From the NCBI RefSeq assembly GCF_002803515.1, contig NZ_PHQX01000001.1, positions 496,001 to 560,000 of the forward strand: DNA of 64,000 nt, given 5' to 3'. Below the pieces are notes generated by a model. That model had not been told where the DNA came from. It did no database searches and saw nothing but the letters and a program-made list of their open reading frames with translations. The translations under genes and the position numbers were made by a program. Position 1 is the stretch's first letter. Each line of letters opens with the position of its first letter. This DNA is from Stenotrophomonas lactitubi (GTDB taxonomy: Bacteria; Pseudomonadota; Gammaproteobacteria; Xanthomonadales; Xanthomonadaceae). This document shows, in pieces, positions 1-64,000 of this stretch.

Positions 1-416
1 CGGCGTTCGTAAAAGGCGATCAGTTCGTCGCGCACGTCGATCACCGTCATCTGCATCACCGGCACGTTCCATTCCTGCGCGGCATGGGCTTCGGCGGCGT
101 CCATCAACTGCTTGCCGACGCCACCGCCCTGCTGGCTGGGATCGACCGAGAACATGCCGAAGTAGCCCTTGCCGTCGACATCGGCGACGTGGGCACAGGC
201 CACCAGCTGGCCGTCGCGTTCGGCCAGCAGGATGGTCGAGCGCGGGCGGTCCAGGTCGCCCTGGATGCCTTCGGCGTCGATGCGGGCGCCGTCCAGCAGG
301 TCGGCTTCGGTGGTCCAGCCAACGCGGCTGGCGTCGCCGCGGTAGGCCGAGGTGACCAGGGTGATCAGGGCGGGGATGTCGGCCGACGTGGCGGCGCGGA
401 AGGTCAGGGTGCTCAT
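1..416 (-). CDS. GNAT-family N-acetyltransferase (3' end outside window)
   Basis: The gene is read leftwards from an ATG at 414-416 and runs off the left edge, so about 138 codons are visible and the C-terminus is missing. The N-terminus (MSTLTFRAATSADIP) and the acetyl-CoA loop SQQGGGVGKQLMDAAE match the R/Q-x-x-G-x-G/A signature of GNAT acetyltransferases, preceded by the usual core strand (GKGYFGMFSVDP). The acceptor substrate cannot be told from the sequence. The family assignment is firm; the role is unknown. Confidence 0.85.
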   Translation of the reverse strand, partial: MSTLTFRAATSADIPALITLVTSAYRGDASRVGWTTEADLLDGARIDAEGIQGDLDRPRSTILLAERDGQLVACAHVADVDGKGYFGMFSVDPSQQGGGVGKQLMDAAEAHAAQEWNVPVMQMTVIDVRDELIAFYER

Positions 417-458
417 GCGGCTATTCTAGGTGGGGCTTGGGCGCTCGCAAATGGGTCA

Positions 459-498
459 GGGTCAGATCCCTTCTGTCGCGCAGAAGGGCTCTGACCCC
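459..498. repeat. GGGGTCAGA-type REP palindrome
   Basis: Imperfect inverted repeat with arms GGGTCAGATCCCTTCTG and CAGAAGGGCTCTGACCCC. It is one of five copies in the window. It lies just upstream of the ribosome-binding site of the following gene, so the longer open frame that reads through it is probably not translated. Confidence 0.8.
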
Positions 499-546
499 CG
501 GGCACCGGCTATGCTGCAGCTCACCGCTTTCCCGCAGGAGGCACGA

Positions 547-1011
547 GTGGACAGGCAAGGTGGCGTGGCTGTGAGGGTCGTAACGCTCGGTGTGGTCGTG
601 GTGATGTCCATCCTGCTTGTGCGCCAGGATGTCTCCGTCGCGGGCCGGGACGTTTCCTTCAACAGTTTTGCTTGCCCCAGGTTCAATCCGGCACGTGCAC
701 TGCCGGTCGCGCTGGAGGAACTGCGTGCGCACCCGGTCCGCTACCAGGGCCGCGCGGTGAAGGTGCGTGGCGCCTACGTCGATGGCTGGGAAATGTCGGC
801 GCTGCATCCGGGGCCTCCGGTACGTGACCCGTGGGCGGCGGACGGCATCTGGGTGGAGGGCATCGCGCCGATGACGCTGCCGACGGAGCAGGCCGTTGAA
901 ATGACCGGGATCGTGTCGGCGGCACGACCGGATGCGCAGAGCGGCAAGGGGCATCTAGGCAAGTGGCCGGCCGAGCTGTGCGTGTCGTCGGTGCGGCGGT
1001 TGCAGGAGTGA
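547..1011 (+). CDS. Hypothetical protein with N-terminal membrane segment
   Basis: A 154-residue protein if it starts at the GTG at 547. That start is chosen because AGGAGG at 536-541 sits five bases upstream, while the longer frame from 430 runs through a REP palindrome. Residues about 8-24 (VAVRVVTLGVVVVMSILLV) form a hydrophobic segment, either an uncleaved anchor or a signal peptide. The remainder is soluble-looking, with a central stretch containing RYQGRAVKVRGAYVDGWE that could be a small beta-barrel. I do not recognise the family. It sits alone between the acetyltransferase, read the other way, and the RAYT gene. Confidence 0.6.
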   Translation: MDRQGGVAVRVVTLGVVVVMSILLVRQDVSVAGRDVSFNSFACPRFNPARALPVALEELRAHPVRYQGRAVKVRGAYVDGWEMSALHPGPPVRDPWAADGIWVEGIAPMTLPTEQAVEMTGIVSAARPDAQSGKGHLGKWPAELCVSSVRRLQE

Positions 1012-1021
1012 TTGGGTGGTA

Positions 1022-1062
1022 GGGGTCAGAGCCCTTTGGCGATGCGAAAGGGATCTGACCCC
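1022..1062. repeat. GGGGTCAGA-type REP palindrome
   Basis: 41-base inverted repeat: GGGGTCAGAGCCCTTT, a short loop, then AAAGGGATCTGACCCC. It lies upstream of the RAYT gene and is almost identical to the copies at 1125-1163 and 1797-1837. Confidence 0.85.
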
Positions 1063-1124
1063 AATCCCCGACGCCGGAAAGGGCGACAGCCCGACTGTCA
1101 GGCGCGCCGCGTTGGCAGATGCTC

Positions 1125-1163
1125 GGGGTCAGATCCTCTTGCGCAGCAAAGGGCTCTGACCCC
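1125..1163. repeat. GGGGTCAGA-type REP palindrome
   Basis: Second copy upstream of the RAYT gene: GGGGTCAGATCCTCTTGC, then GCAAAGGGCTCTGACCCC. It ends 19 bases before the RAYT start codon. Two copies upstream and one at the 3' end form the usual REP/RAYT arrangement. Confidence 0.85.
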
Positions 1164-1182
1164 TTGGCTTCCGGAGACGCTC

Positions 1183-1833
1183 ATGCCCAGGCCGCGTCGC
1201 ATCGATGCACCGGGCTACCCACAACATGTCGTCCAGCGCGGTAACAATCGCCAAGGGGTGTTCCTCGCTGATGGCGACCGCGTCGCCTATCTGCGCCTGC
1301 TGTGTCATCACGCAGACCTGCAGCAATGCCGGGTCCACGCCTACGTGCTGATGGGCAACCACGTGCACCTGCTGGTGACGCCCGAGGCAGCCGGCGGGCT
1401 GTCGCGGATGATGCAGGCGGTAAATCGTGCCTACGTGCGCCGTGTGAATGATCGGCACGGCCGCACGGGAACTCTGTGGGAGGGGCGTTTTCACTCGACC
1501 CTGGTGGACACGGATCGCTACCTGCTTGCCTGCCAGCGGTACATCGAGCTCAATCCGGTGCGTGCGGGGATGGTGGCGCATCCCGGGGACTATCGCTGGT
1601 CGAGCTATCGGGCAAACGCGGAGGGCAGGGCGAATGCACTTCTCGTGCCGCATTCGGCGTTCGAGTTGATTGCGGCTGATGTGGATGAGCGGCGCAGGCG
1701 CTACGCCGAGTTCATCGAGCAGGGTGTTCCTGCGGGTGATCTGGCGGAGATACGTGGAGCGCTGCAGTCGCAGCGGCGATTGGTTGGGGTGCTGATGGGG
1801 TCAGAGCCCATTCGCGGTGCGAAAGGGATCTGA
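1183..1833 (+). CDS. REP-associated tyrosine transposase (RAYT, Y1_Tnp family)
   Basis: A 216-residue single-strand transposase-like protein of the IS200/IS605-related Y1 class. The metal-binding HUH motif is visible as H60-V-H62 in MGNHVHLL, and the candidate catalytic tyrosine is Y84 in NRAYVRRVN. The N-terminus MPRPRRIDAPGYPQHVVQRGNN and the block RYIELNPVRAGMV are typical of RAYT proteins, which are domesticated and act on short palindromic REP sequences. The ATG at 1183 is preferred because the longer frame reads through two REP palindromes. The last 12 codons and the stop lie inside the downstream REP palindrome, so the present C-terminus is repeat-derived. Its cognate repeats flank it; SMAG repeats elsewhere have a different stem. 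Confidence 0.92.
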   Translation: MPRPRRIDAPGYPQHVVQRGNNRQGVFLADGDRVAYLRLLCHHADLQQCRVHAYVLMGNHVHLLVTPEAAGGLSRMMQAVNRAYVRRVNDRHGRTGTLWEGRFHSTLVDTDRYLLACQRYIELNPVRAGMVAHPGDYRWSSYRANAEGRANALLVPHSAFELIAADVDERRRRYAEFIEQGVPAGDLAEIRGALQSQRRLVGVLMGSEPIRGAKGI

Positions 1834-1837
1834 CCCC
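1797..1837. repeat. GGGGTCAGA-type REP palindrome overlapping RAYT 3' end
   Basis: 41-base palindrome (GGGGTCAGAGCCCATTCGC ... GATCTGACCCC) that encodes the last residues of the RAYT protein and supplies its TGA stop at 1831-1833. It also lies just downstream of the sufS stop, between convergent genes, and could limit read-through. Confidence 0.85.
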
Positions 1838-1847
1838 GGCTGAGGTC

Positions 1848-3104
1848 TCAGCCCAGCAACTTCCGCACCTTCGTCAACGCCACCATGAACCGCTCGATCT
1901 CTTCATGCGTGTTGTAGAACGCCAACGACGCACGGCAGGTCGCGGCCACGCCGTAGTACTGCAGCAGCGGATGCGCGCAGTGCTGGCCCGAACGCACGGC
2001 CACGCCTTCCAGATCCAGCAGCGTGGCCAGGTCGTGCGCGTGCGCACCGTCGATCAGGAACGACACCACTGCTGCCTTTTCCGGTGCCTCGCCGATGATG
2101 CGCAGGCCATCGACCCGGCGCAGCTCTTCGGTGAAGTGCGCCAGCAGCTCGGCTTCGCGCGCTTCCACGTGGTCCAGACCGACGTTCTGCAGATAGTCCG
2201 CCGCCACGCCCAGGCCGATGAAGCCGGCGATGTTGGGGGTGCCGGCTTCGAACTTGTGCGGGGCATCGTTGAACACGGTGCCGTCGAAGCTGACTTCCTT
2301 GATCATCTCGCCGCCACCCAGGAACGGTGGCATCGCGTCCAGGTGCTCGCGACGCGCCCACAGCGCGCCGGTACCGGTCGGGCCGCACATCTTGTGGCCG
2401 GTGATGGCGTAGAAGTCGCAGCCGATCGCGGTGACATCGACCTTGCGGTGCGGTGCGGCCTGCGAGCCGTCGACCACGGTGACGATGCCGCGCTTGCGCG
2501 CTTCGCGACAGATCTCGCGCACCGGGTTGATGGTGCCGAGCACGTTGGAGACATGGGCCACGGCCAGCAGCTTGACCTCGGGGGTCATCGCCGCGCGCAG
2601 CGCGTCCAGGTCCAGCGCGCCGTCGGGAGTGATCTCGGCCACGCGGATGGTCGCGCCGGTGCGCTGGGCGACCAGCTGCCACGGCACGATGTTGGCGTGG
2701 TGTTCCATGCGCGAAACCAGGATCACGTCACCGGCCTTCAGTCGCGGCAGGGCCCAGGAGTAGGCAACGAGATTGATGGCAAAGGTGGTGCCGCTGCACA
2801 GCACCAGATCATTGCTGCGCACGTTGAGGAAACGGGCCAGCTTGTTGCGTGCGCCTTCGTAGGCGTCGGTGGCCTCGGTACCCAGCGCGTGCACCGCACG
2901 GCTGACGTTGGCGTTGTAGCGACGGTAGAACTCGTCCACTGCGCCGATCACCTGCACCGGCTTCTGGCCGGTGTTGGCGTTGTCGAAATAGACCAGCGGC
3001 TTGCCGTGCACTTCGCGCATCAGCAGCGGGAAGTCCAGGCGCACGCGCGCCCAGTCGGGGGCGTCGGCGGGTGCTTCGATCGGTCGCGGGGTGGACAGGT
3101 TCAT
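1848..3104 (-). CDS. sufS: SufS cysteine desulfurase
   Basis: A 418-residue PLP enzyme of the class V aminotransferase fold that takes sulfur from L-cysteine for Fe-S cluster assembly. The PLP lysine is K238 in TGHKMCGPTGTG, the PLP phosphate region is in the SGTTFAIN block, and the catalytic persulfide cysteine is C376 in RSGQHCAHP, the group II SufS pattern. The start is the ATG at 3102-3104, which overlaps the sufD stop by four bases (ATGA), indicating translational coupling; an open frame extends further upstream inside sufD but is not needed. It is the last gene of the suf operon; no sufE, sufA or iscU-like gene follows, because the REP/RAYT region begins just beyond. Confidence 0.97.
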   Translation of the reverse strand: MNLSTPRPIEAPADAPDWARVRLDFPLLMREVHGKPLVYFDNANTGQKPVQVIGAVDEFYRRYNANVSRAVHALGTEATDAYEGARNKLARFLNVRSNDLVLCSGTTFAINLVAYSWALPRLKAGDVILVSRMEHHANIVPWQLVAQRTGATIRVAEITPDGALDLDALRAAMTPEVKLLAVAHVSNVLGTINPVREICREARKRGIVTVVDGSQAAPHRKVDVTAIGCDFYAITGHKMCGPTGTGALWARREHLDAMPPFLGGGEMIKEVSFDGTVFNDAPHKFEAGTPNIAGFIGLGVAADYLQNVGLDHVEAREAELLAHFTEELRRVDGLRIIGEAPEKAAVVSFLIDGAHAHDLATLLDLEGVAVRSGQHCAHPLLQYYGVAATCRASLAFYNTHEEIERFMVALTKVRKLLG

Positions 3105-4363
3105 GCCACGCCCGCCTCGGCCAGTGCCTTGTCCAGCCGACGTGCCAGCTGCTCGCGCAGCGCTTCCGGCAGCACCTTCAGCGGCTCGTGGCAGAACGCG
3201 GCGCTCAGCAGCGCCTGCGCCTGGGCCTGCGGCAGGCCGCGCGAGCGCAGGTAGAACAGCGCGTTGGCGTCGAGCTGGCCGACGGTGGCACCGTGTGCGG
3301 CCTTCACTTCGTCGGCGTCGATCACCAGCGTCGGCTGGGTATCGATTTCGGCGTCGGCCGACAGCAGCAGATTCTTGTTGGACAGGTTGGCGTCGGTGCC
3401 ATCGGCGCCGGCACGGATCTGGATGCCGCCATGGAACACCACGCGGCTGCGATTGGCCGCCACGCCACGCCACTGCAGCTCGGCGCTGGTGTCGCGGGCA
3501 ATGTGGTCGATGCCCAGGCGGGTATCGACGTGGCGACGGCCGTTGCCGAGCAGCACGCCATTGGCGGTCAACTGGGCGTTGTCGCCTTCCAGACGCACGT
3601 TCAGTTCGTGGCGGCTGAGTGCGGCGCCCAGCTCCAGGTCCACGCGGTGGTACTGCGCGTCCTTGGCCAGTACCGCGTCGGTGCGCAGGAAGCTGGTCTG
3701 GCGCGCGCTGCCAGCCTGCACGCGGGCGTGCTTGAGCACGGCGTCGTGGGCGACGTGGGCGTGCAGCACGGTGTTGTCCAGATGCGCCGAGTCACCCACG
3801 CTGAAGCGATGCTCGACCACGCCCAGGCTGGCGCCCGCACGCAGTTCGATCAGGTGCCGGTGATGCCAGGCCAGGTCGGTGTCGCCGGCGACGCTGGCGA
3901 ACACCAGCTGCAGCGGCACCTCGACCTGCACGCCGTCGTCCACGCGCAGCACCACGCCTTCATCGGCGAGGGCAGCGTTGAGGCGGGCGAATACTTCGTC
4001 ACTGCGCTCATAGCGGCGGCCGAGGAAGCGTACGGCATCCTCGCCAGCGGCCAGTGCGGAAGACAGCGTTTCCAGCTGCACGCCGGCCGGCAGGCCCTGC
4101 ACGTCGCTCAGCGCGTCGTTGAGGCGGCCATTGACGAACACCAGGCGCGGCGCCGGGATGTCCTCCAGCACGGCGGCATCCAGCAGCGCCGGGGTCAACG
4201 GTGCGGCCGCAAAGCTGCGGCGCTCCAGCTGGCGCAGCGAGGTGTACTTCCAGCTTTCGCTGCGTGCGCCGGGCAGGCCGTCGCGCAGCACGCTGTCGAG
4301 CACTTCGCGGCGCGCATCGCTGCCGCAGAAGGCCTGGGCCATGGAGTCGAGCAGGGCGCTCAT
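3101..4363 (-). CDS. sufD: SufD Fe-S cluster scaffold subunit
   Basis: A 420-residue protein of the SufB/SufD family. In the SufBC2D complex it pairs with SufB on the SufC ATPases and helps build the nascent cluster and acquire iron. The beta-helix core is seen in the middle (VEVPLQLVF, HVDTRLGIDHIA, NLSNKNLLLS), and the C-terminal block contains IDADEVKAAHGATVGQLD and LFYLRSRGLP, the family signature. It starts at ATG 4361-4363, touching the sufC stop (TGATG), and ends by overlapping sufS, so it lies within a coupled operon. Confidence 0.95.
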   Translation of the reverse strand: MSALLDSMAQAFCGSDARREVLDSVLRDGLPGARSESWKYTSLRQLERRSFAAAPLTPALLDAAVLEDIPAPRLVFVNGRLNDALSDVQGLPAGVQLETLSSALAAGEDAVRFLGRRYERSDEVFARLNAALADEGVVLRVDDGVQVEVPLQLVFASVAGDTDLAWHHRHLIELRAGASLGVVEHRFSVGDSAHLDNTVLHAHVAHDAVLKHARVQAGSARQTSFLRTDAVLAKDAQYHRVDLELGAALSRHELNVRLEGDNAQLTANGVLLGNGRRHVDTRLGIDHIARDTSAELQWRGVAANRSRVVFHGGIQIRAGADGTDANLSNKNLLLSADAEIDTQPTLVIDADEVKAAHGATVGQLDANALFYLRSRGLPQAQAQALLSAAFCHEPLKVLPEALREQLARRLDKALAEAGVA

Positions 4364-5127
4364 CAGACCGCCGCCTCGGGCACGACCCGGTCCTTCAGGA
4401 AGTCATAGCCGTGCGCTTCCAGTTCCAGCGCCAGTTCCGGGCCACCGCTCTTGACGATGCGGCCATCGGCCAGCACGTGCACCACGTCCGGCTTGATGTA
4501 GTCCAGCAGACGCTGGTAGTGGGTGATGACCAGGAACGAGCGGTCCGCGCTGCGCAGCGCGTTGACGCCGTCGGCCACGCTCTTCAGCGCATCGATGTCC
4601 AGGCCCGAATCGGTTTCGTCCAGGATCGCCAGCTTCGGCTCAAGCACGGCCAGCTGGAAGATCTCGTTGCGCTTCTTCTCGCCACCGGAGAAGCCTTCGT
4701 TGACGCCACGGTGCAGCAGTTCGTCCTTCAGGTGCAGCACGGCCAGCTTCTGCCGAACCAGCTTGAGGAACTGCATGGAATCGAGCTCTTCCTCGCCGCG
4801 TGCCTTGCGCTGGGCGTTGAGCGCGGCGCGCAGGAAGTAGGTGTTGTTCACGCCGGGGATTTCCACCGGGTACTGGAACGCCAGGAACAGGCCGGCAGCG
4901 GCGCGCGCTTCCGGGTCCTGGTCGAGCAGGTCGACGCCTTCGAACTGCACGCTGCCTTCGGTGACCTCATAGCCGTCACGGCCGGCCAGGACATTGCCCA
5001 GGGTGGACTTGCCGGCGCCGTTGGGGCCCATGATGGCGTGCACCTGGCCGGGCTTCACGTCCAGGGACAGGCCCTTGAGGATTTCCTTGTCGCCGATGCG
5101 GGCGTGGAGGTTTTCGATCTTCAGCAT
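4363..5127 (-). CDS. sufC: SufC Fe-S assembly ATPase
   Basis: A 254-residue ABC-type ATPase of the SufBC2D complex; it powers the conformational change needed for cluster assembly and is not a transporter. Walker A is GPNGAGKST at residues 34-42, the signature is FSGGEKKRNEI, and Walker B is LAILDETDSGLD, the variant typical of SufC. The start is the ATG at 5125-5127 giving MLKIENLHARIGD; upstream codons in the same frame have no family similarity. It follows sufB after 73 bases and touches sufD. Confidence 0.97.
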   Translation of the reverse strand: MLKIENLHARIGDKEILKGLSLDVKPGQVHAIMGPNGAGKSTLGNVLAGRDGYEVTEGSVQFEGVDLLDQDPEARAAAGLFLAFQYPVEIPGVNNTYFLRAALNAQRKARGEEELDSMQFLKLVRQKLAVLHLKDELLHRGVNEGFSGGEKKRNEIFQLAVLEPKLAILDETDSGLDIDALKSVADGVNALRSADRSFLVITHYQRLLDYIKPDVVHVLADGRIVKSGGPELALELEAHGYDFLKDRVVPEAAV

Positions 5128-5200
5128 GGTGGGGGTTTCCGTGGTGCGGGCCGGGGCCCGCCGGTAAAAAGAATGCGTTGTGCGAGGGCAGGGCGGGCGA

Positions 5201-6676
<1,476 letters not shown>

Positions 6677-6694
6677 GGGGGGGCTGCCTACGGA

Positions 6695-7150
6695 TCAGGA
6701 GACGACGTCGACAGCGATGGTGCGGCGCTGTTCTTCGTCGACAAGGGGAAGAGGGGGCAGGATCTGCGCCAGGCTGACATCGCGCAGGGCCTCGGAGACC
6801 ACGTCGTTGATCAGCCGCCAGCTGCTGCGTGCGCCGCACTTGGGCGCCATGCCGCACTGGTGGTGGTCGTGGCTGCACTCGGTCAGGGCCAACGGCCCTT
6901 CCATGGCTTCAACCACTTCAAACAGCGAGATCTCGATCGATGGGCGGGTCAGCCGGTAGCCGCCGCGGACGCCGCGCAGGCCTTCGACCAGGCCGGCCTG
7001 GGCCAGTGGCTTGAGCACCTTGCTGACGGTGGGCGGCTCCAGACCGGTGAATTCGGCCAGCTCGGTGGCACTGAGCACCTCGCCCGGACGGGCGGCGAGC
7101 ACGGTCAGTACGACGGTGGCGTAATCGGTGAGCTTGGTGACGCGCAACAT
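6695..7150 (-). CDS. sufR: SufR-type Rrf2 regulator of the suf operon
   Basis: A 151-residue Rrf2-family transcription factor, related to IscR and to the gammaproteobacterial SUF regulator. The N-terminal winged helix (MLRVTKLTDYATVVLTVLA ... EPPTVSKVLKPLAQAGLV, then RGVRGGYRL) contacts DNA. The three cysteines in CSHDHHQCGMAPKCG are the presumed [2Fe-2S] ligands; their spacing here is C-X6-C-X5-C, against C-X5-C-X5-C in IscR. It is the first gene of the operon it should control. A palindrome overlapping the predicted promoter lies 19 bases upstream of its start codon. Confidence 0.93.
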   Translation of the reverse strand: MLRVTKLTDYATVVLTVLAARPGEVLSATELAEFTGLEPPTVSKVLKPLAQAGLVEGLRGVRGGYRLTRPSIEISLFEVVEAMEGPLALTECSHDHHQCGMAPKCGARSSWRLINDVVSEALRDVSLAQILPPLPLVDEEQRRTIAVDVVS

Positions 7151-7168
7151 GGGATGCGAGTGGTTCTT

Positions 7169-7193
7169 AAAGCGGACTGAAATTGTACGCTTT
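7169..7193 (-). promoter_or_regulatory. suf operon promoter with overlapping palindrome
   Basis: Read leftwards, TTGGAT, a 17-base spacer and TACAAT (complement of 7182-7187) form a plausible sigma-70 promoter with the -10 about 32 bases before the sufR start. The -10 is enclosed by an inverted repeat AAAGCG-N13-CGCTTT at 7169-7193, a good candidate for the SufR operator. This is a prediction from pattern only. Confidence 0.5.
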
Positions 7194-7360
7194 TATTCGC
7201 CGGCATCCAACCCGGCCATTCAGCGGGCGCTTGGGGCCGGCTGCAGGTCGGCGGCCGAGGGCGGCCGACGGGGCGACATGCTGGGGCATGGGGGTGATTT
7301 TCGCAATCACCCGGAATGGGCGAGAATCAACGTTCCTTTCGCTGCAAACGTCTCTTGCCG

Positions 7361-7828
7361 ATGCCCAAGAAGATCCAAGCCCGCAAGTCCGCCATCCACG
7401 GCAACGGTGTGTTTTCCGTGGCCCCGATCAAGCAGGGCGAGCGCGTGATCCAGTACAAGGGCCTGCTGCGCAGCCACGGCGATGTCGATGCCGATGACAG
7501 TGGCGATGTGGAAAGCGGCCATACCTTCCTGTTCACCCTCAACGACGACTGGGTGATCGATGCCAACTACAAGGGCAACGACGCGCGCTGGATCAACCAC
7601 AGCTGCGACCCGAACTGCGAGGCGGTGATCGAGGAAAACGAGGACGGTGACACCCGCGGCGACAAGGTGTTCATCGAGGCGCTGCGCGATATCAAGGCGG
7701 GCGAAGAACTGACCTACAACTACGGCATCACCCTGGCCGAGCGGCATACGGCCAAGCTGAAGAAGATCTGGGAGTGCCGCTGCGGTTCGCCCAAGTGCAC
7801 CGGCACGATGCTGCAGCCCAAGCGCTGA
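7361..7828 (+). CDS. SET-domain protein (putative lysine methyltransferase)
   Basis: A 155-residue protein with a nearly minimal SET domain. The SAM-binding and catalytic motifs are clear: ARSAIHGNGVF-like N-strand (residues 8-18), RWINHSCDPNC (77-86) and GEELTYNYG (114-122). It ends with a post-SET zinc cluster of cysteines C139, C141 and C146 in ECRCGSPKCTG. SET proteins transfer methyl groups to lysine in proteins; the bacterial substrate is unknown. The start MPKKIQARKS at 7361 fits the family; an in-frame ATG at 7316 would add 15 residues. It stands alone, divergent from the suf operon. Confidence 0.9.
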   Translation: MPKKIQARKSAIHGNGVFSVAPIKQGERVIQYKGLLRSHGDVDADDSGDVESGHTFLFTLNDDWVIDANYKGNDARWINHSCDPNCEAVIEENEDGDTRGDKVFIEALRDIKAGEELTYNYGITLAERHTAKLKKIWECRCGSPKCTGTMLQPKR

Positions 7829-7831
7829 TCC

Positions 7832-7908
7832 GGTAGCGCCGGGCCATGTCCGGCGAGCGTGAAGCGCGGGCGGAATGAGAAGCCGCCGGGCATGGCCCGG
7901 CGCTACCC
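7832..7908. repeat. SMAG REP pair
   Basis: Two inverted GTAG-headed units (GGTAGCGCCGGGCCATG ... CATGGCCCGGCGCTACC) that can fold into one long hairpin. It starts four bases after the SET gene stop and may act in transcription termination or RNA protection. Confidence 0.85.
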
Positions 7909-8000
7909 GGGCGTTTCTGCACCTGCCGTGCACGGCCGGGTCACCGTGGTTCAATGCGCTTTCGCCCACCCTGTCCGCTCCCCCCTATCTGGAGCACGAC

Positions 8001-8543
8001 ATGGCACAGCGTCTTCGCGGCAAGCAGATCGCCATTCTCGCCACGCATGGTTTCGAGCAGTCTGAACTGATCGAGCCCAAGCACCTGCTGGAAGCGGAGG
8101 GCGCGCGCGTCAGCGTGGTGTCGCCGGCCAAAGAGGCCAGCATCAAGGGCTGGAAGGACAAGGACTGGGGTGATTCGGTCGCCGTGGATCAGCCGCTGGA
8201 TGGCGCTGATGCCGGCCGCTTCGATGCGCTGGTACTGCCCGGTGGCGTGATCAATCCGGATACCCTGCGCACCAACGAAGCAGTACTGGATTTCATCCGC
8301 AGCATGGCCGAGGCCGGCAAGCCGGTGGCGGCGATCTGCCACGGCCCCTGGCTGCTGATCAACAGCGGGCTGGCGAAGGGGCACGAGGTAACCTCGTGGC
8401 CGTCGCTGCAGCAGGATCTGGCCAATGCCGGCGCGCGCTGGCGCGACGCGGAAGTGGTGGTGGACGGCAACCTGATCACCAGCCGCAAGCCCGCAGACAT
8501 TCCGGCCTTCAGCGAGGCGGTGGTGAAGGCGCTGGCGGCGTGA
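8001..8543 (+). CDS. DJ-1/PfpI-family protein
   Basis: A 180-residue member of the DJ-1/PfpI superfamily, a flavodoxin-like fold with members that act as proteases, deglycases or chaperones. The nucleophile elbow is AICHGPW with C113, the N-terminal strand is IAILATHGFEQSEL with the conserved acidic E19, and the strand DALVLPGGV is typical. The ATG at 8001 follows TCTGGAGCACGAC, a usable ribosome-binding site; the longer open frame runs through a SMAG repeat. The length and the CHGPW block resemble general stress protein 18/YhbO-like members. The precise activity is not certain. Confidence 0.92.
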   Translation: MAQRLRGKQIAILATHGFEQSELIEPKHLLEAEGARVSVVSPAKEASIKGWKDKDWGDSVAVDQPLDGADAGRFDALVLPGGVINPDTLRTNEAVLDFIRSMAEAGKPVAAICHGPWLLINSGLAKGHEVTSWPSLQQDLANAGARWRDAEVVVDGNLITSRKPADIPAFSEAVVKALAA

Positions 8544-8554
8544 TGTTTTGATGC

Positions 8555-8629
8555 GGTAGCGCCGGGCCATGCCCGGCGAGCGCGAAGCGCGGAAATGGCA
8601 GAAGCCGCCGGGCATGGCCCGGCGCTACC
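8555..8629. repeat. SMAG REP pair
   Basis: GGTAGCGCCGGGCCATGCCC and its inverted partner, lying between two convergent genes (stops at 8543 and 8645), where it could act as a bidirectional terminator. Confidence 0.85.
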
Positions 8630-8644
8630 GTATCTGGCGGGGGC

Positions 8645-9241
8645 CTATTGGCCGAGCACGCCGGCCGGCACCAGGTTGCCCAGGTTCTGGTTGAAGGTCA
8701 CCACCAGCTTGCCGTTCTTCACCTGCGCCGACTGCACCTGCAGAGCGCCGAGCAGGCCGGCCACGGCCGGGTCCAGCTTGTAGATCGGTTCGCGCTGGGC
8801 ATAGTCGCTCAGCCATGCGTTCAGCAGGCCGCGGGTACGCGAGTCGAGACGGCCGCCCTGGTTGGCCGGGGTGAAATCATCTACGGTCGGCTGCTGCAGG
8901 TGGAAGCCCTGGGTCTGCGCGTCATAGCGCAGGCCGCTGCTGAGCTTCACCGTGCCCAGCTTGGCCGGGTTGCCGCCCGCGGTGGCCAGCGCCACGTCCA
9001 TGCCAAGGTTCAATCGCTCGCCTGCCGGCAGGCTCAGCTGCGGGTGGCTCATGGTCAGCGCGATCAGGCCGCCCAGTGCGTCCTGGGTGCGCGGGAAGCT
9101 GCCGTCCAGATACTGCTGCACGTCGCTGGCGCCAACCGCCAGTTCACGACCGGAGATCGAAGGGGCGGCCTGCGCGCCGATCGCGGCAGCAATCAGCACG
9201 GTCGAGGCGGCAAGGCGGGTCATCAGGGAACGCAGGCGCAT
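8645..9241 (-). CDS. Exported DUF1439-like protein (YceB-related)
   Basis: A 198-residue protein with a cleavable signal peptide (MRLRSLMTRLAASTVLIAAAIGAQA, cleavage after AQA). The mature part begins SISGRELAVGASDVQQYLDG and holds LNLGMDVALAT and KLDPAVAGLLGALQVQSAQVKNGKLVVTF, a layout like the DUF1439/YceB family of periplasmic lipoproteins with a lipid-binding fold. There is no lipobox cysteine here, so it should be soluble and periplasmic. The family call is by recognition of the pattern and is moderate. Confidence 0.65.
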   Translation of the reverse strand: MRLRSLMTRLAASTVLIAAAIGAQAAPSISGRELAVGASDVQQYLDGSFPRTQDALGGLIALTMSHPQLSLPAGERLNLGMDVALATAGGNPAKLGTVKLSSGLRYDAQTQGFHLQQPTVDDFTPANQGGRLDSRTRGLLNAWLSDYAQREPIYKLDPAVAGLLGALQVQSAQVKNGKLVVTFNQNLGNLVPAGVLGQ

Positions 9242-9322
9242 GGCGGTGACCGGAAGAAGGATCGAAGAGGCCTACAGAGTAGCTTTGCCCGCTGAATCGC
9301 GGGTACACACCGCTGCAACGGT

Positions 9323-9865
9323 TCAGTCCAGCGTTGGCTGCAGGCTGGCCGACTGGATCTGCCAGGCGCGGCCGTCGGCACTGGGCTGCACGCGGTACCA
9401 GCCGTGATAGCGGAAGGTGCCGTTGGCGGTCACCGCGCGGATCTTCACCGGCACTTCCAGCAGGCGCGGTGGCTGCGCATCGTCGCGTGGCAGCGCCACA
9501 TCACTGTCCAGGCGCAGGTTGCGCACGTCGGGCAGCAGGCGCAGTACGGCGTCGTCAGCGTGACGCGGGTCGGCCGGGGCATAGGCCCAGGCCGCATCGC
9601 TGCGCGCCTTGTTCTGGTTGAGCAGGTCGAGCATGTAGCGGTTGAGCATCGCTGCGGGCGATTCGCTGCCGATGGCAACGGCGCCATACAGCGGGTCGAT
9701 GGCGATCGCGTCGACGGCAGCTGCCTCCGATGCCGCCTTCGTCGTTGGCACGGCAGGGGGGGGTGCAGCGGGGGCCGAGTCCGACGTGGTGGAGTCGGCT
9801 GGAGGGGTCGGGTTGGAACACCCCACCGCAAGCAACGGGATCAGCAGGTAAAGAGAACCGCGCAT
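9323..9865 (-). CDS. Putative lipoprotein
   Basis: A 180-residue protein beginning MRGSLYLLIPLLAVGCSN: a short signal peptide with lipobox LAVGC, lipidated at C16. A Pro/Ser/Thr/Ala-rich linker (residues about 18-45) precedes a soluble domain with AIDPLYGAVAIGSESPAAMLNRY and a C-terminal block FRYHGWYRVQPSADGRAWQIQSASL, which looks like a secreted beta-sheet domain. I do not recognise the family. It lies in the same direction as the genes on each side, with gaps of 55-80 bases. Confidence 0.7.
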   Translation of the reverse strand: MRGSLYLLIPLLAVGCSNPTPPADSTTSDSAPAAPPPAVPTTKAASEAAAVDAIAIDPLYGAVAIGSESPAAMLNRYMLDLLNQNKARSDAAWAYAPADPRHADDAVLRLLPDVRNLRLDSDVALPRDDAQPPRLLEVPVKIRAVTANGTFRYHGWYRVQPSADGRAWQIQSASLQPTLD

Positions 9866-9921
9866 GTCTGCCTCCTCCCCGAGGCGACCTGGAAGGCGGC
9901 AGTGTAGCGGCCGGGGCCGAC

Positions 9922-10230
9922 TCAGCGCGAAGAGGGAAGCTGCTCCAGCGCATCCAATGCCGGCAGCACCTGTGCGGAAATCGCTGCCAGTGCATGGCCG
10001 TCGGTGTCTGCATGGCGCTGCACGATGTCACGCAGCAGCTGGGTGGCCACCACCAGCGTGGCACGTTCGTCGCCGCTCAGGCCTGCCGTGCGCGGGGCTG
10101 ATTCCAGCAGGCGCATCAGGTCGCGGCTGGCACGGTGTTCCAGTTCGATGGTGCAGCGCCCGGTGCACTGGTGCCCGTCCTTTTCGATCGGGGTCACCGA
10201 GATCCGGTAGCGGGTGGAGGGGCTGGCCAT
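9922..10230 (-). CDS. Small cytoplasmic protein, possibly DUF3861
   Basis: An approximately 102-residue protein if it starts at the ATG at 10228-10230; an ATG at 10267-10269 would add 13 residues, and neither has a strong ribosome-binding site. Its N-terminus (STRYRISVTPIEKDGHQCTG) followed by an amphipathic C-terminal half (VVATQLLRDIVQRHADTDG) resembles the small DUF3861 family. No function is known. The reading frame has normal codon use for the region. Confidence 0.55.
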   Translation of the reverse strand: MASPSTRYRISVTPIEKDGHQCTGRCTIELEHRASRDLMRLLESAPRTAGLSGDERATLVVATQLLRDIVQRHADTDGHALAAISAQVLPALDALEQLPSSR

Positions 10231-10423
10231 GGGGGTGCTCGCGCTGGTGGGGAGGAATGTGTCCACCATAGGCAAGGCATTGGCCGTCGGCGATGGCCGG
10301 GGCTGCACGCAGTGTTCCACCCGGTTCGTTCCTGCACTGGAAAAACAGCGGCGCGGCCATGGGCGGCGGGCCTGTGCGGGTGATTGCGTGGGCGCGGGAA
10401 ACGCTGTGTTGCGGGGTCGCAGA

Positions 10424-10453
10424 GTAGAGCATCCACGCGTGGCGTGGATCTAC
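10424..10453. repeat. SMAG REP unit (CATCCACGC stem)
   Basis: GTAGAGCATCCACGCGTGG followed by CGTGGATCTAC: a single palindromic unit of the same stem type as the tandem array at 23.8-24.2 kb. Confidence 0.75.
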
Positions 10454-10466
10454 TGGAGAGCAGAGC

Positions 10467-10497
10467 AAAAAAAACGGGACGGCCAAGGCCGTCCCGT
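10467..10497 (-). terminator. Rho-independent terminator of the HU-like gene
   Basis: Read leftwards, ACGGGACGGCC and GGCCGTCCCGT form a nearly perfect stem with a very short loop, followed by eight T residues. It lies 25 bases after the stop of the HU-like gene. Confidence 0.9.
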
Positions 10498-10522
10498 CAG
10501 GTATCCGCTGCAGGGCGCGCGC

Positions 10523-10924
10523 TTAGAGCGCAGCGTCCTTGAGCTTCTTCAGCGGGCGAACCTTGAGCTTGGTGGTGGCCGGCTTGGCGGCGAACCACTG
10601 CTCTTCCTTGGTGAACGGGTTGATGCCCTTGCGCTTCGGCTTGGCTGCCACATTGACGGTGCTGATCTTCAGCAGGCCCGGCAGGGTGAACGAGCCTGCG
10701 CCCTTCTTGTGCACCGAAGCGGCGACAGCGCCTTCCAGCGAGGCCAGCACAGCGCGGACGTCCTTGGCGACAACGCCGGAGACTTCAGCGATGTGTGCAA
10801 CCAGGCCCGACTTGGTCAGCACTTCCTTGATCGGCTTCGGAGCGGCCGGCTTGGCGGCGGCAGCCTTCGTCGCGACTTTCTTCACTGCCTTCTTCGGGGC
10901 AGCCTTCTTAGCGGTCTTTGCCAT
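10523..10924 (-). CDS. HU-like DNA-binding protein with histone H1-like N-terminal tail
   Basis: A 133-residue protein in two parts. Residues 1-35 are a Lys/Ala/Pro tail (AKKAAPKKAVKKVATKAAAA) like the tail of eukaryotic H1 and bacterial histone-like proteins. Residues 36-133 form an HU/IHF-type domain: helices LTKSGLVAHIAEVSG and VRAVLASLEGAVAASVHKKG, then the DNA-binding arm TLPGLLKISTVNVAAKPKRKGINPFT, with the arm-tip KGINPFT block. It should bind and compact DNA. The start is ATG 10922-10924 with CAGGAAACC upstream. An intrinsic terminator follows. Confidence 0.9.
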   Translation of the reverse strand: MAKTAKKAAPKKAVKKVATKAAAAKPAAPKPIKEVLTKSGLVAHIAEVSGVVAKDVRAVLASLEGAVAASVHKKGAGSFTLPGLLKISTVNVAAKPKRKGINPFTKEEQWFAAKPATTKLKVRPLKKLKDAAL

Positions 10925-10984
10925 GGTTTCCTGTTCCGTGAACGGTTGGTTGTTTGGTCGGCGCCGAACCCCGTCGGCAAGCGC

Positions 10985-11013
10985 AATGTAGGGCAACTCT
11001 TGGGCGCCGCCAA
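10985..11013 (-). promoter_or_regulatory. Predicted promoter of the HU-like gene
   Basis: Read leftwards, TTGGCG (complement of 11008-11013), a 17-base spacer and TACATT (complement of 10985-10990) give a plausible sigma-70 promoter about 60 bases before the start codon. The rest of the 370-base gap between this gene and osmC (10925-11294) shows nothing else I can identify. Confidence 0.35.
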
Positions 11014-11294
11014 TAGCCTGGAGCGCTGAAAGTGCATGTTTTTTCATATCCAGGCCGATTCAGTACATGGCCGGTCGTGCGGGAAATGGGTGTCGTGGTG
11101 CACTGCACCGCAGTGTCCGTGTTTGCGGTCGTGTTGGCGAAATGACTGAAAACAAGGGAAAAATCGCCGGGTTGGTGGCGAAGAAGTGTCCACTCGCTGG
11201 CTCGGGACAGGCGCGGCGCATGCGGCGGAGCGACGCAGGGCTAACGTGGTGCGTGCCAGGGTATCGGTTCATCGCAGCCACAACGGAGCAGGAC

Positions 11295-11726
11295 ATGGGA
11301 ATCTCGCGACACGCTACCGCGCATTGGGAAGGCGACCTGAAGTCGGGCAAGGGCCAGTTGAGCACGCCACAGAGCGGCCTGCTGGACAAAACCCGCTATG
11401 GCTTCAACAGCCGTTTCGGTGATGAAAAGGGCACCAATCCCGAAGAGCTGATCGCCGCCGCGCACGCCGGTTGTTTCACCATGGCGCTGTCGGCCAAGCT
11501 GGGCGAAGCCGGTTTCACCCCGACCTCGCTGGATACCGAAGCCAAGGTCGACCTGTCGATGGAAGGCGGCCCGCAGCTGTCGCAGATCCGGCTGAAAGTG
11601 AAGGCGGTGGTGCCAGGAATCGATGCGACGCAATTCCGCGCGATCGCCGATGACGCCAAGCAGAACTGCCCGGTTTCCAAGGCACTGAGCGCAGTGCCGA
11701 TCAGTCTGGAAGCCGAGCTGGGCTGA
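11295..11726 (+). CDS. osmC: OsmC-family peroxiredoxin
   Basis: A 143-residue OsmC-type thiol peroxidase that reduces organic hydroperoxides. The peroxidatic cysteine is C60 in AAAHAGCFTMALS and the resolving cysteine is C125 in KQNCPVSKAL, the classical OsmC pair. The N-terminal strands (HATAHWEGDLKSGKGQLST) and the TNPEELIAAAHAGC block fit osmotically inducible OsmC better than Ohr. The ATG at 11295 has GGAGCAGG just upstream. Confidence 0.93.
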   Translation: MGISRHATAHWEGDLKSGKGQLSTPQSGLLDKTRYGFNSRFGDEKGTNPEELIAAAHAGCFTMALSAKLGEAGFTPTSLDTEAKVDLSMEGGPQLSQIRLKVKAVVPGIDATQFRAIADDAKQNCPVSKALSAVPISLEAELG

Positions 11727-11732
11727 GAAGGT

Positions 11733-11795
11733 GGTAGCGCCGGGCCATGCCCGGCGAGCGCAGCGGAAAGACGCCGGGCATGGCCCGGCGCTACC
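11733..11795. repeat. SMAG REP pair
   Basis: GGTAGCGCCGGGCCATGCCC and its inverted copy, between the convergent osmC and phzF-like genes. Confidence 0.85.
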
Positions 11796-11807
11796 TCGTA
11801 CGGGCAG

Positions 11808-12686
11808 TCACCAGTCGATGGTGCCGGAAATCACCGTCTGCACCTGGCCACCGGACCAGACCTCGCCGTCTTCGTCGACCAGCAGGGTCAGGCGCGCATC
11901 GTGGCCGACTTCGCGGCCTTGGCTGACTTCGAAGGGCTGGCGGCCGCGCGGCAGGGCATCACGCAGATCCAGCCAGGCCGCCAGTACGGCGTTGGCCGCG
12001 CCCGAAGCGGCATCCTCGAAGCGGCGTCCATTGCCGACGAAGGCGCGTACGGCCAGGTCGTAACCGTCGCTGCCATCGGCAAAGGCATAGGCGAACACAC
12101 CCATGCTGTCGGTCGATTCAGCCAGCGTGGCGATCGCGTCCCAATCGGGGCGCAGGGCGCGCAACGCGGCTTCGTCCGCAACCTGCACGACCCACCAGCT
12201 TCGACCGCCCTGCATGCGCGCAGGTGGCAGCGTACCCAGCGGCCAGCCCTGCAGGGCGGGCTGCAGGCGCGGATCGTCGGCAACCGCGGTCTCGGCCAGC
12301 TGTGCACGCGGCGTACGGATCGCGATGCGCTGCTGGGCGCCTTCGCCGGTCACGCGCAGTGGCAACGCCCCGGCGATCCCGTCCTGCACCAGTACTCCGT
12401 CAACCGGCACGGCGATGCCTGCCTGCAGCACCGCGTGGGCAGTGCCGACGCTGGGATGGCCCGCGAACGGCACTTCCTTCTGCGGGCTGAACATGCGCAG
12501 CCGATAGCTGCTGCCGGGCGCCTGTGGCGGGAACACGAAGGTGGTTTCGGGCAGGCGGGTCCAGCGGGCGATGGCCTGCATCGCTGCATCGTCCAGGCCT
12601 TCGGCATCGAGCACGACAGCCAGCGGATTGCCAGCGCCCGGGCGCGGGGAAAACACATCCAGCTGCAGGAAACGGCGTGCGGACAT
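11808..12686 (-). CDS. PhzF-family isomerase/epimerase, copy 1
   Basis: A 292-residue protein of the PhzF/YddE family (diaminopimelate-epimerase fold). The N-terminal half has FLQLDVFSPRPGAGNPLAVV and a conserved glutamate in RLPETTFVF, the catalytic acid position in PhzF. The middle has PFAGHPSVGTAHA and the C-terminal half has EDAASGAANAVLAAWL, the matching half-domain signature. Start ATG 12684-12686 is chosen because it places the family N-terminus first. The substrate is unknown; no phenazine genes are nearby. A related copy lies immediately upstream, with a SMAG repeat between them. Confidence 0.9.
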   Translation of the reverse strand: MSARRFLQLDVFSPRPGAGNPLAVVLDAEGLDDAAMQAIARWTRLPETTFVFPPQAPGSSYRLRMFSPQKEVPFAGHPSVGTAHAVLQAGIAVPVDGVLVQDGIAGALPLRVTGEGAQQRIAIRTPRAQLAETAVADDPRLQPALQGWPLGTLPPARMQGGRSWWVVQVADEAALRALRPDWDAIATLAESTDSMGVFAYAFADGSDGYDLAVRAFVGNGRRFEDAASGAANAVLAAWLDLRDALPRGRQPFEVSQGREVGHDARLTLLVDEDGEVWSGGQVQTVISGTIDW

Positions 12687-12718
12687 CAGGCGGGAACTCC
12701 AGGAAACAGGCCGCATAG

Positions 12719-12785
12719 GGTAGCGCGGGGCCATGCCCCGCGAGCGCGCAGCGCAGCAGGCCGGCGGGCGTGGCCCGGCGCTACC
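12719..12785. repeat. SMAG REP pair, overlapping a stop codon
   Basis: GGTAGCGCGGGGCCATGCCC with an inverted, diverged partner GGCGTGGCCCGGCGCTACC. The terminal GTAG of the right-hand unit, on the minus strand, supplies the TAG stop of the downstream PhzF gene (12781-12783). Confidence 0.8.
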
Positions 12786-13653
12786 CGCGGATGTGGCCGT
12801 CGATCACCGGCTGCACCTGGCCACCGATCCATACCGTGCCCTGCGCGTCGACGGTGATCTGGACGCGGCCGTCGCGACCGACCTCGCGGCCCTGGCTGGC
12901 CACATAGCTCCCGTTCTTGCCGGGCAGGGCATTGCGCTGCCGCAGCCAGGCGCCGATCAGCGCGTTGACGCTGCCGGTCACCGGATCCTCGGGTACGTTG
13001 GGCGCATCGGCAGGGCAGAACGCACGCACCACCAGATCATGGTCGGCACCGGGTTCGAGCGCGAACACCGCTACGCCGAGCGCATCGGTGGCCATGCTCC
13101 AGTCGCGCAGGGCCGCCATGTCCGGTACCAGCGTGCGTACGGCGTCGGCATCGCGCAACGGCAGCAGCCACCAGCGCGGGCCGTTTTCCCAGAGTTCGGC
13201 GCCCTGGCCCTCGGCGATGACGGCGCGCAGCACTTCCGGGACGGCGCCCGGTGCTGTCGGCAGCAGGCGCGCCGCTGGGCTGGCCAGCCGGATGGTGGGC
13301 GCGTTGGCCGGGCCGGCGACCTGCACCGGCAGCAGGCCGGCCGCGCACTGCTGTACCAGGGTCCCGTCGCGTGGCTGCACAAGGCCGCAGGTGACCGCGG
13401 CCCAGGCGGCGCCCACGCTGGGATGGCCGGCGAAGGGCAGCTCGCTGGCAGGGGTGAAGATGCGGATGTGGTAGTCGGCGCCGGCATCGGTGGGGCGCAG
13501 GAAGAACACGGTCTCGGACAGGTTCAGCCAGGCAGCAAGGGCCTGCATGCGGTCGGTGGACAGCCCATCCGCGTCGAACACGACACCGAGCGGGTTGCCG
13601 GTACCGGGGTGATGGGCGAAGACATCGAGCTGCAGGTAGCGGTAGGCGGTCAT
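12781..13653 (-). CDS. PhzF-family isomerase/epimerase, copy 2
   Basis: A 290-residue PhzF-family protein, paralogous to its neighbour. It shows YLQLDVFAHHPGTGNPLGVV, the conserved glutamate in NLSETVFFL, LPFAGHPSVGAAWA and EDPVTGSVNALIGAWL. The start is ATG 13651-13653; the longer frame reaches into the lysAC leader. The TAG stop is formed by the GTAG end of a SMAG element. The tandem arrangement suggests duplication followed by clear divergence. Substrate unknown. Confidence 0.9.
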   Translation of the reverse strand: MTAYRYLQLDVFAHHPGTGNPLGVVFDADGLSTDRMQALAAWLNLSETVFFLRPTDAGADYHIRIFTPASELPFAGHPSVGAAWAAVTCGLVQPRDGTLVQQCAAGLLPVQVAGPANAPTIRLASPAARLLPTAPGAVPEVLRAVIAEGQGAELWENGPRWWLLPLRDADAVRTLVPDMAALRDWSMATDALGVAVFALEPGADHDLVVRAFCPADAPNVPEDPVTGSVNALIGAWLRQRNALPGKNGSYVASQGREVGRDGRVQITVDAQGTVWIGGQVQPVIDGHIRG

Positions 13654-13728
13654 TGACGGGTGTATTGGGCTTAGAATCGAAGGTTCCGCCCCCAAGGGCG
13701 GCTTCCCCACATTACACATAGCCTATCC

Positions 13729-16323
13729 ATGTCAGCTTCCCCCCTTGTCGATCGTTGGATCGTACTGAAGTTCGGCGGCACCTCGGTGTCGCGTCGCCAC
13801 CGCTGGGACACGATCGGGAAGCTGGCGAAAAAACGGGCGGAAGAGACCGGATCGCGCGTGCTGGTGGTGGTTTCGGCACTGTCCGGGGTCACCAACGAAC
13901 TGACCGCGATTGCCGATGGCGCGCCGGACAGCCGCGATCGCGTGGCGGCGCTGGTCGAACGCCACCAGGGCTTCCTGGCAGAACTGGGCCTGGGCGCCGA
14001 GGTGCTGGCCGAGCGCCTGGCCGCACTGCAGGGCCTGCTGGACGACCCGCGTGCGCCCAACCGTCCGCTGGACTGGCAGGCCGAAGTGCTGGGCCAGGGT
14101 GAACTGCTGTCTTCCAGCCTGGGCGCGGCCTACCTGCGCGCCAGCGGCCTGGATTTCGGCTGGATGGATGCGCGCCAGTGGCTGGACGCGCTGCCGCCGC
14201 AGCCGAACCAGAGCGACTGGTCGCAGCGCCTGTCGGTGAACTGCCAGTGGCGTGCCGATGCAGAATGGGCGCAGCGCTTCCGCGCGCAGCCCACGCGCCT
14301 GCTGATCACCCAGGGTTTCATCTCGCGTCATGCCGACGGTGGCACGGCCATTCTCGGCCGCGGCGGTTCGGATACCTCGGCGGCGTACTTCGGTGCGCTG
14401 CTCGGCGCCAGCCGCGTGGAGATCTGGACCGATGTACCGGGCATGTTCAGCGCCAACCCCAAGGACGTGCCGGACGCGCGCCTGCTGACCCGCCTGGATT
14501 ATTACGAAGCGCAGGAAATCGCCACCACCGGTGCCAAGGTGCTGCACCCGCGCTCGATCAAGCCGTGCCGCGATGCCGGCGTGCCGATGGCGATCCTCGA
14601 TACCGAGCGCCCGGAACTGCCGGGTACCAGCATCGACGGCAACGCCGCGCCGGTGCCGGGGGTGAAGGCGATCAGCCGCCGCAACGGCATCGTGCTGGTG
14701 TCGATGGAAGGCATCGGCATGTGGCAGCAGGTCGGCTTCCTCGCCGATGTGTTCGGCCTGTTCAAGAAGCACGGCCTGTCGGTGGACCTGATCGGTTCGG
14801 CCGAGACCAACGTCACCGTGTCGCTGGACCCGTCCGAGAACCTGGTCAACACCGATGTGCTGGCCGCGCTGTCGGCCGACCTGTCGCAGATCTGCAAGGT
14901 CAAGGTGATCGTGCCGTGCGCGGCGATCACTCTGGTCGGCCTGGGCATGCGCTCGCTGCTGCACAAGCTGTCGGACGTGTGGGCGACCTTCGGTCGTGAG
15001 CGCGTGCACATGATTTCGCAGTCGTCCAACGACCTGAACCTGACCTTCGTCATCGACGAGGCCGATGCTGACGGCCTGCTGCCGATCCTGCACGCCGAAC
15101 TGATCGACAGCGGCGCGATGCCGGTGGAAGAGACCGAAGTGTTCGGCCCGCGCTGGCGCGAAATCGCCGGCACCGTGCGCCCGCGCGGTACGCCATGGTG
15201 GCGTGGCCAGCGAGCGCATCTGCTGCAGTTGGCCGATGCCGGCACCCCGCGCTACGTCTACCACCTGCCGACGGTACGGGCACGTGCCCGTGCGCTGGCG
15301 GCGATCAAGCCGATCGACCAGCGTTATTACGCGATCAAGGCCAACAGCCATCCGGCCATCCTGCAGCTGCTGGAAGCCGAAGGTTTCGGCCTGGAGTGCG
15401 TGTCGCACGGTGAGCTGAAGCATGTGTTCCAGGCCATTCCGGAACTGTCGCCCAAGCGCGTGCTGTTCACCCCCAGCTTCTGCCCGCGCAGCGAGTACGA
15501 AGCGGCGTTCGCGCTGGGCGTGACCGTCACTGTCGACAACGTCGAAGCCCTGCAGCGCTGGCCGGACCTGTTCCGCAACCGCGAGCTGTGGCTGCGCGTG
15601 GACCTGGGCCGTGGCGAAGGCCATCACGCCAAGGTCCGCACCGGTGGCAAGGAATCCAAGTTCGGCCTGCCGATCGCGCGCGTGGACGAGTTCGTGCGCG
15701 CGGCCACCGAGCTGGGCACCCGCGTGGTCGGCCTGCATGCGCACCTTGGCAGCGGCGTGGAAACCGCCCAGCACTGGCGCCTGATGTGCGATGAGCTGGC
15801 CGGTTTCGCGCGCCGTATCGGCAGCGTGCAGACCATCGACATCGGTGGTGGCCTGCCGATTCCGTACAGCGACGAAGACGAGCCGTTCGACCTGGATGCC
15901 TGGGCCGAGGGCCTGGCCGAGGTCAAGGCGCTGCATCCGGCGTTCCGCCTGGCGATCGAGCCGGGCCGCTTCCTGGTGGCCGAATCGGGCGTGCTGCTGA
16001 CCCACGCCACCCAGGTGGTGGAAAAGGACGGCGTGCGCCGTGTCGGCCTGGATGCCGGCATGAACACGCTGATGCGCCCGGCCCTGTACGACGCCTGGCA
16101 CGACATCGAGAACCTCAGCCGCCAAGGCGGTTACGCCGAAGCGGCGTTCGATGTGGTCGGCCCGATCTGCGAATCCAGCGATGTGTTCGGCAAGCGCCGC
16201 AAGCTGCCGGTGTCGACCGCGCCGGACGATGTGATGCTGATCGCCGACGCCGGTGCCTACGGCTATGTGATGTCCAACACCTACAACCAACGGGCGATGC
16301 CGCGCGAGGACGTGATCGAATGA
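13729..16323 (+). CDS. lysAC: Bifunctional aspartate kinase / diaminopimelate decarboxylase
   Basis: An 864-residue fusion of the first and last enzymes of lysine biosynthesis. Residues about 10-290 are the amino-acid kinase domain (KFGGTSV at 14-20; FISRHADGGTAILGRGGSDTSA), followed by two ACT-like regulatory domains (VLVSMEGIGMWQQVGFLAD; ITLVGLGMRSLLHKL) that suggest feedback control. Residues about 480-864 are a PLP-dependent DAP decarboxylase, with the PLP lysine K537 in YAIKANSHP, HLGSGVET, IDIGGGLPIPY and the CESSDVFG motif. It makes aspartyl phosphate and converts meso-DAP to lysine. This fusion is characteristic of Xanthomonadales. The start follows a short leader with a small hairpin. 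Confidence 0.96.
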   Translation: MSASPLVDRWIVLKFGGTSVSRRHRWDTIGKLAKKRAEETGSRVLVVVSALSGVTNELTAIADGAPDSRDRVAALVERHQGFLAELGLGAEVLAERLAALQGLLDDPRAPNRPLDWQAEVLGQGELLSSSLGAAYLRASGLDFGWMDARQWLDALPPQPNQSDWSQRLSVNCQWRADAEWAQRFRAQPTRLLITQGFISRHADGGTAILGRGGSDTSAAYFGALLGASRVEIWTDVPGMFSANPKDVPDARLLTRLDYYEAQEIATTGAKVLHPRSIKPCRDAGVPMAILDTERPELPGTSIDGNAAPVPGVKAISRRNGIVLVSMEGIGMWQQVGFLADVFGLFKKHGLSVDLIGSAETNVTVSLDPSENLVNTDVLAALSADLSQICKVKVIVPCAAITLVGLGMRSLLHKLSDVWATFGRERVHMISQSSNDLNLTFVIDEADADGLLPILHAELIDSGAMPVEETEVFGPRWREIAGTVRPRGTPWWRGQRAHLLQLADAGTPRYVYHLPTVRARARALAAIKPIDQRYYAIKANSHPAILQLLEAEGFGLECVSHGELKHVFQAIPELSPKRVLFTPSFCPRSEYEAAFALGVTVTVDNVEALQRWPDLFRNRELWLRVDLGRGEGHHAKVRTGGKESKFGLPIARVDEFVRAATELGTRVVGLHAHLGSGVETAQHWRLMCDELAGFARRIGSVQTIDIGGGLPIPYSDEDEPFDLDAWAEGLAEVKALHPAFRLAIEPGRFLVAESGVLLTHATQVVEKDGVRRVGLDAGMNTLMRPALYDAWHDIENLSRQGGYAEAAFDVVGPICESSDVFGKRRKLPVSTAPDDVMLIADAGAYGYVMSNTYNQRAMPREDVIE

Positions 16324-16359
16324 TCGCCGCCTTCCGCGCCCTGCACCCGCCCACCGACA

Positions 16360-16387
16360 CGTCCCGCGCCTGCGCGCGGGCACGTGC
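16360..16387 (+). other. Strong hairpin between lysAC and murL
   Basis: ACGTCCCGCGC and GCGCGGGCACGT pair around a short loop in the 90-base gap between lysAC and murL. It has no T-run, so it may be an RNA-stability or partial-termination element. Inferred from base pairing only. Confidence 0.45.
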
Positions 16388-16413
16388 CTGACCGTGCTTG
16401 AACTGGATTCACC

Positions 16414-17766
16414 ATGACTGCTTTCGATAAACACCAGGTTTCCCGCTTCCGCTTCGTTCGCTGTGAATTCGCCGCGGACACCGGCGTGGCCAAGCTGGTC
16501 TACGCCTTCGATGACGGCCCGGAAATGGTGGAAACCGTTACCGTGCCCGGCGCCCCGTTCGTGCTGGAGCCGGCGCGTGCCGACGCCGTGCAGCGCGCGC
16601 TGCGGCTGCTGCACCTGATTGCCGGTGTGAGCTACTACAAGGCCGGTGTGCCCGATACGGTCAGCATCGACAGCTACAGCATCGATGCCGATACCGCGGC
16701 GCTGGTGGAGACCATCTACCTCAACGGCCTGGGTGAGTTCGCCTACCGCAACGGCCTGAACCTGCGTGGGCGCTTCCGCCTGCCGGTGCAGGGCGAAACG
16801 GTGCAGGCACCGGTGCTGGGCCTGCAGGCGCATGCGCTGGTGGCCATCGGTGGCGGCAAGGATTCGCTGGTCAGCATTGAAGCGCTGCGTCGCGCCGGCG
16901 TGGACGAGACGGTGACCTGGATTGGTGGTTCGCAGTTGATCCGTGCCTGTGCCGAGCGCACCGGGCTGCCGACATTGAACCTCGGTCGCGCGCTGGCGCC
17001 GGAACTGTTCGAGCTCAACCGCCAAGGCGCCTGGAACGGCCACATCCCGGTCACCGCGGTGAACTCGGCGATCATGGTGCTGGCTGCAGTGCTGCAGGGC
17101 GTGGACCAGGTGGTGTTCTCCAACGAACGTTCGGCCAGCTACGGCAGCCAGATTCCGGGCACCGGCGAGGTCAACCACCAGTGGTCGAAGGGTTGGGCGT
17201 TCGAGCAGGCCTTCGGCATGTACGTGCAGGAACAGGTGGCCGCTGATCTGCAGTACTACTCGCTGCTGCGGCCGATGTCGGAGCTGGCGGTGGCGCGCCA
17301 GTTCGCCAAGAGCGATTTCTACGACGCGCATTTCTCCAGCTGCAACCGCAACTTCCACATCCTTGGCGAGCGCCCGGTGAACCGCTGGTGCGGCGTCTGC
17401 CCGAAGTGTCACTTCGTGTTCCTGGCGCTGGCCCCGTTCATGCCGAAGACCCGCCTGGTGCGCATCTTCGGCCGCAACCTGCTGGACGACATCGAGCAGG
17501 CCGGTGGCTTCGACGCGCTGCTGGAATTCCAGGACCACAAGCCCTTCGAATGCGTAGGCGAAGGCCGCGAATCGCGTGCGGCGATGGCAACCCTGGCGCA
17601 GCGCCCGGAGTGGAAGGAAGACGTGCTGGTGAAGCGCTTCTGCAATGAAATCCGGCCGCAGCTGGATGCGGCCGAACTGGAGCTGGCGCCGTTGATGCAG
17701 CTGCAGGGCGAACATCGTATTCCGGCGACGCTGTGGGAACGGGTGCGTGAAGATTTCGCAGCTTGA
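16414..17766 (+). CDS. murL: MurL: UDP-MurNAc-L-Ala-L-Glu epimerase
   Basis: A 450-residue protein matching MurL, found in Xanthomonas, which inverts the terminal L-glutamate of UDP-MurNAc-L-Ala-L-Glu to D-Glu in an ATP-dependent reaction, replacing glutamate racemase. It carries a PP-loop-like motif GGGKDS at 146-151, in keeping with adenylation chemistry, and a cysteine cluster C326-G-V-C329-P-K-C332 that probably binds metal. It overlaps the next gene, the partner ligase murD2, by 20 bases, and the pair is diagnostic. The ATG at 16414 has only a weak ribosome-binding site. Confidence 0.93.
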
Positions 17767-19156
17767 AGGCAAGCGCGTAGCGCTGTGGGGCTGGGGCCGT
17801 GAGGGGCGTGCCGCGTTTGCGGTGCTGCGAACGCGCCTGCCATCGCTTGGCCTGAGCCTGTTCTGCCCGGCCACCGAGGTCGAGGCGGCGCGTGCGGAAA
17901 CACGGGGCGTGCTGGATGTACGCGGCGAACCCACGGCCGAAGCGCTGGCTTCATTCGACGTGGTGATCAAGTCGCCCGGGATCAGCCCGTATCTGCCGAT
18001 CGCGTTGGCGGCGGCCGGGCAGGGCACCGTCTTCATCGGTGGCACGGCGTTGTGGTTCGCCGAACATGCCGATGCCGAAGGCACCGTGCGCGACACCATC
18101 TGCGTGACTGGTACCAAGGGCAAGAGCACCACCACCGCGCTGGTCGCGCATCTGCTGCGCGCAGCCGGGCATCGCACCGGCTTGGTCGGCAACATCGGCC
18201 TGCCGCTGCTGGAAGTGCTGGACCCGCAACCGGCGCCCGCGTACTGGGCGGTGGAGCTGTCCAGCTACCAGACCGGCGAGGTCGCACGTAGTGGTGCGCA
18301 CCCGCAGGTGGCCGTGGTGCTGAACCTGTTCCCGGAACACCTGGACTGGCACGGCAGCGAGCAGCGCTACATCGAAGACAAGCTGCAGCTGGTGACCGGG
18401 GCCGCGCCGCGCGTTGCCGTGCTCAATGCTGCAGACCCGCACTTGGCCGCGCTGACGCTGCCCGCCAGCGAGGTGGTCTGGTTCAACCAACCGCAGGGCT
18501 GGCATATGCGCGGCGACATCGTGCATCGCGGCGAGCAGGCGGTGTTCGATACCCGCAACACGCCACTGCCGGGCCGGCACAACCGCGGCAACCTGTGCGC
18601 GGTGCTGGCCGCGCTGGAGGCGATGGGCCTGGATGCGGTGGCGCTGGCGCCGGCCGTGCAGGATTTCCGGCCGCTGCCGAATCGCCTGCAGCGGATTGGC
18701 GAGGCCGATGGCCTCACCTACATCAACGATTCGATCAGCACTACGCCGCATGCCAGCCTGGCGGCGCTGGAGTGCTTCGCCGGCCAGCGCATCGCGCTGC
18801 TGGTGGGTGGGCATGATCGCGGCCTGGACTGGACCGACTTCATGCAGCACATGGCGCACGACGTGCCGCCGGTGGAGATCGTGACCATGGGCAGCAACGG
18901 CCCGCGCATCCACGCGATGCTGCAGCCGTTGGCCGACGCCGGCCGTTTCGGTCTGCATGCTGCTGCCGATCTGCCCGACGCGATGGCGCTGGCGCGTCGC
19001 GCACTGGGCGAGCAGGGTGGGGTGGTGCTGCTGTCGCCGGGGGCGCCGAGCTATGGCGCCTACCGCGATTACGTTGCACGTGGGCGGCATTTCGCCGAAC
19101 TGGCCGGGTTCGACCCGGACACGATCAGCGCGATTCCGGGGATCGGGATCGCCTGA
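17747..19156 (+). CDS. murD2: MurD2: UDP-MurNAc-L-Ala:L-glutamate ligase
   Basis: A 469-residue Mur ligase that adds L-glutamate (not D-Glu) to UDP-MurNAc-L-alanine; MurL then epimerises the product. The ATP-binding motif GTKGKSTTT is at about 122-130, and the Mur ligase blocks [32 protein letters not shown] and [12 protein letters not shown] follow in order. Translation starts at GTG 17747 inside the end of murL, giving [20 protein letters not shown] with a Rossmann-like N-domain. Coupling ensures joint expression. A GGGGTCAGA-type palindrome begins right at its stop. Confidence 0.94.
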
Positions 19157-19195
19157 GGGGTCGGATCCCTTTCCGCAGGAAAGGGCTCTGACCCC
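19157..19195. repeat. GGGGTCAGA-type REP palindrome
   Basis: GGGGTCGGATCCCTTTCC and GGAAAGGGCTCTGACCCC, directly after the TGA of murD2. It is the only copy of this type in the window away from the RAYT gene. Confidence 0.85.
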
Positions 19196-19213
19196 AACGG
19201 GATACCGCGTGAA

Positions 19214-19265
19214 TCCATCCACGCATGGCGTGGATCTACTGTAGAGCCGAGCCCACGCTCGGCTG
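19214..19265. repeat. Two SMAG REP units of different stem type
   Basis: A CATCCACGC-type unit ending in CTAC and, directly after it, a GTAGAGCCGAGCCCACGCTC unit. Together they fill the gap between the convergent murD2 and SMI1/KNR4 genes. Confidence 0.8.
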
Positions 19266-19268
19266 CCT

Positions 19269-19856
19269 TCATTCGTCTTCGTTGATGAACGCGTAATCGC
19301 GATCAATCAGCTGCTGCAGGTACGCATCAAAGCTGGGGGCGATCACCACGTAGCTGTCCGGGTCGTGCAGGTAGCGCACCACCTGACCAACGCTGCCGCC
19401 GGGTGCGGGATCGAAATCCAGATACAGCATCGAGGTGCCGCCGTTGTTCATGCAGTGCGAGAAGCACAGGCGACGGCTCATCGGCAGGTCGGCATCGATG
19501 CCGGCACCGAGGATCTCCGGTTCTTCATCCAGCCATTCTTCGTAGATGGAGCGGATGCTGTCGTCCCACTGCTGCTGGTCTTCGAAGATCTGCGCCACCG
19601 AGCGCAGGTAGTACGGATAGTCGCCCACGTCCGAGCCCAGCATCAGCACGCAGACCTCGCCCTTCGGGTACTCGCGGAAATGCGTGCCGTCCACGCGCGA
19701 CAGCAGCTCGACCAGGCTGGCGGGAACCTGCGGCCACTGCGCGCGCAGGCGTTGCAGATCGGCGTCGCTGGCGCCTTCGGTCCATGCCCAGTGCGGGGCA
19801 TCGTCTTCGGGCAAGCGCGGGATCAGGCCGGAGAGAAAGCGTTCGACAGGGTTCAT
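19269..19856 (-). CDS. SMI1/KNR4 (SUKH) family protein
   Basis: A 195-residue protein with the SUKH/SMI1-KNR4 fold signature: ASDADLQRLRAQWPQVPASLVELLSRVDG near the N-terminus, then MLGSDVGDYPYYLRSVAQI, and a C-terminal SMLYLDFDPAPGGSVGQVVRYL block followed by VIAPSFDAYLQQLI. Family members include immunity proteins to contact-dependent or secreted toxins and also general-purpose regulators. No toxin gene is adjacent, so its role is open. It is divergent from the next gene. Confidence 0.85.
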   Translation of the reverse strand: MNPVERFLSGLIPRLPEDDAPHWAWTEGASDADLQRLRAQWPQVPASLVELLSRVDGTHFREYPKGEVCVLMLGSDVGDYPYYLRSVAQIFEDQQQWDDSIRSIYEEWLDEEPEILGAGIDADLPMSRRLCFSHCMNNGGTSMLYLDFDPAPGGSVGQVVRYLHDPDSYVVIAPSFDAYLQQLIDRDYAFINEDE

Positions 19857-19985
19857 GCAGAAAAGGGGGCGGAGGGGATCAGGTGGTATCCAACCACACC
19901 TGCGTCACGCAGCCAATGCAGAATGCGACGCGGGAGGGGCGATTACGGCTTAATCCCCTCCGTCCCCTTTTTCTGGAGCAGGCGC

Positions 19986-20771
19986 ATGAACCGTTGGCGT
20001 TGCGGCGTGGCGATGGTACTGGGGCTGGCGGCGATGCCAGCGTTTGCAGCAATGAAGACGCATCCGGTGGAGTGGAAGCACCAGGGCACGACCTTCAGTG
20101 GCGTGCTGGTCTATGACGATGGCGACAACGACAAGCGCCCGGGCCTGGTGATGGTGCCGAACTGGAAGGGCGTGAACGAATCGGCCATCGAGAAGGCCAA
20201 GCAGCTGGCTGGCGATGACTACGTGGTGCTGGTGGCCGATGTGTACGGCAAGGGCGTGCGACCGAAGACCGATGCCGAGGCCGGTCCGGTGGCGACCAAG
20301 CTGCGCAATGACCGGCCGCTGCTGCGGGCGCGGGCGCTGGAGGCGGTCAACGTGCTGAAGGCGCAGGCGGGCAAGGCACCGCTGGACGCCAGCCGGATCG
20401 GCGCGGTGGGCTTCTGCTTCGGTGGCACCACGGTGCTGGAACTGGCCCGTGCCGGTGCGCCGCTGGCGGGCGTGGTCAGCCTGCATGGCGGGCTCGGGTC
20501 GCCCTTGCCGGCGCAGGCCGGTGGCAGCCATCCGTCGGTGCTGGTGTTGAATGGCGCCGACGACAAGAGCGTGACCGCGGAGGATATCGGCAGCTTCCAG
20601 AAGGAAATGGATGCGGCCAAGGTGGACTGGGAGTTCACCAACTACAGCGGTGCGGTGCACTGCTTTGCCGAGCGTGATGCCAACAGCCCGCCGGGCTGCC
20701 AGTACAACGAGCGTGCGGCGAAGCGTGCCTGGAAGGCGCTGGATGAGTTCTTCGAGGAGCGCTTCATGTAG
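19986..20771 (+). CDS. Exported dienelactone hydrolase family protein
   Basis: A 261-residue alpha/beta hydrolase with a signal peptide (MNRWRCGVAMVLGLAAMPAFA). The cysteine nucleophile is C144 in GAVGFCFGGTTV; an aspartate in NGADDKSV (192 or 193) and H225 in GAVHCF complete the triad in family order. It should act in the periplasm on an ester or lactone; the physiological substrate is unknown. The ATG at 19986 has TCTGGAGCA upstream. Its TAG stop is formed by the GTAG head of a SMAG repeat. Confidence 0.9.
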   Translation: MNRWRCGVAMVLGLAAMPAFAAMKTHPVEWKHQGTTFSGVLVYDDGDNDKRPGLVMVPNWKGVNESAIEKAKQLAGDDYVVLVADVYGKGVRPKTDAEAGPVATKLRNDRPLLRARALEAVNVLKAQAGKAPLDASRIGAVGFCFGGTTVLELARAGAPLAGVVSLHGGLGSPLPAQAGGSHPSVLVLNGADDKSVTAEDIGSFQKEMDAAKVDWEFTNYSGAVHCFAERDANSPPGCQYNERAAKRAWKALDEFFEERFM

Positions 20772-20863
20772 TGCCGACCAACGGTCGGCACCCACGGATA
20801 TTTCCGTGCCGACCAACGGTCGGCACCCATCTGCCCTGGTAGGTGCCGACCGTTGGTCGGCAC
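20768..20863. repeat. SMAG-like REP cluster (GTGCCGACC stem)
   Basis: Three GTGCCGACCAACGGTCGGCAC palindromic units, each of about 20 bases, two direct and one inverted, between the convergent hydrolase and ispB genes. The first begins with GTAG and includes the hydrolase stop codon. Confidence 0.85.
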
Positions 20864-20870
20864 TCCTTCA

Positions 20871-21869
20871 TCAATGCGAACGCTGTACCGCGTAGCGGGC
20901 CAGGCCGCGCAGGGCGGCGACGGCGTCGTTGTCGGCCAGGCCGTCGAGCGCGCGCTCGGCGGTTTCCGCATATTCCTCGGCGCGGCGGCGGCTGTATTCC
21001 AGGCCACCGGTGGCCTGGATCGCAGCCAGCACTTCCGGCATCGCCGAGGCGTCGCCGTTCTGCACGATCTCGCGCAGGCGCTGGCGGGTGGCCTCGTCCG
21101 AATGCGCCATCGCGTGGATCAGCGGCAGCGTGGCCTTGCCCTCGGCCAGGTCATCACCGAGGTTCTTGCCCAGCTCGTCGGCGTTGGCCGAGTAATCCAG
21201 CACGTCATCGGCGATCTGGAAGGCGTAGCCCAGATGCATGCCGTAGTCGTACAGGGCCTGCTGGGTGGCTTCATCGACGCCGCTGGCCAGTGCACCCAGG
21301 CGGGTACCGGCGGCGAACAGCACCGCGGTCTTGCGCTCGATCACGCGCAGGTAGGCCGCTTCGTCGGTGTCCGGGTTGTGCACGTGCAGCAGCTGCAGCA
21401 CTTCGCCTTCGGCGATGCGGTTGGTGGTGTCGGCCAGGATCTGCATCACCGACATCCGGTCCAGCTCGACCATCAGCTGGAAGCTGCGCGAGTACAGGAA
21501 GTCGCCCACCAGCACACTCGGCGCGTTGCCCCACAGCGCATTGGCGGTGCTGCGGCCGCGGCGCAGGCTGGATTCGTCCACCACGTCGTCGTGCAGCAGG
21601 GTGGAGGTGTGGATGAACTCGATGATCGCGGCCAGCTGGTGGTGCTCGGGGCCGGCGCCGCCGACCGCATGGCCGGCCAGCATCACCAGCATCGGCCGCA
21701 GGCGTTTGCCGCCCGCGGAAATGATGTGGTCGGCGATCTGGTTGATCAGCACCACATCCGAGGACAGCCGGCGGCGGATCAGGGCATCGACGGCAGCCAT
21801 GTCGGCTGCGGCAAGCGACTGGATCTGGGACAGGCCCAGGGCGGGACGGGTGTCTTCAGTGATGGTCAT
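20871..21869 (-). CDS. ispB: Polyprenyl diphosphate synthase (IspB-like)
   Basis: A 332-residue trans-prenyltransferase that elongates farnesyl diphosphate with isopentenyl diphosphate to make the ubiquinone side-chain precursor, probably C40. The first aspartate-rich motif is DDVVD at 94-98 with the chain-length region FIHTSTLLH before it; the second is DDVLD at 221-225. GGKRLRPML and ERKTAVLFAAG are also conserved. A single-gene unit read leftwards, with start ATG 21867-21869. Confidence 0.95.
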   Translation of the reverse strand: MTITEDTRPALGLSQIQSLAAADMAAVDALIRRRLSSDVVLINQIADHIISAGGKRLRPMLVMLAGHAVGGAGPEHHQLAAIIEFIHTSTLLHDDVVDESSLRRGRSTANALWGNAPSVLVGDFLYSRSFQLMVELDRMSVMQILADTTNRIAEGEVLQLLHVHNPDTDEAAYLRVIERKTAVLFAAGTRLGALASGVDEATQQALYDYGMHLGYAFQIADDVLDYSANADELGKNLGDDLAEGKATLPLIHAMAHSDEATRQRLREIVQNGDASAMPEVLAAIQATGGLEYSRRRAEEYAETAERALDGLADNDAVAALRGLARYAVQRSH

Positions 21870-21976
21870 GCGATCAGGCTTTCAGGCTCATCCCTGATTA
21901 TAGGCGTTGCCTGTGAATTGGGGAGGAAACCGGTTCCCAGGCCGCCGCCCGATGCCGCCGACCACGGTGTCCGGCG

Positions 21977-21991
21977 TGAATACGTATGCAG
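21977..21991. promoter_or_regulatory. Operator TGAATACGTATGCAG (site 1)
   Basis: A near-palindrome centred on TACGTA, 93 bases before the alpha-glucosidase start. The same 15-mer recurs before the TonB receptor and between the GH97 and six-hairpin genes. The symmetry and context suggest a LacI-type maltose repressor. Confidence 0.7.
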
Positions 21992-22084
21992 GCGGCGCCA
22001 TCGTCGTGGGCCGCCGCTAAGCTTGCGGGAGTTGGTTTTCAGCCCGCTTGCAGCGGGTCCCGCATGCCCGGAGGGGGGCTGTCG

Positions 22085-23698
22085 ATGTCGCACTATCCAT
22101 GGTGGCGCGGAGCCGTCATCTACCAGATCTACCCGCGCAGTTTCCTCGACGCCAACGGCGACGGGGTGGGCGACCTGCCGGGCATCATCCAGCGCCTGGA
22201 CCATATCGCCGCGCTGGGCGTGGATGCGATCTGGATCTCGCCGTTCTTCCGATCGCCGATGGCCGACTTCGGCTATGACATCGCCGACTACCGCGATGTC
22301 GATCCGCTGTTCGGCAGCCTGGACGACTTCGACCGGCTGCTGGCCAAGGCGCATGGTCTTGGCCTGAAGGTGATGATCGACCAGGTGCTCAGCCATACCT
22401 CGATCGACCATGCCTGGTTCCGCGAGAGCCGGCAGGACCGCCACAATCCGAAGGCGGACTGGTATGTGTGGGTGGATCCGCGCGAGGACGGCACCCCGCC
22501 CAACAACTGGCTGTCGCTGTTCGGCGGCGGCGCCTGGCAGTGGGAACCGCGCCGCGAGCAGTACTACCTGCACAACTTCCTGGTGGACCAGCCGGACCTG
22601 AATTTCCATCACCCGGAGGTGCAGCAGGCGACCCTGGACAACGTGCGCTTCTGGCTGGACCGCGGCGTGGATGGCTTCCGCCTGGATGCGATCAACTTCT
22701 GCTTCCATGACGCGCAGCTGCGCGACAACCCGCCCAAGCCGGCCGACAAGCGCGTCGGCCGCGGCTTCAGCGCGGACAACCCGTACGCCTACCAATACCA
22801 CTATTACAACAACACCCAGCCGGAGAACCTGCCGTTCCTGGAGCAGCTGCGCGCCCTGCTGGACGAGTACCCGGGGGCGGTGAGCCTGGGCGAGATCTCT
22901 TCGGAGGACTCGCTGGCGACCACCGCCGAATACACCCAGGACGGCCGCCTGCACATGGGTTACAGCTTCGAGCTGCTGGTCAACGACTACAGCGCGGCCT
23001 ACATCCGCGACACGGTGTCGCGCCTGGAAGCGGCGATGACCCAGGGCTGGCCGTGCTGGGCCGTGTCCAACCACGATGTGGAGCGGGCGGTCAGCCGCTG
23101 GGGTGGGCATCCGGCCGACCCGCGCCTGGCGCGGATGCTGGTGGCGCTGCTGTGCTCACTGCGCGGCTCGGTCTGCCTGTACCAGGGCGAGGAGTTGGGC
23201 CTGGCCGAGGCCGAGGTGCCGTTCGAGGCGCTGCAGGACCCCTACGGCATCACCTTCTGGCCGAACTTCAAGGGCCGCGACGGCTGCCGCACGCCGTTGC
23301 CGTGGATCGACGCGCCGCTGGCCGGCTTCACCACGGGCAAGCCGTGGCTGCCGATCCCGGCCGAGCACCAGGCGGCGGCCGTGGCGGTGCAGGCGCAGGA
23401 TCCGCAGTCGGTGCTGTCGGCCTTCCGCGGCTTCCTGGCCTGGCGCCGCACCCAGCCAGCCCTGCTGCACGGTGACATCCGGTTCCTGGACAGTGCCGAA
23501 CCAGTGCTACTGTTCGAGCGTATGCTTGCAGATGAAACTCTCCTGCTGGCCTTCAACCTGTCGGCCGAAGCGGTGACTCATCCGCTGCCGGCGGGTACCT
23601 GGCAGCAGGTGGCCGTACCGGGCCCGGATGCGGGCACGGTGCAGGGCAACGAACTCCAGCTGCCGCCGCGCGCGGTGTATTGCGCACGACGCAGCTGA
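22085..23698 (+). CDS. GH13 subfamily 23 alpha-glucosidase
   Basis: A 537-residue retaining alpha-glucosidase, the same length as the Xanthomonas alpha-glucosyl-transfer enzyme. The N-terminus WWRGAVIYQIYPRSFLDANGDG is typical. The catalytic residues are D201 (nucleophile) in DGFRLDAINF, E270 (acid/base) in SLGEISSED and D331 in VSNHDVERA. No signal peptide is present, so it should hydrolyse maltose and small oligosaccharides in the cytoplasm after import. The ATG at 22085 follows GGAGGGGGG by six bases; an ATG at 22064 is less likely. An operator lies upstream and an intrinsic terminator downstream. Confidence 0.95.
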   Translation: MSHYPWWRGAVIYQIYPRSFLDANGDGVGDLPGIIQRLDHIAALGVDAIWISPFFRSPMADFGYDIADYRDVDPLFGSLDDFDRLLAKAHGLGLKVMIDQVLSHTSIDHAWFRESRQDRHNPKADWYVWVDPREDGTPPNNWLSLFGGGAWQWEPRREQYYLHNFLVDQPDLNFHHPEVQQATLDNVRFWLDRGVDGFRLDAINFCFHDAQLRDNPPKPADKRVGRGFSADNPYAYQYHYYNNTQPENLPFLEQLRALLDEYPGAVSLGEISSEDSLATTAEYTQDGRLHMGYSFELLVNDYSAAYIRDTVSRLEAAMTQGWPCWAVSNHDVERAVSRWGGHPADPRLARMLVALLCSLRGSVCLYQGEELGLAEAEVPFEALQDPYGITFWPNFKGRDGCRTPLPWIDAPLAGFTTGKPWLPIPAEHQAAAVAVQAQDPQSVLSAFRGFLAWRRTQPALLHGDIRFLDSAEPVLLFERMLADETLLLAFNLSAEAVTHPLPAGTWQQVAVPGPDAGTVQGNELQLPPRAVYCARRS

Positions 23699-23725
23699 CC
23701 GATTTCTCCGGTGGCGGTACTTGCG

Positions 23726-23757
23726 GGGACGGGGCCGAAGCGCCCCGTCCCTTTTTT
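23726..23757 (+). terminator. Rho-independent terminator of the alpha-glucosidase gene
   Basis: GGGACGGGGC and GCCCCGTCCC form a 10-bp stem with a six-base loop followed by TTTTTT, 27 bases after the stop codon. Confidence 0.9.
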
Positions 23758-23780
23758 GTGGGCGCGGTTGCGGTGCAGGG

Positions 23781-24178
23781 CATCCACGCATGGCGTGGAT
23801 CTACTGGAGAGGCGATGTTCCGGCGATCGGCATCCACGCATGGCGTGGATCTACTGGAGAGGCGATGTTCCGGCGATCGGCATCCACGCATGGCGTGGAT
23901 CTACTGGAGAGGTGATGTTCCGGTGATTGGCATCCACGCGTGGCGTGGATCTACCGGGGCCGTGCGGCGGTGATCGGCATCCACGCATGGCGTGGATCTA
24001 CTGGAGAGGCGATGTTCCGGCGATCGGCATCCACGCATGGCGTGGATCTACTGGGCCGTGTGGCGGTGATCGGCATCTACGCATGGCGTGGGTCCACCGG
24101 AGGCGACGTCGCGGTGATCGGCATCCGCACGTGGCAACGGTGCACCGATGTCAGTAGATCCACGCCATGCGTGGATGG
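23781..24178. repeat. Tandem array of SMAG units, mostly 50-bp period
   Basis: CATCCACGCATGGCGTGGAT begins at 23781, 23831, 23881, 23931, 23978 and 24028, with degraded copies at 24074 and 24122, and one inverted unit (GTAGATCCACGCCATGCG) at about 24153. Units are 46-50 bases apart, and the material between them (CTACTGGAGAGGCGATGTTC) is also nearly identical, so whole 50-mers have been duplicated. Open frames across the array only reflect its repeat structure. It lies between convergent genes. Confidence 0.9.
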
Positions 24179-24207
24179 GCCTTGCCGATCATCTGTCGGC
24201 ACGCGCG

Positions 24208-24242
24208 CAAAAGAAAACCCGCTGCCTGCGCAGCGGGTTTTC
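24208..24242 (-). terminator. Rho-independent terminator of the TonB receptor gene
   Basis: Read leftwards, AAAACCCGCTGCGCAGG and CAGCGGGTTTTC form a stem of about 10 bp with flanking A and T tracts, about 40 bases beyond the receptor stop codon. Confidence 0.85.
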
Positions 24243-24248
24243 GATGGG

Positions 24249-24273
24249 TTGCCGGCCAGCGGCCGGCGCTACC
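24249..24273. repeat. SMAG REP unit
   Basis: TTGCCGGCCAGCGGCCGGCG ending in CTACC, a single unit between the receptor stop and its terminator. Confidence 0.6.
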
Positions 24274-24280
24274 GTGCAGG

Positions 24281-27037
24281 TCAGAACTTGTAGTTCACGC
24301 CCAGCATGTAGGTGCGGCCCCACTCGATGTACTCCAGCGGACGATCCCGGGTGCCGGCGTAGGTACGGTACGGCTCGTTGGTCAGGTTGCTTCCCTGCAG
24401 CAGCAGGGTCAGCCCGCGCAGGCTGCTGCTGTCGCTGAAGGTGTAGCTGATCTGCGCATCGGTCACGTTCTCGCCCACCACGTAGCGCAGGGTGCGGTTG
24501 CCGTTGAAGTTGCCGATCTCGCCGATGAAGTCCGAACGACGACGCTGGCTGACGCGTGCTTCAAAGCCACTGCGCTCGTAATAGGCAGTGAAGTTGTACA
24601 CACGCTTGGACAGGCCGGGCAGGCTGATCGGGTCGGTGCCGACGCTGGATGCGCTTTCCGGATCGAGGATCTGGATGTCGCTCTTGTTGAAGGTCGCGCT
24701 GGCCTGCACGCCGAAGCCACGCAGGTTGTCGGTCAGCATGTCCAGCGGGAACGACGCGGTCAGCTCCAGGCCCTTCAGCGTACCGCCCTTGCCGTTCACC
24801 GGGGTCGAGAACGTGCCGGTCGGCAGCACCGGCACCACCATGCCCGGCGGCGGCACATAGTTGCCCAGCAGCCCGGTGAAGTCGTAGTTGTCCACCGACT
24901 GCGTGTAGACGTAGCTCTTCAGGTCCTTGTAGAAGATCGCGGCGGCCACGTAGGCCTTCTCGCCGAAGTACTTCTCGTAGGACAGGTCGAGCGCGGTAGC
25001 GCGCCACGGATCCAGCAGCGGGTTGCCGCCACTGCCGCCGGGGCGGCCGGTACCGGTATCCACGCCGAACTCCAGGCCGGCCCGCATCTGGTCCACGCGC
25101 GGGCGGGCGACCTGCTTGGCTGCAGCAAAGCGCAGGGTCTGCTCGTGCGGGAACATGAAGGCCAGGTTCAAGCTCGGCAGCCAGTCGTTGTACTTGCGGC
25201 CATCGGAGTACGGCTGGATGTTGTTGCCGGCCGCCTGCGAGCTGTCCCAGTAGCGTGAGTCCGAGCTCTGGTCGGTGTGCTGCATCTGCACGCCGATGTT
25301 GCCGCGCACGCCGACGACGCCGATGTCGGTGTTGATGTTCAGGCGCGCCCAGGCGGTGGTGATCTTTTCCTGCACCGTCCACGACTTGGGAATCAGGTAG
25401 TCGAGGTTGTCGACCGGATTGAAGGTCATGTAACGACCGACCGCGCCCGGCACGTTCCAGGCCGGGATGGTGCCCAGACCGGCGAAGCCGAGGTTGACCG
25501 GGCGGTACTGCAGATCCGATGCGATGTTGGCATCGCCCTGCGCGCCCAGCAGGATGTTGCCTTCAGACTGGGTCTTCACCTTGCGGCGATCGGCGTAGTT
25601 CACGCCGATGTCGAGGTCCGGTGCCCAGGACGCCATTGCTTCCGGCAGCGCGATGGTCGCGGCCAGCTTGCCGCCCTTCAGGCGGTCTTCCACCTTCGGC
25701 ACCTTGCCGTAACCAGAACCGTAAATGGTGTTGGTCAGGAACAGCGCATCCGGGTTGGAGTAGTTCAGGCCCGGGCTGATCTGCGAGAAGCCATCCTGGC
25801 GGAACTGCACGCCGACCGTATCCAGCTGCGGCATCGGGGTCAGCTGCAGGTTGTTTTCCAGGTTCAGCTCGTCACGGGTGGCCTTGGAATAGTTCAGGTC
25901 GGCGACCAGCTTGACGCTGCCGAAGGTGAACTCGTTGTTCCAGCCGAACGCATCGATCTTGTCCTTGCGCTTGTTGTACATGCCGCGCACCAGCGGGTAC
26001 ACGCCACTGGCGGTGCCACCGGTGAAGGTGCCATTGGCATTGACCTGCGGATTGCTGACCAGCAGCCCCGGGGTGTAGTTGCCGTTGTAGTTGCTGAGGT
26101 TGAGCTCGAACTGGTTGGCGGTGTCGATCTGCTCCGCCTCGGTATGGAACGCGTCGAAGGTGCTGGTCCAGCTGTTGTTCGGCCGGAACTGGATCGTGGC
26201 CATCACACCGTCACGCTTGTTGTTGCCGGTGCGGCGCAGTGCCTTGATGCCGTCGGTGAAGTAGGTGCCAGCGGCAACACCCGGGCGGTTGCCGTTGGTG
26301 GTGTGCTCGGTGGTCCACGGTTCGTACAGGCCGACCTGGTTTTCCTGGATCGGCATGTCGCTGTGCGCGTAGCCGATGGCGATGCCGAGCGTCTTGTCCA
26401 GGAACTGGTCGATGTAGCTGGCGCTGAAGCGGTTGCCGTACGGATCGGTGTCGGCGGCGCGGCCCAGCGAACTCTTCTGGTAGCGGCCGCTGATCGCGAT
26501 GACACGGTCTGGGAAGCTGAGCGGACGTGCGGTCTGCATGTCGATGGTGCCCGACAGGCCCTGGCCGACCAGCGCCGCATCCGGGGTCTTGTACACGGTC
26601 ACGCCGTTGACCAGCTCGGACGGGTACTGGTCGAACTCGACGCCACGGTTGTCGCCGGTACTGACCACTTCACGGCCGTTGAGCAGGGTGGTGGCGAAAT
26701 CCGGCGACAGGCCGCGCACGCTGATCACCTGCGCACGACCGGCCACACGCTGCGCGGCGAGGCCGGGCAGGCGCGAGATCGATTCGGCGATGCTGACATC
26801 GGGCAGCTTGCCGATGTCTTCGGCGGAAATCGCTTCGACCACCGAGGTGGCGTCCTGCTTGGTGGCGATGGCGCTTTCGATGCCGCGACGGATGCCGGTG
26901 ACCTGCACGGTATCCAGGTTGGTGGCGGCAGTGCCGGTCGGCGGGGTGGTGGTCTGCGTGGACTGTGCTGCTGCCAGCGACGGCGTCAGTACGACGGCCA
27001 ACGCGATGCTCAGCGCACTGCGCTTGTGGTTCAACAT
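24281..27037 (-). CDS. TonB-dependent receptor for maltose/maltodextrins (probable)
   Basis: A 918-residue outer-membrane transporter. A signal peptide (MLNHKRSALSIALAVVLTPSLAAA) is followed by a TonB-box-like stretch DTVQVTGIRRG, a plug domain (residues about 60-190: VVEAISAEDIGKLPDVSIAES, RVAGRAQVISVRGLSPDFATTLLNG), and a long beta-barrel ending GRTYMLGVNYKF with the terminal aromatic. It belongs to the type with an IGKLPDxxxAE plug seen in carbohydrate receptors such as Caulobacter MalA. The start at 27035-27037 has GGGAGGGG upstream. The maltose operator lies 124 bases upstream, and neighbouring glycosidases support an alpha-glucan substrate. Confidence 0.9.
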   Translation of the reverse strand: MLNHKRSALSIALAVVLTPSLAAAQSTQTTTPPTGTAATNLDTVQVTGIRRGIESAIATKQDATSVVEAISAEDIGKLPDVSIAESISRLPGLAAQRVAGRAQVISVRGLSPDFATTLLNGREVVSTGDNRGVEFDQYPSELVNGVTVYKTPDAALVGQGLSGTIDMQTARPLSFPDRVIAISGRYQKSSLGRAADTDPYGNRFSASYIDQFLDKTLGIAIGYAHSDMPIQENQVGLYEPWTTEHTTNGNRPGVAAGTYFTDGIKALRRTGNNKRDGVMATIQFRPNNSWTSTFDAFHTEAEQIDTANQFELNLSNYNGNYTPGLLVSNPQVNANGTFTGGTASGVYPLVRGMYNKRKDKIDAFGWNNEFTFGSVKLVADLNYSKATRDELNLENNLQLTPMPQLDTVGVQFRQDGFSQISPGLNYSNPDALFLTNTIYGSGYGKVPKVEDRLKGGKLAATIALPEAMASWAPDLDIGVNYADRRKVKTQSEGNILLGAQGDANIASDLQYRPVNLGFAGLGTIPAWNVPGAVGRYMTFNPVDNLDYLIPKSWTVQEKITTAWARLNINTDIGVVGVRGNIGVQMQHTDQSSDSRYWDSSQAAGNNIQPYSDGRKYNDWLPSLNLAFMFPHEQTLRFAAAKQVARPRVDQMRAGLEFGVDTGTGRPGGSGGNPLLDPWRATALDLSYEKYFGEKAYVAAAIFYKDLKSYVYTQSVDNYDFTGLLGNYVPPPGMVVPVLPTGTFSTPVNGKGGTLKGLELTASFPLDMLTDNLRGFGVQASATFNKSDIQILDPESASSVGTDPISLPGLSKRVYNFTAYYERSGFEARVSQRRRSDFIGEIGNFNGNRTLRYVVGENVTDAQISYTFSDSSSLRGLTLLLQGSNLTNEPYRTYAGTRDRPLEYIEWGRTYMLGVNYKF

Positions 27038-27160
27038 TTTCCCCTCCCAGGCAATGTTGTAGTGCGATTCGTGGTCGTCCCGATGCTGTCGAGGACGTGC
27101 GACGCGGTGGCCGCTGTCGTCGCCGCTATGGTAGGCAGCGCGTTCTTCGTGGGAATCACC

Positions 27161-27175
27161 CTGCATACGTATTCA
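27161..27175. promoter_or_regulatory. Operator TGAATACGTATGCAG (site 2, minus orientation)
   Basis: Exact 15-mer on the minus strand, 124 bases upstream of the TonB receptor start. It is identical to sites at 21977 and 29446. Confidence 0.7.
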
Positions 27176-27218
27176 ATGGCGTTTGCAGGGTTGTAATCGC
27201 TTTCAGGTGCATCGTTCC

Positions 27219-27290
27219 GTAGAGCCGAGCCCACGCTCGGCTGCGTTCCGGTGCTGCGCACCGCCGCCCGAGCACGGGCTCGGGCGCTAC
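27219..27290. repeat. SMAG REP pair
   Basis: GTAGAGCCGAGCCCACGCTC followed by an inverted, partly diverged unit CGAGCACGGGCTCGGGCGCT ending in CTAC, between the GH97 stop and the receptor promoter region. Confidence 0.8.
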
Positions 27291-27314
27291 ATGGGCGCGC
27301 AGGCCGGCAAGCGT

Positions 27315-29372
27315 TCAGTGGACCGGTGTAAATCGGATTGCCTGCCCGCCGCCCGGCGCCAGCACCAGGGTGAGTGAATCGTTGCTGCTGACCTCGCGGG
27401 TGTCGCGCTTGAAGGCGAAGGGATTGCTGCGGAAATCCGCGCCGTCGCCATCGCGGTAGATCTCGGCGCGGTAACGCACGCCCGGCTCCAGGAAGCCCAG
27501 CGACACCGGCAGCACGCGGCCGTTCTCATCGGTGATGCTGCCGAGGAACCAGTCGCGGCTGTTGCGGTCGCGGCGCACGATCGTCACATAGTCGCCGACC
27601 TCGCCATCGAGCACGCGGCTCTGCTCCCAGTCCACCGCGACGTCCTCGATGAAGCGGAACGCGTCGCGGTGCTGCAGGTAGTGCTCGGGCAGATCCGCGG
27701 CCATCTGGATCGGGCTGTACAGCACCACGTACAGGGCCAGCTGGCGGGCCAGCGTGCTGGGGATGGCCTGGCCACCGCGGCCCTTCAGGCTGAGGATGCC
27801 GGGGGTGTAATCCATCGGCCCGGCCAGCATGCGGGTGAACACCAGGTTGACCTCATGCTCGGGCGGGTTCGGTGGCTGGCCCCAGGCGTTGTATTCCATC
27901 CCGCGCGCGCCTTCGCGCGAGATCCAGTTCGGGTAGGTGCGACGCAGCCCGGTGTCCTTGATCGGCTCGTGCGGATTCACCGCCAGGTGCCGGCGCGCGG
28001 CTTCCTGCACCACCTTCAGGTGATGACGGGCCATGAACTGCCCGTCGTGCCACTCGCGCCACAGCGGGCCGCCTGCTGGATTGCGGCGATCGACCTGGCC
28101 GTCGTCGCAGACGTAGCCGGTCTTGAACTGATCCACGCCCAGCCGCGCATACAGGTCCAGCGCAGCATCCAACTGGTCTTCGTAGTGTTCGATCGCGCAG
28201 CCCGTTTCATGGTGGCCGATCAGGTGCACGCCCTTCTTCAACCCGTACGCCGACAGTGCTTCGATGTCGAAATCCGGCGTGGCGCGGGTGAAGTCGAAGT
28301 CGTAACCGTTGCCGACCCAGTTGCCGTCCCAGCCCGGATTCCAGCCTTCCACCAGCACACCACGGAAACCGTGCGCGGCGGCGAAATCGATGACCTTCCG
28401 CGTTTTCGCGGTGGTGGCGGCATGCTTCGGTCCGGTCGCCCAGCTCTCGTTGTCCAGGTGCATCGACCACCACACCCCCAGGTACTTGGCCGGCTTCACC
28501 CAGCTCACATCGCCCAGCGCATTGGGCTCGTTGAGGTTGAGGATCAGGTCGGACTCGACCAGCCCGCCGGCGCGGTCGGCAATCTGCAGGGTGCGCCATG
28601 GCGTGGCGAAGGGCAGGGCGCGGCGTACCTTCCAGCCTTCGGCCGAAGGCGAAAGCTGCGCGCGCAGGCGCTGGCCCTCGGTGCGGCGCAGCCACATGCC
28701 GGCGTAGTCGACCAGGGCCGCTTCATGGATGGCCACGTGCAGGCCGTCGTGGCTGCGCAGGGTCATCGGCGTGTGCACCAGCGGCACTTCGCGCAGCGGC
28801 GTGCGCTGGTACAGGTATTCGTAGTGGATCGGTTCGCCAGCGGGTATCCACCAGGCGGTGGACTCCGGTGCGATGGCGAACTCGGTCAGTTCGTCATCGA
28901 TGATCGCTTCGCGCAGGTTTGGTTGCTCGGGGAACACGTAGCGGAACCCCAGGCCGTCGTCGTAGACGCGGAACACCACGTCCAGCCGGCGCTTGCTGCC
29001 GGTGGTTTCGGCCAGATGCACGGTCAGTTCGTTGAAGTGGTTGCGGGTGAGGCGGCGCTCGCCCCACGGCTGCTCCCAGCGGTCGTCGACACTGCGGCGT
29101 TCCTGCGCCAGCAGGCTGAAGTCGCGGTCGAGGCGACCATCCCGTAGTTCAAAACCCAGCTTCGAATCGGCCACCACGGTCTGGCCGAGACGCTCGACGC
29201 GGTAGCGTGCGGTGCCGCCGTCCAGCACCAGGCTGACCTTCAATACCTTGTCCGGTGATTCGACGCTGGCGATCTGCGGTGCAGCCGCCTGTGCCAGCGT
29301 GGCCAATCCCAACAGGGCCAGGCCGAAGGCGTGCGCGATCACTGCGCGTACCGTTGTGGGTGACGTCGGCAT
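27315..29372 (-). CDS. GH97 alpha-glucosidase (SusB-like, inverting type)
   Basis: A 685-residue exported glycoside hydrolase. A signal peptide (HAFGLALLGLATLAQA) precedes the GH97 N-terminal beta-sandwich (VESPDKVLKVSLVL), the catalytic TIM barrel (LGVWWSMHLD, VLVEGWNPGWDGN) and a C-terminal beta domain. E469 in VNPHEPIK and E493 in ARGMEYN are 24 residues apart, as are the catalytic pair E508/E532 of Bacteroides SusB, and KTGYV replaces the KVDF nucleophile segment of retaining members. It should release glucose from maltodextrins in the periplasm. The start at 29370-29372 has GGGAGGGG upstream, and an operator lies 74 bases before it, shared with the divergent operon. Confidence 0.93.
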   Translation of the reverse strand: MPTSPTTVRAVIAHAFGLALLGLATLAQAAAPQIASVESPDKVLKVSLVLDGGTARYRVERLGQTVVADSKLGFELRDGRLDRDFSLLAQERRSVDDRWEQPWGERRLTRNHFNELTVHLAETTGSKRRLDVVFRVYDDGLGFRYVFPEQPNLREAIIDDELTEFAIAPESTAWWIPAGEPIHYEYLYQRTPLREVPLVHTPMTLRSHDGLHVAIHEAALVDYAGMWLRRTEGQRLRAQLSPSAEGWKVRRALPFATPWRTLQIADRAGGLVESDLILNLNEPNALGDVSWVKPAKYLGVWWSMHLDNESWATGPKHAATTAKTRKVIDFAAAHGFRGVLVEGWNPGWDGNWVGNGYDFDFTRATPDFDIEALSAYGLKKGVHLIGHHETGCAIEHYEDQLDAALDLYARLGVDQFKTGYVCDDGQVDRRNPAGGPLWREWHDGQFMARHHLKVVQEAARRHLAVNPHEPIKDTGLRRTYPNWISREGARGMEYNAWGQPPNPPEHEVNLVFTRMLAGPMDYTPGILSLKGRGGQAIPSTLARQLALYVVLYSPIQMAADLPEHYLQHRDAFRFIEDVAVDWEQSRVLDGEVGDYVTIVRRDRNSRDWFLGSITDENGRVLPVSLGFLEPGVRYRAEIYRDGDGADFRSNPFAFKRDTREVSSNDSLTLVLAPGGGQAIRFTPVH

Positions 29373-29445
29373 TTCCCCTCCCAAGGCGCCGTTGACAGAC
29401 CCGGACCATAAGCCAGCGCAGCAGGTGCGCCGGTGCCGCGCGCCA

Positions 29446-29460
29446 TGAATACGTATGCAG
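29446..29460. promoter_or_regulatory. Operator TGAATACGTATGCAG (site 3)
   Basis: Exact 15-mer in the divergent region between the GH97 gene and the six-hairpin/MFS/amylase operon, placed to control both. Confidence 0.7.
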
Positions 29461-29608
29461 CTGGACGCAGCCGACAGCCCCGCGTCTACCATGGGGCCAG
29501 GGCACCTTGAGGGAGGTGCCGCGCCCGCACGCCGGCAACGGCAGTGCGGACCCACAACGGTGCAGAGAGGGAGGGAGGTCGACGGGCGCAAGCCGGTCTG
29601 CCGCTTCG

Positions 29609-31813
29609 ATGCTGAAGATCATTTGCCTGACCGCTGCCCTGGGGGCAGCGCTGGGGACGACCGCGCACGCGGCCGACCTGACATTCGACGGCCGCCAGGC
29701 GCGTGCCGAAGCCGCTGCCAATGGCAGCTTCGTGCTGCATGCGCGCACACCGGAAGGGCGCGGCGAGGTGCGCATCGCCGCCGCGCCCATGCGCAGCCAG
29801 ACCGGCAGCGTGATGTTCGACGCGCTGTTCGCATTGGCCCAGCAGGAAATGGACCAGGACCGGGTGGACGCCATCCGCGATCCGGCCTTCGATGAAGGCC
29901 GTCCGGTACCCTGCGAGTGCTTCCAGACCGGCGCGCGCTGGCCGTACGTGTGGACGCGCGACGTCAGCTTCGCTGCCGACCTGGCGCTGGCCAAGCTGGA
30001 CCCGAAGCGCACCCGGCAGTCGCTGCAGTTCAAGTTGTCGGCGGCGCGCGACGGGCATACGCCCGGCCTGTTCGTGGCCCAGGACACCGGCTCCGGCGGC
30101 AGCTGGCCGATCAGCAGCGACCGCGTGGTGTGGTTCCTGGCCGCACGCCACCTGCTGGATGACCCTGCGTTTGCCGAGCAGGTCTGGCAGGCGCTGCAGG
30201 GCACGCTGGCGCAGGATCGAGCGATGGTGTTCGACGCGCAGATGGGCCTGTATCGCGGCGAGACCTCGTTCCTCGACTGGCGCGAGCAGACCTATCCGGA
30301 CTGGACACGCGAGGACGTGCGCTTCATCGGCGACTCCTACGCACTGTCCACCAACGTGCTGCATTACCAGGCGCTGCGCCTGGCGCGGCAGATGGCCGCG
30401 CAGCTGGGCGACGAACGCAGCGAGCAGTACAAGGCCTGGGCCGACGCACTGGCGGTGCAGATCGACGCGCGTTTCTGGCGCGAAGACATGGGCCAGTACA
30501 TGAGTTACATCGGCGAAGCGGCGCACCCGGTGCCGTACGCCAAGATCGATCTGCTCGGCCTGTCGCTGGGCATCCTCGCCGATGTGCTGCCTGCTGAGCG
30601 TGCGCGCCGTGCGCTGGCGGGTTATCCGATGGGTGCTGCCGGCAGCCCGGTGGTGTGGCCGCAGGAGGCGCAGCAGCCGATCTACCACAACCGCGCGATC
30701 TGGCCGTTCGTCAGCGCCTACTCGCTGCGCGCGGCGCGCAAGGTGGACGATGCGCCGCGCATCGCCGCGGAGATCCGCTCGTTGATGCAGGGGGCGGCGT
30801 TGGCCGGATCCAACATGGAGAACTACGAGCTGGTGACCCAGGCCGTGCACGTGGACGAAGGTGCCTTGAGCGGCCCGGTGGTCAACTCCGAGCGCCAGCT
30901 GTGGTCGGTGGCCGGCTATCTGTCGATGGTGACCGAGGGTGTGTTCGGCGTGCAGGACGACGGTCGCGTGCAGCCCAAGCTGCCGGCCGAGCTGGTGCCG
31001 GAGCTGTTCGGAAAGCAGAAGCGGATCAGCCTGGAGTCGGGTGGCAAGCGCTATGTGCTGGAGCGCCCGAAGCAGGTGGGCGCTGGCTTGCTGGTCGCGG
31101 GCAAGACGCGCACGCGTGGTGCCACGACGACCGTGCAGCTGGTCGCCGCGCCGGCAGCGGCGAGCCATGATGTGCTGCGCGCCGATGCCAATGCACGTGC
31201 GCCGGCCACGCCGCTGGCGCCGCAGGCAAAGCGCAACGGCAAGGGCTGGACCGTCGCGGTCGCCGCCGGCCAGGTGCTGTGGCAGGACGGTGTCGCGGCC
31301 ACTGCCGCCAAGGGCGTGGTGCGCATCGGCGATGATGGCCTGCAGCACTGCTTGAGCCTGACCCGTCGCGAAGGTGTGCTGGAATCACTGCACAGTCCGA
31401 TGGTCTGCGTCGGCCCGCAGCAGGTGCTGCGTGGCAGCAGGCAGTGGCAGTTCAACGCCGCCAAGGCGGGCCACGTGCGCCTGCGCCTGCAGTACAGCAA
31501 CCCGAACGGTCCCATCAACACCGGTGTGACCGCGGCGGTGGAGCAGCTGGCCGTGCAGTGCAAGGGCCAGCCGCCGCAGCGGCACACGGTGGCTCTGCCG
31601 CACAGCGTGGCGGCGCAGGATTCGACCGCTGCAACCTTCGTGGTGCCCAAGGGCCGCTGCACGGTGACCCTGGAAGAGGGCTTCAACATGAGCGCGCTGC
31701 AGCACTTCGCGCACTACACCGGCGGCAAGGGCGGGCGTGATGGCGTGCTCAACCAGGCCCAGATACAGGCGCTGAAGATGGCGCCGGTGGCGGCAACAGA
31801 GGACGCACGATGA
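29609..31813 (+). CDS. Exported six-hairpin glycosidase-like protein (glucoamylase/debranching fold)
   Basis: A 734-residue protein with a signal peptide (MLKIICLTAALGAALGTTAHA). The catalytic part, residues about 60-480, reads as an alpha/alpha six-hairpin barrel (RWPYVWTRDVSFAADLALAKL, DVRFIGDSYALSTNVLHY, WPQEAQQPIYHNRAIWPF, GSNMENYELVT), as in glycogen-debranching and GH15-like enzymes. A C-terminal beta-rich region, about 480-734, may bind sugar. A purine-rich GGGAGGGAGG lies about 30 bases before the ATG, too far for a standard site; the signal peptide decides the start. It heads an operon and overlaps the next gene by four bases. The exact linkage cleaved is unknown. Confidence 0.75.
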   Translation: MLKIICLTAALGAALGTTAHAADLTFDGRQARAEAAANGSFVLHARTPEGRGEVRIAAAPMRSQTGSVMFDALFALAQQEMDQDRVDAIRDPAFDEGRPVPCECFQTGARWPYVWTRDVSFAADLALAKLDPKRTRQSLQFKLSAARDGHTPGLFVAQDTGSGGSWPISSDRVVWFLAARHLLDDPAFAEQVWQALQGTLAQDRAMVFDAQMGLYRGETSFLDWREQTYPDWTREDVRFIGDSYALSTNVLHYQALRLARQMAAQLGDERSEQYKAWADALAVQIDARFWREDMGQYMSYIGEAAHPVPYAKIDLLGLSLGILADVLPAERARRALAGYPMGAAGSPVVWPQEAQQPIYHNRAIWPFVSAYSLRAARKVDDAPRIAAEIRSLMQGAALAGSNMENYELVTQAVHVDEGALSGPVVNSERQLWSVAGYLSMVTEGVFGVQDDGRVQPKLPAELVPELFGKQKRISLESGGKRYVLERPKQVGAGLLVAGKTRTRGATTTVQLVAAPAAASHDVLRADANARAPATPLAPQAKRNGKGWTVAVAAGQVLWQDGVAATAAKGVVRIGDDGLQHCLSLTRREGVLESLHSPMVCVGPQQVLRGSRQWQFNAAKAGHVRLRLQYSNPNGPINTGVTAAVEQLAVQCKGQPPQRHTVALPHSVAAQDSTAATFVVPKGRCTVTLEEGFNMSALQHFAHYTGGKGGRDGVLNQAQIQALKMAPVAATEDAR

Positions 31814-33297
31814 GTCGTCCTGCAAAGCCGCAGTTGTCGTTCTGGCAGATCTGGAACATGTGCTTCGGCTTCCTTGGCATCCAGTTCGGTTTCGCCCTGC
31901 AGAACGCCAACGCCAGCCGCATCTTCGAAACACTGGGTGCGGACATGGAGGCGGTACCGGGACTGTGGATCGCCGCGCCGCTGACCGGCCTGCTGGTGCA
32001 GCCGGTGATCGGCTACCTGTCCGACCGCACCTGGACGCGCTGGGGACGGCGCCGCCCGTTCTTCATGATCGGCGCGGTGCTGACCACGCTGGCCCTGCTG
32101 GTGATGCCGAACTCGCCGACGCTGTGGATCGCGGCCGGCACGCTGTGGGTGCTGGACGCCTCGATCAACGTATCGATGGAGCCGTTCCGCGCCTTCGTCG
32201 GCGACCAGCTGGCCCCGCGGCAGCGGCCGGCCGGCTATGCGATGCAGAGCTTCTTCATCGGCGTCGGCGCGATCGTTGCCAGCTTCCTGCCCTTCATCCT
32301 GGCCCACTTCGGCGTTGCCAACACGGCAGCGGCGGGCGAGGTGCCCGATACCGTGCGCTATGCGTTCTACTTCGGCGCGGTGGTGCTGCTGGCGGCGATC
32401 ACCTGGACGGTGGTCAGCACACGTGAGTATTCGCCCGACGAGCTGGCCAGCTTCGATGACGCCGAACCACCGGCGCATCACGCCGGCACTGCGGTCACCG
32501 GCCCCGCGCCATGGGCGCAGGTTGCGCTGAGGCTGGGGCTCGGCGTGCTGCTGGCGGCGCTGATCGCGTGGCGCCAGGGCGACAAGATGCTGTACGTGCT
32601 GGCCGGCCTGTGCGCGGGCTACGGCGCACTGCTGGCGGCGGCGCGGGTACTGCCGGGCACGCACATGCTGGCAGCCATCGTCGGCGACCTGCGCGCGATG
32701 CCGATCACCATGCGTCGTCTAGCCTGGGTGCAGTTCTTCTCGTGGTTTGCTCTGTTCGCGATGTGGATCTTCACCACGCGCGCAGTGGCCGGCATGCACT
32801 TCGGTTCCACCGACGTCGAATCGGCGGCCTACAACGAAGGCGCCAACTGGGTGGGCGTGCTGTTCGGTGCCTACAACGGCTTCGCCGCACTGGCCGCGCT
32901 GCTGATCCCGCCGATGGTGCGGGCGATCGGGCTGCGTTGGAGCCATCTGGTCAACCTGTGGCTGGGCGGGGCAGGGCTGATCTCGATGATGTTCATCGAC
33001 GATCCGCAATGGCTGCTGCTGTCGATGGTCGGCGTGGGTTTTGCCTGGGCCTCGATCCTGTCGTTGCCCTATGCGCTGCTGTCGGACAGCGTGCCGGCGG
33101 CGAAGATGGGTGTGTACATGGGTATCTTCAATTTCTTCATCGTGATCCCGCAGCTGGTCGCGGCCAGTGCGCTCGGTTTCGCCCTGCGCGCATGGCTGGG
33201 AGGCCAGCCGATGCATGTACTGGTGCTGGGTGGCTGCAGTCTGTTGATTGCCGGCCTGTGCGTGTTGCGGGTTCCGTCCCGTCCGGAGGTGGTGTGA
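31810..33297 (+). CDS. MFS sugar transporter (MalY/SLC45-like)
   Basis: A 495-residue inner-membrane transporter with about 12 hydrophobic segments. The N-terminus PQLSFWQIWNMCFGFLGIQFG, then LIAAPLTG-like GLWIAAPLTGLLVQPVIGYLSD and TRWGRRRPFF, places it in the glycoside/SLC45-type MFS group, which in Caulobacter and Xanthomonas takes up maltose or sucrose by proton symport. It overlaps the preceding gene by ATGA and touches the next by TGATG. Together with the receptor and the cytoplasmic alpha-glucosidase it completes an uptake path for maltose. Confidence 0.9.
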   Translation: MSRPAKPQLSFWQIWNMCFGFLGIQFGFALQNANASRIFETLGADMEAVPGLWIAAPLTGLLVQPVIGYLSDRTWTRWGRRRPFFMIGAVLTTLALLVMPNSPTLWIAAGTLWVLDASINVSMEPFRAFVGDQLAPRQRPAGYAMQSFFIGVGAIVASFLPFILAHFGVANTAAAGEVPDTVRYAFYFGAVVLLAAITWTVVSTREYSPDELASFDDAEPPAHHAGTAVTGPAPWAQVALRLGLGVLLAALIAWRQGDKMLYVLAGLCAGYGALLAAARVLPGTHMLAAIVGDLRAMPITMRRLAWVQFFSWFALFAMWIFTTRAVAGMHFGSTDVESAAYNEGANWVGVLFGAYNGFAALAALLIPPMVRAIGLRWSHLVNLWLGGAGLISMMFIDDPQWLLLSMVGVGFAWASILSLPYALLSDSVPAAKMGVYMGIFNFFIVIPQLVAASALGFALRAWLGGQPMHVLVLGGCSLLIAGLCVLRVPSRPEVV

Positions 33298-35012
33298 TGC
33301 GTGGTGCCCTGTCTGTTGCTGTATCCCTTGTGCTGTTCACTGGCCACGCCGCGGCTGCGCCACGTCCGTCCTATGTCGGCACCACCGAACCGTTCGCCAG
33401 CGACGCGGTGTATTTCGTGGTCACCGACCGCTTCGTCAACGGCGATCCGTCCAACGATCACCGCGACCAGGGCGGCAAGCACCGCACGTTCGATATCCCG
33501 GTGCCGTGCCCGGACAAGGTGGACGGCAACATCGGCTATCTCGGTGGTGACTTCCGCGGCGTGCTCGACAATGCCGATTACATCCGCAACCTCGGTTTCG
33601 GTGCGGTATGGATCACCCCCATCGTCGACAACCCGGATGAAGCGTTCACCGGCAGCAAACCGATCAGCTGCACCAGCACCCTGACAGACCGTGGCAAGAC
33701 CGGCTACCACGGTTACTGGGGGATCAACTTCTACAAACTCGATGAACACCTGCCGAGCAGGGACCTGGACTTTGCCGGGTTGACCAAGGGCCTGCACGGC
33801 GCCGGCCTGAAGGTGGTGCTGGACATTGTCGGCAATCACGGGTCGCCGGCCTGGACCATGCCGAAGCGGCAGCCGCAGTTCGGCCAGATCTTCGACAAGG
33901 ACGGCACGCTGATCGCCGACCACCAGAACCTGCCGCCGCAGAAGCTGGACCCGAAGCACAATCCGCTGCACGCGTTCTACAACAACATCGGTCCGGTCGA
34001 CAGCAAAGACGGCTCGATTTTCGACGGCAACCTGGCCGAGCTGAGCGACTTCAACCAGGACAACCCGGCAGTGATGGATTACCTGGTGGGGGCCTACCTG
34101 CAGTGGACCGCGCAGGGCGTGGATGCGCTGCGCATCGACACCATCGGCTGGCTGCCGCATCCGTGGTGGCACGAGTTCGTCAACCGCATCCGCGCGCAGC
34201 ACCCGGGCATGTTCATGTTCGGCGAAGCGTTCGACTACAACGCGGCCAGCATCGCCGAACACACCTGGCCGGCCAACGCCAATGTCAGCGTGCTCGACTT
34301 CCCGCTGCGCGGCGCGCTGGAACAGACCTTCGGCACCGCCGGCAAGGGGTTTGAAACCCTGTCCGAGCCACTGCACCTGACCGGTGGCCCGTACGCCAAC
34401 CCGTACGAGCTGATGAGCTTCTACGACAACCATGACATGCCGCGCCTGCAGGCCAGCGACAACGGCTTCATCGACGCGCACAACTGGCTGTTCACCGCGC
34501 GTGGCATTCCGGTGGTCTATTACGGTTCGGAAACCGGCTTCATGCGTGGCCGTGCGGAACATGCCGGCAACCGCGCCTACTTCGGCCAGCCGCGGGTGGA
34601 TGCCGCCCCGCAGAGCCCGATCTTCGCGCCGCTGCAACGCATCGCCAAGCTGCGTGAAGCCACGCCCGCACTGCAGCGCGGCCTGCAGGTGAACGAACGT
34701 CTGCAGGGCGATGAAGCGGTGTTCTTCCGCGTGCTGCAGCACGCCGACGTAGCGCAGACTGCGCTGGTGCTGTTGAACAAGGGCGATGCCGCGAAGACCT
34801 TCAACGTGGACCGCTACCTGCAGGCCGGCACCTGGCGGGACGCGCTGGACGGCGGCGAGGTGAAAGTGACGGGGGCGCTGAAGGCTGACGTGCCTGCGCA
34901 CGGGGTGAAGGTGTTCGTACTGGATGCGGACGTGGAGCAGCCGGCGTTGCAGGCCGAGCTGGACAAGGCCGTGGCCGATCAGCAGGCGCGCGACCAGCGG
35001 TTGAAGCGCTGA
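33297..35012 (+). CDS. Exported GH13 alpha-amylase
   Basis: A 571-residue alpha-amylase-family enzyme with a signal peptide (MRGALSVAVSLVLFTGHAAA). The barrel starts ASDAVYFVVTDRFVNGDPSND, a calcium-site region found in amylases and CGTases, and has VVLDIVGNHGSP. Catalytic residues are D281 (nucleophile) in DALRIDTIGW, E310 in MFGEAFDYN and D380 in YDNHDMPR. A short charged tail (AELDKAVADQQARDQRLK) ends the protein. It should cut longer maltodextrins in the periplasm or outside. Last gene of the operon, followed by a long SMAG hairpin. Confidence 0.94.
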   Translation: MRGALSVAVSLVLFTGHAAAAPRPSYVGTTEPFASDAVYFVVTDRFVNGDPSNDHRDQGGKHRTFDIPVPCPDKVDGNIGYLGGDFRGVLDNADYIRNLGFGAVWITPIVDNPDEAFTGSKPISCTSTLTDRGKTGYHGYWGINFYKLDEHLPSRDLDFAGLTKGLHGAGLKVVLDIVGNHGSPAWTMPKRQPQFGQIFDKDGTLIADHQNLPPQKLDPKHNPLHAFYNNIGPVDSKDGSIFDGNLAELSDFNQDNPAVMDYLVGAYLQWTAQGVDALRIDTIGWLPHPWWHEFVNRIRAQHPGMFMFGEAFDYNAASIAEHTWPANANVSVLDFPLRGALEQTFGTAGKGFETLSEPLHLTGGPYANPYELMSFYDNHDMPRLQASDNGFIDAHNWLFTARGIPVVYYGSETGFMRGRAEHAGNRAYFGQPRVDAAPQSPIFAPLQRIAKLREATPALQRGLQVNERLQGDEAVFFRVLQHADVAQTALVLLNKGDAAKTFNVDRYLQAGTWRDALDGGEVKVTGALKADVPAHGVKVFVLDADVEQPALQAELDKAVADQQARDQRLKR

Positions 35013-35032
35013 GAGGTCCGGGCCGGGCGGTT

Positions 35033-35107
35033 GTAGAGCCGAGCCCACGCTCGGCTGCCGCCATCCACAGTCCGTGGAAGCGCAGCCGAGCGTGGGCTCG
35101 GCTCTAC
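35033..35107. repeat. SMAG REP pair
   Basis: GTAGAGCCGAGCCCACGCTC and its almost perfect inverted copy, 75 bases overall. It is the likely end of the amylase operon transcript. Confidence 0.85.
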
Positions 35108-35139
35108 AATAGGCCCCTTACCTCCCTGTTGCAGCCGCC

Positions 35140-35526
35140 ATGACCGACCTTGCCCCGCAGACCCCGATCGAAACCCTGCTCAAGGCCGCGATGGACGGAA
35201 CAGTGCCGATCCGCGCGTTCATGGAGGCCTTCGTCGCCTCCGATGTGGTGCTGCTGACCGGCAGCCTGGTCACCCCCGATGGCAGCGGCTTCGATCCGCT
35301 GCTGTTCGACAAGCAGGGCACCCTGCACGTAGCCGTGTTCACCGATCCGGCGCGGGTGGGCATCTACAGCCAGCAGGCCGAGCATCAGGTCCGCTGGCTG
35401 ATGCTCGACGTGTTGCGTCGCGTGCCGGGCGGTTACGGTGTGGTGATCAATCCGGGTACCACGCTGGGCTTTGAGATCTCGCCCAGCGGCGTCGGCGAGA
35501 TCCTGAAGGATTTCGCGCAGGGCTGA
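35140..35526 (+). CDS. SseB N-terminal domain-like protein
   Basis: A 128-residue soluble protein: ETLLKAAMDGTVPIRAFMEAFVASDVVLLTG, then FDPLLFDKQGTLHVAVFTDPARV and a hydrophobic end PGGYGVVINPGTTLGFEISPSGVGEIL. This matches the SseB N-terminal domain family, whose members are linked to serine-sensitivity and secretion but have no agreed enzymatic function. Start ATG 35140 is the only good choice. Confidence 0.75.
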   Translation: MTDLAPQTPIETLLKAAMDGTVPIRAFMEAFVASDVVLLTGSLVTPDGSGFDPLLFDKQGTLHVAVFTDPARVGIYSQQAEHQVRWLMLDVLRRVPGGYGVVINPGTTLGFEISPSGVGEILKDFAQG

Positions 35527-35533
35527 CCGTTCT

Positions 35534-35550
35534 GTAGCGCCGGGCCGTCG
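35534..35550. repeat. Decayed single SMAG unit
   Basis: GTAGCGCCGGGCCGTCG, a partial copy lacking most of its second arm. Confidence 0.4.
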
Positions 35551-35616
35551 CTCGTCTGCTTCCAATTGAAGGCCGTACGTGATCCTCTTGCACGACATAG
35601 GGATCGAGGCTTCGCC

Positions 35617-36081
35617 ATGGAATTCAGGGTGCTACCCGCTGACGCGCCGGAAAGGCTGCAGCTGGCACAGTGGTACAACGCGCAATGGGGCCGGGACGCC
35701 GGCGTGTCGCTGGAGCAGGAACTGCAGCGGCTCAACCAGCCGCAGGATGCGGAAGGCTTTCCGCACCTGATCACCGCATTCGATGGCGCCCAGGTGGCAG
35801 GCGCGGTGCAGCTCAAGCGCCGGGAGATGCAGGGCTTGCCGCAGTACGAGCATTGGCTGGGCAGCGTGTTCGTGGCCGACAGTCATCGTGGCCGCGGGCT
35901 GGCCAGCGGATTGGTCGAACAGGCTGCGGCGCAGGCGGTGCGGATGGGCGTCTCGCATCTGTACCTGCAGACCGAAGCCCTGGATGGCGGCCTCTACGCG
36001 CGGATGGGCTGGACGCCCCTGCAGGAAGCCGACAACCACGGCTGTCGCGTACTGGTGATGGTACGGGAGCTGGGCGCATGA
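35617..36081 (+). CDS. GNAT-family N-acetyltransferase
   Basis: A 154-residue acetyltransferase. The core strand WLGSVFVADSHRGRGLASGLVEQAAAQA holds the acetyl-CoA loop R-G-R-G-L-A, followed by LYLQTEALDGGLYARMGW, the usual C-terminal GNAT block. Start ATG 35617 has GATCGAGG upstream; the longer frame is not needed for the fold. It overlaps the small membrane protein gene by four bases. Substrate unknown. Confidence 0.88.
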   Translation: MEFRVLPADAPERLQLAQWYNAQWGRDAGVSLEQELQRLNQPQDAEGFPHLITAFDGAQVAGAVQLKRREMQGLPQYEHWLGSVFVADSHRGRGLASGLVEQAAAQAVRMGVSHLYLQTEALDGGLYARMGWTPLQEADNHGCRVLVMVRELGA

Positions 36082-36383
36082 CCGCCGCTTCGGTACACCA
36101 TTCCCGCCTGGCGCTGGTCTTCCTGATCGGCGCCATCGTCGCAGCACTCATCGCCATGCCATTGCTGCGCGCGGTCGGTTTCGTGCAGTGGCCGGTGTTC
36201 GTCATCGCCTGGCTGATCAACCTGGGGGCGGCCTGGCATCTGGGGCAGTGGGCGCGGCAGCAGGGCCGTTCGGAGTTTGCCTTCATGTTGCTGGCTGCAC
36301 TCGGCACCGTGGCGTCGATCGTGATCTACGTGCTGCTGGCGGTGCTGGGGCCGAAGGCCGGTTCGCAGAGCCCCGCAGCGTAG
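36078..36383 (+). CDS. Small membrane protein
   Basis: A 101-residue protein with three predicted membrane segments at about 10-29 (LALVFLIGAIVAALIAMPLL), 34-52 (FVQWPVFVIAWLINLGAA) and 67-92 (FAFMLLAALGTVASIVIYVLLAVL). It begins on the ATG overlapping the stop of the acetyltransferase gene, so the two are probably co-translated. I do not recognise the family. Confidence 0.7.
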   Translation: MTAASVHHSRLALVFLIGAIVAALIAMPLLRAVGFVQWPVFVIAWLINLGAAWHLGQWARQQGRSEFAFMLLAALGTVASIVIYVLLAVLGPKAGSQSPAA

Positions 36384-36408
36384 CCGAGGGCGTCAACGGG
36401 GCAGCACG

Positions 36409-36462
36409 GCATCCACGCATGGCGTGGATGCGTTCCAGTAGATCCACGCCATGCGTGGATGC
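36409..36462. repeat. SMAG REP pair (CATCCACGC stem)
   Basis: GCATCCACGCATGGCGTGGA followed by GTAGATCCACGCCATGCGTG, between convergent genes. Confidence 0.8.
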
Positions 36463-36475
36463 TTCCGCAAACGAT

Positions 36476-36493
36476 GCCGGCCCGAAGGCCGGC
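36476..36493 (-). terminator. Possible terminator hairpin of the ABC/M1 gene
   Basis: GCCGGC-CCGAAG-GCCGGC, 13 bases past the stop of the leftward gene. It lacks a long T-run, so termination is only suggested. Confidence 0.4.
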
Positions 36494-36506
36494 ACCATCA
36501 CGCGTG

Positions 36507-39500
36507 TTACATCGTCACCTTGCGCCGGTTGTCCTCGCTCACCCGGTCGATCAGCTTGTTGTACGGATCGAAGCCCGCCTCATCCGGCCTGGCATCCACC
36601 GTCACCGTGATCTTCGGCTCGGCCGTGGTGATGTGGTGGCGCTGCAGGTACAGCACCTTCTGGTCATGTTCCTTGCCGGACGGACCATTGGCGAACACAC
36701 CAATCTCCACCCAGTCATCCATCGTGCCGGCGGTCTCCTTGCCCTTGCCATCGGCGTACTGCTTGCTGGCATGCAGGTCCAGGGTCACGTCGTAGCGTCC
36801 GTCGGCACGCTTGCGCGCGCTGGCGGCCAACAACCGGTTGTCGTAGAAGCTCATCTTCTCGAACAGGTCGGTGACCAGCTGCTGGCGGTCGGCGGGCGTT
36901 TCGGCGCGAATGTAGGCCAGCAGCTCCCGCGAGGTGGTGTACGGCGGCTGCTGGTAGCCCTTGTCCTGCAGGAAATGCTTCAGGGCACGGTTCAACGCCT
37001 CCTCGCCGATTTCCTCACGCAGCCGGTAGAACACCAGCGAGCCCTTCTGGTAGTGGATGTACTGCTGGTTCTCGACACGCTCCAACGGCAGCTCCTCGAT
37101 GGCCTCACCGCCGCGCCCGGACAGGTAGCCATCCAGCTCGCGCTTGAGGAACTGGCGCATGTGCTGGCGACCGTATTCCTGCTCCATCACCATCAGTGCC
37201 GAATACTGCGACAGCGACTCGGACAACACGGTTGCGCCCTGCACGTTGGCGCCGATCACCTGGTGCGCCCACCACTGGTGCGCGACTTCGTGGGCGGTCA
37301 CGTAGAACACATAGTCCACCTTGTCCGGGTCGCGCAGGTCGGCGATGAAGCCGATCGACTCCGAATAGGGAATGGTGTTGGCGAAGGACTGGGCGAAGCG
37401 CTGGTAGCCCGGGAACTCGATGATGCGTACCTGGCGATGCTGGTACGGAGTGAAGTTGGCTTCGTAGTAGGCCAGCGACTTCTGCACCGCGTCGATCATG
37501 CGGTCCACGTTGTAGCCATGGGCGGGATCGAAATACACCTCGATCGGGATGTCCTTGTACCTCGCCCGGCGAACCTCCCAGCGTGCCGACAGGTAGGCGT
37601 AGAAGTTCAGCATCGGCCGGTCCATCGCATAGCTGAAGCAGCGCCGCCCGTTTACCGTGGTCTCGTGCTGCAGGTAGCCCGGCGCCAGTGCCACCTGGTC
37701 CGGTGCCGTGCAGATGGTGCTGCGGAAGTCGAGCCAGTCAGCGTCGTTGGTGACGTAGTTGTTCGCGCGTGCGGCTTCGTCCTCCAGCTTGGGCATGCGC
37801 CGTGGCTCGCCGAGGTCACGCTTGCGCCGCTCGTTGCGGTCGCTGATCTCAACGCCTTCGTTGTAGCCGAAGGACGGCAGTACGCGGCTGTTGAAGAAGC
37901 TGCCGTTGTCGACGATGTTGCTCGGCGCCTGATCCGCGGTGATGCCATGGGGCTGCTGCACCACACGGAAATGGATGCGGCGCTCTTCGCCCGGCTGCAA
38001 CGGCGTGGCCAGGCGATAGATGCGGTAGCCAAGGTCGGCGTCGTGCATCGACAGCGTCTGTCCGCCCAGGTCGACGGCTACCAGCTGTTTGTCGTCGGCC
38101 GTGGCCACGTGCACCTCCTGGATGGGCGCGGCGTGGGTATTGCGGATCGTCCAGTTGGCGTCGATCACCATCGACTGGGTTTCGGGATGCAGGTCCACCC
38201 GGTTGTCCACGGCGATGATGCGCGGCTGCGGCAGGTTGCGGTATTTCGACAGTTCGCGTTCGTAACGGGCCTGCAGGTCCAGCTGCTGGTCCGGTGAAAG
38301 GAAGTCGTTGCGGATGTTGGTGCTCCAGTACAGCCAGCTGCCTACCGCGATGAACGCGACGGCGGACAGCGCTGCCATCGCGCCGGTCGGGCCACGCAGG
38401 CGTCGCCCGGCCAGGGCAAGCCGCTGGCGCAGGCCCTGGCTGACGCCACGTACCCAGAATGCCGATGCCAGGCACATCAGTGCCAGCAGGAACAGCGCCC
38501 AGTAGCCCTGGAAGGCCAACTGTCCGGTCAGGAAATGGCCGTAGCCGTTCATGTCCGAATAGGGGGCAATCGGCCAGCTGCCGAAGTTGTAGATGTTCTG
38601 GGTGTAGTCGAGCATGCCCAGCACGCCTTGGCCGATCATCACCACGATCAGCAGCGCGTAGCCGAAGAACTTGTTGTTGGTCAGCACCTGCAGCACCAGC
38701 GCCAGACCGCCCATCAGCACGTACACCACCGAATCCAGCGCAAGGCTGCGCAGGTACAGCAGCGGTTCGAGATGGGTATAGCCCTTGGCCAGCTGCACGG
38801 CCATGGCTGCCAGCGCGCCGGCCGCCTGGAAGCAGGCGATCACCGCCAGCAGTGCGACGAACTTGGCCAGCAACGGCACCCAGTTGGGTACCGGCATCGC
38901 ATCGTTCACCTCGTTGATGCGTGCGCCTCGCTCCTTCCACACCAGCTCACCGGCGAAGAACAGCACGATGATGATCAGCAGCCAGCTGAAGGCGCCTTGC
39001 AGGGCCATGATCATCTGCGAGGTGACCGGCCAGATGGAGGTGCCGTACAGCGTCTGCCGGAACAGCGCGGACGGCAGGAAATTGGCCAGGCCCAACACCA
39101 GCAGCACGATGAAGGGCACGCTGCGCAGCACGCCGCGTGTATCGAAGCGCACCTGGCGCAGGAACTGCCGCCACGCGGTGCCTGTACTGAACACCGGCGT
39201 CACCCGCGGCAGCGTGGTCGTTGCCGGTCGCAGCGGCGCGGGATCGGCTGATGCCACCGCCTTGCCGCGCCCCCAGCGCCGGCGGCCGCTGCCGCTGCGC
39301 TCGGTACGGAACAGGGCGAAGGTGGCGGCGAACAGCGCGGCGGCTACGGTCAGCCACAGCACCCGGTTGGCCAGCAGGTAGCCGGCCAGTTCCGGAATGC
39401 CGCTGTTGCGCTCTTCGGTGGACCAGTAGCGGATGGTGCGCGACAGCGCACGCATGCCCAATGGCTCGGTCAGCACCGCGATCCAGGTGTTGTCGATGTC

Positions 39501-40091
39501 GCGCAGCAGGGCGGCGCTGACCCCATACAGTACGAAGTAACCGACCACGCCGATGTACACCCACAGGATCGAACGGGTGGTCACCGCCAGCAGCGACAGC
39601 AGTGCCGTGGTGAACAGCAGGTTGGGAATGACCACCACAGCGAAGGTCCAGGCATAGCCGGCCCAGTTGGTGGGCCCCAGGCGCTCGGCGTCGACCCAGG
39701 GCATGAACTGCGCCACCAGTATGCCAACGGCGATCAGCACGTATACCAGCAGGCCCGACACCAGCGCTGCGGCGATGCGCCCGGCCAGATAGTGGCGGCG
39801 TTTGATCGGGCTGGCGAAGATCAGTTCGGCTGTGCCCAGTTCGAAGTCACGCAGCAGCGCGTTGCTGACAAACAGGGTGGACACCAGCATGCCGAGCAGG
39901 GTGAAGATGCCCAGCATCGAGGCGACAACGGTGGGGGCATTGCTGTGCACGTTGCCGCTGCCGCCCCCGATCTGCACCGCATCGCTGGACGCGGCGCCGA
40001 AGGCGAGCAGGGCGAACAGACCGGCAAACAGCCACAGCAGCGGGGAACGCAGCTGCTCGCGCAGCTCGAACCGGAAGAAGTCGAGGGTCAT
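36507..40091 (-). CDS. ABC-2 permease fused to M1-family aminopeptidase
   Basis: A 1194-residue protein. The first half (residues 1-about 600) has two sets of about six membrane segments typical of ABC-2 permeases (FELREQLRSPLLWLFAGLFALLAFG; GIFTLLGMLVSTLFVSNALLRDFELGTAELIFASPI). The second half is a gluzincin domain with the zinc motif H934-E-V-A-H938 in TAHEVAHQWWAHQ and a third ligand glutamate in LSESLSQYSAL about 20 residues on. The usual GxMEN block is replaced by ANTIPYSESIGF. The protease domain should be outside the membrane. Paired with the ABC ATPase just upstream (12-base gap). The exported or processed substrate is unknown. Confidence 0.9.
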   Translation of the reverse strand: MTLDFFRFELREQLRSPLLWLFAGLFALLAFGAASSDAVQIGGGSGNVHSNAPTVVASMLGIFTLLGMLVSTLFVSNALLRDFELGTAELIFASPIKRRHYLAGRIAAALVSGLLVYVLIAVGILVAQFMPWVDAERLGPTNWAGYAWTFAVVVIPNLLFTTALLSLLAVTTRSILWVYIGVVGYFVLYGVSAALLRDIDNTWIAVLTEPLGMRALSRTIRYWSTEERNSGIPELAGYLLANRVLWLTVAAALFAATFALFRTERSGSGRRRWGRGKAVASADPAPLRPATTTLPRVTPVFSTGTAWRQFLRQVRFDTRGVLRSVPFIVLLVLGLANFLPSALFRQTLYGTSIWPVTSQMIMALQGAFSWLLIIIVLFFAGELVWKERGARINEVNDAMPVPNWVPLLAKFVALLAVIACFQAAGALAAMAVQLAKGYTHLEPLLYLRSLALDSVVYVLMGGLALVLQVLTNNKFFGYALLIVVMIGQGVLGMLDYTQNIYNFGSWPIAPYSDMNGYGHFLTGQLAFQGYWALFLLALMCLASAFWVRGVSQGLRQRLALAGRRLRGPTGAMAALSAVAFIAVGSWLYWSTNIRNDFLSPDQQLDLQARYERELSKYRNLPQPRIIAVDNRVDLHPETQSMVIDANWTIRNTHAAPIQEVHVATADDKQLVAVDLGGQTLSMHDADLGYRIYRLATPLQPGEERRIHFRVVQQPHGITADQAPSNIVDNGSFFNSRVLPSFGYNEGVEISDRNERRKRDLGEPRRMPKLEDEAARANNYVTNDADWLDFRSTICTAPDQVALAPGYLQHETTVNGRRCFSYAMDRPMLNFYAYLSARWEVRRARYKDIPIEVYFDPAHGYNVDRMIDAVQKSLAYYEANFTPYQHRQVRIIEFPGYQRFAQSFANTIPYSESIGFIADLRDPDKVDYVFYVTAHEVAHQWWAHQVIGANVQGATVLSESLSQYSALMVMEQEYGRQHMRQFLKRELDGYLSGRGGEAIEELPLERVENQQYIHYQKGSLVFYRLREEIGEEALNRALKHFLQDKGYQQPPYTTSRELLAYIRAETPADRQQLVTDLFEKMSFYDNRLLAASARKRADGRYDVTLDLHASKQYADGKGKETAGTMDDWVEIGVFANGPSGKEHDQKVLYLQRHHITTAEPKITVTVDARPDEAGFDPYNKLIDRVSEDNRRKVTM

Positions 40092-40103
40092 GGTGTACTC
40101 CGC

Positions 40104-41003
40104 TCAGGCTGCACGGGCACGCGCCTGCAGGCGCAGGCGCTGGAAATACACGTCCTCGAGATCGGGTGCGACCGGCGCGAAGCCATCGCCCGGGTCGCTG
40201 GCGCTGTGCACGTGGATCACCGGACGGCCCCCCACCAGGCGCGAGGACAGCACCGTGTAGCGCGCCTCATGGTCGGCCAGTTCGGATGGATCCACCTGCT
40301 TGCGCCAGACCTGCTGCTGCAGCGCGTCGATCGCATCGGTGGGGCGGCCGGTCAGCAGCACCTGACCCTTGTTCATGATCGCCATGGTCGGGCACAGGTC
40401 GGTCACGTCCTCGACGATGTGGGTGGACAGGATCACCGCCACGTTCTCGCCGATGGCCGCCAGCAGGTTGAGGAAGCGGTTGCGCTCTTCCGGGTCGAGC
40501 CCGGCGGTGGGCTCGTCGACGATCACCAGGCGCGGATCGCCCAACAGCGCCTGGGCGATGCCGAAGCGCTGGCGCATGCCCCCGGAGTAGGTGCCCAGCT
40601 TGCGCTTGCGTGCATCCCACAGGTTCACCTGCTGCAGCAGGCCATCGACCACCTCGCGACGCTGGCCACGCTGGGTCAGGCCCTTCAGCACGGCGAAGTG
40701 CTCCAGCAGGTCCAGCGCGCTGACCTTCGGGTACACCCCGAAGTCCTGTGGCAGGTAGCCCAGGCGGCGGCGCACGGCGTCCTTGTCGCGCAGTACGTCG
40801 ATCGGTGATTCACCCGGAATGCTCAGGGTGGCACTGCCACTGTCAGCCTCCTGCAGGGTGGCCAGGGTGCGCATCAGCGAGGATTTCCCCGCGCCGTTCG
40901 GGCCGAGCAGGCCGAACATGCCGCGGGGAATATCCAGGGTGACCCCGTTCAACGCGTGCACGCCGTTGGCGTACGTCTTGGACAGCGAATCGATCTTCAG
41001 CAT
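40104..41003 (-). CDS. ABC transporter ATP-binding protein
   Basis: A 299-residue ATPase partner of the permease/peptidase fusion. Walker A is GLLGPNGAGKSSLM at about 33-46, the signature is GTYSGGMRQRFGIAQ, Walker B is RLVIVDEPTAGLD and the switch histidine is in ILSTHIVEDV. It is of the drug/lipid-type DRA-like class that serves ABC-2 permeases. Start ATG 41001-41003. Confidence 0.93.
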   Translation of the reverse strand: MLKIDSLSKTYANGVHALNGVTLDIPRGMFGLLGPNGAGKSSLMRTLATLQEADSGSATLSIPGESPIDVLRDKDAVRRRLGYLPQDFGVYPKVSALDLLEHFAVLKGLTQRGQRREVVDGLLQQVNLWDARKRKLGTYSGGMRQRFGIAQALLGDPRLVIVDEPTAGLDPEERNRFLNLLAAIGENVAVILSTHIVEDVTDLCPTMAIMNKGQVLLTGRPTDAIDALQQQVWRKQVDPSELADHEARYTVLSSRLVGGRPVIHVHSASDPGDGFAPVAPDLEDVYFQRLRLQARARAA

Positions 41004-41075
41004 GCGACGTACACCTTTCCGTGTATTGATCTGCTGTTTATCGCGCTGAACGGGGGCCGCGTCATGCCCCTTTGG

Positions 41076-41540
41076 TCATGGTGCCTTTGGCCAGCGGTCC
41101 AGCTGCCAGCACAGCAGCGCACCGTCCTCGGCATCCACGCGCCGACCGACCGTGCGGAAACCGTTCCGGCGCAGCACTGCCTGCGAGGGCAGGTTGTCCA
41201 CCGCCGTTTCGGCCTTCAGCACGTGTATGCGCGGCTCCGTCCACGCCCATTGCACGAACTCGGCCAGTGCGGCGCCGGCCAGGCCGCGTCCCTGGTGGGC
41301 CGGGGCGATGCCATAGCCGAGGGTGAGAACACCGGCCTGCGGCGTGCAGGTCAGCGACAGCAGGCCCACCGTGCGTGCCGCCACGACGATCCGCCATGCG
41401 GCCGGCGCAAACTGCGGCTCGATGGAGGCGGTGAGGTCGGCCAGCAGGGCGATCACTTCGGGTGGGGCGACAGCGTTTTCAGCGGTATGGGTGCAGGACA
41501 GCAGAGCGCGCACGTCGTGTGCGGACGCAGGAATGAGCAT
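41076..41540 (-). CDS. GNAT-family acetyltransferase (RimJ-like)
   Basis: A 154-residue acetyltransferase with GVLTLGYGIAPAHQGRGLAGAALAEFVQWAW, holding the Q-G-R-G-L-A acetyl-CoA loop, and AETAVDNLPSQAVLRRNGFRTVG, the C-terminal block of RimJ/RimL-type GNATs. The acceptor is unknown. The 315 bases to its right (41541-41855), up to the KaiC-like gene, contain no feature I can support. Confidence 0.88.
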   Translation of the reverse strand: MLIPASAHDVRALLSCTHTAENAVAPPEVIALLADLTASIEPQFAPAAWRIVVAARTVGLLSLTCTPQAGVLTLGYGIAPAHQGRGLAGAALAEFVQWAWTEPRIHVLKAETAVDNLPSQAVLRRNGFRTVGRRVDAEDGALLCWQLDRWPKAP

Positions 41541-41855
41541 GGGAACCTCGACAGGGAGTTGCCCGGAAGGGCATTTCCGGTGCGAGGGCAGGGCAGCGTG
41601 AGCCTCAGCCCAGGTGCAACTCGCCGTTCGCCGCCGTCACCGGTGCGGTGTGGGAACTGCTGGCGGAGGACAAAGGCCTTCTCTTGGCGGTAGGGAGTGC
41701 TGCGCGGACTGCGCCCGCATAGCGTAACTGCGGGTCGCTGGTGCAGTGAAGCGGCGGCCGTGAAATCTTCCTGAATGCGTTGGCATCGGTGCGCTGGATC
41801 ACACAATGCGTCGACAGGGGCGCCGATACGCTCTGCCCCTCATACAGCGAAGTCA

Positions 41856-43352
41856 ATGCGAGCGCGCATGCGGATCACAACCGGAATCGAAGGACTGGAC
41901 AGCATCATTGGCGGCGGGCTGCCGCAGGCGCGGCTGTACCTGCTCGAAGGGCCACCGGGCTCCGGCAAGACCACGCTGTCCCTGCAGTTCCTGCTGGAAG
42001 GCCTGCGACGCGGCGAGCGCTGCCTGTACATCACGCTCTCGGAAACGGCCGAGGAGCTGCGCGAAGTCGCGTTGGCCCACGGTTGGTCGCTGGACGGCCT
42101 GCACCTGTTCGAGCTGGGTACGGCCGAAGGGGCGATGGGCAACGGCCGCCTGCAGTCGGTGCTGCACTCGTGGGAAATGGAGCTGGACGAGACGGTCAAC
42201 CTGATCATGTCCAAGGTGGACAGCATCGGGCCGACGCGCGTCGTGTTCGATTCGTTGTCGGAACTGCGCCTGCTGGCACAGGATTCGCTGCGCTATCGCC
42301 GGCAGATCCTCGCACTCAAGCAGTTCTTCGCGCCCAAAAGCGCGACGGTGTTCCTGGTGGACGACCTGACGTCCACCGGCGATGAGCGCGATGGCCAGCT
42401 GCACAGCCTGTGCCACGGCGTGCTGTCGCTGGAACGCCTGACCCTGGACTTCGGCCCTGCGCGGCGGCGGATGCAGGTGCAGAAGCTGCGGGGCGTCGAT
42501 TTCGTTGCCGGCTACCACGACATGGTGATCCGTCGTGGCGGCGTGCAGATTTTCCCGCGCCTGATCGCCTCCGAGCATCACGGCCGGTTCGTCGGAACGC
42601 CCATCAGCAGCGGGGTGGACGAGATCGATCGGCTGTTGGGCGGTGGACCGCTGCGCGGTACCTCCACGCTGCTGACCGGTCCGGCCGGCAGCGGCAAGAC
42701 CAACGTGGCACTGCAATACGTGTGGGCCGCCTGCGAGCGCGGTGAGCGCAGCTGCATCTTCGAATTCGACGAGCGGGTCGGCACGCTGCTGGCACGCGCC
42801 TCCGCGCTGGACATCGACCTGGACAAGCACCTGCGTTCGAGCCTGCTGGAAATCCTGCAGATCGATCCCGCGGAAATATCGCCCGGCGAGTTCTCCTGGA
42901 ACCTGCGCAAGGCCGTGGAAGAACGCAACTGCAGCGTGCTGGTGATCGACAGCCTCAACGGCTATGTCACCGCCATGCCGCAGGAAAAACAGCTGATGCT
43001 GCAGCTGCACGAGATGCTGTCCTACCTGAACCAGAAGGGCGTGGCGACCTTCATGATCAACCCCCAGCATGGGCTGGTCGGCACCATGTCCACCGGCAGC
43101 CTCAACGTGTCCTACATCGCTGATGCGGTGGTGCTGTTCCGCTTCTTCGAAGCCAAGGGACGCATCCGCAAGGCGATCTCGGTGATCAAGAACCGCGGCG
43201 GTGCGCACGAGGACACCATCCGTGAACTGAAGATCGACGGGCGCGGCATCACGGTCAGCGCCGCGCTGGCCGATTTCCAGGGCATCCTCACCGGTACGCC
43301 CGAATTCGTCGGCGACAGTGCGGCGCTGCTGGGCCAGTCCAATGTCCGATAG
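41856..43352 (+). CDS. KaiC-like tandem RecA-fold ATPase
   Basis: A 498-residue protein with two KaiC domains. The first has Walker A GPPGSGKT (about 32-39) and the second GPAGSGKT (275-282). The double Glu of KaiC is replaced by SE (ITLSETAEEL) and DE (FEFDERVG). The position of the cyanobacterial S431/T432 phosphosites reads S419-Y420 in LNVSYIADA. No kaiA or kaiB is nearby, so a clock role is unlikely; such proteins are thought to act with histidine kinases in stress signalling. The start is ATG 41856 or 41868. Its end overlaps the downstream kinase gene by 11 bases. Confidence 0.9.
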   Translation: MRARMRITTGIEGLDSIIGGGLPQARLYLLEGPPGSGKTTLSLQFLLEGLRRGERCLYITLSETAEELREVALAHGWSLDGLHLFELGTAEGAMGNGRLQSVLHSWEMELDETVNLIMSKVDSIGPTRVVFDSLSELRLLAQDSLRYRRQILALKQFFAPKSATVFLVDDLTSTGDERDGQLHSLCHGVLSLERLTLDFGPARRRMQVQKLRGVDFVAGYHDMVIRRGGVQIFPRLIASEHHGRFVGTPISSGVDEIDRLLGGGPLRGTSTLLTGPAGSGKTNVALQYVWAACERGERSCIFEFDERVGTLLARASALDIDLDKHLRSSLLEILQIDPAEISPGEFSWNLRKAVEERNCSVLVIDSLNGYVTAMPQEKQLMLQLHEMLSYLNQKGVATFMINPQHGLVGTMSTGSLNVSYIADAVVLFRFFEAKGRIRKAISVIKNRGGAHEDTIRELKIDGRGITVSAALADFQGILTGTPEFVGDSAALLGQSNVR

Positions 43353-45396
43353 CGATGATGGCGGCACGGTTGTCCGCATCGTTGCTCCCTTCGGCCGCGA
43401 TGCTGACAGCATTGCGGCGGTGCTGGCCAACGCGTGTCTGAAACCGCACATCGCACCCGGTCTGGAGGTATTGGCCAGCCAACTCGATGACCGCACCGGG
43501 CTGGTGGTGGTGACCCAGGAAGCAGTGGCGCGCGACAGCGAAGCGTTGCTGCAGGCGCTGCAGCAGCAGCCGGCCTGGTCGGACATTCCGTTCATCCTGC
43601 TGCGCTCGGCGCGTTCCTATCGGCGTTCCACCCGCGAACCGCTGCTGCCCGGCTCGATCAACGTGGTGGAGATGGACCGGCCGCTGGGCAGCATGTCGCT
43701 GCTCAGCGCAGTGCAGGGTGCGCTGCGTGCACGCGCGAAGCAGTTCGTGGTGCGCGACCAGGTCACCGCATTGGCTGATGGCCGCGCGGCGCTGGCACGC
43801 AGCGAGTCCGAACTGCGCCTGATCGCCGACGCGATGCCGGTGCTGATCGCGTTCGTCGATCGCGCGCTGTGTTTCCGCTTCGCCAACAAGGCCTACGAAA
43901 GCTGGTTTGAACTGGCCACCGGCGACGTGATCGGCAGGCATGTGCGCGAGGTCATCGGCGAGCCGGTATGGCAGCAGCGTCGGCCGGCGATGGAAGCGGC
44001 GTTGGTCGGCCGTGAGGCGGTGTTCGAGATCGTCTGGCCGCATCGCGTGTACGGGCGCCGGGACTGTGAAGTGCGTTACTCGCCGCGCCGGGATGCCGAA
44101 GGCCGCATCGACGGCTTCCATGTCTTCGTCACCGATATCACTGCCGCCAAGCTGGCCCTTGCCAGCAGCCAACAGCACGCGCACGCGCTGGAGGCGATGG
44201 TGGCCGAGCGTACCCGTGAGCTGGAAGCGCAGATGGCGGCGCGCGAGGCCAGCGACGCCGCACTGCGGCAGTCGCAGAAGATGGAAGCGATCGGCCAGCT
44301 GACCGGCGGCATCGCCCACGACTTCAACAACATGCTGACCGGCATCCTGTCCGCGCTGGACATCGTGCGCCTGCGTCTGGACATGGGCCGGGTCGACGAC
44401 CTCGAACGTTTCCTCGACACCGCCACCGCCTCGGCCCAGCGTGCGGCGGCACTGACCCAGCGCCTGCTGGCGTTCTCCCGACGGCAGTCGCTGGATGCGC
44501 GGCCGGTGGAGATCAACACCCTGCTGGTTTCGGTACAGCACCTGCTGCACAGCACCCTGGGCGAAGCCGTGCGTATCCGCGCCGAGCCCTCGCCGCTGCC
44601 GTTGCACGCCACGCTGGATGCCAACCAGTTCGAAAGCGCGCTGTTGAACCTGGCCATCAACGCGCGCGATGCGATGCCGCACGGCGGTGATCTGACCCTG
44701 CGCGCATCGGCGGTCAGCGTTCGCCAAGGTCAATACACCGCCGTGCCCGCAGGCGACTACGCGATGGTGGCGGTGGCCGATACCGGTGCCGGCATGGCGC
44801 CGGAAGTGGTCGAGCGTGCCTTCGAGCCCTTCTTCACCACCAAACCCATCGGCAAGGGCACGGGTCTGGGCATGTCGATGGTGTACGGCTTCATGCAGCA
44901 GTCCGGCGGCCACATCGCGATCGAGTCCAGTCTGGGCGAGGGCACGACGGTGCTGTTGTTCATTCCGTTGTCGGAAGCCGTGGCGGAGGACGAGCCTGCA
45001 CCCTCGCAGCCGATCCGGCGTGGTGCCGGCCAGTCCATCCTGGTGGTGGAGGATGACGAACAGGTACGGATGCTGGTGACGGTGGTGCTGGAAGACCTGG
45101 GGTATCACGCCCAGGTGGTGGGCGATGCGGATGCGGCCATCCCGATCCTGGCTTCGGCGCAGAACATCGACCTGCTGGTCACCGATGTCGGGCTGCCGGG
45201 GCTCAACGGCCGCCAGTTGGCGGAGATCGCGCGGCAATCGCGGCCAGCGCTGCCGATCCTGTTCATGACCGGCTATGCGGAAAAGGCACAGGAACGCGCG
45301 GCCTTCCTCGATGAAGGCATGGCGATGATCGCCAAGCCGTTCCTGCTGGATGAATTCAGCATGGCGGTACGCACGGCGATGCCGGGCGGCGCGTAG
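43342..45396 (+). CDS. Hybrid PAS histidine kinase with C-terminal receiver
   Basis: A 684-residue soluble sensor kinase. Residues about 8-125 look like a receiver-type fold lacking the usual motifs. Residues about 150-270 are a PAS domain (LIADAMPVLIAFVDRALCFRFANKAYESWF). A coiled segment (AMVAERTRELEAQMAARE) leads to the histidine H326 in GGIAHDFNN, the ATPase boxes NLAINARDAM, ADTGAGMAP and GKGTGLGMSMVYGF, and a receiver with phospho-acceptor D615 in LVTDVGLPGLNG. No membrane segment is present. Translationally coupled to the KaiC-like ATPase, its likely partner. Confidence 0.92.
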   Translation: MSDSDDGGTVVRIVAPFGRDADSIAAVLANACLKPHIAPGLEVLASQLDDRTGLVVVTQEAVARDSEALLQALQQQPAWSDIPFILLRSARSYRRSTREPLLPGSINVVEMDRPLGSMSLLSAVQGALRARAKQFVVRDQVTALADGRAALARSESELRLIADAMPVLIAFVDRALCFRFANKAYESWFELATGDVIGRHVREVIGEPVWQQRRPAMEAALVGREAVFEIVWPHRVYGRRDCEVRYSPRRDAEGRIDGFHVFVTDITAAKLALASSQQHAHALEAMVAERTRELEAQMAAREASDAALRQSQKMEAIGQLTGGIAHDFNNMLTGILSALDIVRLRLDMGRVDDLERFLDTATASAQRAAALTQRLLAFSRRQSLDARPVEINTLLVSVQHLLHSTLGEAVRIRAEPSPLPLHATLDANQFESALLNLAINARDAMPHGGDLTLRASAVSVRQGQYTAVPAGDYAMVAVADTGAGMAPEVVERAFEPFFTTKPIGKGTGLGMSMVYGFMQQSGGHIAIESSLGEGTTVLLFIPLSEAVAEDEPAPSQPIRRGAGQSILVVEDDEQVRMLVTVVLEDLGYHAQVVGDADAAIPILASAQNIDLLVTDVGLPGLNGRQLAEIARQSRPALPILFMTGYAEKAQERAAFLDEGMAMIAKPFLLDEFSMAVRTAMPGGA

Positions 45397-45409
45397 TGGC
45401 GTAGGTCCT

Positions 45410-45480
45410 GTAGAGCCGAGCCCATGCTCGGCTGTCGTCGGACTAGCGTCTCACGCATGTTGCCGAGCATAGCTCGGCAC
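45410..45480. repeat. SMAG REP units, one degraded
   Basis: GTAGAGCCGAGCCCATGCTC and a diverged inverted partner (GCCGAGCATAGCTCGGCAC), between convergent genes. Confidence 0.7.
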
Positions 45481-45490
45481 TGCAAAAGTG

Positions 45491-46522
45491 CTATGCGCGC
45501 AGCGACGACTCGCGCACCACCAGCTTCACCGGGATGCTCTGGCCTTCCACCGGCTGCCGGCCGATCAGCGCCAGCAGCTTCTCCACCAGCAGCTGGCCGG
45601 CCTGCTTGGTGTCCTGCTGCACGGTGGTCAGCGGCGGCGACACCGAGGCCGCCAGCGGGATGTCATCAAAGCCGGTCACCGCCACGTCCTGCGGCACCCG
45701 CAATCCCTGCTCGCGCAGGGCGCGCACCGCGCCGATCGCAATCAAGTCGCTGGCCGCGCAGATCGCATCGATGGAACGGTGCTGGGCCAGCAGTGCCAGG
45801 CAGGCCTCATGACCGGATGCCTCGGTGGTGATCGCATCGTGCTGCAGCGCCGGGTCGGCGGCCAGCCCATGCGCACGCAGCGCTTCCACGTGGCCGCGAT
45901 AGCGCTCCTGGAATTCCGGGTAGTGGCTGGAGGCATGGCCGAGGAACGCGATACGGCGGCAGCCCTGTTGCAGCAGGTGGGCGGTGATGTCATGCCCGCC
46001 CTGGAAGTTGTCGCTGCCGATCGACACCCCCGGCTGGCCGGGCAGGGCCGCGCCCCAGCGCACAAAGTGGGTGCCTTGTTCCACCAGCCGCTGCAGGCGG
46101 TCGCGTGACTCGTGGTAGTCGCCATAGCCGAGCAGGATGATGCCATCGGCCTTGTTGCTGTCTTCGTAATCGGCCTGCCAGTCGGTGGACAGCTGCTGGA
46201 AGGACACCAGCAGGTCCTGCCCGTGCAGCGCGCAGGCACGGGTGATCGAGCCCAGCATCGAGTGGAAGAAGGGGTTGATCAGCGAGTCGTCATTGGTTGG
46301 GTCCTCGAAGAACAGCAGGGCCAGGGTGCCGGCGTTGCGCAGGCGCAGGCTGGAGGCGTTCTTGTCGACCTTGTAGTTCAGCTCGCGGGCGATGCGCAGG
46401 ATGCGCTCGCGGGTCTCGGCGTTGACCATCGGGCTGCCGCGCAGGGCCCGCGACACCGTGGGCTGGGAGACCCCGGCCAGGTGGGCGATGTCCAGGGAGG
46501 TGGCTTTGCCTTTGATGGTCAT
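45491..46522 (-). CDS. LacI-family transcriptional regulator
   Basis: A 343-residue repressor with an N-terminal helix-turn-helix (SLDIAHLAGVSQPTVSRALRG), the hinge helix region (ASSLRLRNAG) and a periplasmic-binding-like sensor domain (GTLALLFFEDP ... GFDDIPLAASVSPPLTTV). It is a single gene. The nearest carbohydrate locus is the maltose cluster 10 kb to the left, with three copies of a LacI-type operator; a link to it is inferred, not shown. No copy of that operator was found before this gene itself. Confidence 0.92.
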   Translation of the reverse strand: MTIKGKATSLDIAHLAGVSQPTVSRALRGSPMVNAETRERILRIARELNYKVDKNASSLRLRNAGTLALLFFEDPTNDDSLINPFFHSMLGSITRACALHGQDLLVSFQQLSTDWQADYEDSNKADGIILLGYGDYHESRDRLQRLVEQGTHFVRWGAALPGQPGVSIGSDNFQGGHDITAHLLQQGCRRIAFLGHASSHYPEFQERYRGHVEALRAHGLAADPALQHDAITTEASGHEACLALLAQHRSIDAICAASDLIAIGAVRALREQGLRVPQDVAVTGFDDIPLAASVSPPLTTVQQDTKQAGQLLVEKLLALIGRQPVEGQSIPVKLVVRESSLRA

Positions 46523-46635
46523 GGGGGCCGGAAGGGGGATGATCGGGGAATGATGCCATGGGTGGACGGCGGTGCTGCTGGCCGGCGCTTGGCCCCGGCT
46601 GCCACACTTGGTGGCATCACCGTTGGAGCTGCGCT

Positions 46636-47028
46636 GTGACGTATCGCCTGTACCCGGTCGCCGATGACTTCGAGGCCCGCATCCGGATCCTGCGAGCTGA
46701 TGAAGGCGGTCGCCTCAGCCCGCCCAGGAACGGCATCCGCTGGGATTTCGCCTACGCCGAGCGATCGGGCGAGCTGGAGCTGTTCATGATCTGGCCCGAC
46801 TTCGTGCTTCCCAGCGGCGACAGCTGGGCCTGCGATGTGCCGCTGCCGGTTGACCAGATGCTGCTGGCGAGGATGTCGGTACTGAATGACACGCTGCGGC
46901 TACAGGTCCATCGGCCACGGATCCGGCCTGGCTTGCGCTTCCACTGCCATGAGGGGCCGAAGGTGGTCGCGGTGGGGGAGGTCACCCGCATCACCGGCCT
47001 GGATCGGGCGCGGCCTGCCGGCGCCTGA
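46636..47028 (+). CDS. Stand-alone EF-Tu domain-3-like protein
   Basis: A 130-residue protein starting at GTG 46636 with GGAG eight bases upstream. DDFEARIRILRADEGGRLSP, NGIRWDFAY and the end PGLRFHCHEGPKVVAVGEVTRI follow the same order as domain 3 of elongation factor Tu (DEGGRHTPFFNGYRPQF ... GLRFAIREGGRTVGAGVV). There is no GTPase domain, so it is an orphan beta-barrel. The role is unknown; binding of tRNA or of an EF-Tu partner can only be guessed. A hairpin lies downstream before ssb. Confidence 0.7.
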   Translation: MTYRLYPVADDFEARIRILRADEGGRLSPPRNGIRWDFAYAERSGELELFMIWPDFVLPSGDSWACDVPLPVDQMLLARMSVLNDTLRLQVHRPRIRPGLRFHCHEGPKVVAVGEVTRITGLDRARPAGA

Positions 47029-47054
47029 GCCGCACCCGCCACGCCTCGATCGCG

Positions 47055-47077
47055 GCTGGATCCGACGCGGATCCAGC
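47055..47077. other. Hairpin between the EF-Tu-like gene and ssb
   Basis: GCTGGATCC-GACGC-GGATCCAGC, a perfect 9-bp stem without a T-run, 27 bases after the stop. It may be a weak terminator or processing site. The rest of the 195-base gap before ssb probably contains the ssb promoter (TAAGAT at about 47112), but no good -35 is seen. Confidence 0.4.
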
Positions 47078-47223
47078 GATTTCCCGACGGGGTGGGGCTG
47101 GCAGGAATGGTAAGATGACCCATTCCGATATCCCCCATTCTCAACCGTGGGCGGCCCAGCGTATCGGCACCCCGCTGGGTGTGCTATCACTGGAGCAGCC
47201 CCGGACAACGGAAGAACCCATCT

Positions 47224-47799
47224 ATGGCGCGCGGCATCAACAAAGTCATCCTGGTCGGCAACCTCGGCAACGACCCGGACGTGAAGTACACCCAGGGCGG
47301 TATGGCGATCACCCGCATCAGCCTGGCCACCACCAGTGTCCGCAAGGACAAGGATGGCAACCAGCAGGAGCGTACCGAGTGGCACCGCGTGGTGTTCTTC
47401 GGCAAGCTCGGCGAAATTGCTGGTGAGTACCTGCGCAAGGGCAGCTCGGTGTACGTCGAAGGCAGCCTGCGTTACGACAAGTACACCGGCCAGGACGGCG
47501 TGGAGAAGTACTCCACCGACATCATCGCCGACGAAATGCAGATGCTGGGCGGCCGCGGTGAAGGCGGCGGCGGTGGTGGTGGCAACTTCAGTGGCGGCGA
47601 GCGTCCGCAGCGCCAGCAGGCCCCGCGCCAGGAGTACGGCGGCGGTGGCGGTGGCGGCGGCAACGCGCGTGGCGGCCAGGGAGGTGGTTACAACCAGGGC
47701 GGCAACCAAGGCGGCGGCTACGGCCAGCAGCGTCCGCAGCAGCAGCCGCAGCAGGCGCCGCCGATGGACGACTTCGCTGACGACGATATTCCGTTCTGA
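47224..47799 (+). CDS. ssb: Single-stranded DNA-binding protein SSB
   Basis: A 191-residue SSB. Residues 1-about 110 are the OB fold ([64 protein letters not shown]). A Gly/Gln-rich linker (about 112-178) follows, and the C-terminal tip [11 protein letters not shown] is the acidic tail that recruits repair and replication proteins. The tip has DDDIPF like that of Escherichia coli. Start ATG 47224 is fixed by the fold. An intrinsic terminator follows. Confidence 0.97.
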
Positions 47800-47824
47800 T
47801 TGGCGGCCTGGCTGCAGACAGCAC

Positions 47825-47862
47825 AAAACCCCGGCAGGGCCTTGAGGCTGCCGGGGTTTTTG
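47825..47862. terminator. Bidirectional terminator after ssb
   Basis: AAAACCCCGGCAG and CTGCCGGGGTTTTT form a 13-bp stem with A and T tracts on both sides, serving ssb and the convergent 779-residue gene that ends two bases beyond it. Confidence 0.9.
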
Positions 47863-47864
47863 AT

Positions 47865-50204
47865 TTACCGCCTAAGTACTTTCTTTTTCAGCCGTAACCG
47901 AGCGTGCCGCTCTGTCTGGTCAGCACATGTTTCATAGCGAGGGTCGGCGCAGGAACCGCACTTTTCGCATATGAGTCGTCCACAAGCACAAGTTTTTTGC
48001 TTGCCGTACACCAGAGGGCGATGTCCGCATTCAACGTTCTTTTCTTCTAGTCGTCCTCCACAATGTGCCAGTAGGGTCTTCCGCTGTCCGTCGGGGAAAG
48101 TGCCAACCAGTACACCGTTGTAATAGATGGTGATGTCCGAAATGGCAATAAACTGCGACCGGGAGACGTGCTTCTCAAGGATAGATAGTGCGTTTAGCAG
48201 CGTCTCTATCATGTTGGCGGGATCGATAATTCCTATGCCTGAAACTGCTGATGGTTGGTTGGAAGCCGGGTCATTTTGGAAAATTGATGGGTCTGTAATT
48301 CTGAGATCTCTGGCTCTGGCTGTTCGCGCTAGGGATGCGGCATGCATAGCATCTTCGGGTGAATGAGCGTGCCATCTCAGAATGCTTAGAATAGATTTTG
48401 TATCTGCCAATTCACTCGCGGCGCGCCAGCGTGCCCATGCGTGAAGAGTGAAAAGATAGAGCCAAGGAAGTCGTGGAACGCATACTTCCTGTCGTGCTGC
48501 GATGCGATTCGATTGGGATGATCGGAGAAGATCCAGGAAGTCTCTCTGTTGCGTGGTCAGGCGGTCATTTCCGGGAGGTTCCATGCCCCAGAATGAAAAG
48601 AGTACAGGTGGAATTGCTGTGATGCAGCGCCGACCAACTGCAGTTTTTTCTAAGGATGAAAGGGAATTACGCAGCACCGCCATAGCCTGGTCGCGCTCCT
48701 CGTACTGAGCCTTTGGGTAGTCCCATGCCCAAGCCGGTAGCTCAATCAGTCTTGAAACTGGATTTGTTCGTAGCGTGAAAATATCTTTGAATTGCTCTAG
48801 AAGTTTATATATTTCTATTGATTTTGTGACGCCCAGAACCCGCATGTATTCTGAAGTTGTGCACCTTAATCTGCCACCAGTCTTCCATGTGTAAGGGCTA
48901 CTGACCCCGCACAGTGTTACATCGTTACCGGCAGCATCGCTTTTGAAGCCCTTGACCTTCCAGCGGCTGGACTGTATCCCGCCGTTGATGTTGCGCCGGA
49001 GGTTTTTAACATCCACGCCATGCTTTCCGCCTACGCGCAGATCCATCTGTTGCCATTCCGTCGTGCTTCCATCCAGTTGATGCAAAGCGATATCTTCTGT
49101 GGGCAGCCCCAATCCGTTGATGTAAGTCGCAGCGCATTTTTCCGCTGCTCGCGCAGTCATCATTTGGGCGCTCAGGGCGTGCGCCATCTCTTCCGGCGTG
49201 TCAATTCCTAACTGTGGGATCCACATGTCGGATAAGCGTTGATCATTATGGTTGAGGCTGGAGAGAACAAGAGTTGCGTCCATGCGCCCAACTTCGTGGG
49301 ATTGATTCGCAATGTAGCTAAGTCGTTCGATTGAATTGCCTGGATCTGCGTCACATTTTTGTAAGGCGATTGCGACTGTTGTCCAAGGCGCGTCTGTCCA
49401 TTTTTCCCACTGCAGCCAGTGCGAATCCAATGGCAGTCCCGATTTTATCGATTCCTTAAGGACATCCCACCAGTTGGTCCCAGTTTGGGGCTGGTTTTCG
49501 AGGGCGAGACGTGCCCATTGCGCTGCTTCCGAAACCAACATCTGCGTCCTATTTGCAAATGCGATGCGTTGTAACTGATCTCGGTGGGCAGGTAATGATT
49601 CCCACATTGGCTTAAGCCATGTGATGTCAATTTCCCTCTTGTTATCCTTGATTTGGTCGAATAGTGTCTCTACTGCACGCGGCGTCCTGGCGTTAAGATG
49701 GTGCGAAATGGCGCGCTTCCATACTGGCTGTGGCGCAAGAGCTAAGGTGTCGAGCATTGCAGGTGAGAGCCACTCTGCTTCCGTCATTGCATCAATCATT
49801 GGATGCAGCAAGCGGTCGATTGCCGGGCTAATACCCGCTAGTAATCGAAGAATAGGGGCAGGGCCGACGTCGGCATCCGACGAGGCTTCTCTATGCGCAA
49901 GATGCTGCCGAGCCAGTTCGATAGTGTCTGCGTCGGTTGGAGCGAGTGGCCTGACACTGCTTGCGGATAGACGGCCGTCTGGCTGTCCAACCACGCGCAT
50001 TCGGATTAGGCGACCTAGTAGCTGGCTATTTATCGATTTGAGAGATGAAATCCGGCTTTCATTAAGGAAAATCTCGCGATTCCGATCGCCAGTCAAACAG
50101 CATGCGAAGCCAAATCCACGATTGTGGACCTGTACCACAACGCCGAAATCCTCCATCTCTACTGTGACGCCCTGAGTGAAGCCTCGTTTTGAGCTATTTC
50201 CCAT
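47865..50204 (-). CDS. Unknown large protein: cold-shock-like, PD-(D/E)xK-like and zinc-cluster regions
   Basis: A 779-residue protein with no family I can name. Residues about 17-87 resemble a cold-shock/S1 beta-barrel (MEDFGVVVQVHNRGFGF ... DRNREIFLNES). The middle holds a nuclease-like signature: a helix with E355 (ARAAEKCAATYINGLG), D388 in QQMDLRV and D398-V-K400 in GVDVKNLR, the order of E, D and (D/E)xK in restriction-endonuclease-fold enzymes. The C-terminus has eight cysteines (C715, 726, 739, 741, 746, 749, 752, 760), likely zinc-binding. The gene is visibly AT-richer than its neighbours, indicating recent transfer. An ATG at residue 17 is an alternative start. A defence or mobile-DNA role is inference. 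Confidence 0.7.
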   Translation of the reverse strand: MGNSSKRGFTQGVTVEMEDFGVVVQVHNRGFGFACCLTGDRNREIFLNESRISSLKSINSQLLGRLIRMRVVGQPDGRLSASSVRPLAPTDADTIELARQHLAHREASSDADVGPAPILRLLAGISPAIDRLLHPMIDAMTEAEWLSPAMLDTLALAPQPVWKRAISHHLNARTPRAVETLFDQIKDNKREIDITWLKPMWESLPAHRDQLQRIAFANRTQMLVSEAAQWARLALENQPQTGTNWWDVLKESIKSGLPLDSHWLQWEKWTDAPWTTVAIALQKCDADPGNSIERLSYIANQSHEVGRMDATLVLSSLNHNDQRLSDMWIPQLGIDTPEEMAHALSAQMMTARAAEKCAATYINGLGLPTEDIALHQLDGSTTEWQQMDLRVGGKHGVDVKNLRRNINGGIQSSRWKVKGFKSDAAGNDVTLCGVSSPYTWKTGGRLRCTTSEYMRVLGVTKSIEIYKLLEQFKDIFTLRTNPVSRLIELPAWAWDYPKAQYEERDQAMAVLRNSLSSLEKTAVGRRCITAIPPVLFSFWGMEPPGNDRLTTQQRDFLDLLRSSQSNRIAARQEVCVPRLPWLYLFTLHAWARWRAASELADTKSILSILRWHAHSPEDAMHAASLARTARARDLRITDPSIFQNDPASNQPSAVSGIGIIDPANMIETLLNALSILEKHVSRSQFIAISDITIYYNGVLVGTFPDGQRKTLLAHCGGRLEEKNVECGHRPLVYGKQKTCACGRLICEKCGSCADPRYETCADQTERHARLRLKKKVLRR

Positions 50205-50302
50205 CCTTGGTCATGTCCTGAATGCGGCATCAGCATTCTACTTGCGTCCCGGCGGTTTCCATAATGCAGTTGGTAATCTGAGTGGTGATACTCCAGAATC
50301 CC

Positions 50303-50482
50303 TCACCCCGCCGCGTTCATACGATCCACCGCGTCATCGGCCCCGGGAGTGCGTACCGGCGCGTTCTCCTCGGTTGCCGCGCGCCATAGCGATTCGACCG
50401 TCGTCTCAAGCGTTGGGACGCGCCCGCTGCTGTCGCGGGCGCTGCCTATTACGCCCTGCACCCGCGGCTCATAGGCCGGTTG
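50303..50482 (-). pseudogene. Probable 3' remnant of a gene of unknown family
   Basis: On the minus strand, 59 codons are open from an in-frame stop at 50483-50485 to a TGA at 50303. The translation (AYEPRVQGVIGSARDSSGRV ... DDAVDRMNAAG) looks like a natural C-terminus with normal high-GC codon use and has no start codon near its beginning. The bases to 50690 upstream carry stops in all three frames of that strand. Most likely a gene truncated or broken when the neighbouring AT-rich gene arrived. The rest of the 630-base gap (50205-50834) holds only the operator at 50771. Confidence 0.35.
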
Positions 50483-50770
50483 CTACATGCCCCGGATGTG
50501 GGAACGCGTTTTCGCCAGAACTCGTGGTGGGTGAGAGGCAGGGGCGCACCAGGCGCACGCGCAGGCTCAGCGGCGCGACTTCGATGGCCAGACGGGTCCG
50601 CTATGCCAGGGCAGTCAACCTCGGGGCGGCCTTTACGCGATTGGTAGGGATGTCGCAGGCGCGGATCGCGCGCCTGGGCGCTTGATTACTTGGCACGTCA
50701 TTGGTGTTGTGCCCCGCAGCATGGACTTTCGTGCACTGCGTCTTGCAAAAAAACAATTTCCTCCCCATGG

Positions 50771-50784
50771 TGCAATCGATTGCA
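50771..50784. promoter_or_regulatory. Operator TGCAATCGATTGCA (left arm)
   Basis: A perfect 14-base palindrome, 51 bases before the first gene of the rightward operon. The same 14-mer occurs once more at 59430-59443. The LacI gene at 59509 is the obvious candidate regulator. Confidence 0.8.
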
Positions 50785-50834
50785 TTGCAGCGAAATCGTC
50801 AGCGTTTGATACCGGTTGGGAGGCCGGAAAGTGG

Positions 50835-51725
<891 letters not shown>

Positions 51726-51752
51726 AACGATATCCACCCAGGTGATAGACCC

Positions 51753-53438
51753 ATGGCAGATAATCATTACGACGCCATCGTTGTTGGCTCGGGAATCAGT
51801 GGCGGTTGGGCGGCGAAGGAGCTGACCGAGAAGGGCCTGAAGGTCCTGATGCTGGAACGCGGACGCAACATCGAGCACGTCAAGGACTACGTCAATGCGA
51901 TGAAGGAGCCGTGGGATTTCCCGCATCGCAACCGGCCTACACAGGCGATGAAGGCTGCCTTCCCGGTGTTGATGCGCGACTACGCCCTGGCCGAGAACCT
52001 GCAGGGCATGTGGGCCGACGAACAGGAGTCGCCCTACATCGAGACCAAGCGATTCGACTGGTTCCGCGGCTACCACGTGGGTGGCCGTTCGCTGATGTGG
52101 GGCCGTCAGAGTTATCGCTTCTCCGACCTGGATTTCGAAGCGAACCTGAAGGACGGCATCGCCGCTGACTGGCCGATCCGCTACGCCGATATCGCACCCT
52201 GGTACGACCATGTGGAGAAGTTCGCCGGCATCGCCGGCACGCGTGAAGGGTTGGACGTGTTGCCGGACGGCGAGTTCCTGCCGCCGATCCCGTTGAACAT
52301 CGTCGAAAAGGACGTGGCCGCGCGGATCCAGAAAGCCTTCGGCGGAACGCGGCACATGATCCACTCGCGCACCGCCAACATCACCAAGCCCATGCCGGAG
52401 CAGGGCCGCGTCAATTGCCAGTACCGCAACAAGTGCATTCTCGGCTGTCCCTTCGGCGCCTACTTCTCGACCCAGTCGGCAACGCTGCCGGCGGCCATGA
52501 AGACCGGCAACCTGACGTTGCGGCCCTTCTCGATCGTCAAGGAAGTGCTCTACGACAAGGACCGCAAGCGTGCGCGCGGCGTGGAGGTCATCGACGCAGA
52601 GACCGGCCAGACCTACCAGTACACGGCCAAGGTCATCTTCCTCAACGCGTCCTCCTTCAACTCGACCTGGCTGCTGATGAACTCGGCCACCGATGTGTGG
52701 GAAGGCGGGCTGGGCTCTTCGTCCGGCGAACTGGGGCACAACGTGATGGACCATCATTTTGGTGCTGGCGCCTCGGGCCGGGTCGAGGGCTTTGAGGACA
52801 AGTATTACTTCGGGCGTCGTCCCTGCGGCTTCTACATTCCGCGGTTCCGCAACATCGCTACTGACAAGCGCGGCTACCTGCGTGGGTTCGGCTACCAGGG
52901 CGGTGCCAGCCGCACCGGCTGGTCGCGCGAGATCGCCGAGCTGAACATCGGTGCCGACCTGAAGGACGCGCTGACCGTGCCGGGCGACTGGCGCATCGGC
53001 ATGACCGGCTTCGGCGAGATGCTGCCGCACCACGACAACACCATCCGCCTGGACCGCGACCGCAAGGACAAGTGGGGGCTGCCGGTGCTGGCGATGGACG
53101 TAGCCATGCGTGCCAACGAACTGGCGATGCGCAAGGACATGGCTGCCGATGCCGCCGAGATGCTGGAGGCGGCCGGCGTCAAGGACGTGGAGATGCACGA
53201 CAGCGACTACGCTCCGGGCAAGGGCATCCACGAGATGGGGACCGCGCGCATGGGTCGTGACCGCAGGACCTCCGTGCTGAACCAGCACAACCAGGTGTGG
53301 GATGCGCCCAATGTCTATGTGACCGACGGTGCCTGCATGACCTCCAGCGCCTGCGTGAATCCCTCGCTGACCTACATGGCGTTGACCGCGCGCGCGGCCG
53401 ACCATGCCGTGCGCGAATTGAAAGCGGGGAATCTCTGA
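51753..53438 (+). CDS. GMC-family FAD-dependent sugar dehydrogenase, large subunit
   Basis: A 561-residue flavoprotein: the dinucleotide motif VVGSGISGGWAAKELTEKG at 10-28, HVGGRSLMWGRQSYRF, the cysteine block CQYRNKCILGCPFGAYF, and the C-terminal GMC signature HEMGTARMG with DGACMTSSACVNPSLTYMA. The type with a cysteine block and a separate small subunit includes gluconate/2-keto-gluconate dehydrogenases and glucoside 3-dehydrogenases, the latter described from Stenotrophomonas. It probably oxidises the C3 hydroxyl of glucosides and passes electrons to a cytochrome c. The next gene overlaps it (TGATG). Confidence 0.9.
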   Translation: MADNHYDAIVVGSGISGGWAAKELTEKGLKVLMLERGRNIEHVKDYVNAMKEPWDFPHRNRPTQAMKAAFPVLMRDYALAENLQGMWADEQESPYIETKRFDWFRGYHVGGRSLMWGRQSYRFSDLDFEANLKDGIAADWPIRYADIAPWYDHVEKFAGIAGTREGLDVLPDGEFLPPIPLNIVEKDVAARIQKAFGGTRHMIHSRTANITKPMPEQGRVNCQYRNKCILGCPFGAYFSTQSATLPAAMKTGNLTLRPFSIVKEVLYDKDRKRARGVEVIDAETGQTYQYTAKVIFLNASSFNSTWLLMNSATDVWEGGLGSSSGELGHNVMDHHFGAGASGRVEGFEDKYYFGRRPCGFYIPRFRNIATDKRGYLRGFGYQGGASRTGWSREIAELNIGADLKDALTVPGDWRIGMTGFGEMLPHHDNTIRLDRDRKDKWGLPVLAMDVAMRANELAMRKDMAADAAEMLEAAGVKDVEMHDSDYAPGKGIHEMGTARMGRDRRTSVLNQHNQVWDAPNVYVTDGACMTSSACVNPSLTYMALTARAADHAVRELKAGNL

Positions 53439-54013
53439 TGGATCGCCGCGAACTGTTGAAGATGATCGTCGCCGCCACCGGCGCGGCCATGGTCGGCCTG
53501 CCTGCGCTTGTTCATGGGCAGGCGCCGGCTGCCGGTACGAAGCCTCACTTCTCCGACGCCGATGTCGGCACGCTGGACGAGATCGCCGAGACCATCCTGC
53601 CACGGACGAAGACGCCGGGGGCGAAGGACGCCGGCGCCGGTGCTTTCATGGCGACGTTCGTCAGCGACTGCTACACCGCCCGGCAGCAGGCGACGTTCCG
53701 CGCCGGTCTGGCCGATATCGATAAGCGCGCCGGTGGCCGCTTCGTTTCACTTGCGCCGCAGGCCCGCACCGAACTGCTGCGCACGCTGGACGCAGAGGCC
53801 AGGAAACACGCGGTCGAGGTGACCGAGACCGGCACTGCCGAGGAAGGAGAAGCGATGCCGCATTACTTCACGATGATCAAGCAGCTGGCCATCTTCGGCT
53901 TCTTCACCTCGAAGGTCGGTGCGACCGAAGTGCTGCAGTACGTTGCCGTGCCGGGCCGCTACGACGGCGACCTCGCCTATGTTGCCGGCATGCCCGCGTG
54001 GGGGACCAGCTGA
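53438..54013 (+). CDS. Gluconate 2-dehydrogenase subunit 3-like small subunit
   Basis: A 191-residue protein that begins MDRRELLKMIVAATGAAMVG, a Tat-like signal (DRRELLKM) that would carry the signal-less large subunit along with it. LDEIAETILPRTKTPGAKDAGAGAF is the family signature, and the C-terminal FTMIKQLAIFGFFTSKVGATEVLQYV and GRYDG are conserved. It is the chaperone/small subunit of the GMC dehydrogenase. Overlaps its neighbours by TGATG on both sides, so the three genes are strictly coupled. Confidence 0.88.
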   Translation: MDRRELLKMIVAATGAAMVGLPALVHGQAPAAGTKPHFSDADVGTLDEIAETILPRTKTPGAKDAGAGAFMATFVSDCYTARQQATFRAGLADIDKRAGGRFVSLAPQARTELLRTLDAEARKHAVEVTETGTAEEGEAMPHYFTMIKQLAIFGFFTSKVGATEVLQYVAVPGRYDGDLAYVAGMPAWGTS

Positions 54014-54771
54014 TGGAAAACGCCGTGATGATCCGCTCTCTGTTGCTTGCCGCCGGCCTGCTGATGGTAGCGCCCGCATTCGCACAGGCCGGTGCCGATC
54101 CTGCGCGCGATCCGAAGAAAACCGAGGTGTGGACGCCTGTGCCTGCAGTGGTGGCCACGCCCGCGGGCAGAGCGCCCTCCGACGCGATCGTGCTGTTCGA
54201 TGGCAGGGATGTCTCCGCGTGGGAGTCCGAGCAGGGTGGGCGCGTGCCTTGGACCGTAGCCGACGGCGCGCTGACCGTGGTGCCGGGCAGCAAGGGCATC
54301 CGCACCAGGCAACGCTTCTGCGACATCCAGTTGCATGTCGAGTGGCGCACGCCCACCGATACGAAGGGCTTCGACGGCCAGAACCGGGGCAACAGCGGCA
54401 TCTTCCTGCAGGAGCAGTATGAGCTGCAGGTGCTCGACAGTTACAACAATCCGACCTATGCCAACGGCCAGGCGGGCTCCATCTACAAGCAGGCCATGCC
54501 GCGGGTGAACGCTTCGCGTGCCCCGGGCGAGTGGCAGGCCTACGACATCCTCTGGAAGGCACCGCGCTTCTCGCCGGGTGGCGGGCTCACTTCGCCCGCG
54601 CGTATCACCGTGCTGCACAACGGCGTGCTGGTGCAGGACGACACCGTGCTGGCGGGCAAGACCGAGTACATCGGCGCGCCCTCGTACTCGCCACATGCGT
54701 GCGCGCCGATCTATCTGCAGGAGCATGATTCCAAGGTCAGCTACCGCAACATCTGGGTGCGCGAACTGTAA
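54013..54771 (+). CDS. Exported DUF1080 (3-keto-disaccharide hydrolase) family protein
   Basis: A 252-residue protein with a signal peptide (MIRSLLLAAGLLMVAPAFAQA, residues about 7-27). The DUF1080/PF06439 jelly-roll fold is seen as IVLFDGRDVSAWESEQG, VADGALTVVPGSKGIRT, FCDIQLHVEWRTP, GNSGIFLQEQYELQVLDSY and DSKVSYRNIWVREL. Proteins of this family act on 3-keto-glycosides, by hydrolysis or as part of a lyase/hydratase pair. It probably works in the periplasm on the product of the GMC dehydrogenase. Last gene of the left operon; only ten bases separate it from the convergent operon. Confidence 0.9.
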   Translation: MENAVMIRSLLLAAGLLMVAPAFAQAGADPARDPKKTEVWTPVPAVVATPAGRAPSDAIVLFDGRDVSAWESEQGGRVPWTVADGALTVVPGSKGIRTRQRFCDIQLHVEWRTPTDTKGFDGQNRGNSGIFLQEQYELQVLDSYNNPTYANGQAGSIYKQAMPRVNASRAPGEWQAYDILWKAPRFSPGGGLTSPARITVLHNGVLVQDDTVLAGKTEYIGAPSYSPHACAPIYLQEHDSKVSYRNIWVREL

Positions 54772-54781
54772 CGGCTGCCTG

Positions 54782-55078
54782 CTACTTCGCCAGGAAACTG
54801 GCGATGTCATCGATTTCCTGCTGCGACAGCTGGGAGAAGGGCGGCATCAATCCGCCGCCCTTCCTGATCTTGTCCTTGATCTGCGCCGGTTGCAGCCGCT
54901 TGCTGACGTCGGTGAGGGCGGGGAACGCGCCCGGCATGCCCGCACGGTCTGCGCCATGGCAGGCCGTGCAGTTCGCGGTGTAGAGCTTTGCGCCGGCGGC
55001 AGGGTCATCCTTGCACCACGCCGCAGTCGTAAACACAGCACAGGAAAGAACCACGGCCACTGTCAGGATCGTCTTCAA
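54782..55078 (-). CDS. Periplasmic cytochrome c
   Basis: A 98-residue class I cytochrome c. The start is a TTG at 55076-55078 with AAGGAG six bases upstream; no ATG or GTG fits the signal peptide (LKTILTVAVVLSCAVFTTAAWC). The heme motif is C37-T-A-C40-H41, and the sixth ligand is probably M78 in GGGLMPPFSQLS. Probably it takes electrons from the GMC sugar dehydrogenase encoded by the opposite operon. It is the last gene of the right operon. Confidence 0.9.
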   Translation of the reverse strand: MKTILTVAVVLSCAVFTTAAWCKDDPAAGAKLYTANCTACHGADRAGMPGAFPALTDVSKRLQPAQIKDKIRKGGGLMPPFSQLSQQEIDDIASFLAK

Positions 55079-55092
55079 GGAGGTCTCCTTCG

Positions 55093-55959
55093 CTAGCGCT
55101 GTGCGCTGGCGGGCAGGGTGACGGTCAGGTGTTCCCGCAGGTAATCCGCGCCGGTCTGGATGACTTTGGCCGGGTCGCGCGGCTGGTCGTGCTCGACGAT
55201 GTACCACTGCACGCCGGCCTTTGCCGCGGCCGGCAGGATCGCCTTCCAGTCCAGCACGCCCTGGCCGACGGCGGCAAAGCCACCCTCGTCTTCGGCCTGG
55301 CCTTTGGGTGCGTTGTCCTTGGCGTGTACCGCGAACAGCCGACCGCGGAATTTCGCCAGCATCACCGCCGGGTCCAGGCCCGCACGCGCGACCCAGGCCA
55401 GGTCCAGCTCGGTCTGCAGGTCGGGCCCCGCCGCTGCGAACAGCAGTTCCAGTCCTGTCCGGCCATTGAAGTCGACGAGCTCGAAATCGTGGTTGTGGTA
55501 GGCCAGTCGCATGCCCTTGGCGCGTACCTGTTTCGCGATCCTGCCCAGCTCCGTGCCCAGTGCGGTCCAGCCCGCGGCATCGGTCGGCCGATCCTTCGCG
55601 TCCAGGTATGGCACCACCAGCGTGGTGTTGCCGATCAATCGGTTGAAGGCCACCACGCCGTCAAGGTCCTTGCGCAGCTCGGCCAATGGCACGTGCGAGG
55701 AAATCGCCTTGATCGAATACCTCCCCAGCAACTGCTTGAGTTCGGTAGCGCTGACGCCCTGCGTGCCCACCGTTTCCACCGCACCCACGCCCGCGTCTTG
55801 GACGATCTTCAGCTGCTGCTCAAGCGAGCCGGCATTGCGCAGGGTGTACATCTGTACCGCGATGGGCTTTTGTGGGCCGGCAGCTTCGCGTGCGAAAGCG
55901 GGCAGGGCAGCGAGCAGCAGCACTGCGAGCGTCGCAGCTCTACGAACAGGGGTGTTCAT
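55093..55959 (-). CDS. Exported sugar isomerase/epimerase-fold protein
   Basis: A 288-residue xylose-isomerase-like TIM barrel with a Sec signal peptide (MNTPVRRAATLAVLLLAALPAFA). KPIAVQMYTLRNAG, AISSHVPLAEL, AYHNHDFELV, TELDLAWVARAG, FAVHAKDN and YIVEHDQP give the usual metal and substrate residues. Start ATG 55957-55959 has GGGAGGATC upstream; a longer open frame upstream is not needed. One of three proteins of this fold in the regulon, and the second with an export signal, so a periplasmic 3-keto-glycoside-cleaving role is plausible. 14 bases before the cytochrome c gene. Confidence 0.88.
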   Translation of the reverse strand: MNTPVRRAATLAVLLLAALPAFAREAAGPQKPIAVQMYTLRNAGSLEQQLKIVQDAGVGAVETVGTQGVSATELKQLLGRYSIKAISSHVPLAELRKDLDGVVAFNRLIGNTTLVVPYLDAKDRPTDAAGWTALGTELGRIAKQVRAKGMRLAYHNHDFELVDFNGRTGLELLFAAAGPDLQTELDLAWVARAGLDPAVMLAKFRGRLFAVHAKDNAPKGQAEDEGGFAAVGQGVLDWKAILPAAAKAGVQWYIVEHDQPRDPAKVIQTGADYLREHLTVTLPASAQR

Positions 55960-55978
55960 CAAAAGATCCTCCCGGGAT

Positions 55979-57103
<1,125 letters not shown>

Positions 57104-57115
57104 CGGGTAGTGTCC

Positions 57116-58333
57116 TCAGGGCGTGGAAGGTGCGGCCGCGACCACCGGCCGGTCGCGGAACAGCAACAGGAAGGCGACCAGCACGATCAGCGCGACGCCT
57201 GCCGGGAACAGCCAGATCTGCTGCCAGTCCGGTCCCGCCGCCGTGGTGAAGTGCTCCACCACCGCGCCGGACAGGAACGTGCCGATCAACATGCCCACGC
57301 CGTACGTGGCCAGGGTGATGAAGCCCTGCGCGCTGCTGCGCGCGGCCGGGCCGGCATGCGCATCGGTGTAGATCTGGCCGGTGACGAAGAAGAAGTCGTA
57401 GCAGATGCCGTGCAGCACGATGCCGATCACCAGCAGCGAGAAGCCGCCGCCTGCATCGCCAAAGGCGAACATGGCATAACGCACTACCCACGCGGCCATG
57501 CCTACCGCCAGCATCGTCTTCACCCCCAGCCGCACGAACAGGAACGGCATGGCCAGCATCAGCAGGACTTCGGAGACCTGCCCCAGCGACTGCAGGCCCG
57601 CTGCGCCGCGCACACCGAGATCATTGAGGTACGGGTTGGTGAAGTTGTAGTAGAACGCCAGCGGGACGCAGATGGCGATGGACGACAGGAAGAACACCAG
57701 ATACGAGCGTGACTTCAGCAGCCGCAGCGAATCCAGCCCCAGGATCTGTCCCAGCCCGGCATCGCGCTGCTGCGCCAGCGGCGGCGTATGCGGCAGGGTG
57801 AACGCGTACAGACCGAGGGCCAGCGACGCCATCGCCGCCATCCGGAATGTCAGCTCAAGCCGGTGCGCCTGCTCCCAGCCCAACCAGCCGATCAGCACGC
57901 CGGCCACGATCCAGCCGATGCTGCCGGCCACGCGCACCGGGGGGAATTGTTTCTCGGGCGATTGCATGTGCCGCATCGCCACGCTGTTGGCCAACGCCAG
58001 CGTCGGCATGAACAGCAACATGTAGCCCATCACGCAGGCGAAGAACGTGTTGAAGTCCGTCGCCGTGGACGCCAGCCACATCAGCGCCGCGCCGGCCAGG
58101 TGAAGTACCGCGAGGATGCGCTGGGCGGCGAAGTAGCGATCCGCGATCAGGCCGACCAGGAAGGGGGCCACGATGGCGCCGATGGACTGGCTGAGGAAGG
58201 CCGTCGCCACCTGGCTTGCACTGGCCTGCAGCGGGCCTTGGACGAGATAGGTTCCCAGGGTCACGAACCACGCGCCCCAGATGAAGAACTGCAGAAACAT
58301 CATCGCGCCCAAGCGCGACATCGCGTGCGTCAT
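57116..58333 (-). CDS. MFS permease, NupG-like
   Basis: A 405-residue inner-membrane transporter with about 12 hydrophobic segments, starting MSRLGAMMFLQFFIWGAWFVTLGTYL, the pattern of the nucleoside:H+ symporter (NupG/XapB) type. Relatives occur with sugar oxidoreductases and isomerases and are thought to carry sugars. Here it probably imports the oxidised sugar or its breakdown product. 12 bases separate its stop from the oxidoreductase start. Confidence 0.88.
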   Translation of the reverse strand: MTHAMSRLGAMMFLQFFIWGAWFVTLGTYLVQGPLQASASQVATAFLSQSIGAIVAPFLVGLIADRYFAAQRILAVLHLAGAALMWLASTATDFNTFFACVMGYMLLFMPTLALANSVAMRHMQSPEKQFPPVRVAGSIGWIVAGVLIGWLGWEQAHRLELTFRMAAMASLALGLYAFTLPHTPPLAQQRDAGLGQILGLDSLRLLKSRSYLVFFLSSIAICVPLAFYYNFTNPYLNDLGVRGAAGLQSLGQVSEVLLMLAMPFLFVRLGVKTMLAVGMAAWVVRYAMFAFGDAGGGFSLLVIGIVLHGICYDFFFVTGQIYTDAHAGPAARSSAQGFITLATYGVGMLIGTFLSGAVVEHFTTAAGPDWQQIWLFPAGVALIVLVAFLLLFRDRPVVAAAPSTP

Positions 58334-58360
58334 GGCTTGCCCTCCCGGGGCGGTATCGGC

Positions 58361-59413
58361 TCAGATTCCCAGCATGCGGTGCAGTGAAGCGGCGTCCGTG
58401 CCGCTGTCGGCAAAGTCGTCGAAGGCGCGTTCGGTCACGCGGATGATGTGGTCGCGGATGAAAGCGGCTCCTTCCCGTGCACCGTCTTCCGGGTGCTTCA
58501 GGCAGCACTCCCACTCCAGCACTGCCCAGCCGGGGAAGTCGTACTGCGCGAATTTCGAGAAGATCGCCTTGAAGTCGATCTGCCCATCGCCGAGTGAACG
58601 GAACCGGCCTGGACGATCGATCCAGTCCTGGTAGCCGCCATACACGCCACTGCGCGCGCTGGCGTGATATTCCGCATCCTTGACGTGGAAGATGCCGATG
58701 CGCGCGTGGTAGCGGTCGATGAAGCCGAGGTAGTCCATCTGCTGCAGCAGCATATGGCTGGGGTCGTACAGGATCTTCGCGCGGGGATGCTGGTCCACCA
58801 CGTCGAGGAAGCGCTCGAAGGTCGCGCCGTCATGCAGATCCTCACCCGGGTGGATCTCGAAGCACAGGTCCACGCCGCACGCGTCGAACGCATCCAGGAT
58901 GGGGCGCCAGCGGCGGCCGAGTTCGGCGAAGGCTTCTTCCACCAGCCCGGGCGGACGTTGCGGCCAAGGATAGAAATACGGCCAGGCCAGCGCGCCGGAG
59001 AACGTGGCATGCGCCGTCAGCCCCAGGCGCTGGCTGGCCTTGGCGGCCAGCAGCAGCTGCTCCACCGCCCAGGCCTGGCGGGCGGCAGGATCACCGCGTT
59101 TGTCCGGCGGCGCGAATCCGTCGAACAGGCTGTCGTAGGCGGGATGGACGGCGACCAGCTGCCCTTGCAGGTGAGTGGACAGTTCGGTGATCTGCAGGCC
59201 ATGTCCGGTCAGCATGCCGGCGATGTCGTCGCAGTACGTCTGGCTGTGCGCCGCCTCGGCCAGATCGAACAGGTGGGGCGCGCTGGTCGGCACTTGTAGG
59301 CCAGAATAGCCCAGGCCCGCGGCCCATCCGGCCAGCGTGTCCAGCCGATCAAAAGGAGCTGTGTCGCCGATGAACTGCGCCAGGAACAGCGCTGGACCCT
59401 TGAGCGTCTTCAA
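58361..59413 (-). CDS. Cytoplasmic sugar isomerase/epimerase-fold protein
   Basis: A 350-residue xylose-isomerase-like TIM barrel without a signal peptide. Metal/substrate blocks are CFEIHPGEDLHDG, KILYDPSHMLLQQ, GIFHVKDAEYH and VLEWECCLKHPEDG. No ATG is available; the TTG at 59411-59413 is chosen because GAGGGCG precedes it, giving LKTLKGPALFLAQF. A further TTG at 59432-59434 lies inside the operator and is less likely. It is the first gene of the right operon and the third of this fold in the regulon. It likely isomerises or cleaves the imported keto sugar. Confidence 0.85.
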   Translation of the reverse strand: MKTLKGPALFLAQFIGDTAPFDRLDTLAGWAAGLGYSGLQVPTSAPHLFDLAEAAHSQTYCDDIAGMLTGHGLQITELSTHLQGQLVAVHPAYDSLFDGFAPPDKRGDPAARQAWAVEQLLLAAKASQRLGLTAHATFSGALAWPYFYPWPQRPPGLVEEAFAELGRRWRPILDAFDACGVDLCFEIHPGEDLHDGATFERFLDVVDQHPRAKILYDPSHMLLQQMDYLGFIDRYHARIGIFHVKDAEYHASARSGVYGGYQDWIDRPGRFRSLGDGQIDFKAIFSKFAQYDFPGWAVLEWECCLKHPEDGAREGAAFIRDHIIRVTERAFDDFADSGTDAASLHRMLGI

Positions 59414-59429
59414 CGTGATTCGCCCTCGA

Positions 59430-59443
59430 TGCAATCGATTGCA
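59430..59443. promoter_or_regulatory. Operator TGCAATCGATTGCA (right arm)
   Basis: Second exact copy of the palindrome, between the leftward operon (start 17 bases away) and the rightward LacI gene (start 66 bases away), so it could control both and give autoregulation. Confidence 0.8.
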
Positions 59444-59508
59444 TTATCCTAGCAGGGGCTCACGCAGGACCTGTTGTGCACTGCACAGCGGACAGGAGAA
59501 CTAACGCC

Positions 59509-60516
59509 ATGGCCACCATCTACGACATCGCAAAGCACGTTGGCGTCTCTGCCGGCACGGTGTCGCGCGCACTGTCCCGGCCGGACAAAGTCCTGCCGGC
59601 CACCCGCACGCGCATCGAGCAGGCCGCTGCGGCGCTGGGCTATGTTCCCAACACGGTGGCCAGGACGCTCAAGACCCAGCGCAGCGGCAAGATCCTGGTC
59701 ACTGTGCCGGACATTGCCAACCCGTTCTTCGCCCAGATTCTGCAGGGCGCGGAGGACGCGGCGCAGGCCGTCGGCTACGCCGTCCTGCTGGGCGATACCC
59801 AGAACCTGCCCGAGCGCGAGGAGCGTTACGCGCAGATGCTCCGGCGCAACGAGGCCGATGGCCTGATCGTGCTGGGGCATCGCCTGCCGCCGACGGCACG
59901 CGATATCGTCGAGCAACGGGGGGTCGCCGCGCCGGTGGTCAACGGATGTGAGTTCGACCCCGCGCTGGGCATTCCCAGCGTCCACATCGACAACGCCGCC
60001 GCCGCGCGCGCGGTGATGGAACATCTGTACGGCCTGGGGCATGAGCGGATCGCCGTGGTAGGCGGGCCGCCCGACAATCCGCTGCACACGCAGCGACTGG
60101 AAGGGGTTCGCGCCGCCGGAAGGGCGCGTGGCCGCCTGCGCCACCTCAGCATCGTGCCGGGTGACTTTTCGGTGGAGTCCGGCCATGCGGCCGCGATGGC
60201 GCTGTTGGCCGTCGCGCCGGCGCCCACCGCGATCTTCTGCTTCAGCGACCAGATGGCGCTGGGCACCCTGGCAGCCTGCCGGGATCTGGGCATCCGCGTG
60301 CCGGATGACGTCTCCATCGTCGGCTTCGATGACCTGGCCTCATCACGTTACCTGACGCCTCCGTTGACGACCATCAGGCAGCCGATGCGGGAGATCGGCG
60401 AGCGCGCAGTCAACCTGCTGCTCGCCATCATCGAACAGGTCGATGTGCCACGTCAGCAGACGCTGGAGTTCAGTCTGATGGTGCGGGGCTCGACGGCGTC
60501 GCCCAGACGAAGCTGA
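59509..60516 (+). CDS. LacI-family regulator of the 3-keto-sugar regulon (probable)
   Basis: A 335-residue LacI-type repressor. The helix-turn-helix is TIYDIAKHVGVSAGTVSRALS, the hinge is NTVARTLKTQRSG, and the ligand-binding domain runs from ILVTVPDIANPFFAQIL to GFDDLASSRYLTPPLTTIRQ. The ATG at 59509 has CAGGAGAA upstream. Position next to one of only two copies of TGCAATCGATTGCA in the window makes it the best candidate to bind both. The inducer is unknown. Confidence 0.93.
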   Translation: MATIYDIAKHVGVSAGTVSRALSRPDKVLPATRTRIEQAAAALGYVPNTVARTLKTQRSGKILVTVPDIANPFFAQILQGAEDAAQAVGYAVLLGDTQNLPEREERYAQMLRRNEADGLIVLGHRLPPTARDIVEQRGVAAPVVNGCEFDPALGIPSVHIDNAAAARAVMEHLYGLGHERIAVVGGPPDNPLHTQRLEGVRAAGRARGRLRHLSIVPGDFSVESGHAAAMALLAVAPAPTAIFCFSDQMALGTLAACRDLGIRVPDDVSIVGFDDLASSRYLTPPLTTIRQPMREIGERAVNLLLAIIEQVDVPRQQTLEFSLMVRGSTASPRRS

Positions 60517-60556
60517 GCGCAACGGCGGGGTGGCGTGATGCCGCGCTTTCCCCGCC

Positions 60557-60949
60557 TCAGGGCTTGCCGCGCTTTGCGTCCACGCTATAGCGCCCTGGCC
60601 CGCTGCACGCCAGCAGCAGGAAGCCGCCGGCGATGGCCAGATTCTTCAGGAACATGATCTGCTGCACCGGGTCGGCCAGCTGGTGGTGGAAGATGAAGGC
60701 CGTGACCAGGCTGAAGGCGGCCAGCACCGCTGCCACTGCCCGGGTCTGGAAGCCGAACAGGATGCACAGGGCCGTGCCGATCTCGAACAGGATGGTGGGC
60801 CACAGCAGGATGCCGGGAAGACCCATCGCCGCCATGTAGCCCTGTGTTGCCGCCGGGTCGGACAGCTTGCCCAGGCCGGATACCAGGAACAGCAGCATCA
60901 GCAACACACGGGCGGCCAGCTTCGCAAGAGAGTGAAGTGATGTGTTCAC
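60557..60949 (-). CDS. DoxX-family membrane protein
   Basis: A 130-residue protein with four hydrophobic segments: AARVLLMLLFLVSGLGKL, YMAAMGLPGILLWPTILFEIG, FQTRAVAAVLAAFSLVTAFIF and IMFLKNLAIAGGFLLLAC. RVLLMLLFLVSGLGKLSDPAATQGYMAA and FLKNLAIAGGFLLLA are DoxX/YphA signatures. Members take part in respiratory or redox processes, with no specific role known here. The 220 bases between its start and the next gene (60950-61172) show nothing I can identify beyond probable promoters. Confidence 0.88.
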   Translation of the reverse strand: MNTSLHSLAKLAARVLLMLLFLVSGLGKLSDPAATQGYMAAMGLPGILLWPTILFEIGTALCILFGFQTRAVAAVLAAFSLVTAFIFHHQLADPVQQIMFLKNLAIAGGFLLLACSGPGRYSVDAKRGKP

Positions 60950-61172
60950 GGCAACGTCCTCAGGGTGGGCAGCGTGGATGGAGGTCGAGAACCTGTGCGG
61001 GCATCGAAGCCCATCACGAGTGAAGTCGGTGTTGAGACCAACAGCTCCGGCATCCTGCGGGACAGGTCCTTCGATTCATATCCCACACGCATGAGTGATA
61101 TCCAGCTGATGCTCTGTTTCCATCAGTGCGCGGCCGTTAGCGTGGGGGCTCGTCGAATGAGCACGTGCCCCG

Positions 61173-62261
61173 ATGCCAGCCAGAGCTACCTTCCGCACCC
61201 TTCTTCCGCGCACAGGCATGCTGGTCGCCCTGTTGGCCGTAGCCAGCCTTGCATCGGCGGCAGTACCGCAGCCGCTGCAGATACAGCAGCAGGGCAGCCT
61301 GCTTGCCGGCGGTTCGGTCGCCACTGCGCCGGGTACGTTCGATCCGTACCGGCCGCTGCTGCCTGAAGGTCAGACCTTCCATGGCGACCATGTCTATGCG
61401 TTCTACCAGATACCGGTAAATGCCCGGCCATTGCCGATCGTGATGCTGCACGGTGCGGGTCAGTCGTCCAGGAGCTGGGAAACCACGGCCGATGGGCGCG
61501 AAGGTTTCCAGAACCTCTTCCTGCGCCGGCGCTTTGCGACCTACCTGCTGGACCAGCCCCGGCGCGGAAAGGCCGGCAGGAGCATGGTCGAGCAGACCAT
61601 CAAGCCATTGGCCGATGAGCAGTTGTGGTTCAACCAGTTCCGCATCGGCGTATGGCCCGACGCGTTCGCGGGCAGCCAGTTCCCGCCTGGCGGAGTCGCC
61701 CGCGAGCAGTTCTTCCGCTCCATGACGCCCAATACCGGGCCCTACGACAGCGCGGTTGTCGCCCAGGGGATCTCCGCGCTGCTGGACAAGACAGGCCCAG
61801 CGATCCTGTTCACCCATTCGCAGGGCGGTGGGCCCGGTTGGCTTGCCGCGATCAGCAACCCCGGCGTGCGCGCCATCGTTGCGTTCGAGCCAGGCAGCGA
61901 TTTCGTGTTCCCCGAAGGCGAAGCACCGGCACCCATCACCAGCGCATTCGACACGCTTGTGCCACGCGTCGTTGCGCAGGACCAGTTCGATGCGCTGACC
62001 CGCATTCCGATCCTGATCTTCTACGGCGACAACATACCCGCCGACCCCGTGAGGCTGCCGGCCCAGGACAGCTGGCGGGCACGGCTGCAGATGGCGCGGC
62101 TGTGGCGGGACGCCGTCAACCGCCATGGTGGCGACGTGCGGCTCATCCATCTGCCGGAGATCGGCATCAAGGGCAACAGCCACTTCATCTTCTCCGACCT
62201 CAACAACATCGAGATCGCCGATCTCGTATCGACATTCCTTGCCGACAAGCACCTGGATTGA
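61173..62261 (+). CDS. Exported alpha/beta hydrolase
   Basis: A 362-residue protein with a signal peptide (LLPRTGMLVALLAVASLASA). The oxyanion block is IVMLHGAGQSSRSWE and the serine nucleophile elbow is FTHSQGGGPG; an acid in IFYGDNIPADP and a histidine in GNSHFIF complete the probable triad. It should act in the periplasm on an ester-like compound. Start ATG 61173. First gene of a row of exported enzymes read rightwards. Confidence 0.85.
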   Translation: MPARATFRTLLPRTGMLVALLAVASLASAAVPQPLQIQQQGSLLAGGSVATAPGTFDPYRPLLPEGQTFHGDHVYAFYQIPVNARPLPIVMLHGAGQSSRSWETTADGREGFQNLFLRRRFATYLLDQPRRGKAGRSMVEQTIKPLADEQLWFNQFRIGVWPDAFAGSQFPPGGVAREQFFRSMTPNTGPYDSAVVAQGISALLDKTGPAILFTHSQGGGPGWLAAISNPGVRAIVAFEPGSDFVFPEGEAPAPITSAFDTLVPRVVAQDQFDALTRIPILIFYGDNIPADPVRLPAQDSWRARLQMARLWRDAVNRHGGDVRLIHLPEIGIKGNSHFIFSDLNNIEIADLVSTFLADKHLD

Positions 62262-62273
62262 AGGGAGACATCC

Positions 62274-63329
62274 ATGAAGCGAAATGCCCTCCACGCCACC
62301 CTGCTGGCCATCGCGATCGGACTGGGCGTGGGCAAAGCGCAGGCGGCCGATTACCGTGAGAACCCGTATACGTTGGCCTATGAAGGGGCCATCACCGGCA
62401 ACGTCGCCGGTGAGGTGAACATCCATCCGGTGTCGTACACGCTCAATGGCCTGCGGATCGCCGCCAACGTCTACACGCCGCCCAACTACGCACCCGGCAG
62501 CAAATACCCGGCAGTCGTGGTGGCGCACCCCAATGGCGGGGTCAAGGAACAGGTTGCCGGCCTGTATGCCCAGCGGCTGGCCGCGGAGGGGTACATCACC
62601 ATCACCGCCGATGCGGCCTACCAGGGGGCCAGCGGCGGTCAGCCACGCAACGTGGACAAGCCCGCCTTCCGCATCGAGGACATCCACGGCATGGCGGACT
62701 ACATCACCCGCTATCCGGGCGTCGACACCACGCGGCTGGGACTGCTGGGCATCTGCGGCGGAGGTGGCTACTCGCTGGCTGCGGCGCAGACCGACAAGCG
62801 CTTCAGGGCGGTGGCAACGATCAGCATGTTCAACTCGGGGCGTGTCCGCCGCAATGGTTATGTGGACTCGCAACTGCAGACGATCCAGCAGCGCCTTCAA
62901 CAGGCATCCGCCGCACGCGCGCAGGAAGCTGCCGGTGGCCAAGTGCTGTACTCGGGCGACGCCAACCTGACCGATGAGCAGATCGCCAGCCTGCCTTTCG
63001 ATCTCTACCGGCAGGGATATGAGTATTACTGGAAGACGCACGCTCATCCGGGCTCCACCTTCAAGTACACCACCAGCAGCCTGCTGGACCTGATGCGCTG
63101 GGATGCGACCGACCAGATCGAACTGATCGACCAGCCGCTGCTGATGATCGCCGGCAGCAAGGCCGACAGCCGCTACATGACCGAGGACGCGTTCGCCAAA
63201 GCGACAGGGACCAAAGACAAGGAGCTGTTCACCCTGGAAGGTGCCACCCACATCGAAACCTACTGGGTGCCGCGGCATGTGGATGCGGCGGTGGCCAAGC
63301 TGACGACTTTCTATGGACGCACGTTGTGA
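62274..63329 (+). CDS. Exported alpha/beta hydrolase with cysteine nucleophile
   Basis: A 351-residue protein with a signal peptide (MKRNALHATLLAIAIGLGVGKAQA). The core is AVVVAHPNGGVKEQ, ITADAAYQGASGG, the nucleophile elbow LLGICGGGGYSLA with cysteine instead of serine, MIAGSKADSRYM and GATHIETYWVP. The cysteine places it near dienelactone hydrolases and YcjY-like proteins. It follows the previous gene after 12 bases, with AAGGGAGA as ribosome-binding site, and is probably in the same operon. Substrate unknown. Confidence 0.85.
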   Translation: MKRNALHATLLAIAIGLGVGKAQAADYRENPYTLAYEGAITGNVAGEVNIHPVSYTLNGLRIAANVYTPPNYAPGSKYPAVVVAHPNGGVKEQVAGLYAQRLAAEGYITITADAAYQGASGGQPRNVDKPAFRIEDIHGMADYITRYPGVDTTRLGLLGICGGGGYSLAAAQTDKRFRAVATISMFNSGRVRRNGYVDSQLQTIQQRLQQASAARAQEAAGGQVLYSGDANLTDEQIASLPFDLYRQGYEYYWKTHAHPGSTFKYTTSSLLDLMRWDATDQIELIDQPLLMIAGSKADSRYMTEDAFAKATGTKDKELFTLEGATHIETYWVPRHVDAAVAKLTTFYGRTL

Positions 63330-63383
63330 TCGACCGTGCCCGTCCGGGCGGCGACAAACAGAACGATCTGCATTGAGGACTTC

Positions 63384-63857
63384 ATGATGACCAGAACACT
63401 GTTGGGCATTGCACTGGGTGTCGCCGCGCCCTTGGCGCAGGGCGCCGAAGCAGACACGCAGCAGATCGTGCGTGGTGGCACGCAGGCTTCCACCGCAGGT
63501 CCAGCCGAGTACTTCACCGGCAAGGTCCGCGTTGATCCGTTGTTCCCGGCCGAAGCGGGCATTCCTGCATCGGCGGCCTATGTGACGTTCGACGCCGGCG
63601 CGCGATCGGCGTGGCATACGCATCCCGCCGGGCAACGGCTGGTGGTGGTGTCCGGTGTCGGCCTGACCCAGCAATGGGGCAAGCCGGTGCAGGAGATCCG
63701 ACCGGGGGATGTGGTGGTCTGTCCGCCGGGAGTGAAGCACTGGCATGGCGCATCGGCGAGCAGTGCGATGACTCATCTGGCGGTGAGCGGCACGGTGGAT
63801 GGCAAGACCGTGCACTGGATGGAGAAGGTCAGTGATGACGCTTACAACGCCCGTTAG
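63384..63857 (+). CDS. Exported cupin-domain protein
   Basis: A 157-residue protein with a signal peptide ([22 protein letters not shown]). The cupin motifs are [19 protein letters not shown] and [19 protein letters not shown], giving metal ligands at His, His, (Gln/Glu) and His. Such proteins next to carboxymuconolactone decarboxylase-like genes are annotated as mandelonitrile-lyase-like cupins. ATG 63384 (or 63387) follows TTGAGGAC. Part of the exported enzyme row. Confidence 0.85.
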
Positions 63858-64000
63858 CCGGCGACGATGCGGCTGGGTTGCTGCCGGCATCTGCATGGCG
63901 GCCCTGACCATGCCACATGCCTACGCCCATCCGCCGCAGGAGACACGCGCCATGAGCAACACCCACGCCGACGCACAGCAGCTATCGGCCCGACAGCAGT
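63835..64000 (+). CDS. Probable carboxymuconolactone decarboxylase-like protein (5' end only)
   Basis: An open frame starts at ATG 63835, overlapping the cupin gene by 23 bases, and runs off the right edge after 55 codons. A signal peptide is visible (RRCGWVAAGICMAALTMPHAYA), then HADAQQLSARQQ, which resembles the beginning of exported carboxymuconolactone decarboxylase/AhpD-like proteins (LSxRQQAIVPIAA). The family domain itself lies outside the window, so this is a guess from the short start and the gene order. Confidence 0.5.
   Translation, partial: MTLTTPVSRRRCGWVAAGICMAALTMPHAYAHPPQETRAMSNTHADAQQLSARQQ

Follow-up and report, generated by a model that had tools for sequence, protein, structure and literature searches.

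CoCoNuTs are McrBC-like type IV restriction systems. The closest domain combination found in print is that of CnuC, the McrC-like protein of their type I-A: it joins a cold-shock-domain (CSD)-like OB fold to a PD-(D/E)xK nuclease and a zinc ribbon, and it also has DUF2357, coiled coils and an Ig-like domain; CoCoNuTs are predicted to target RNA and include an McrB-like GTPase, CnuB (PMC11090510). TOTE/TALON systems are described as having a TPR–CSD fusion, TBP and separate effector genes, with a YprA-like helicase in TALON (PMC12458937). Here we consider a 779-amino-acid (aa) protein of Stenotrophomonas lactitubi, encoded within a 64-kb stretch of DNA (that is, the whole stretch analysed, hereafter the window). 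Like CnuC in that account (PMC11090510), the protein is predicted to join a CSD-type fold, a PD-(D/E)xK core and a zinc-ribbon-like tail; unlike the CoCoNuTs portrayed there, it is the product of one gene, has another domain order and has no PADLOC or Pfam match. As in the TOTE/TALON systems (PMC12458937), a CSD is joined to helical repeats, and those systems have nuclease effectors; unlike in TOTE/TALON as outlined there, all parts lie in one polypeptide and the genome is without a TBP match.

For an McrB-like GTPase, AAA_5 (PF07728) matched at 21 places in the genome, none of them in the window and the nearest more than 100 kb from the gene. The protein gave no Pfam hit to DUF2357, the N-terminal domain of McrC, at E values of up to 10, and a genome search with PF09823 gave no match, the control genomes being silent as well. 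For a TBP-like component, PF00352 had no match in the genome and did match four archaeal control genomes (a divergent TBP could escape this search).

No Pfam, NCBIfam or PADLOC profile matched the protein even at E values of up to 10 (for PADLOC, the family models of PADLOC-DB 2.0.0), and P0039, P0040 and P0041 had no PADLOC-DB match at E up to 0.01. A Pfam scan of 36 family members returned weak matches alone (OB_RNB in five members and seven other families in one member each). Sequence search of the PDB gave eight weak matches, one to a MoeN5 fusion (E = 0.17) and the other seven to eL40 chains, on the cysteine tail (best E = 1.6), and the family profile gave SelB (E = 0.13), the nucleic-acid-binding 2mqh on residues 13–82 (E = 0.18) and eL40 (E = 6.5). 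The open-licence literature search found no description of the family. An earlier note on this DNA, made from the sequence alone, had been unable to match the combination of domains to a named system, and within the libraries searched this holds: the family is unnamed, with known parts in an unfamiliar single-chain arrangement, and would be a nuclease family for which none of the three profile libraries has a model.

Predicted domain architecture and active site

PD-(D/E)xK nucleases are defined by an alpha–beta core with an acidic residue on helix A, an aspartate by one strand and the (D/E)xK motif on the next. The AF2 model of the 779-aa protein starts with a cold-shock fold, followed by helical repeats, and further on has a restriction-endonuclease-like core and a tail with eight cysteines (Table 1), and solved structures compared with the model agree with it for the cold-shock fold and the nuclease core. 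The N-terminal domain is modelled as a five-stranded OB fold with aromatic RNP1 and RNP2 motifs (that is, the features of a cold-shock domain). In the predicted alpha–beta core, helix 338–364 bears E355, D388 lies just ahead of strand 389–391, and strand 395–403 carries D398 and K400, followed by strands 430–436 and 453–460 and helix 462–471, an arrangement that agrees with the definition above. Among the matches listed for the core by VIA-align 2, 50 of 50 are nucleases by title or by their known identity. The order of acidic residues and DxK matches that of PD-(D/E)xK nucleases, and the predicted core fold is like that of NhoI, Eco15I, Hjc and the SPARDA nuclease; unlike these, the protein has a CSD and an eight-cysteine tail in addition, and neither the Pfam and NCBIfam profiles nor sequence search of the PDB showed any similarity to nucleases of the superfamily.

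Table 1 Coordinates in the window of the features of the locus, and strong defence-gene matches near homologs.
Feature	Position or locus	Strand	Basis or remark
Coding sequence of the 779-aa protein (P0001)	47865..50204	-	CSD, helical repeats, PD-(D/E)xK-like nuclease core, helical region, zinc-ribbon-like tail
Cold-shock/OB-fold domain, residues 17-88	49941..50156	-	RNP1-like RGFGFA (29-34), RNP2-like IFLN (45-48)
Alpha-helical repeat region, residues 92-330	49215..49931	-	AF2; length varies among members in alignment
Restriction-endonuclease-like nuclease core, residues 338-472	48789..49193	-	AF2, VIA-align 2
E355, helix A, putative catalytic/metal-binding residue	49140..49142	-	46/46 sequences
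D388, putative metal-binding residue	49041..49043	-	46/46 sequences
D398-V-K400, putative (D/E)xK catalytic motif, strand 395-403	49005..49013	-	D and K 46/46; V 45/46
C-terminal helical region, residues 499-687, conserved PRLPWLYLF block	48144..48710	-	AF2, alignment
Eight-cysteine zinc-ribbon-like tail, C715 to C760	47925..48062	-	each Cys 36/36 in first branch
Inserted segment absent from site in nine relatives	47862..50702	.	matches end at or before 47861, resume at 50697-50706
ssb terminator, 9-bp stem and T run	47829..47861	+	read by eye
ssb, left flank of insertion site	47224..47799	+	
PDC-S73 near homolog	L002		PADLOC E <= 1e-20
MzaC, MzaE near homolog	L005		PADLOC E <= 1e-20
DpdB, DpdJ near homolog	L007		PADLOC E <= 1e-20
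NsnA type, nearest upstream ORF	L009		PADLOC E <= 1e-20
GajA and GajB, next genes, 134 bp away	L019		PADLOC E <= 1e-20
SspG, SspH; adjoining gene annotated phosphorothioation-associated putative methyltransferase	L023		PADLOC E <= 1e-20
DrmA, DrmB, NsnA near homolog	L024		PADLOC E <= 1e-20

The four putative catalytic residues are conserved family-wide, in 46 of 46 sequences from both branches of the family (see below), alongside invariant D371, Q376, W384 and K421. Within the first branch they are invariant together with all eight cysteines (36 sequences), and in the second all 12 of 12 rows keep the matching E, D, D and K as well as the eight cysteines. With invariance limited to 19 of the 221 core columns, the chance of four residues named beforehand all falling among these is 4e-5, or 5e-4 when restricted to D/E/K columns, with columns treated as independent in both cases. 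The repeat region is less constant, and much of it is missing from P0012 and P0014 in the alignment. On the basis of the predicted model, the overall fold is well supported and a nuclease fold is very probable; the core would presumably be catalytic, with nucleic acid as its substrate, the CSD may, judging from its fold, bind single-stranded RNA or DNA, and the eight-cysteine tail may bind zinc. The features that the earlier note had read from the sequence (that is, a cold-shock-like N-terminus, an E355...D388...D398-V-K400 arrangement like a nuclease core, eight C-terminal cysteines and the fusion of such a core to a nucleic-acid-binding fold) recur in the model and the alignments, and the restriction-endonuclease-like core, whose absence from a structure model had been named there as a refuting result, is present.

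Insertion behind ssb

The 779-codon open reading frame is intact, and the family is present as a single copy in its genome. Its GC content, 0.517 versus 0.664 for the remainder of the window, is lower than that of each of 570 other segments of gene length. The 2.8-kb insert that holds it starts right behind the ssb terminator, three bases from the end of the nuclease gene. A terminator scan around the insert did not list this terminator, probably because its loop is 10 and the loop limit of the scan is 8; promoter/terminator and repeat scans there gave nothing useful, and no flanking direct repeats were seen. Upstream of the gene, about 500 bases of the insert (50205–50702) have a near-normal GC content of 0.643 and hold no convincing gene. 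Of 91 same-genus genomes, 87 have a strong match to the DNA of ssb and the other four short weak ones, and the best match to the locus DNA in the plasmid collection is from Xanthomonas sacchari (85% over the aligned parts).

Among the 20 genomes whose ssb matches most closely, both flanks were found in 13, nine of which have 35–72 bp between the matched stretches and four of which have longer ones (L025, approximately 1.0 kb; L033, 1.8 kb; L042, 4.3 kb; L031, 7.7 kb). These empty sites in nine relatives, together with the one gene in the insert, support the horizontal, single-gene nature of the locus, in keeping with the earlier reading of a lone, AT-richer gene acquired horizontally. Between both flanks, L042 carries DUF262 and HEPN-like genes (NsnA, 5e-55, PADLOC) and L031 carries fimbrial genes (by eye). 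In the other seven relatives the right flank lies outside the fetched stretch, and contents are those behind ssb: type I restriction in L038 (E = 0, PADLOC), integrase-like and type I R-M-like genes in L034 (by eye), a similar integrase-like module in L026, L028 and L032 (by eye) with a GajA-like ATPase in L028 (1e-146, PADLOC), and Rhs-like genes in L037 and secretion-like genes in L041 (both by eye). Because relatives hold both defence and non-defence genes behind ssb, this stretch is a variable cargo site and not purely a defence one, and it is a good place to seek further cargo genes in the genus.

A sporadic family with two branches

Protein and profile searches, in which about 8000 candidates sharing most words with the query were scored, found 36 homologous clusters (E ≤ 1e-3; 30–91% identical in alignments) and 37 homologous clusters, respectively, with P0002–P0004 at 89–91% identity. 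The 36 clusters are without Pfam annotation, and those with named sources, which are labelled hypothetical or uncharacterized, come from Stenotrophomonas, Lysobacter, Rhodanobacter, Solimonas, the myxobacteria Corallococcus, Cystobacter and Archangium, Cupriavidus and Lelliottia. A tblastn search of plasmid records added a full-length relative in Variovorax and distant relatives in Roseomonas, Sinorhizobium and Synechocystis, and these distant relatives led to a second branch (10 clusters and four plasmid records) without the N-terminal cold-shock domain. A tree of 44 sequences, leaving out rows P0018, P0035, P0043 and P0047, places 34 on one side of the midpoint root and 10 on the other, a fully supported split; alignment A2 leaves out P0037, whose tail reads as frame-shifted. 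Four of 36 first-branch records stop short of the cold-shock region, and for two of these (P0029 and P0031) the genomic open reading frames, in L005 and L009, do start with it. P0032, which bears the label Stenotrophomonas, shares 86% identity with P0033, whose label (Lelliottia) is from another order, whereas P0009 and P0032, both labelled Stenotrophomonas, are 36% identical; these values would fit transfer, unless a label is wrong.

The distribution of the family is sporadic. Including the genome studied here, full-length copies occur in 1 of 91 same-genus genomes, 3 of 395 family genomes, 2 of 398 order genomes (two-branch profile) and 1 of 398 phylum genomes; partial matches to the N-terminal part only were found four more times in the family sample and once in the order sample, and one weak match in the phylum sample covers residues 97–268 only. 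A scan of 84,980 species genomes, with search patterns of limited reach, gave eight loci. Such a distribution bears on the possibility that the protein is an RNA-processing or stress nuclease acting on the cell's own RNA, with the CSD serving as in RNase II/R. We consider this quite unlikely, given that 90 of the 91 same-genus genomes, and almost every genome sampled from the family, order and phylum, yielded no copy, that its composition is foreign, and that the second branch lacks the CSD and includes four plasmid records.

Copies on mobile elements point to a further alternative, in which the protein is a weapon or exclusion factor carried by plasmids or prophages against rival elements and the chromosomal gene studied here is a relic. 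Six of 72,556 plasmid records carry a copy (that of Synechocystis being split), and one copy lies in a viral contig among genes read as structural; against this stand the lack of a recognised integrase or phage gene in the 2.8-kb insert and the eight copies from the species-genome scan, which are genome-contig copies. This alternative, which overlaps mechanistically with the explanation preferred below, seems unlikely. No match was found among 50,697 phage records (tblastn) or in IMG/VR with the CSD-branch alignment; the second-branch alignment gave one IMG/VR match, the second-branch member in L021 (9386–11680), which is encoded on the strand opposite to phage-like structural genes (its neighbours read as tail, capsid and portal genes).

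Some individual members depart from the common form. The 1400-aa P0038 of Archangium gephyra has an N-terminal extension of approximately 600 residues with Cys/His clusters that resemble zinc fingers, for which no Pfam match was found at E up to 0.1. The Synechocystis plasmid copy (L020, 9860–11238) has its core and C-terminal tail on two open reading frames and is probably a broken gene, and an in-frame TAG was reported within the extent of the Lysobacter copy in L012 (the same place as L009).

Neighbourhoods of the homologs

In a PADLOC scan of 31 hand-picked neighbours from 11 loci, matches were taken as strong at E ≤ 1e-20; of the 14 loci with neighbours available, 7 had such matches no more than 9 kb from the homolog (Table 1). 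Weaker or less specific matches are a DUF3883 protein in L020 (HmaA, 9e-23, part of the profile), an Mrr-like protein in L006 (3e-10) and a kinase in L004 (4e-28), and the two neighbours submitted from L008 had none. By eye, annotation and pooled scan, a HipBA-like pair was recognised in L003 and no defence gene in L017 and L018; the pooled scan also contained MzaA and an RtcR-CARF regulator, locus unplaced. On the Sinorhizobium plasmid, the second-branch member and, 134 bp on, a complete-looking Gabija pair span 8585–13687 of L019. In the two Solimonas genomes (L002 and L007), the flanks beside the family gene look shared, and 2–4 kb downstream PDC-S73 and SIR2 lie in one and Dpd in the other.

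To place these counts, 93 neighbour open reading frames of 14 homolog loci were compared at E ≤ 1e-20 with 98 from 14 control stretches of the same genomes or records, chosen by the same open-reading-frame picker (shadow frames in both sets; two first-choice stretches, missing or too short, replaced; the 2.9-kb L050 left out). Pooled per set, 67 PADLOC families were matched among neighbours versus 81 among controls, in which the matches listed include JetABC, GajA/GajB, SoFic, PDC-S37 and a PD-T4-6-type kinase (JetABC and GajA/GajB placed by eye in L052 and L057). No defence-island enrichment was seen in this pooled comparison, because the controls held Wadjet and Gabija genes too. In the survey of homolog neighbourhoods that the earlier note had called for, half of the loci lie near strong defence matches, but the controls hold defence systems as well.

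The examined loci share no single housekeeping position; a position shared by all homologs was the outcome that the earlier note had set against its own proposal. They also differ in context and do not form one cognate site, which argues against a selfish free-standing homing-type endonuclease whose cutting of empty sites would propagate its own gene; at 779 aa, with a sensor fold and a cysteine tail, the protein is, moreover, far larger than known homing enzymes. We regard this possibility as very unlikely. In a fifteenth locus (L064), the family gene was seen by eye between a mutase-like gene and a transposase-like open reading frame.

Proposed function

The fold, the invariant site, the sensor-type domain, the lack of an adjacent partner gene and the sporadic spread fit a self-contained nuclease directed against foreign nucleic acid. 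We favour, with moderate confidence, a horizontally acquired, stand-alone, metal-dependent nuclease of restriction-endonuclease-like fold that limits mobile elements (phage or plasmid); the homing-endonuclease and housekeeping readings were ranked below it. The N-terminal cold-shock (OB) domain would capture single-stranded RNA or ssDNA, the helical repeats would carry the captured nucleic acid, and the E-D-DxK core would cut it, while the eight-cysteine tail, probably with two zinc ions, could add contact or dimer formation. Given that no NTPase domain or adjacent partner gene was recognised, nucleic-acid binding itself may trigger the cut, and the invader might be limited either by cleavage of its nucleic acid or by self-harm on sensing of phage transcripts or replication intermediates. 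The interpretation given in the earlier note stands in part: the restriction-endonuclease-like core, the fusion, the horizontal single gene and the lack of a named system are borne out, whereas the defence function is rather probable than settled. More tentatively, and leaning slightly away from it, we can envision an undescribed family of single-protein immune nucleases with two ancient branches, one with a cold-shock sensor and one lacking it, in which the CSD, on binding single-stranded nucleic acid of a phage or plasmid, would directly switch on the PD-(D/E)xK nuclease independently of NTPase, guide, methylation or second messenger. If defensive, it would represent a minimal immune enzyme in which one protein unites sensor, scaffold and cutter, parts of kinds that CoCoNuT and TOTE/TALON spread over several genes.

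Within the same bacterial family, two small proteins (in L013 and L015), which we take to consist of a CSD plus DUF1294, have a CSD that matches the N-terminus of the profile (E = 1e-5 and 3.7e-4); unlike the nuclease, they are approximately 205 aa long, with no room for a nuclease and a cysteine tail. Both adjoin a 453-aa gene that resembles a magnesium transporter.
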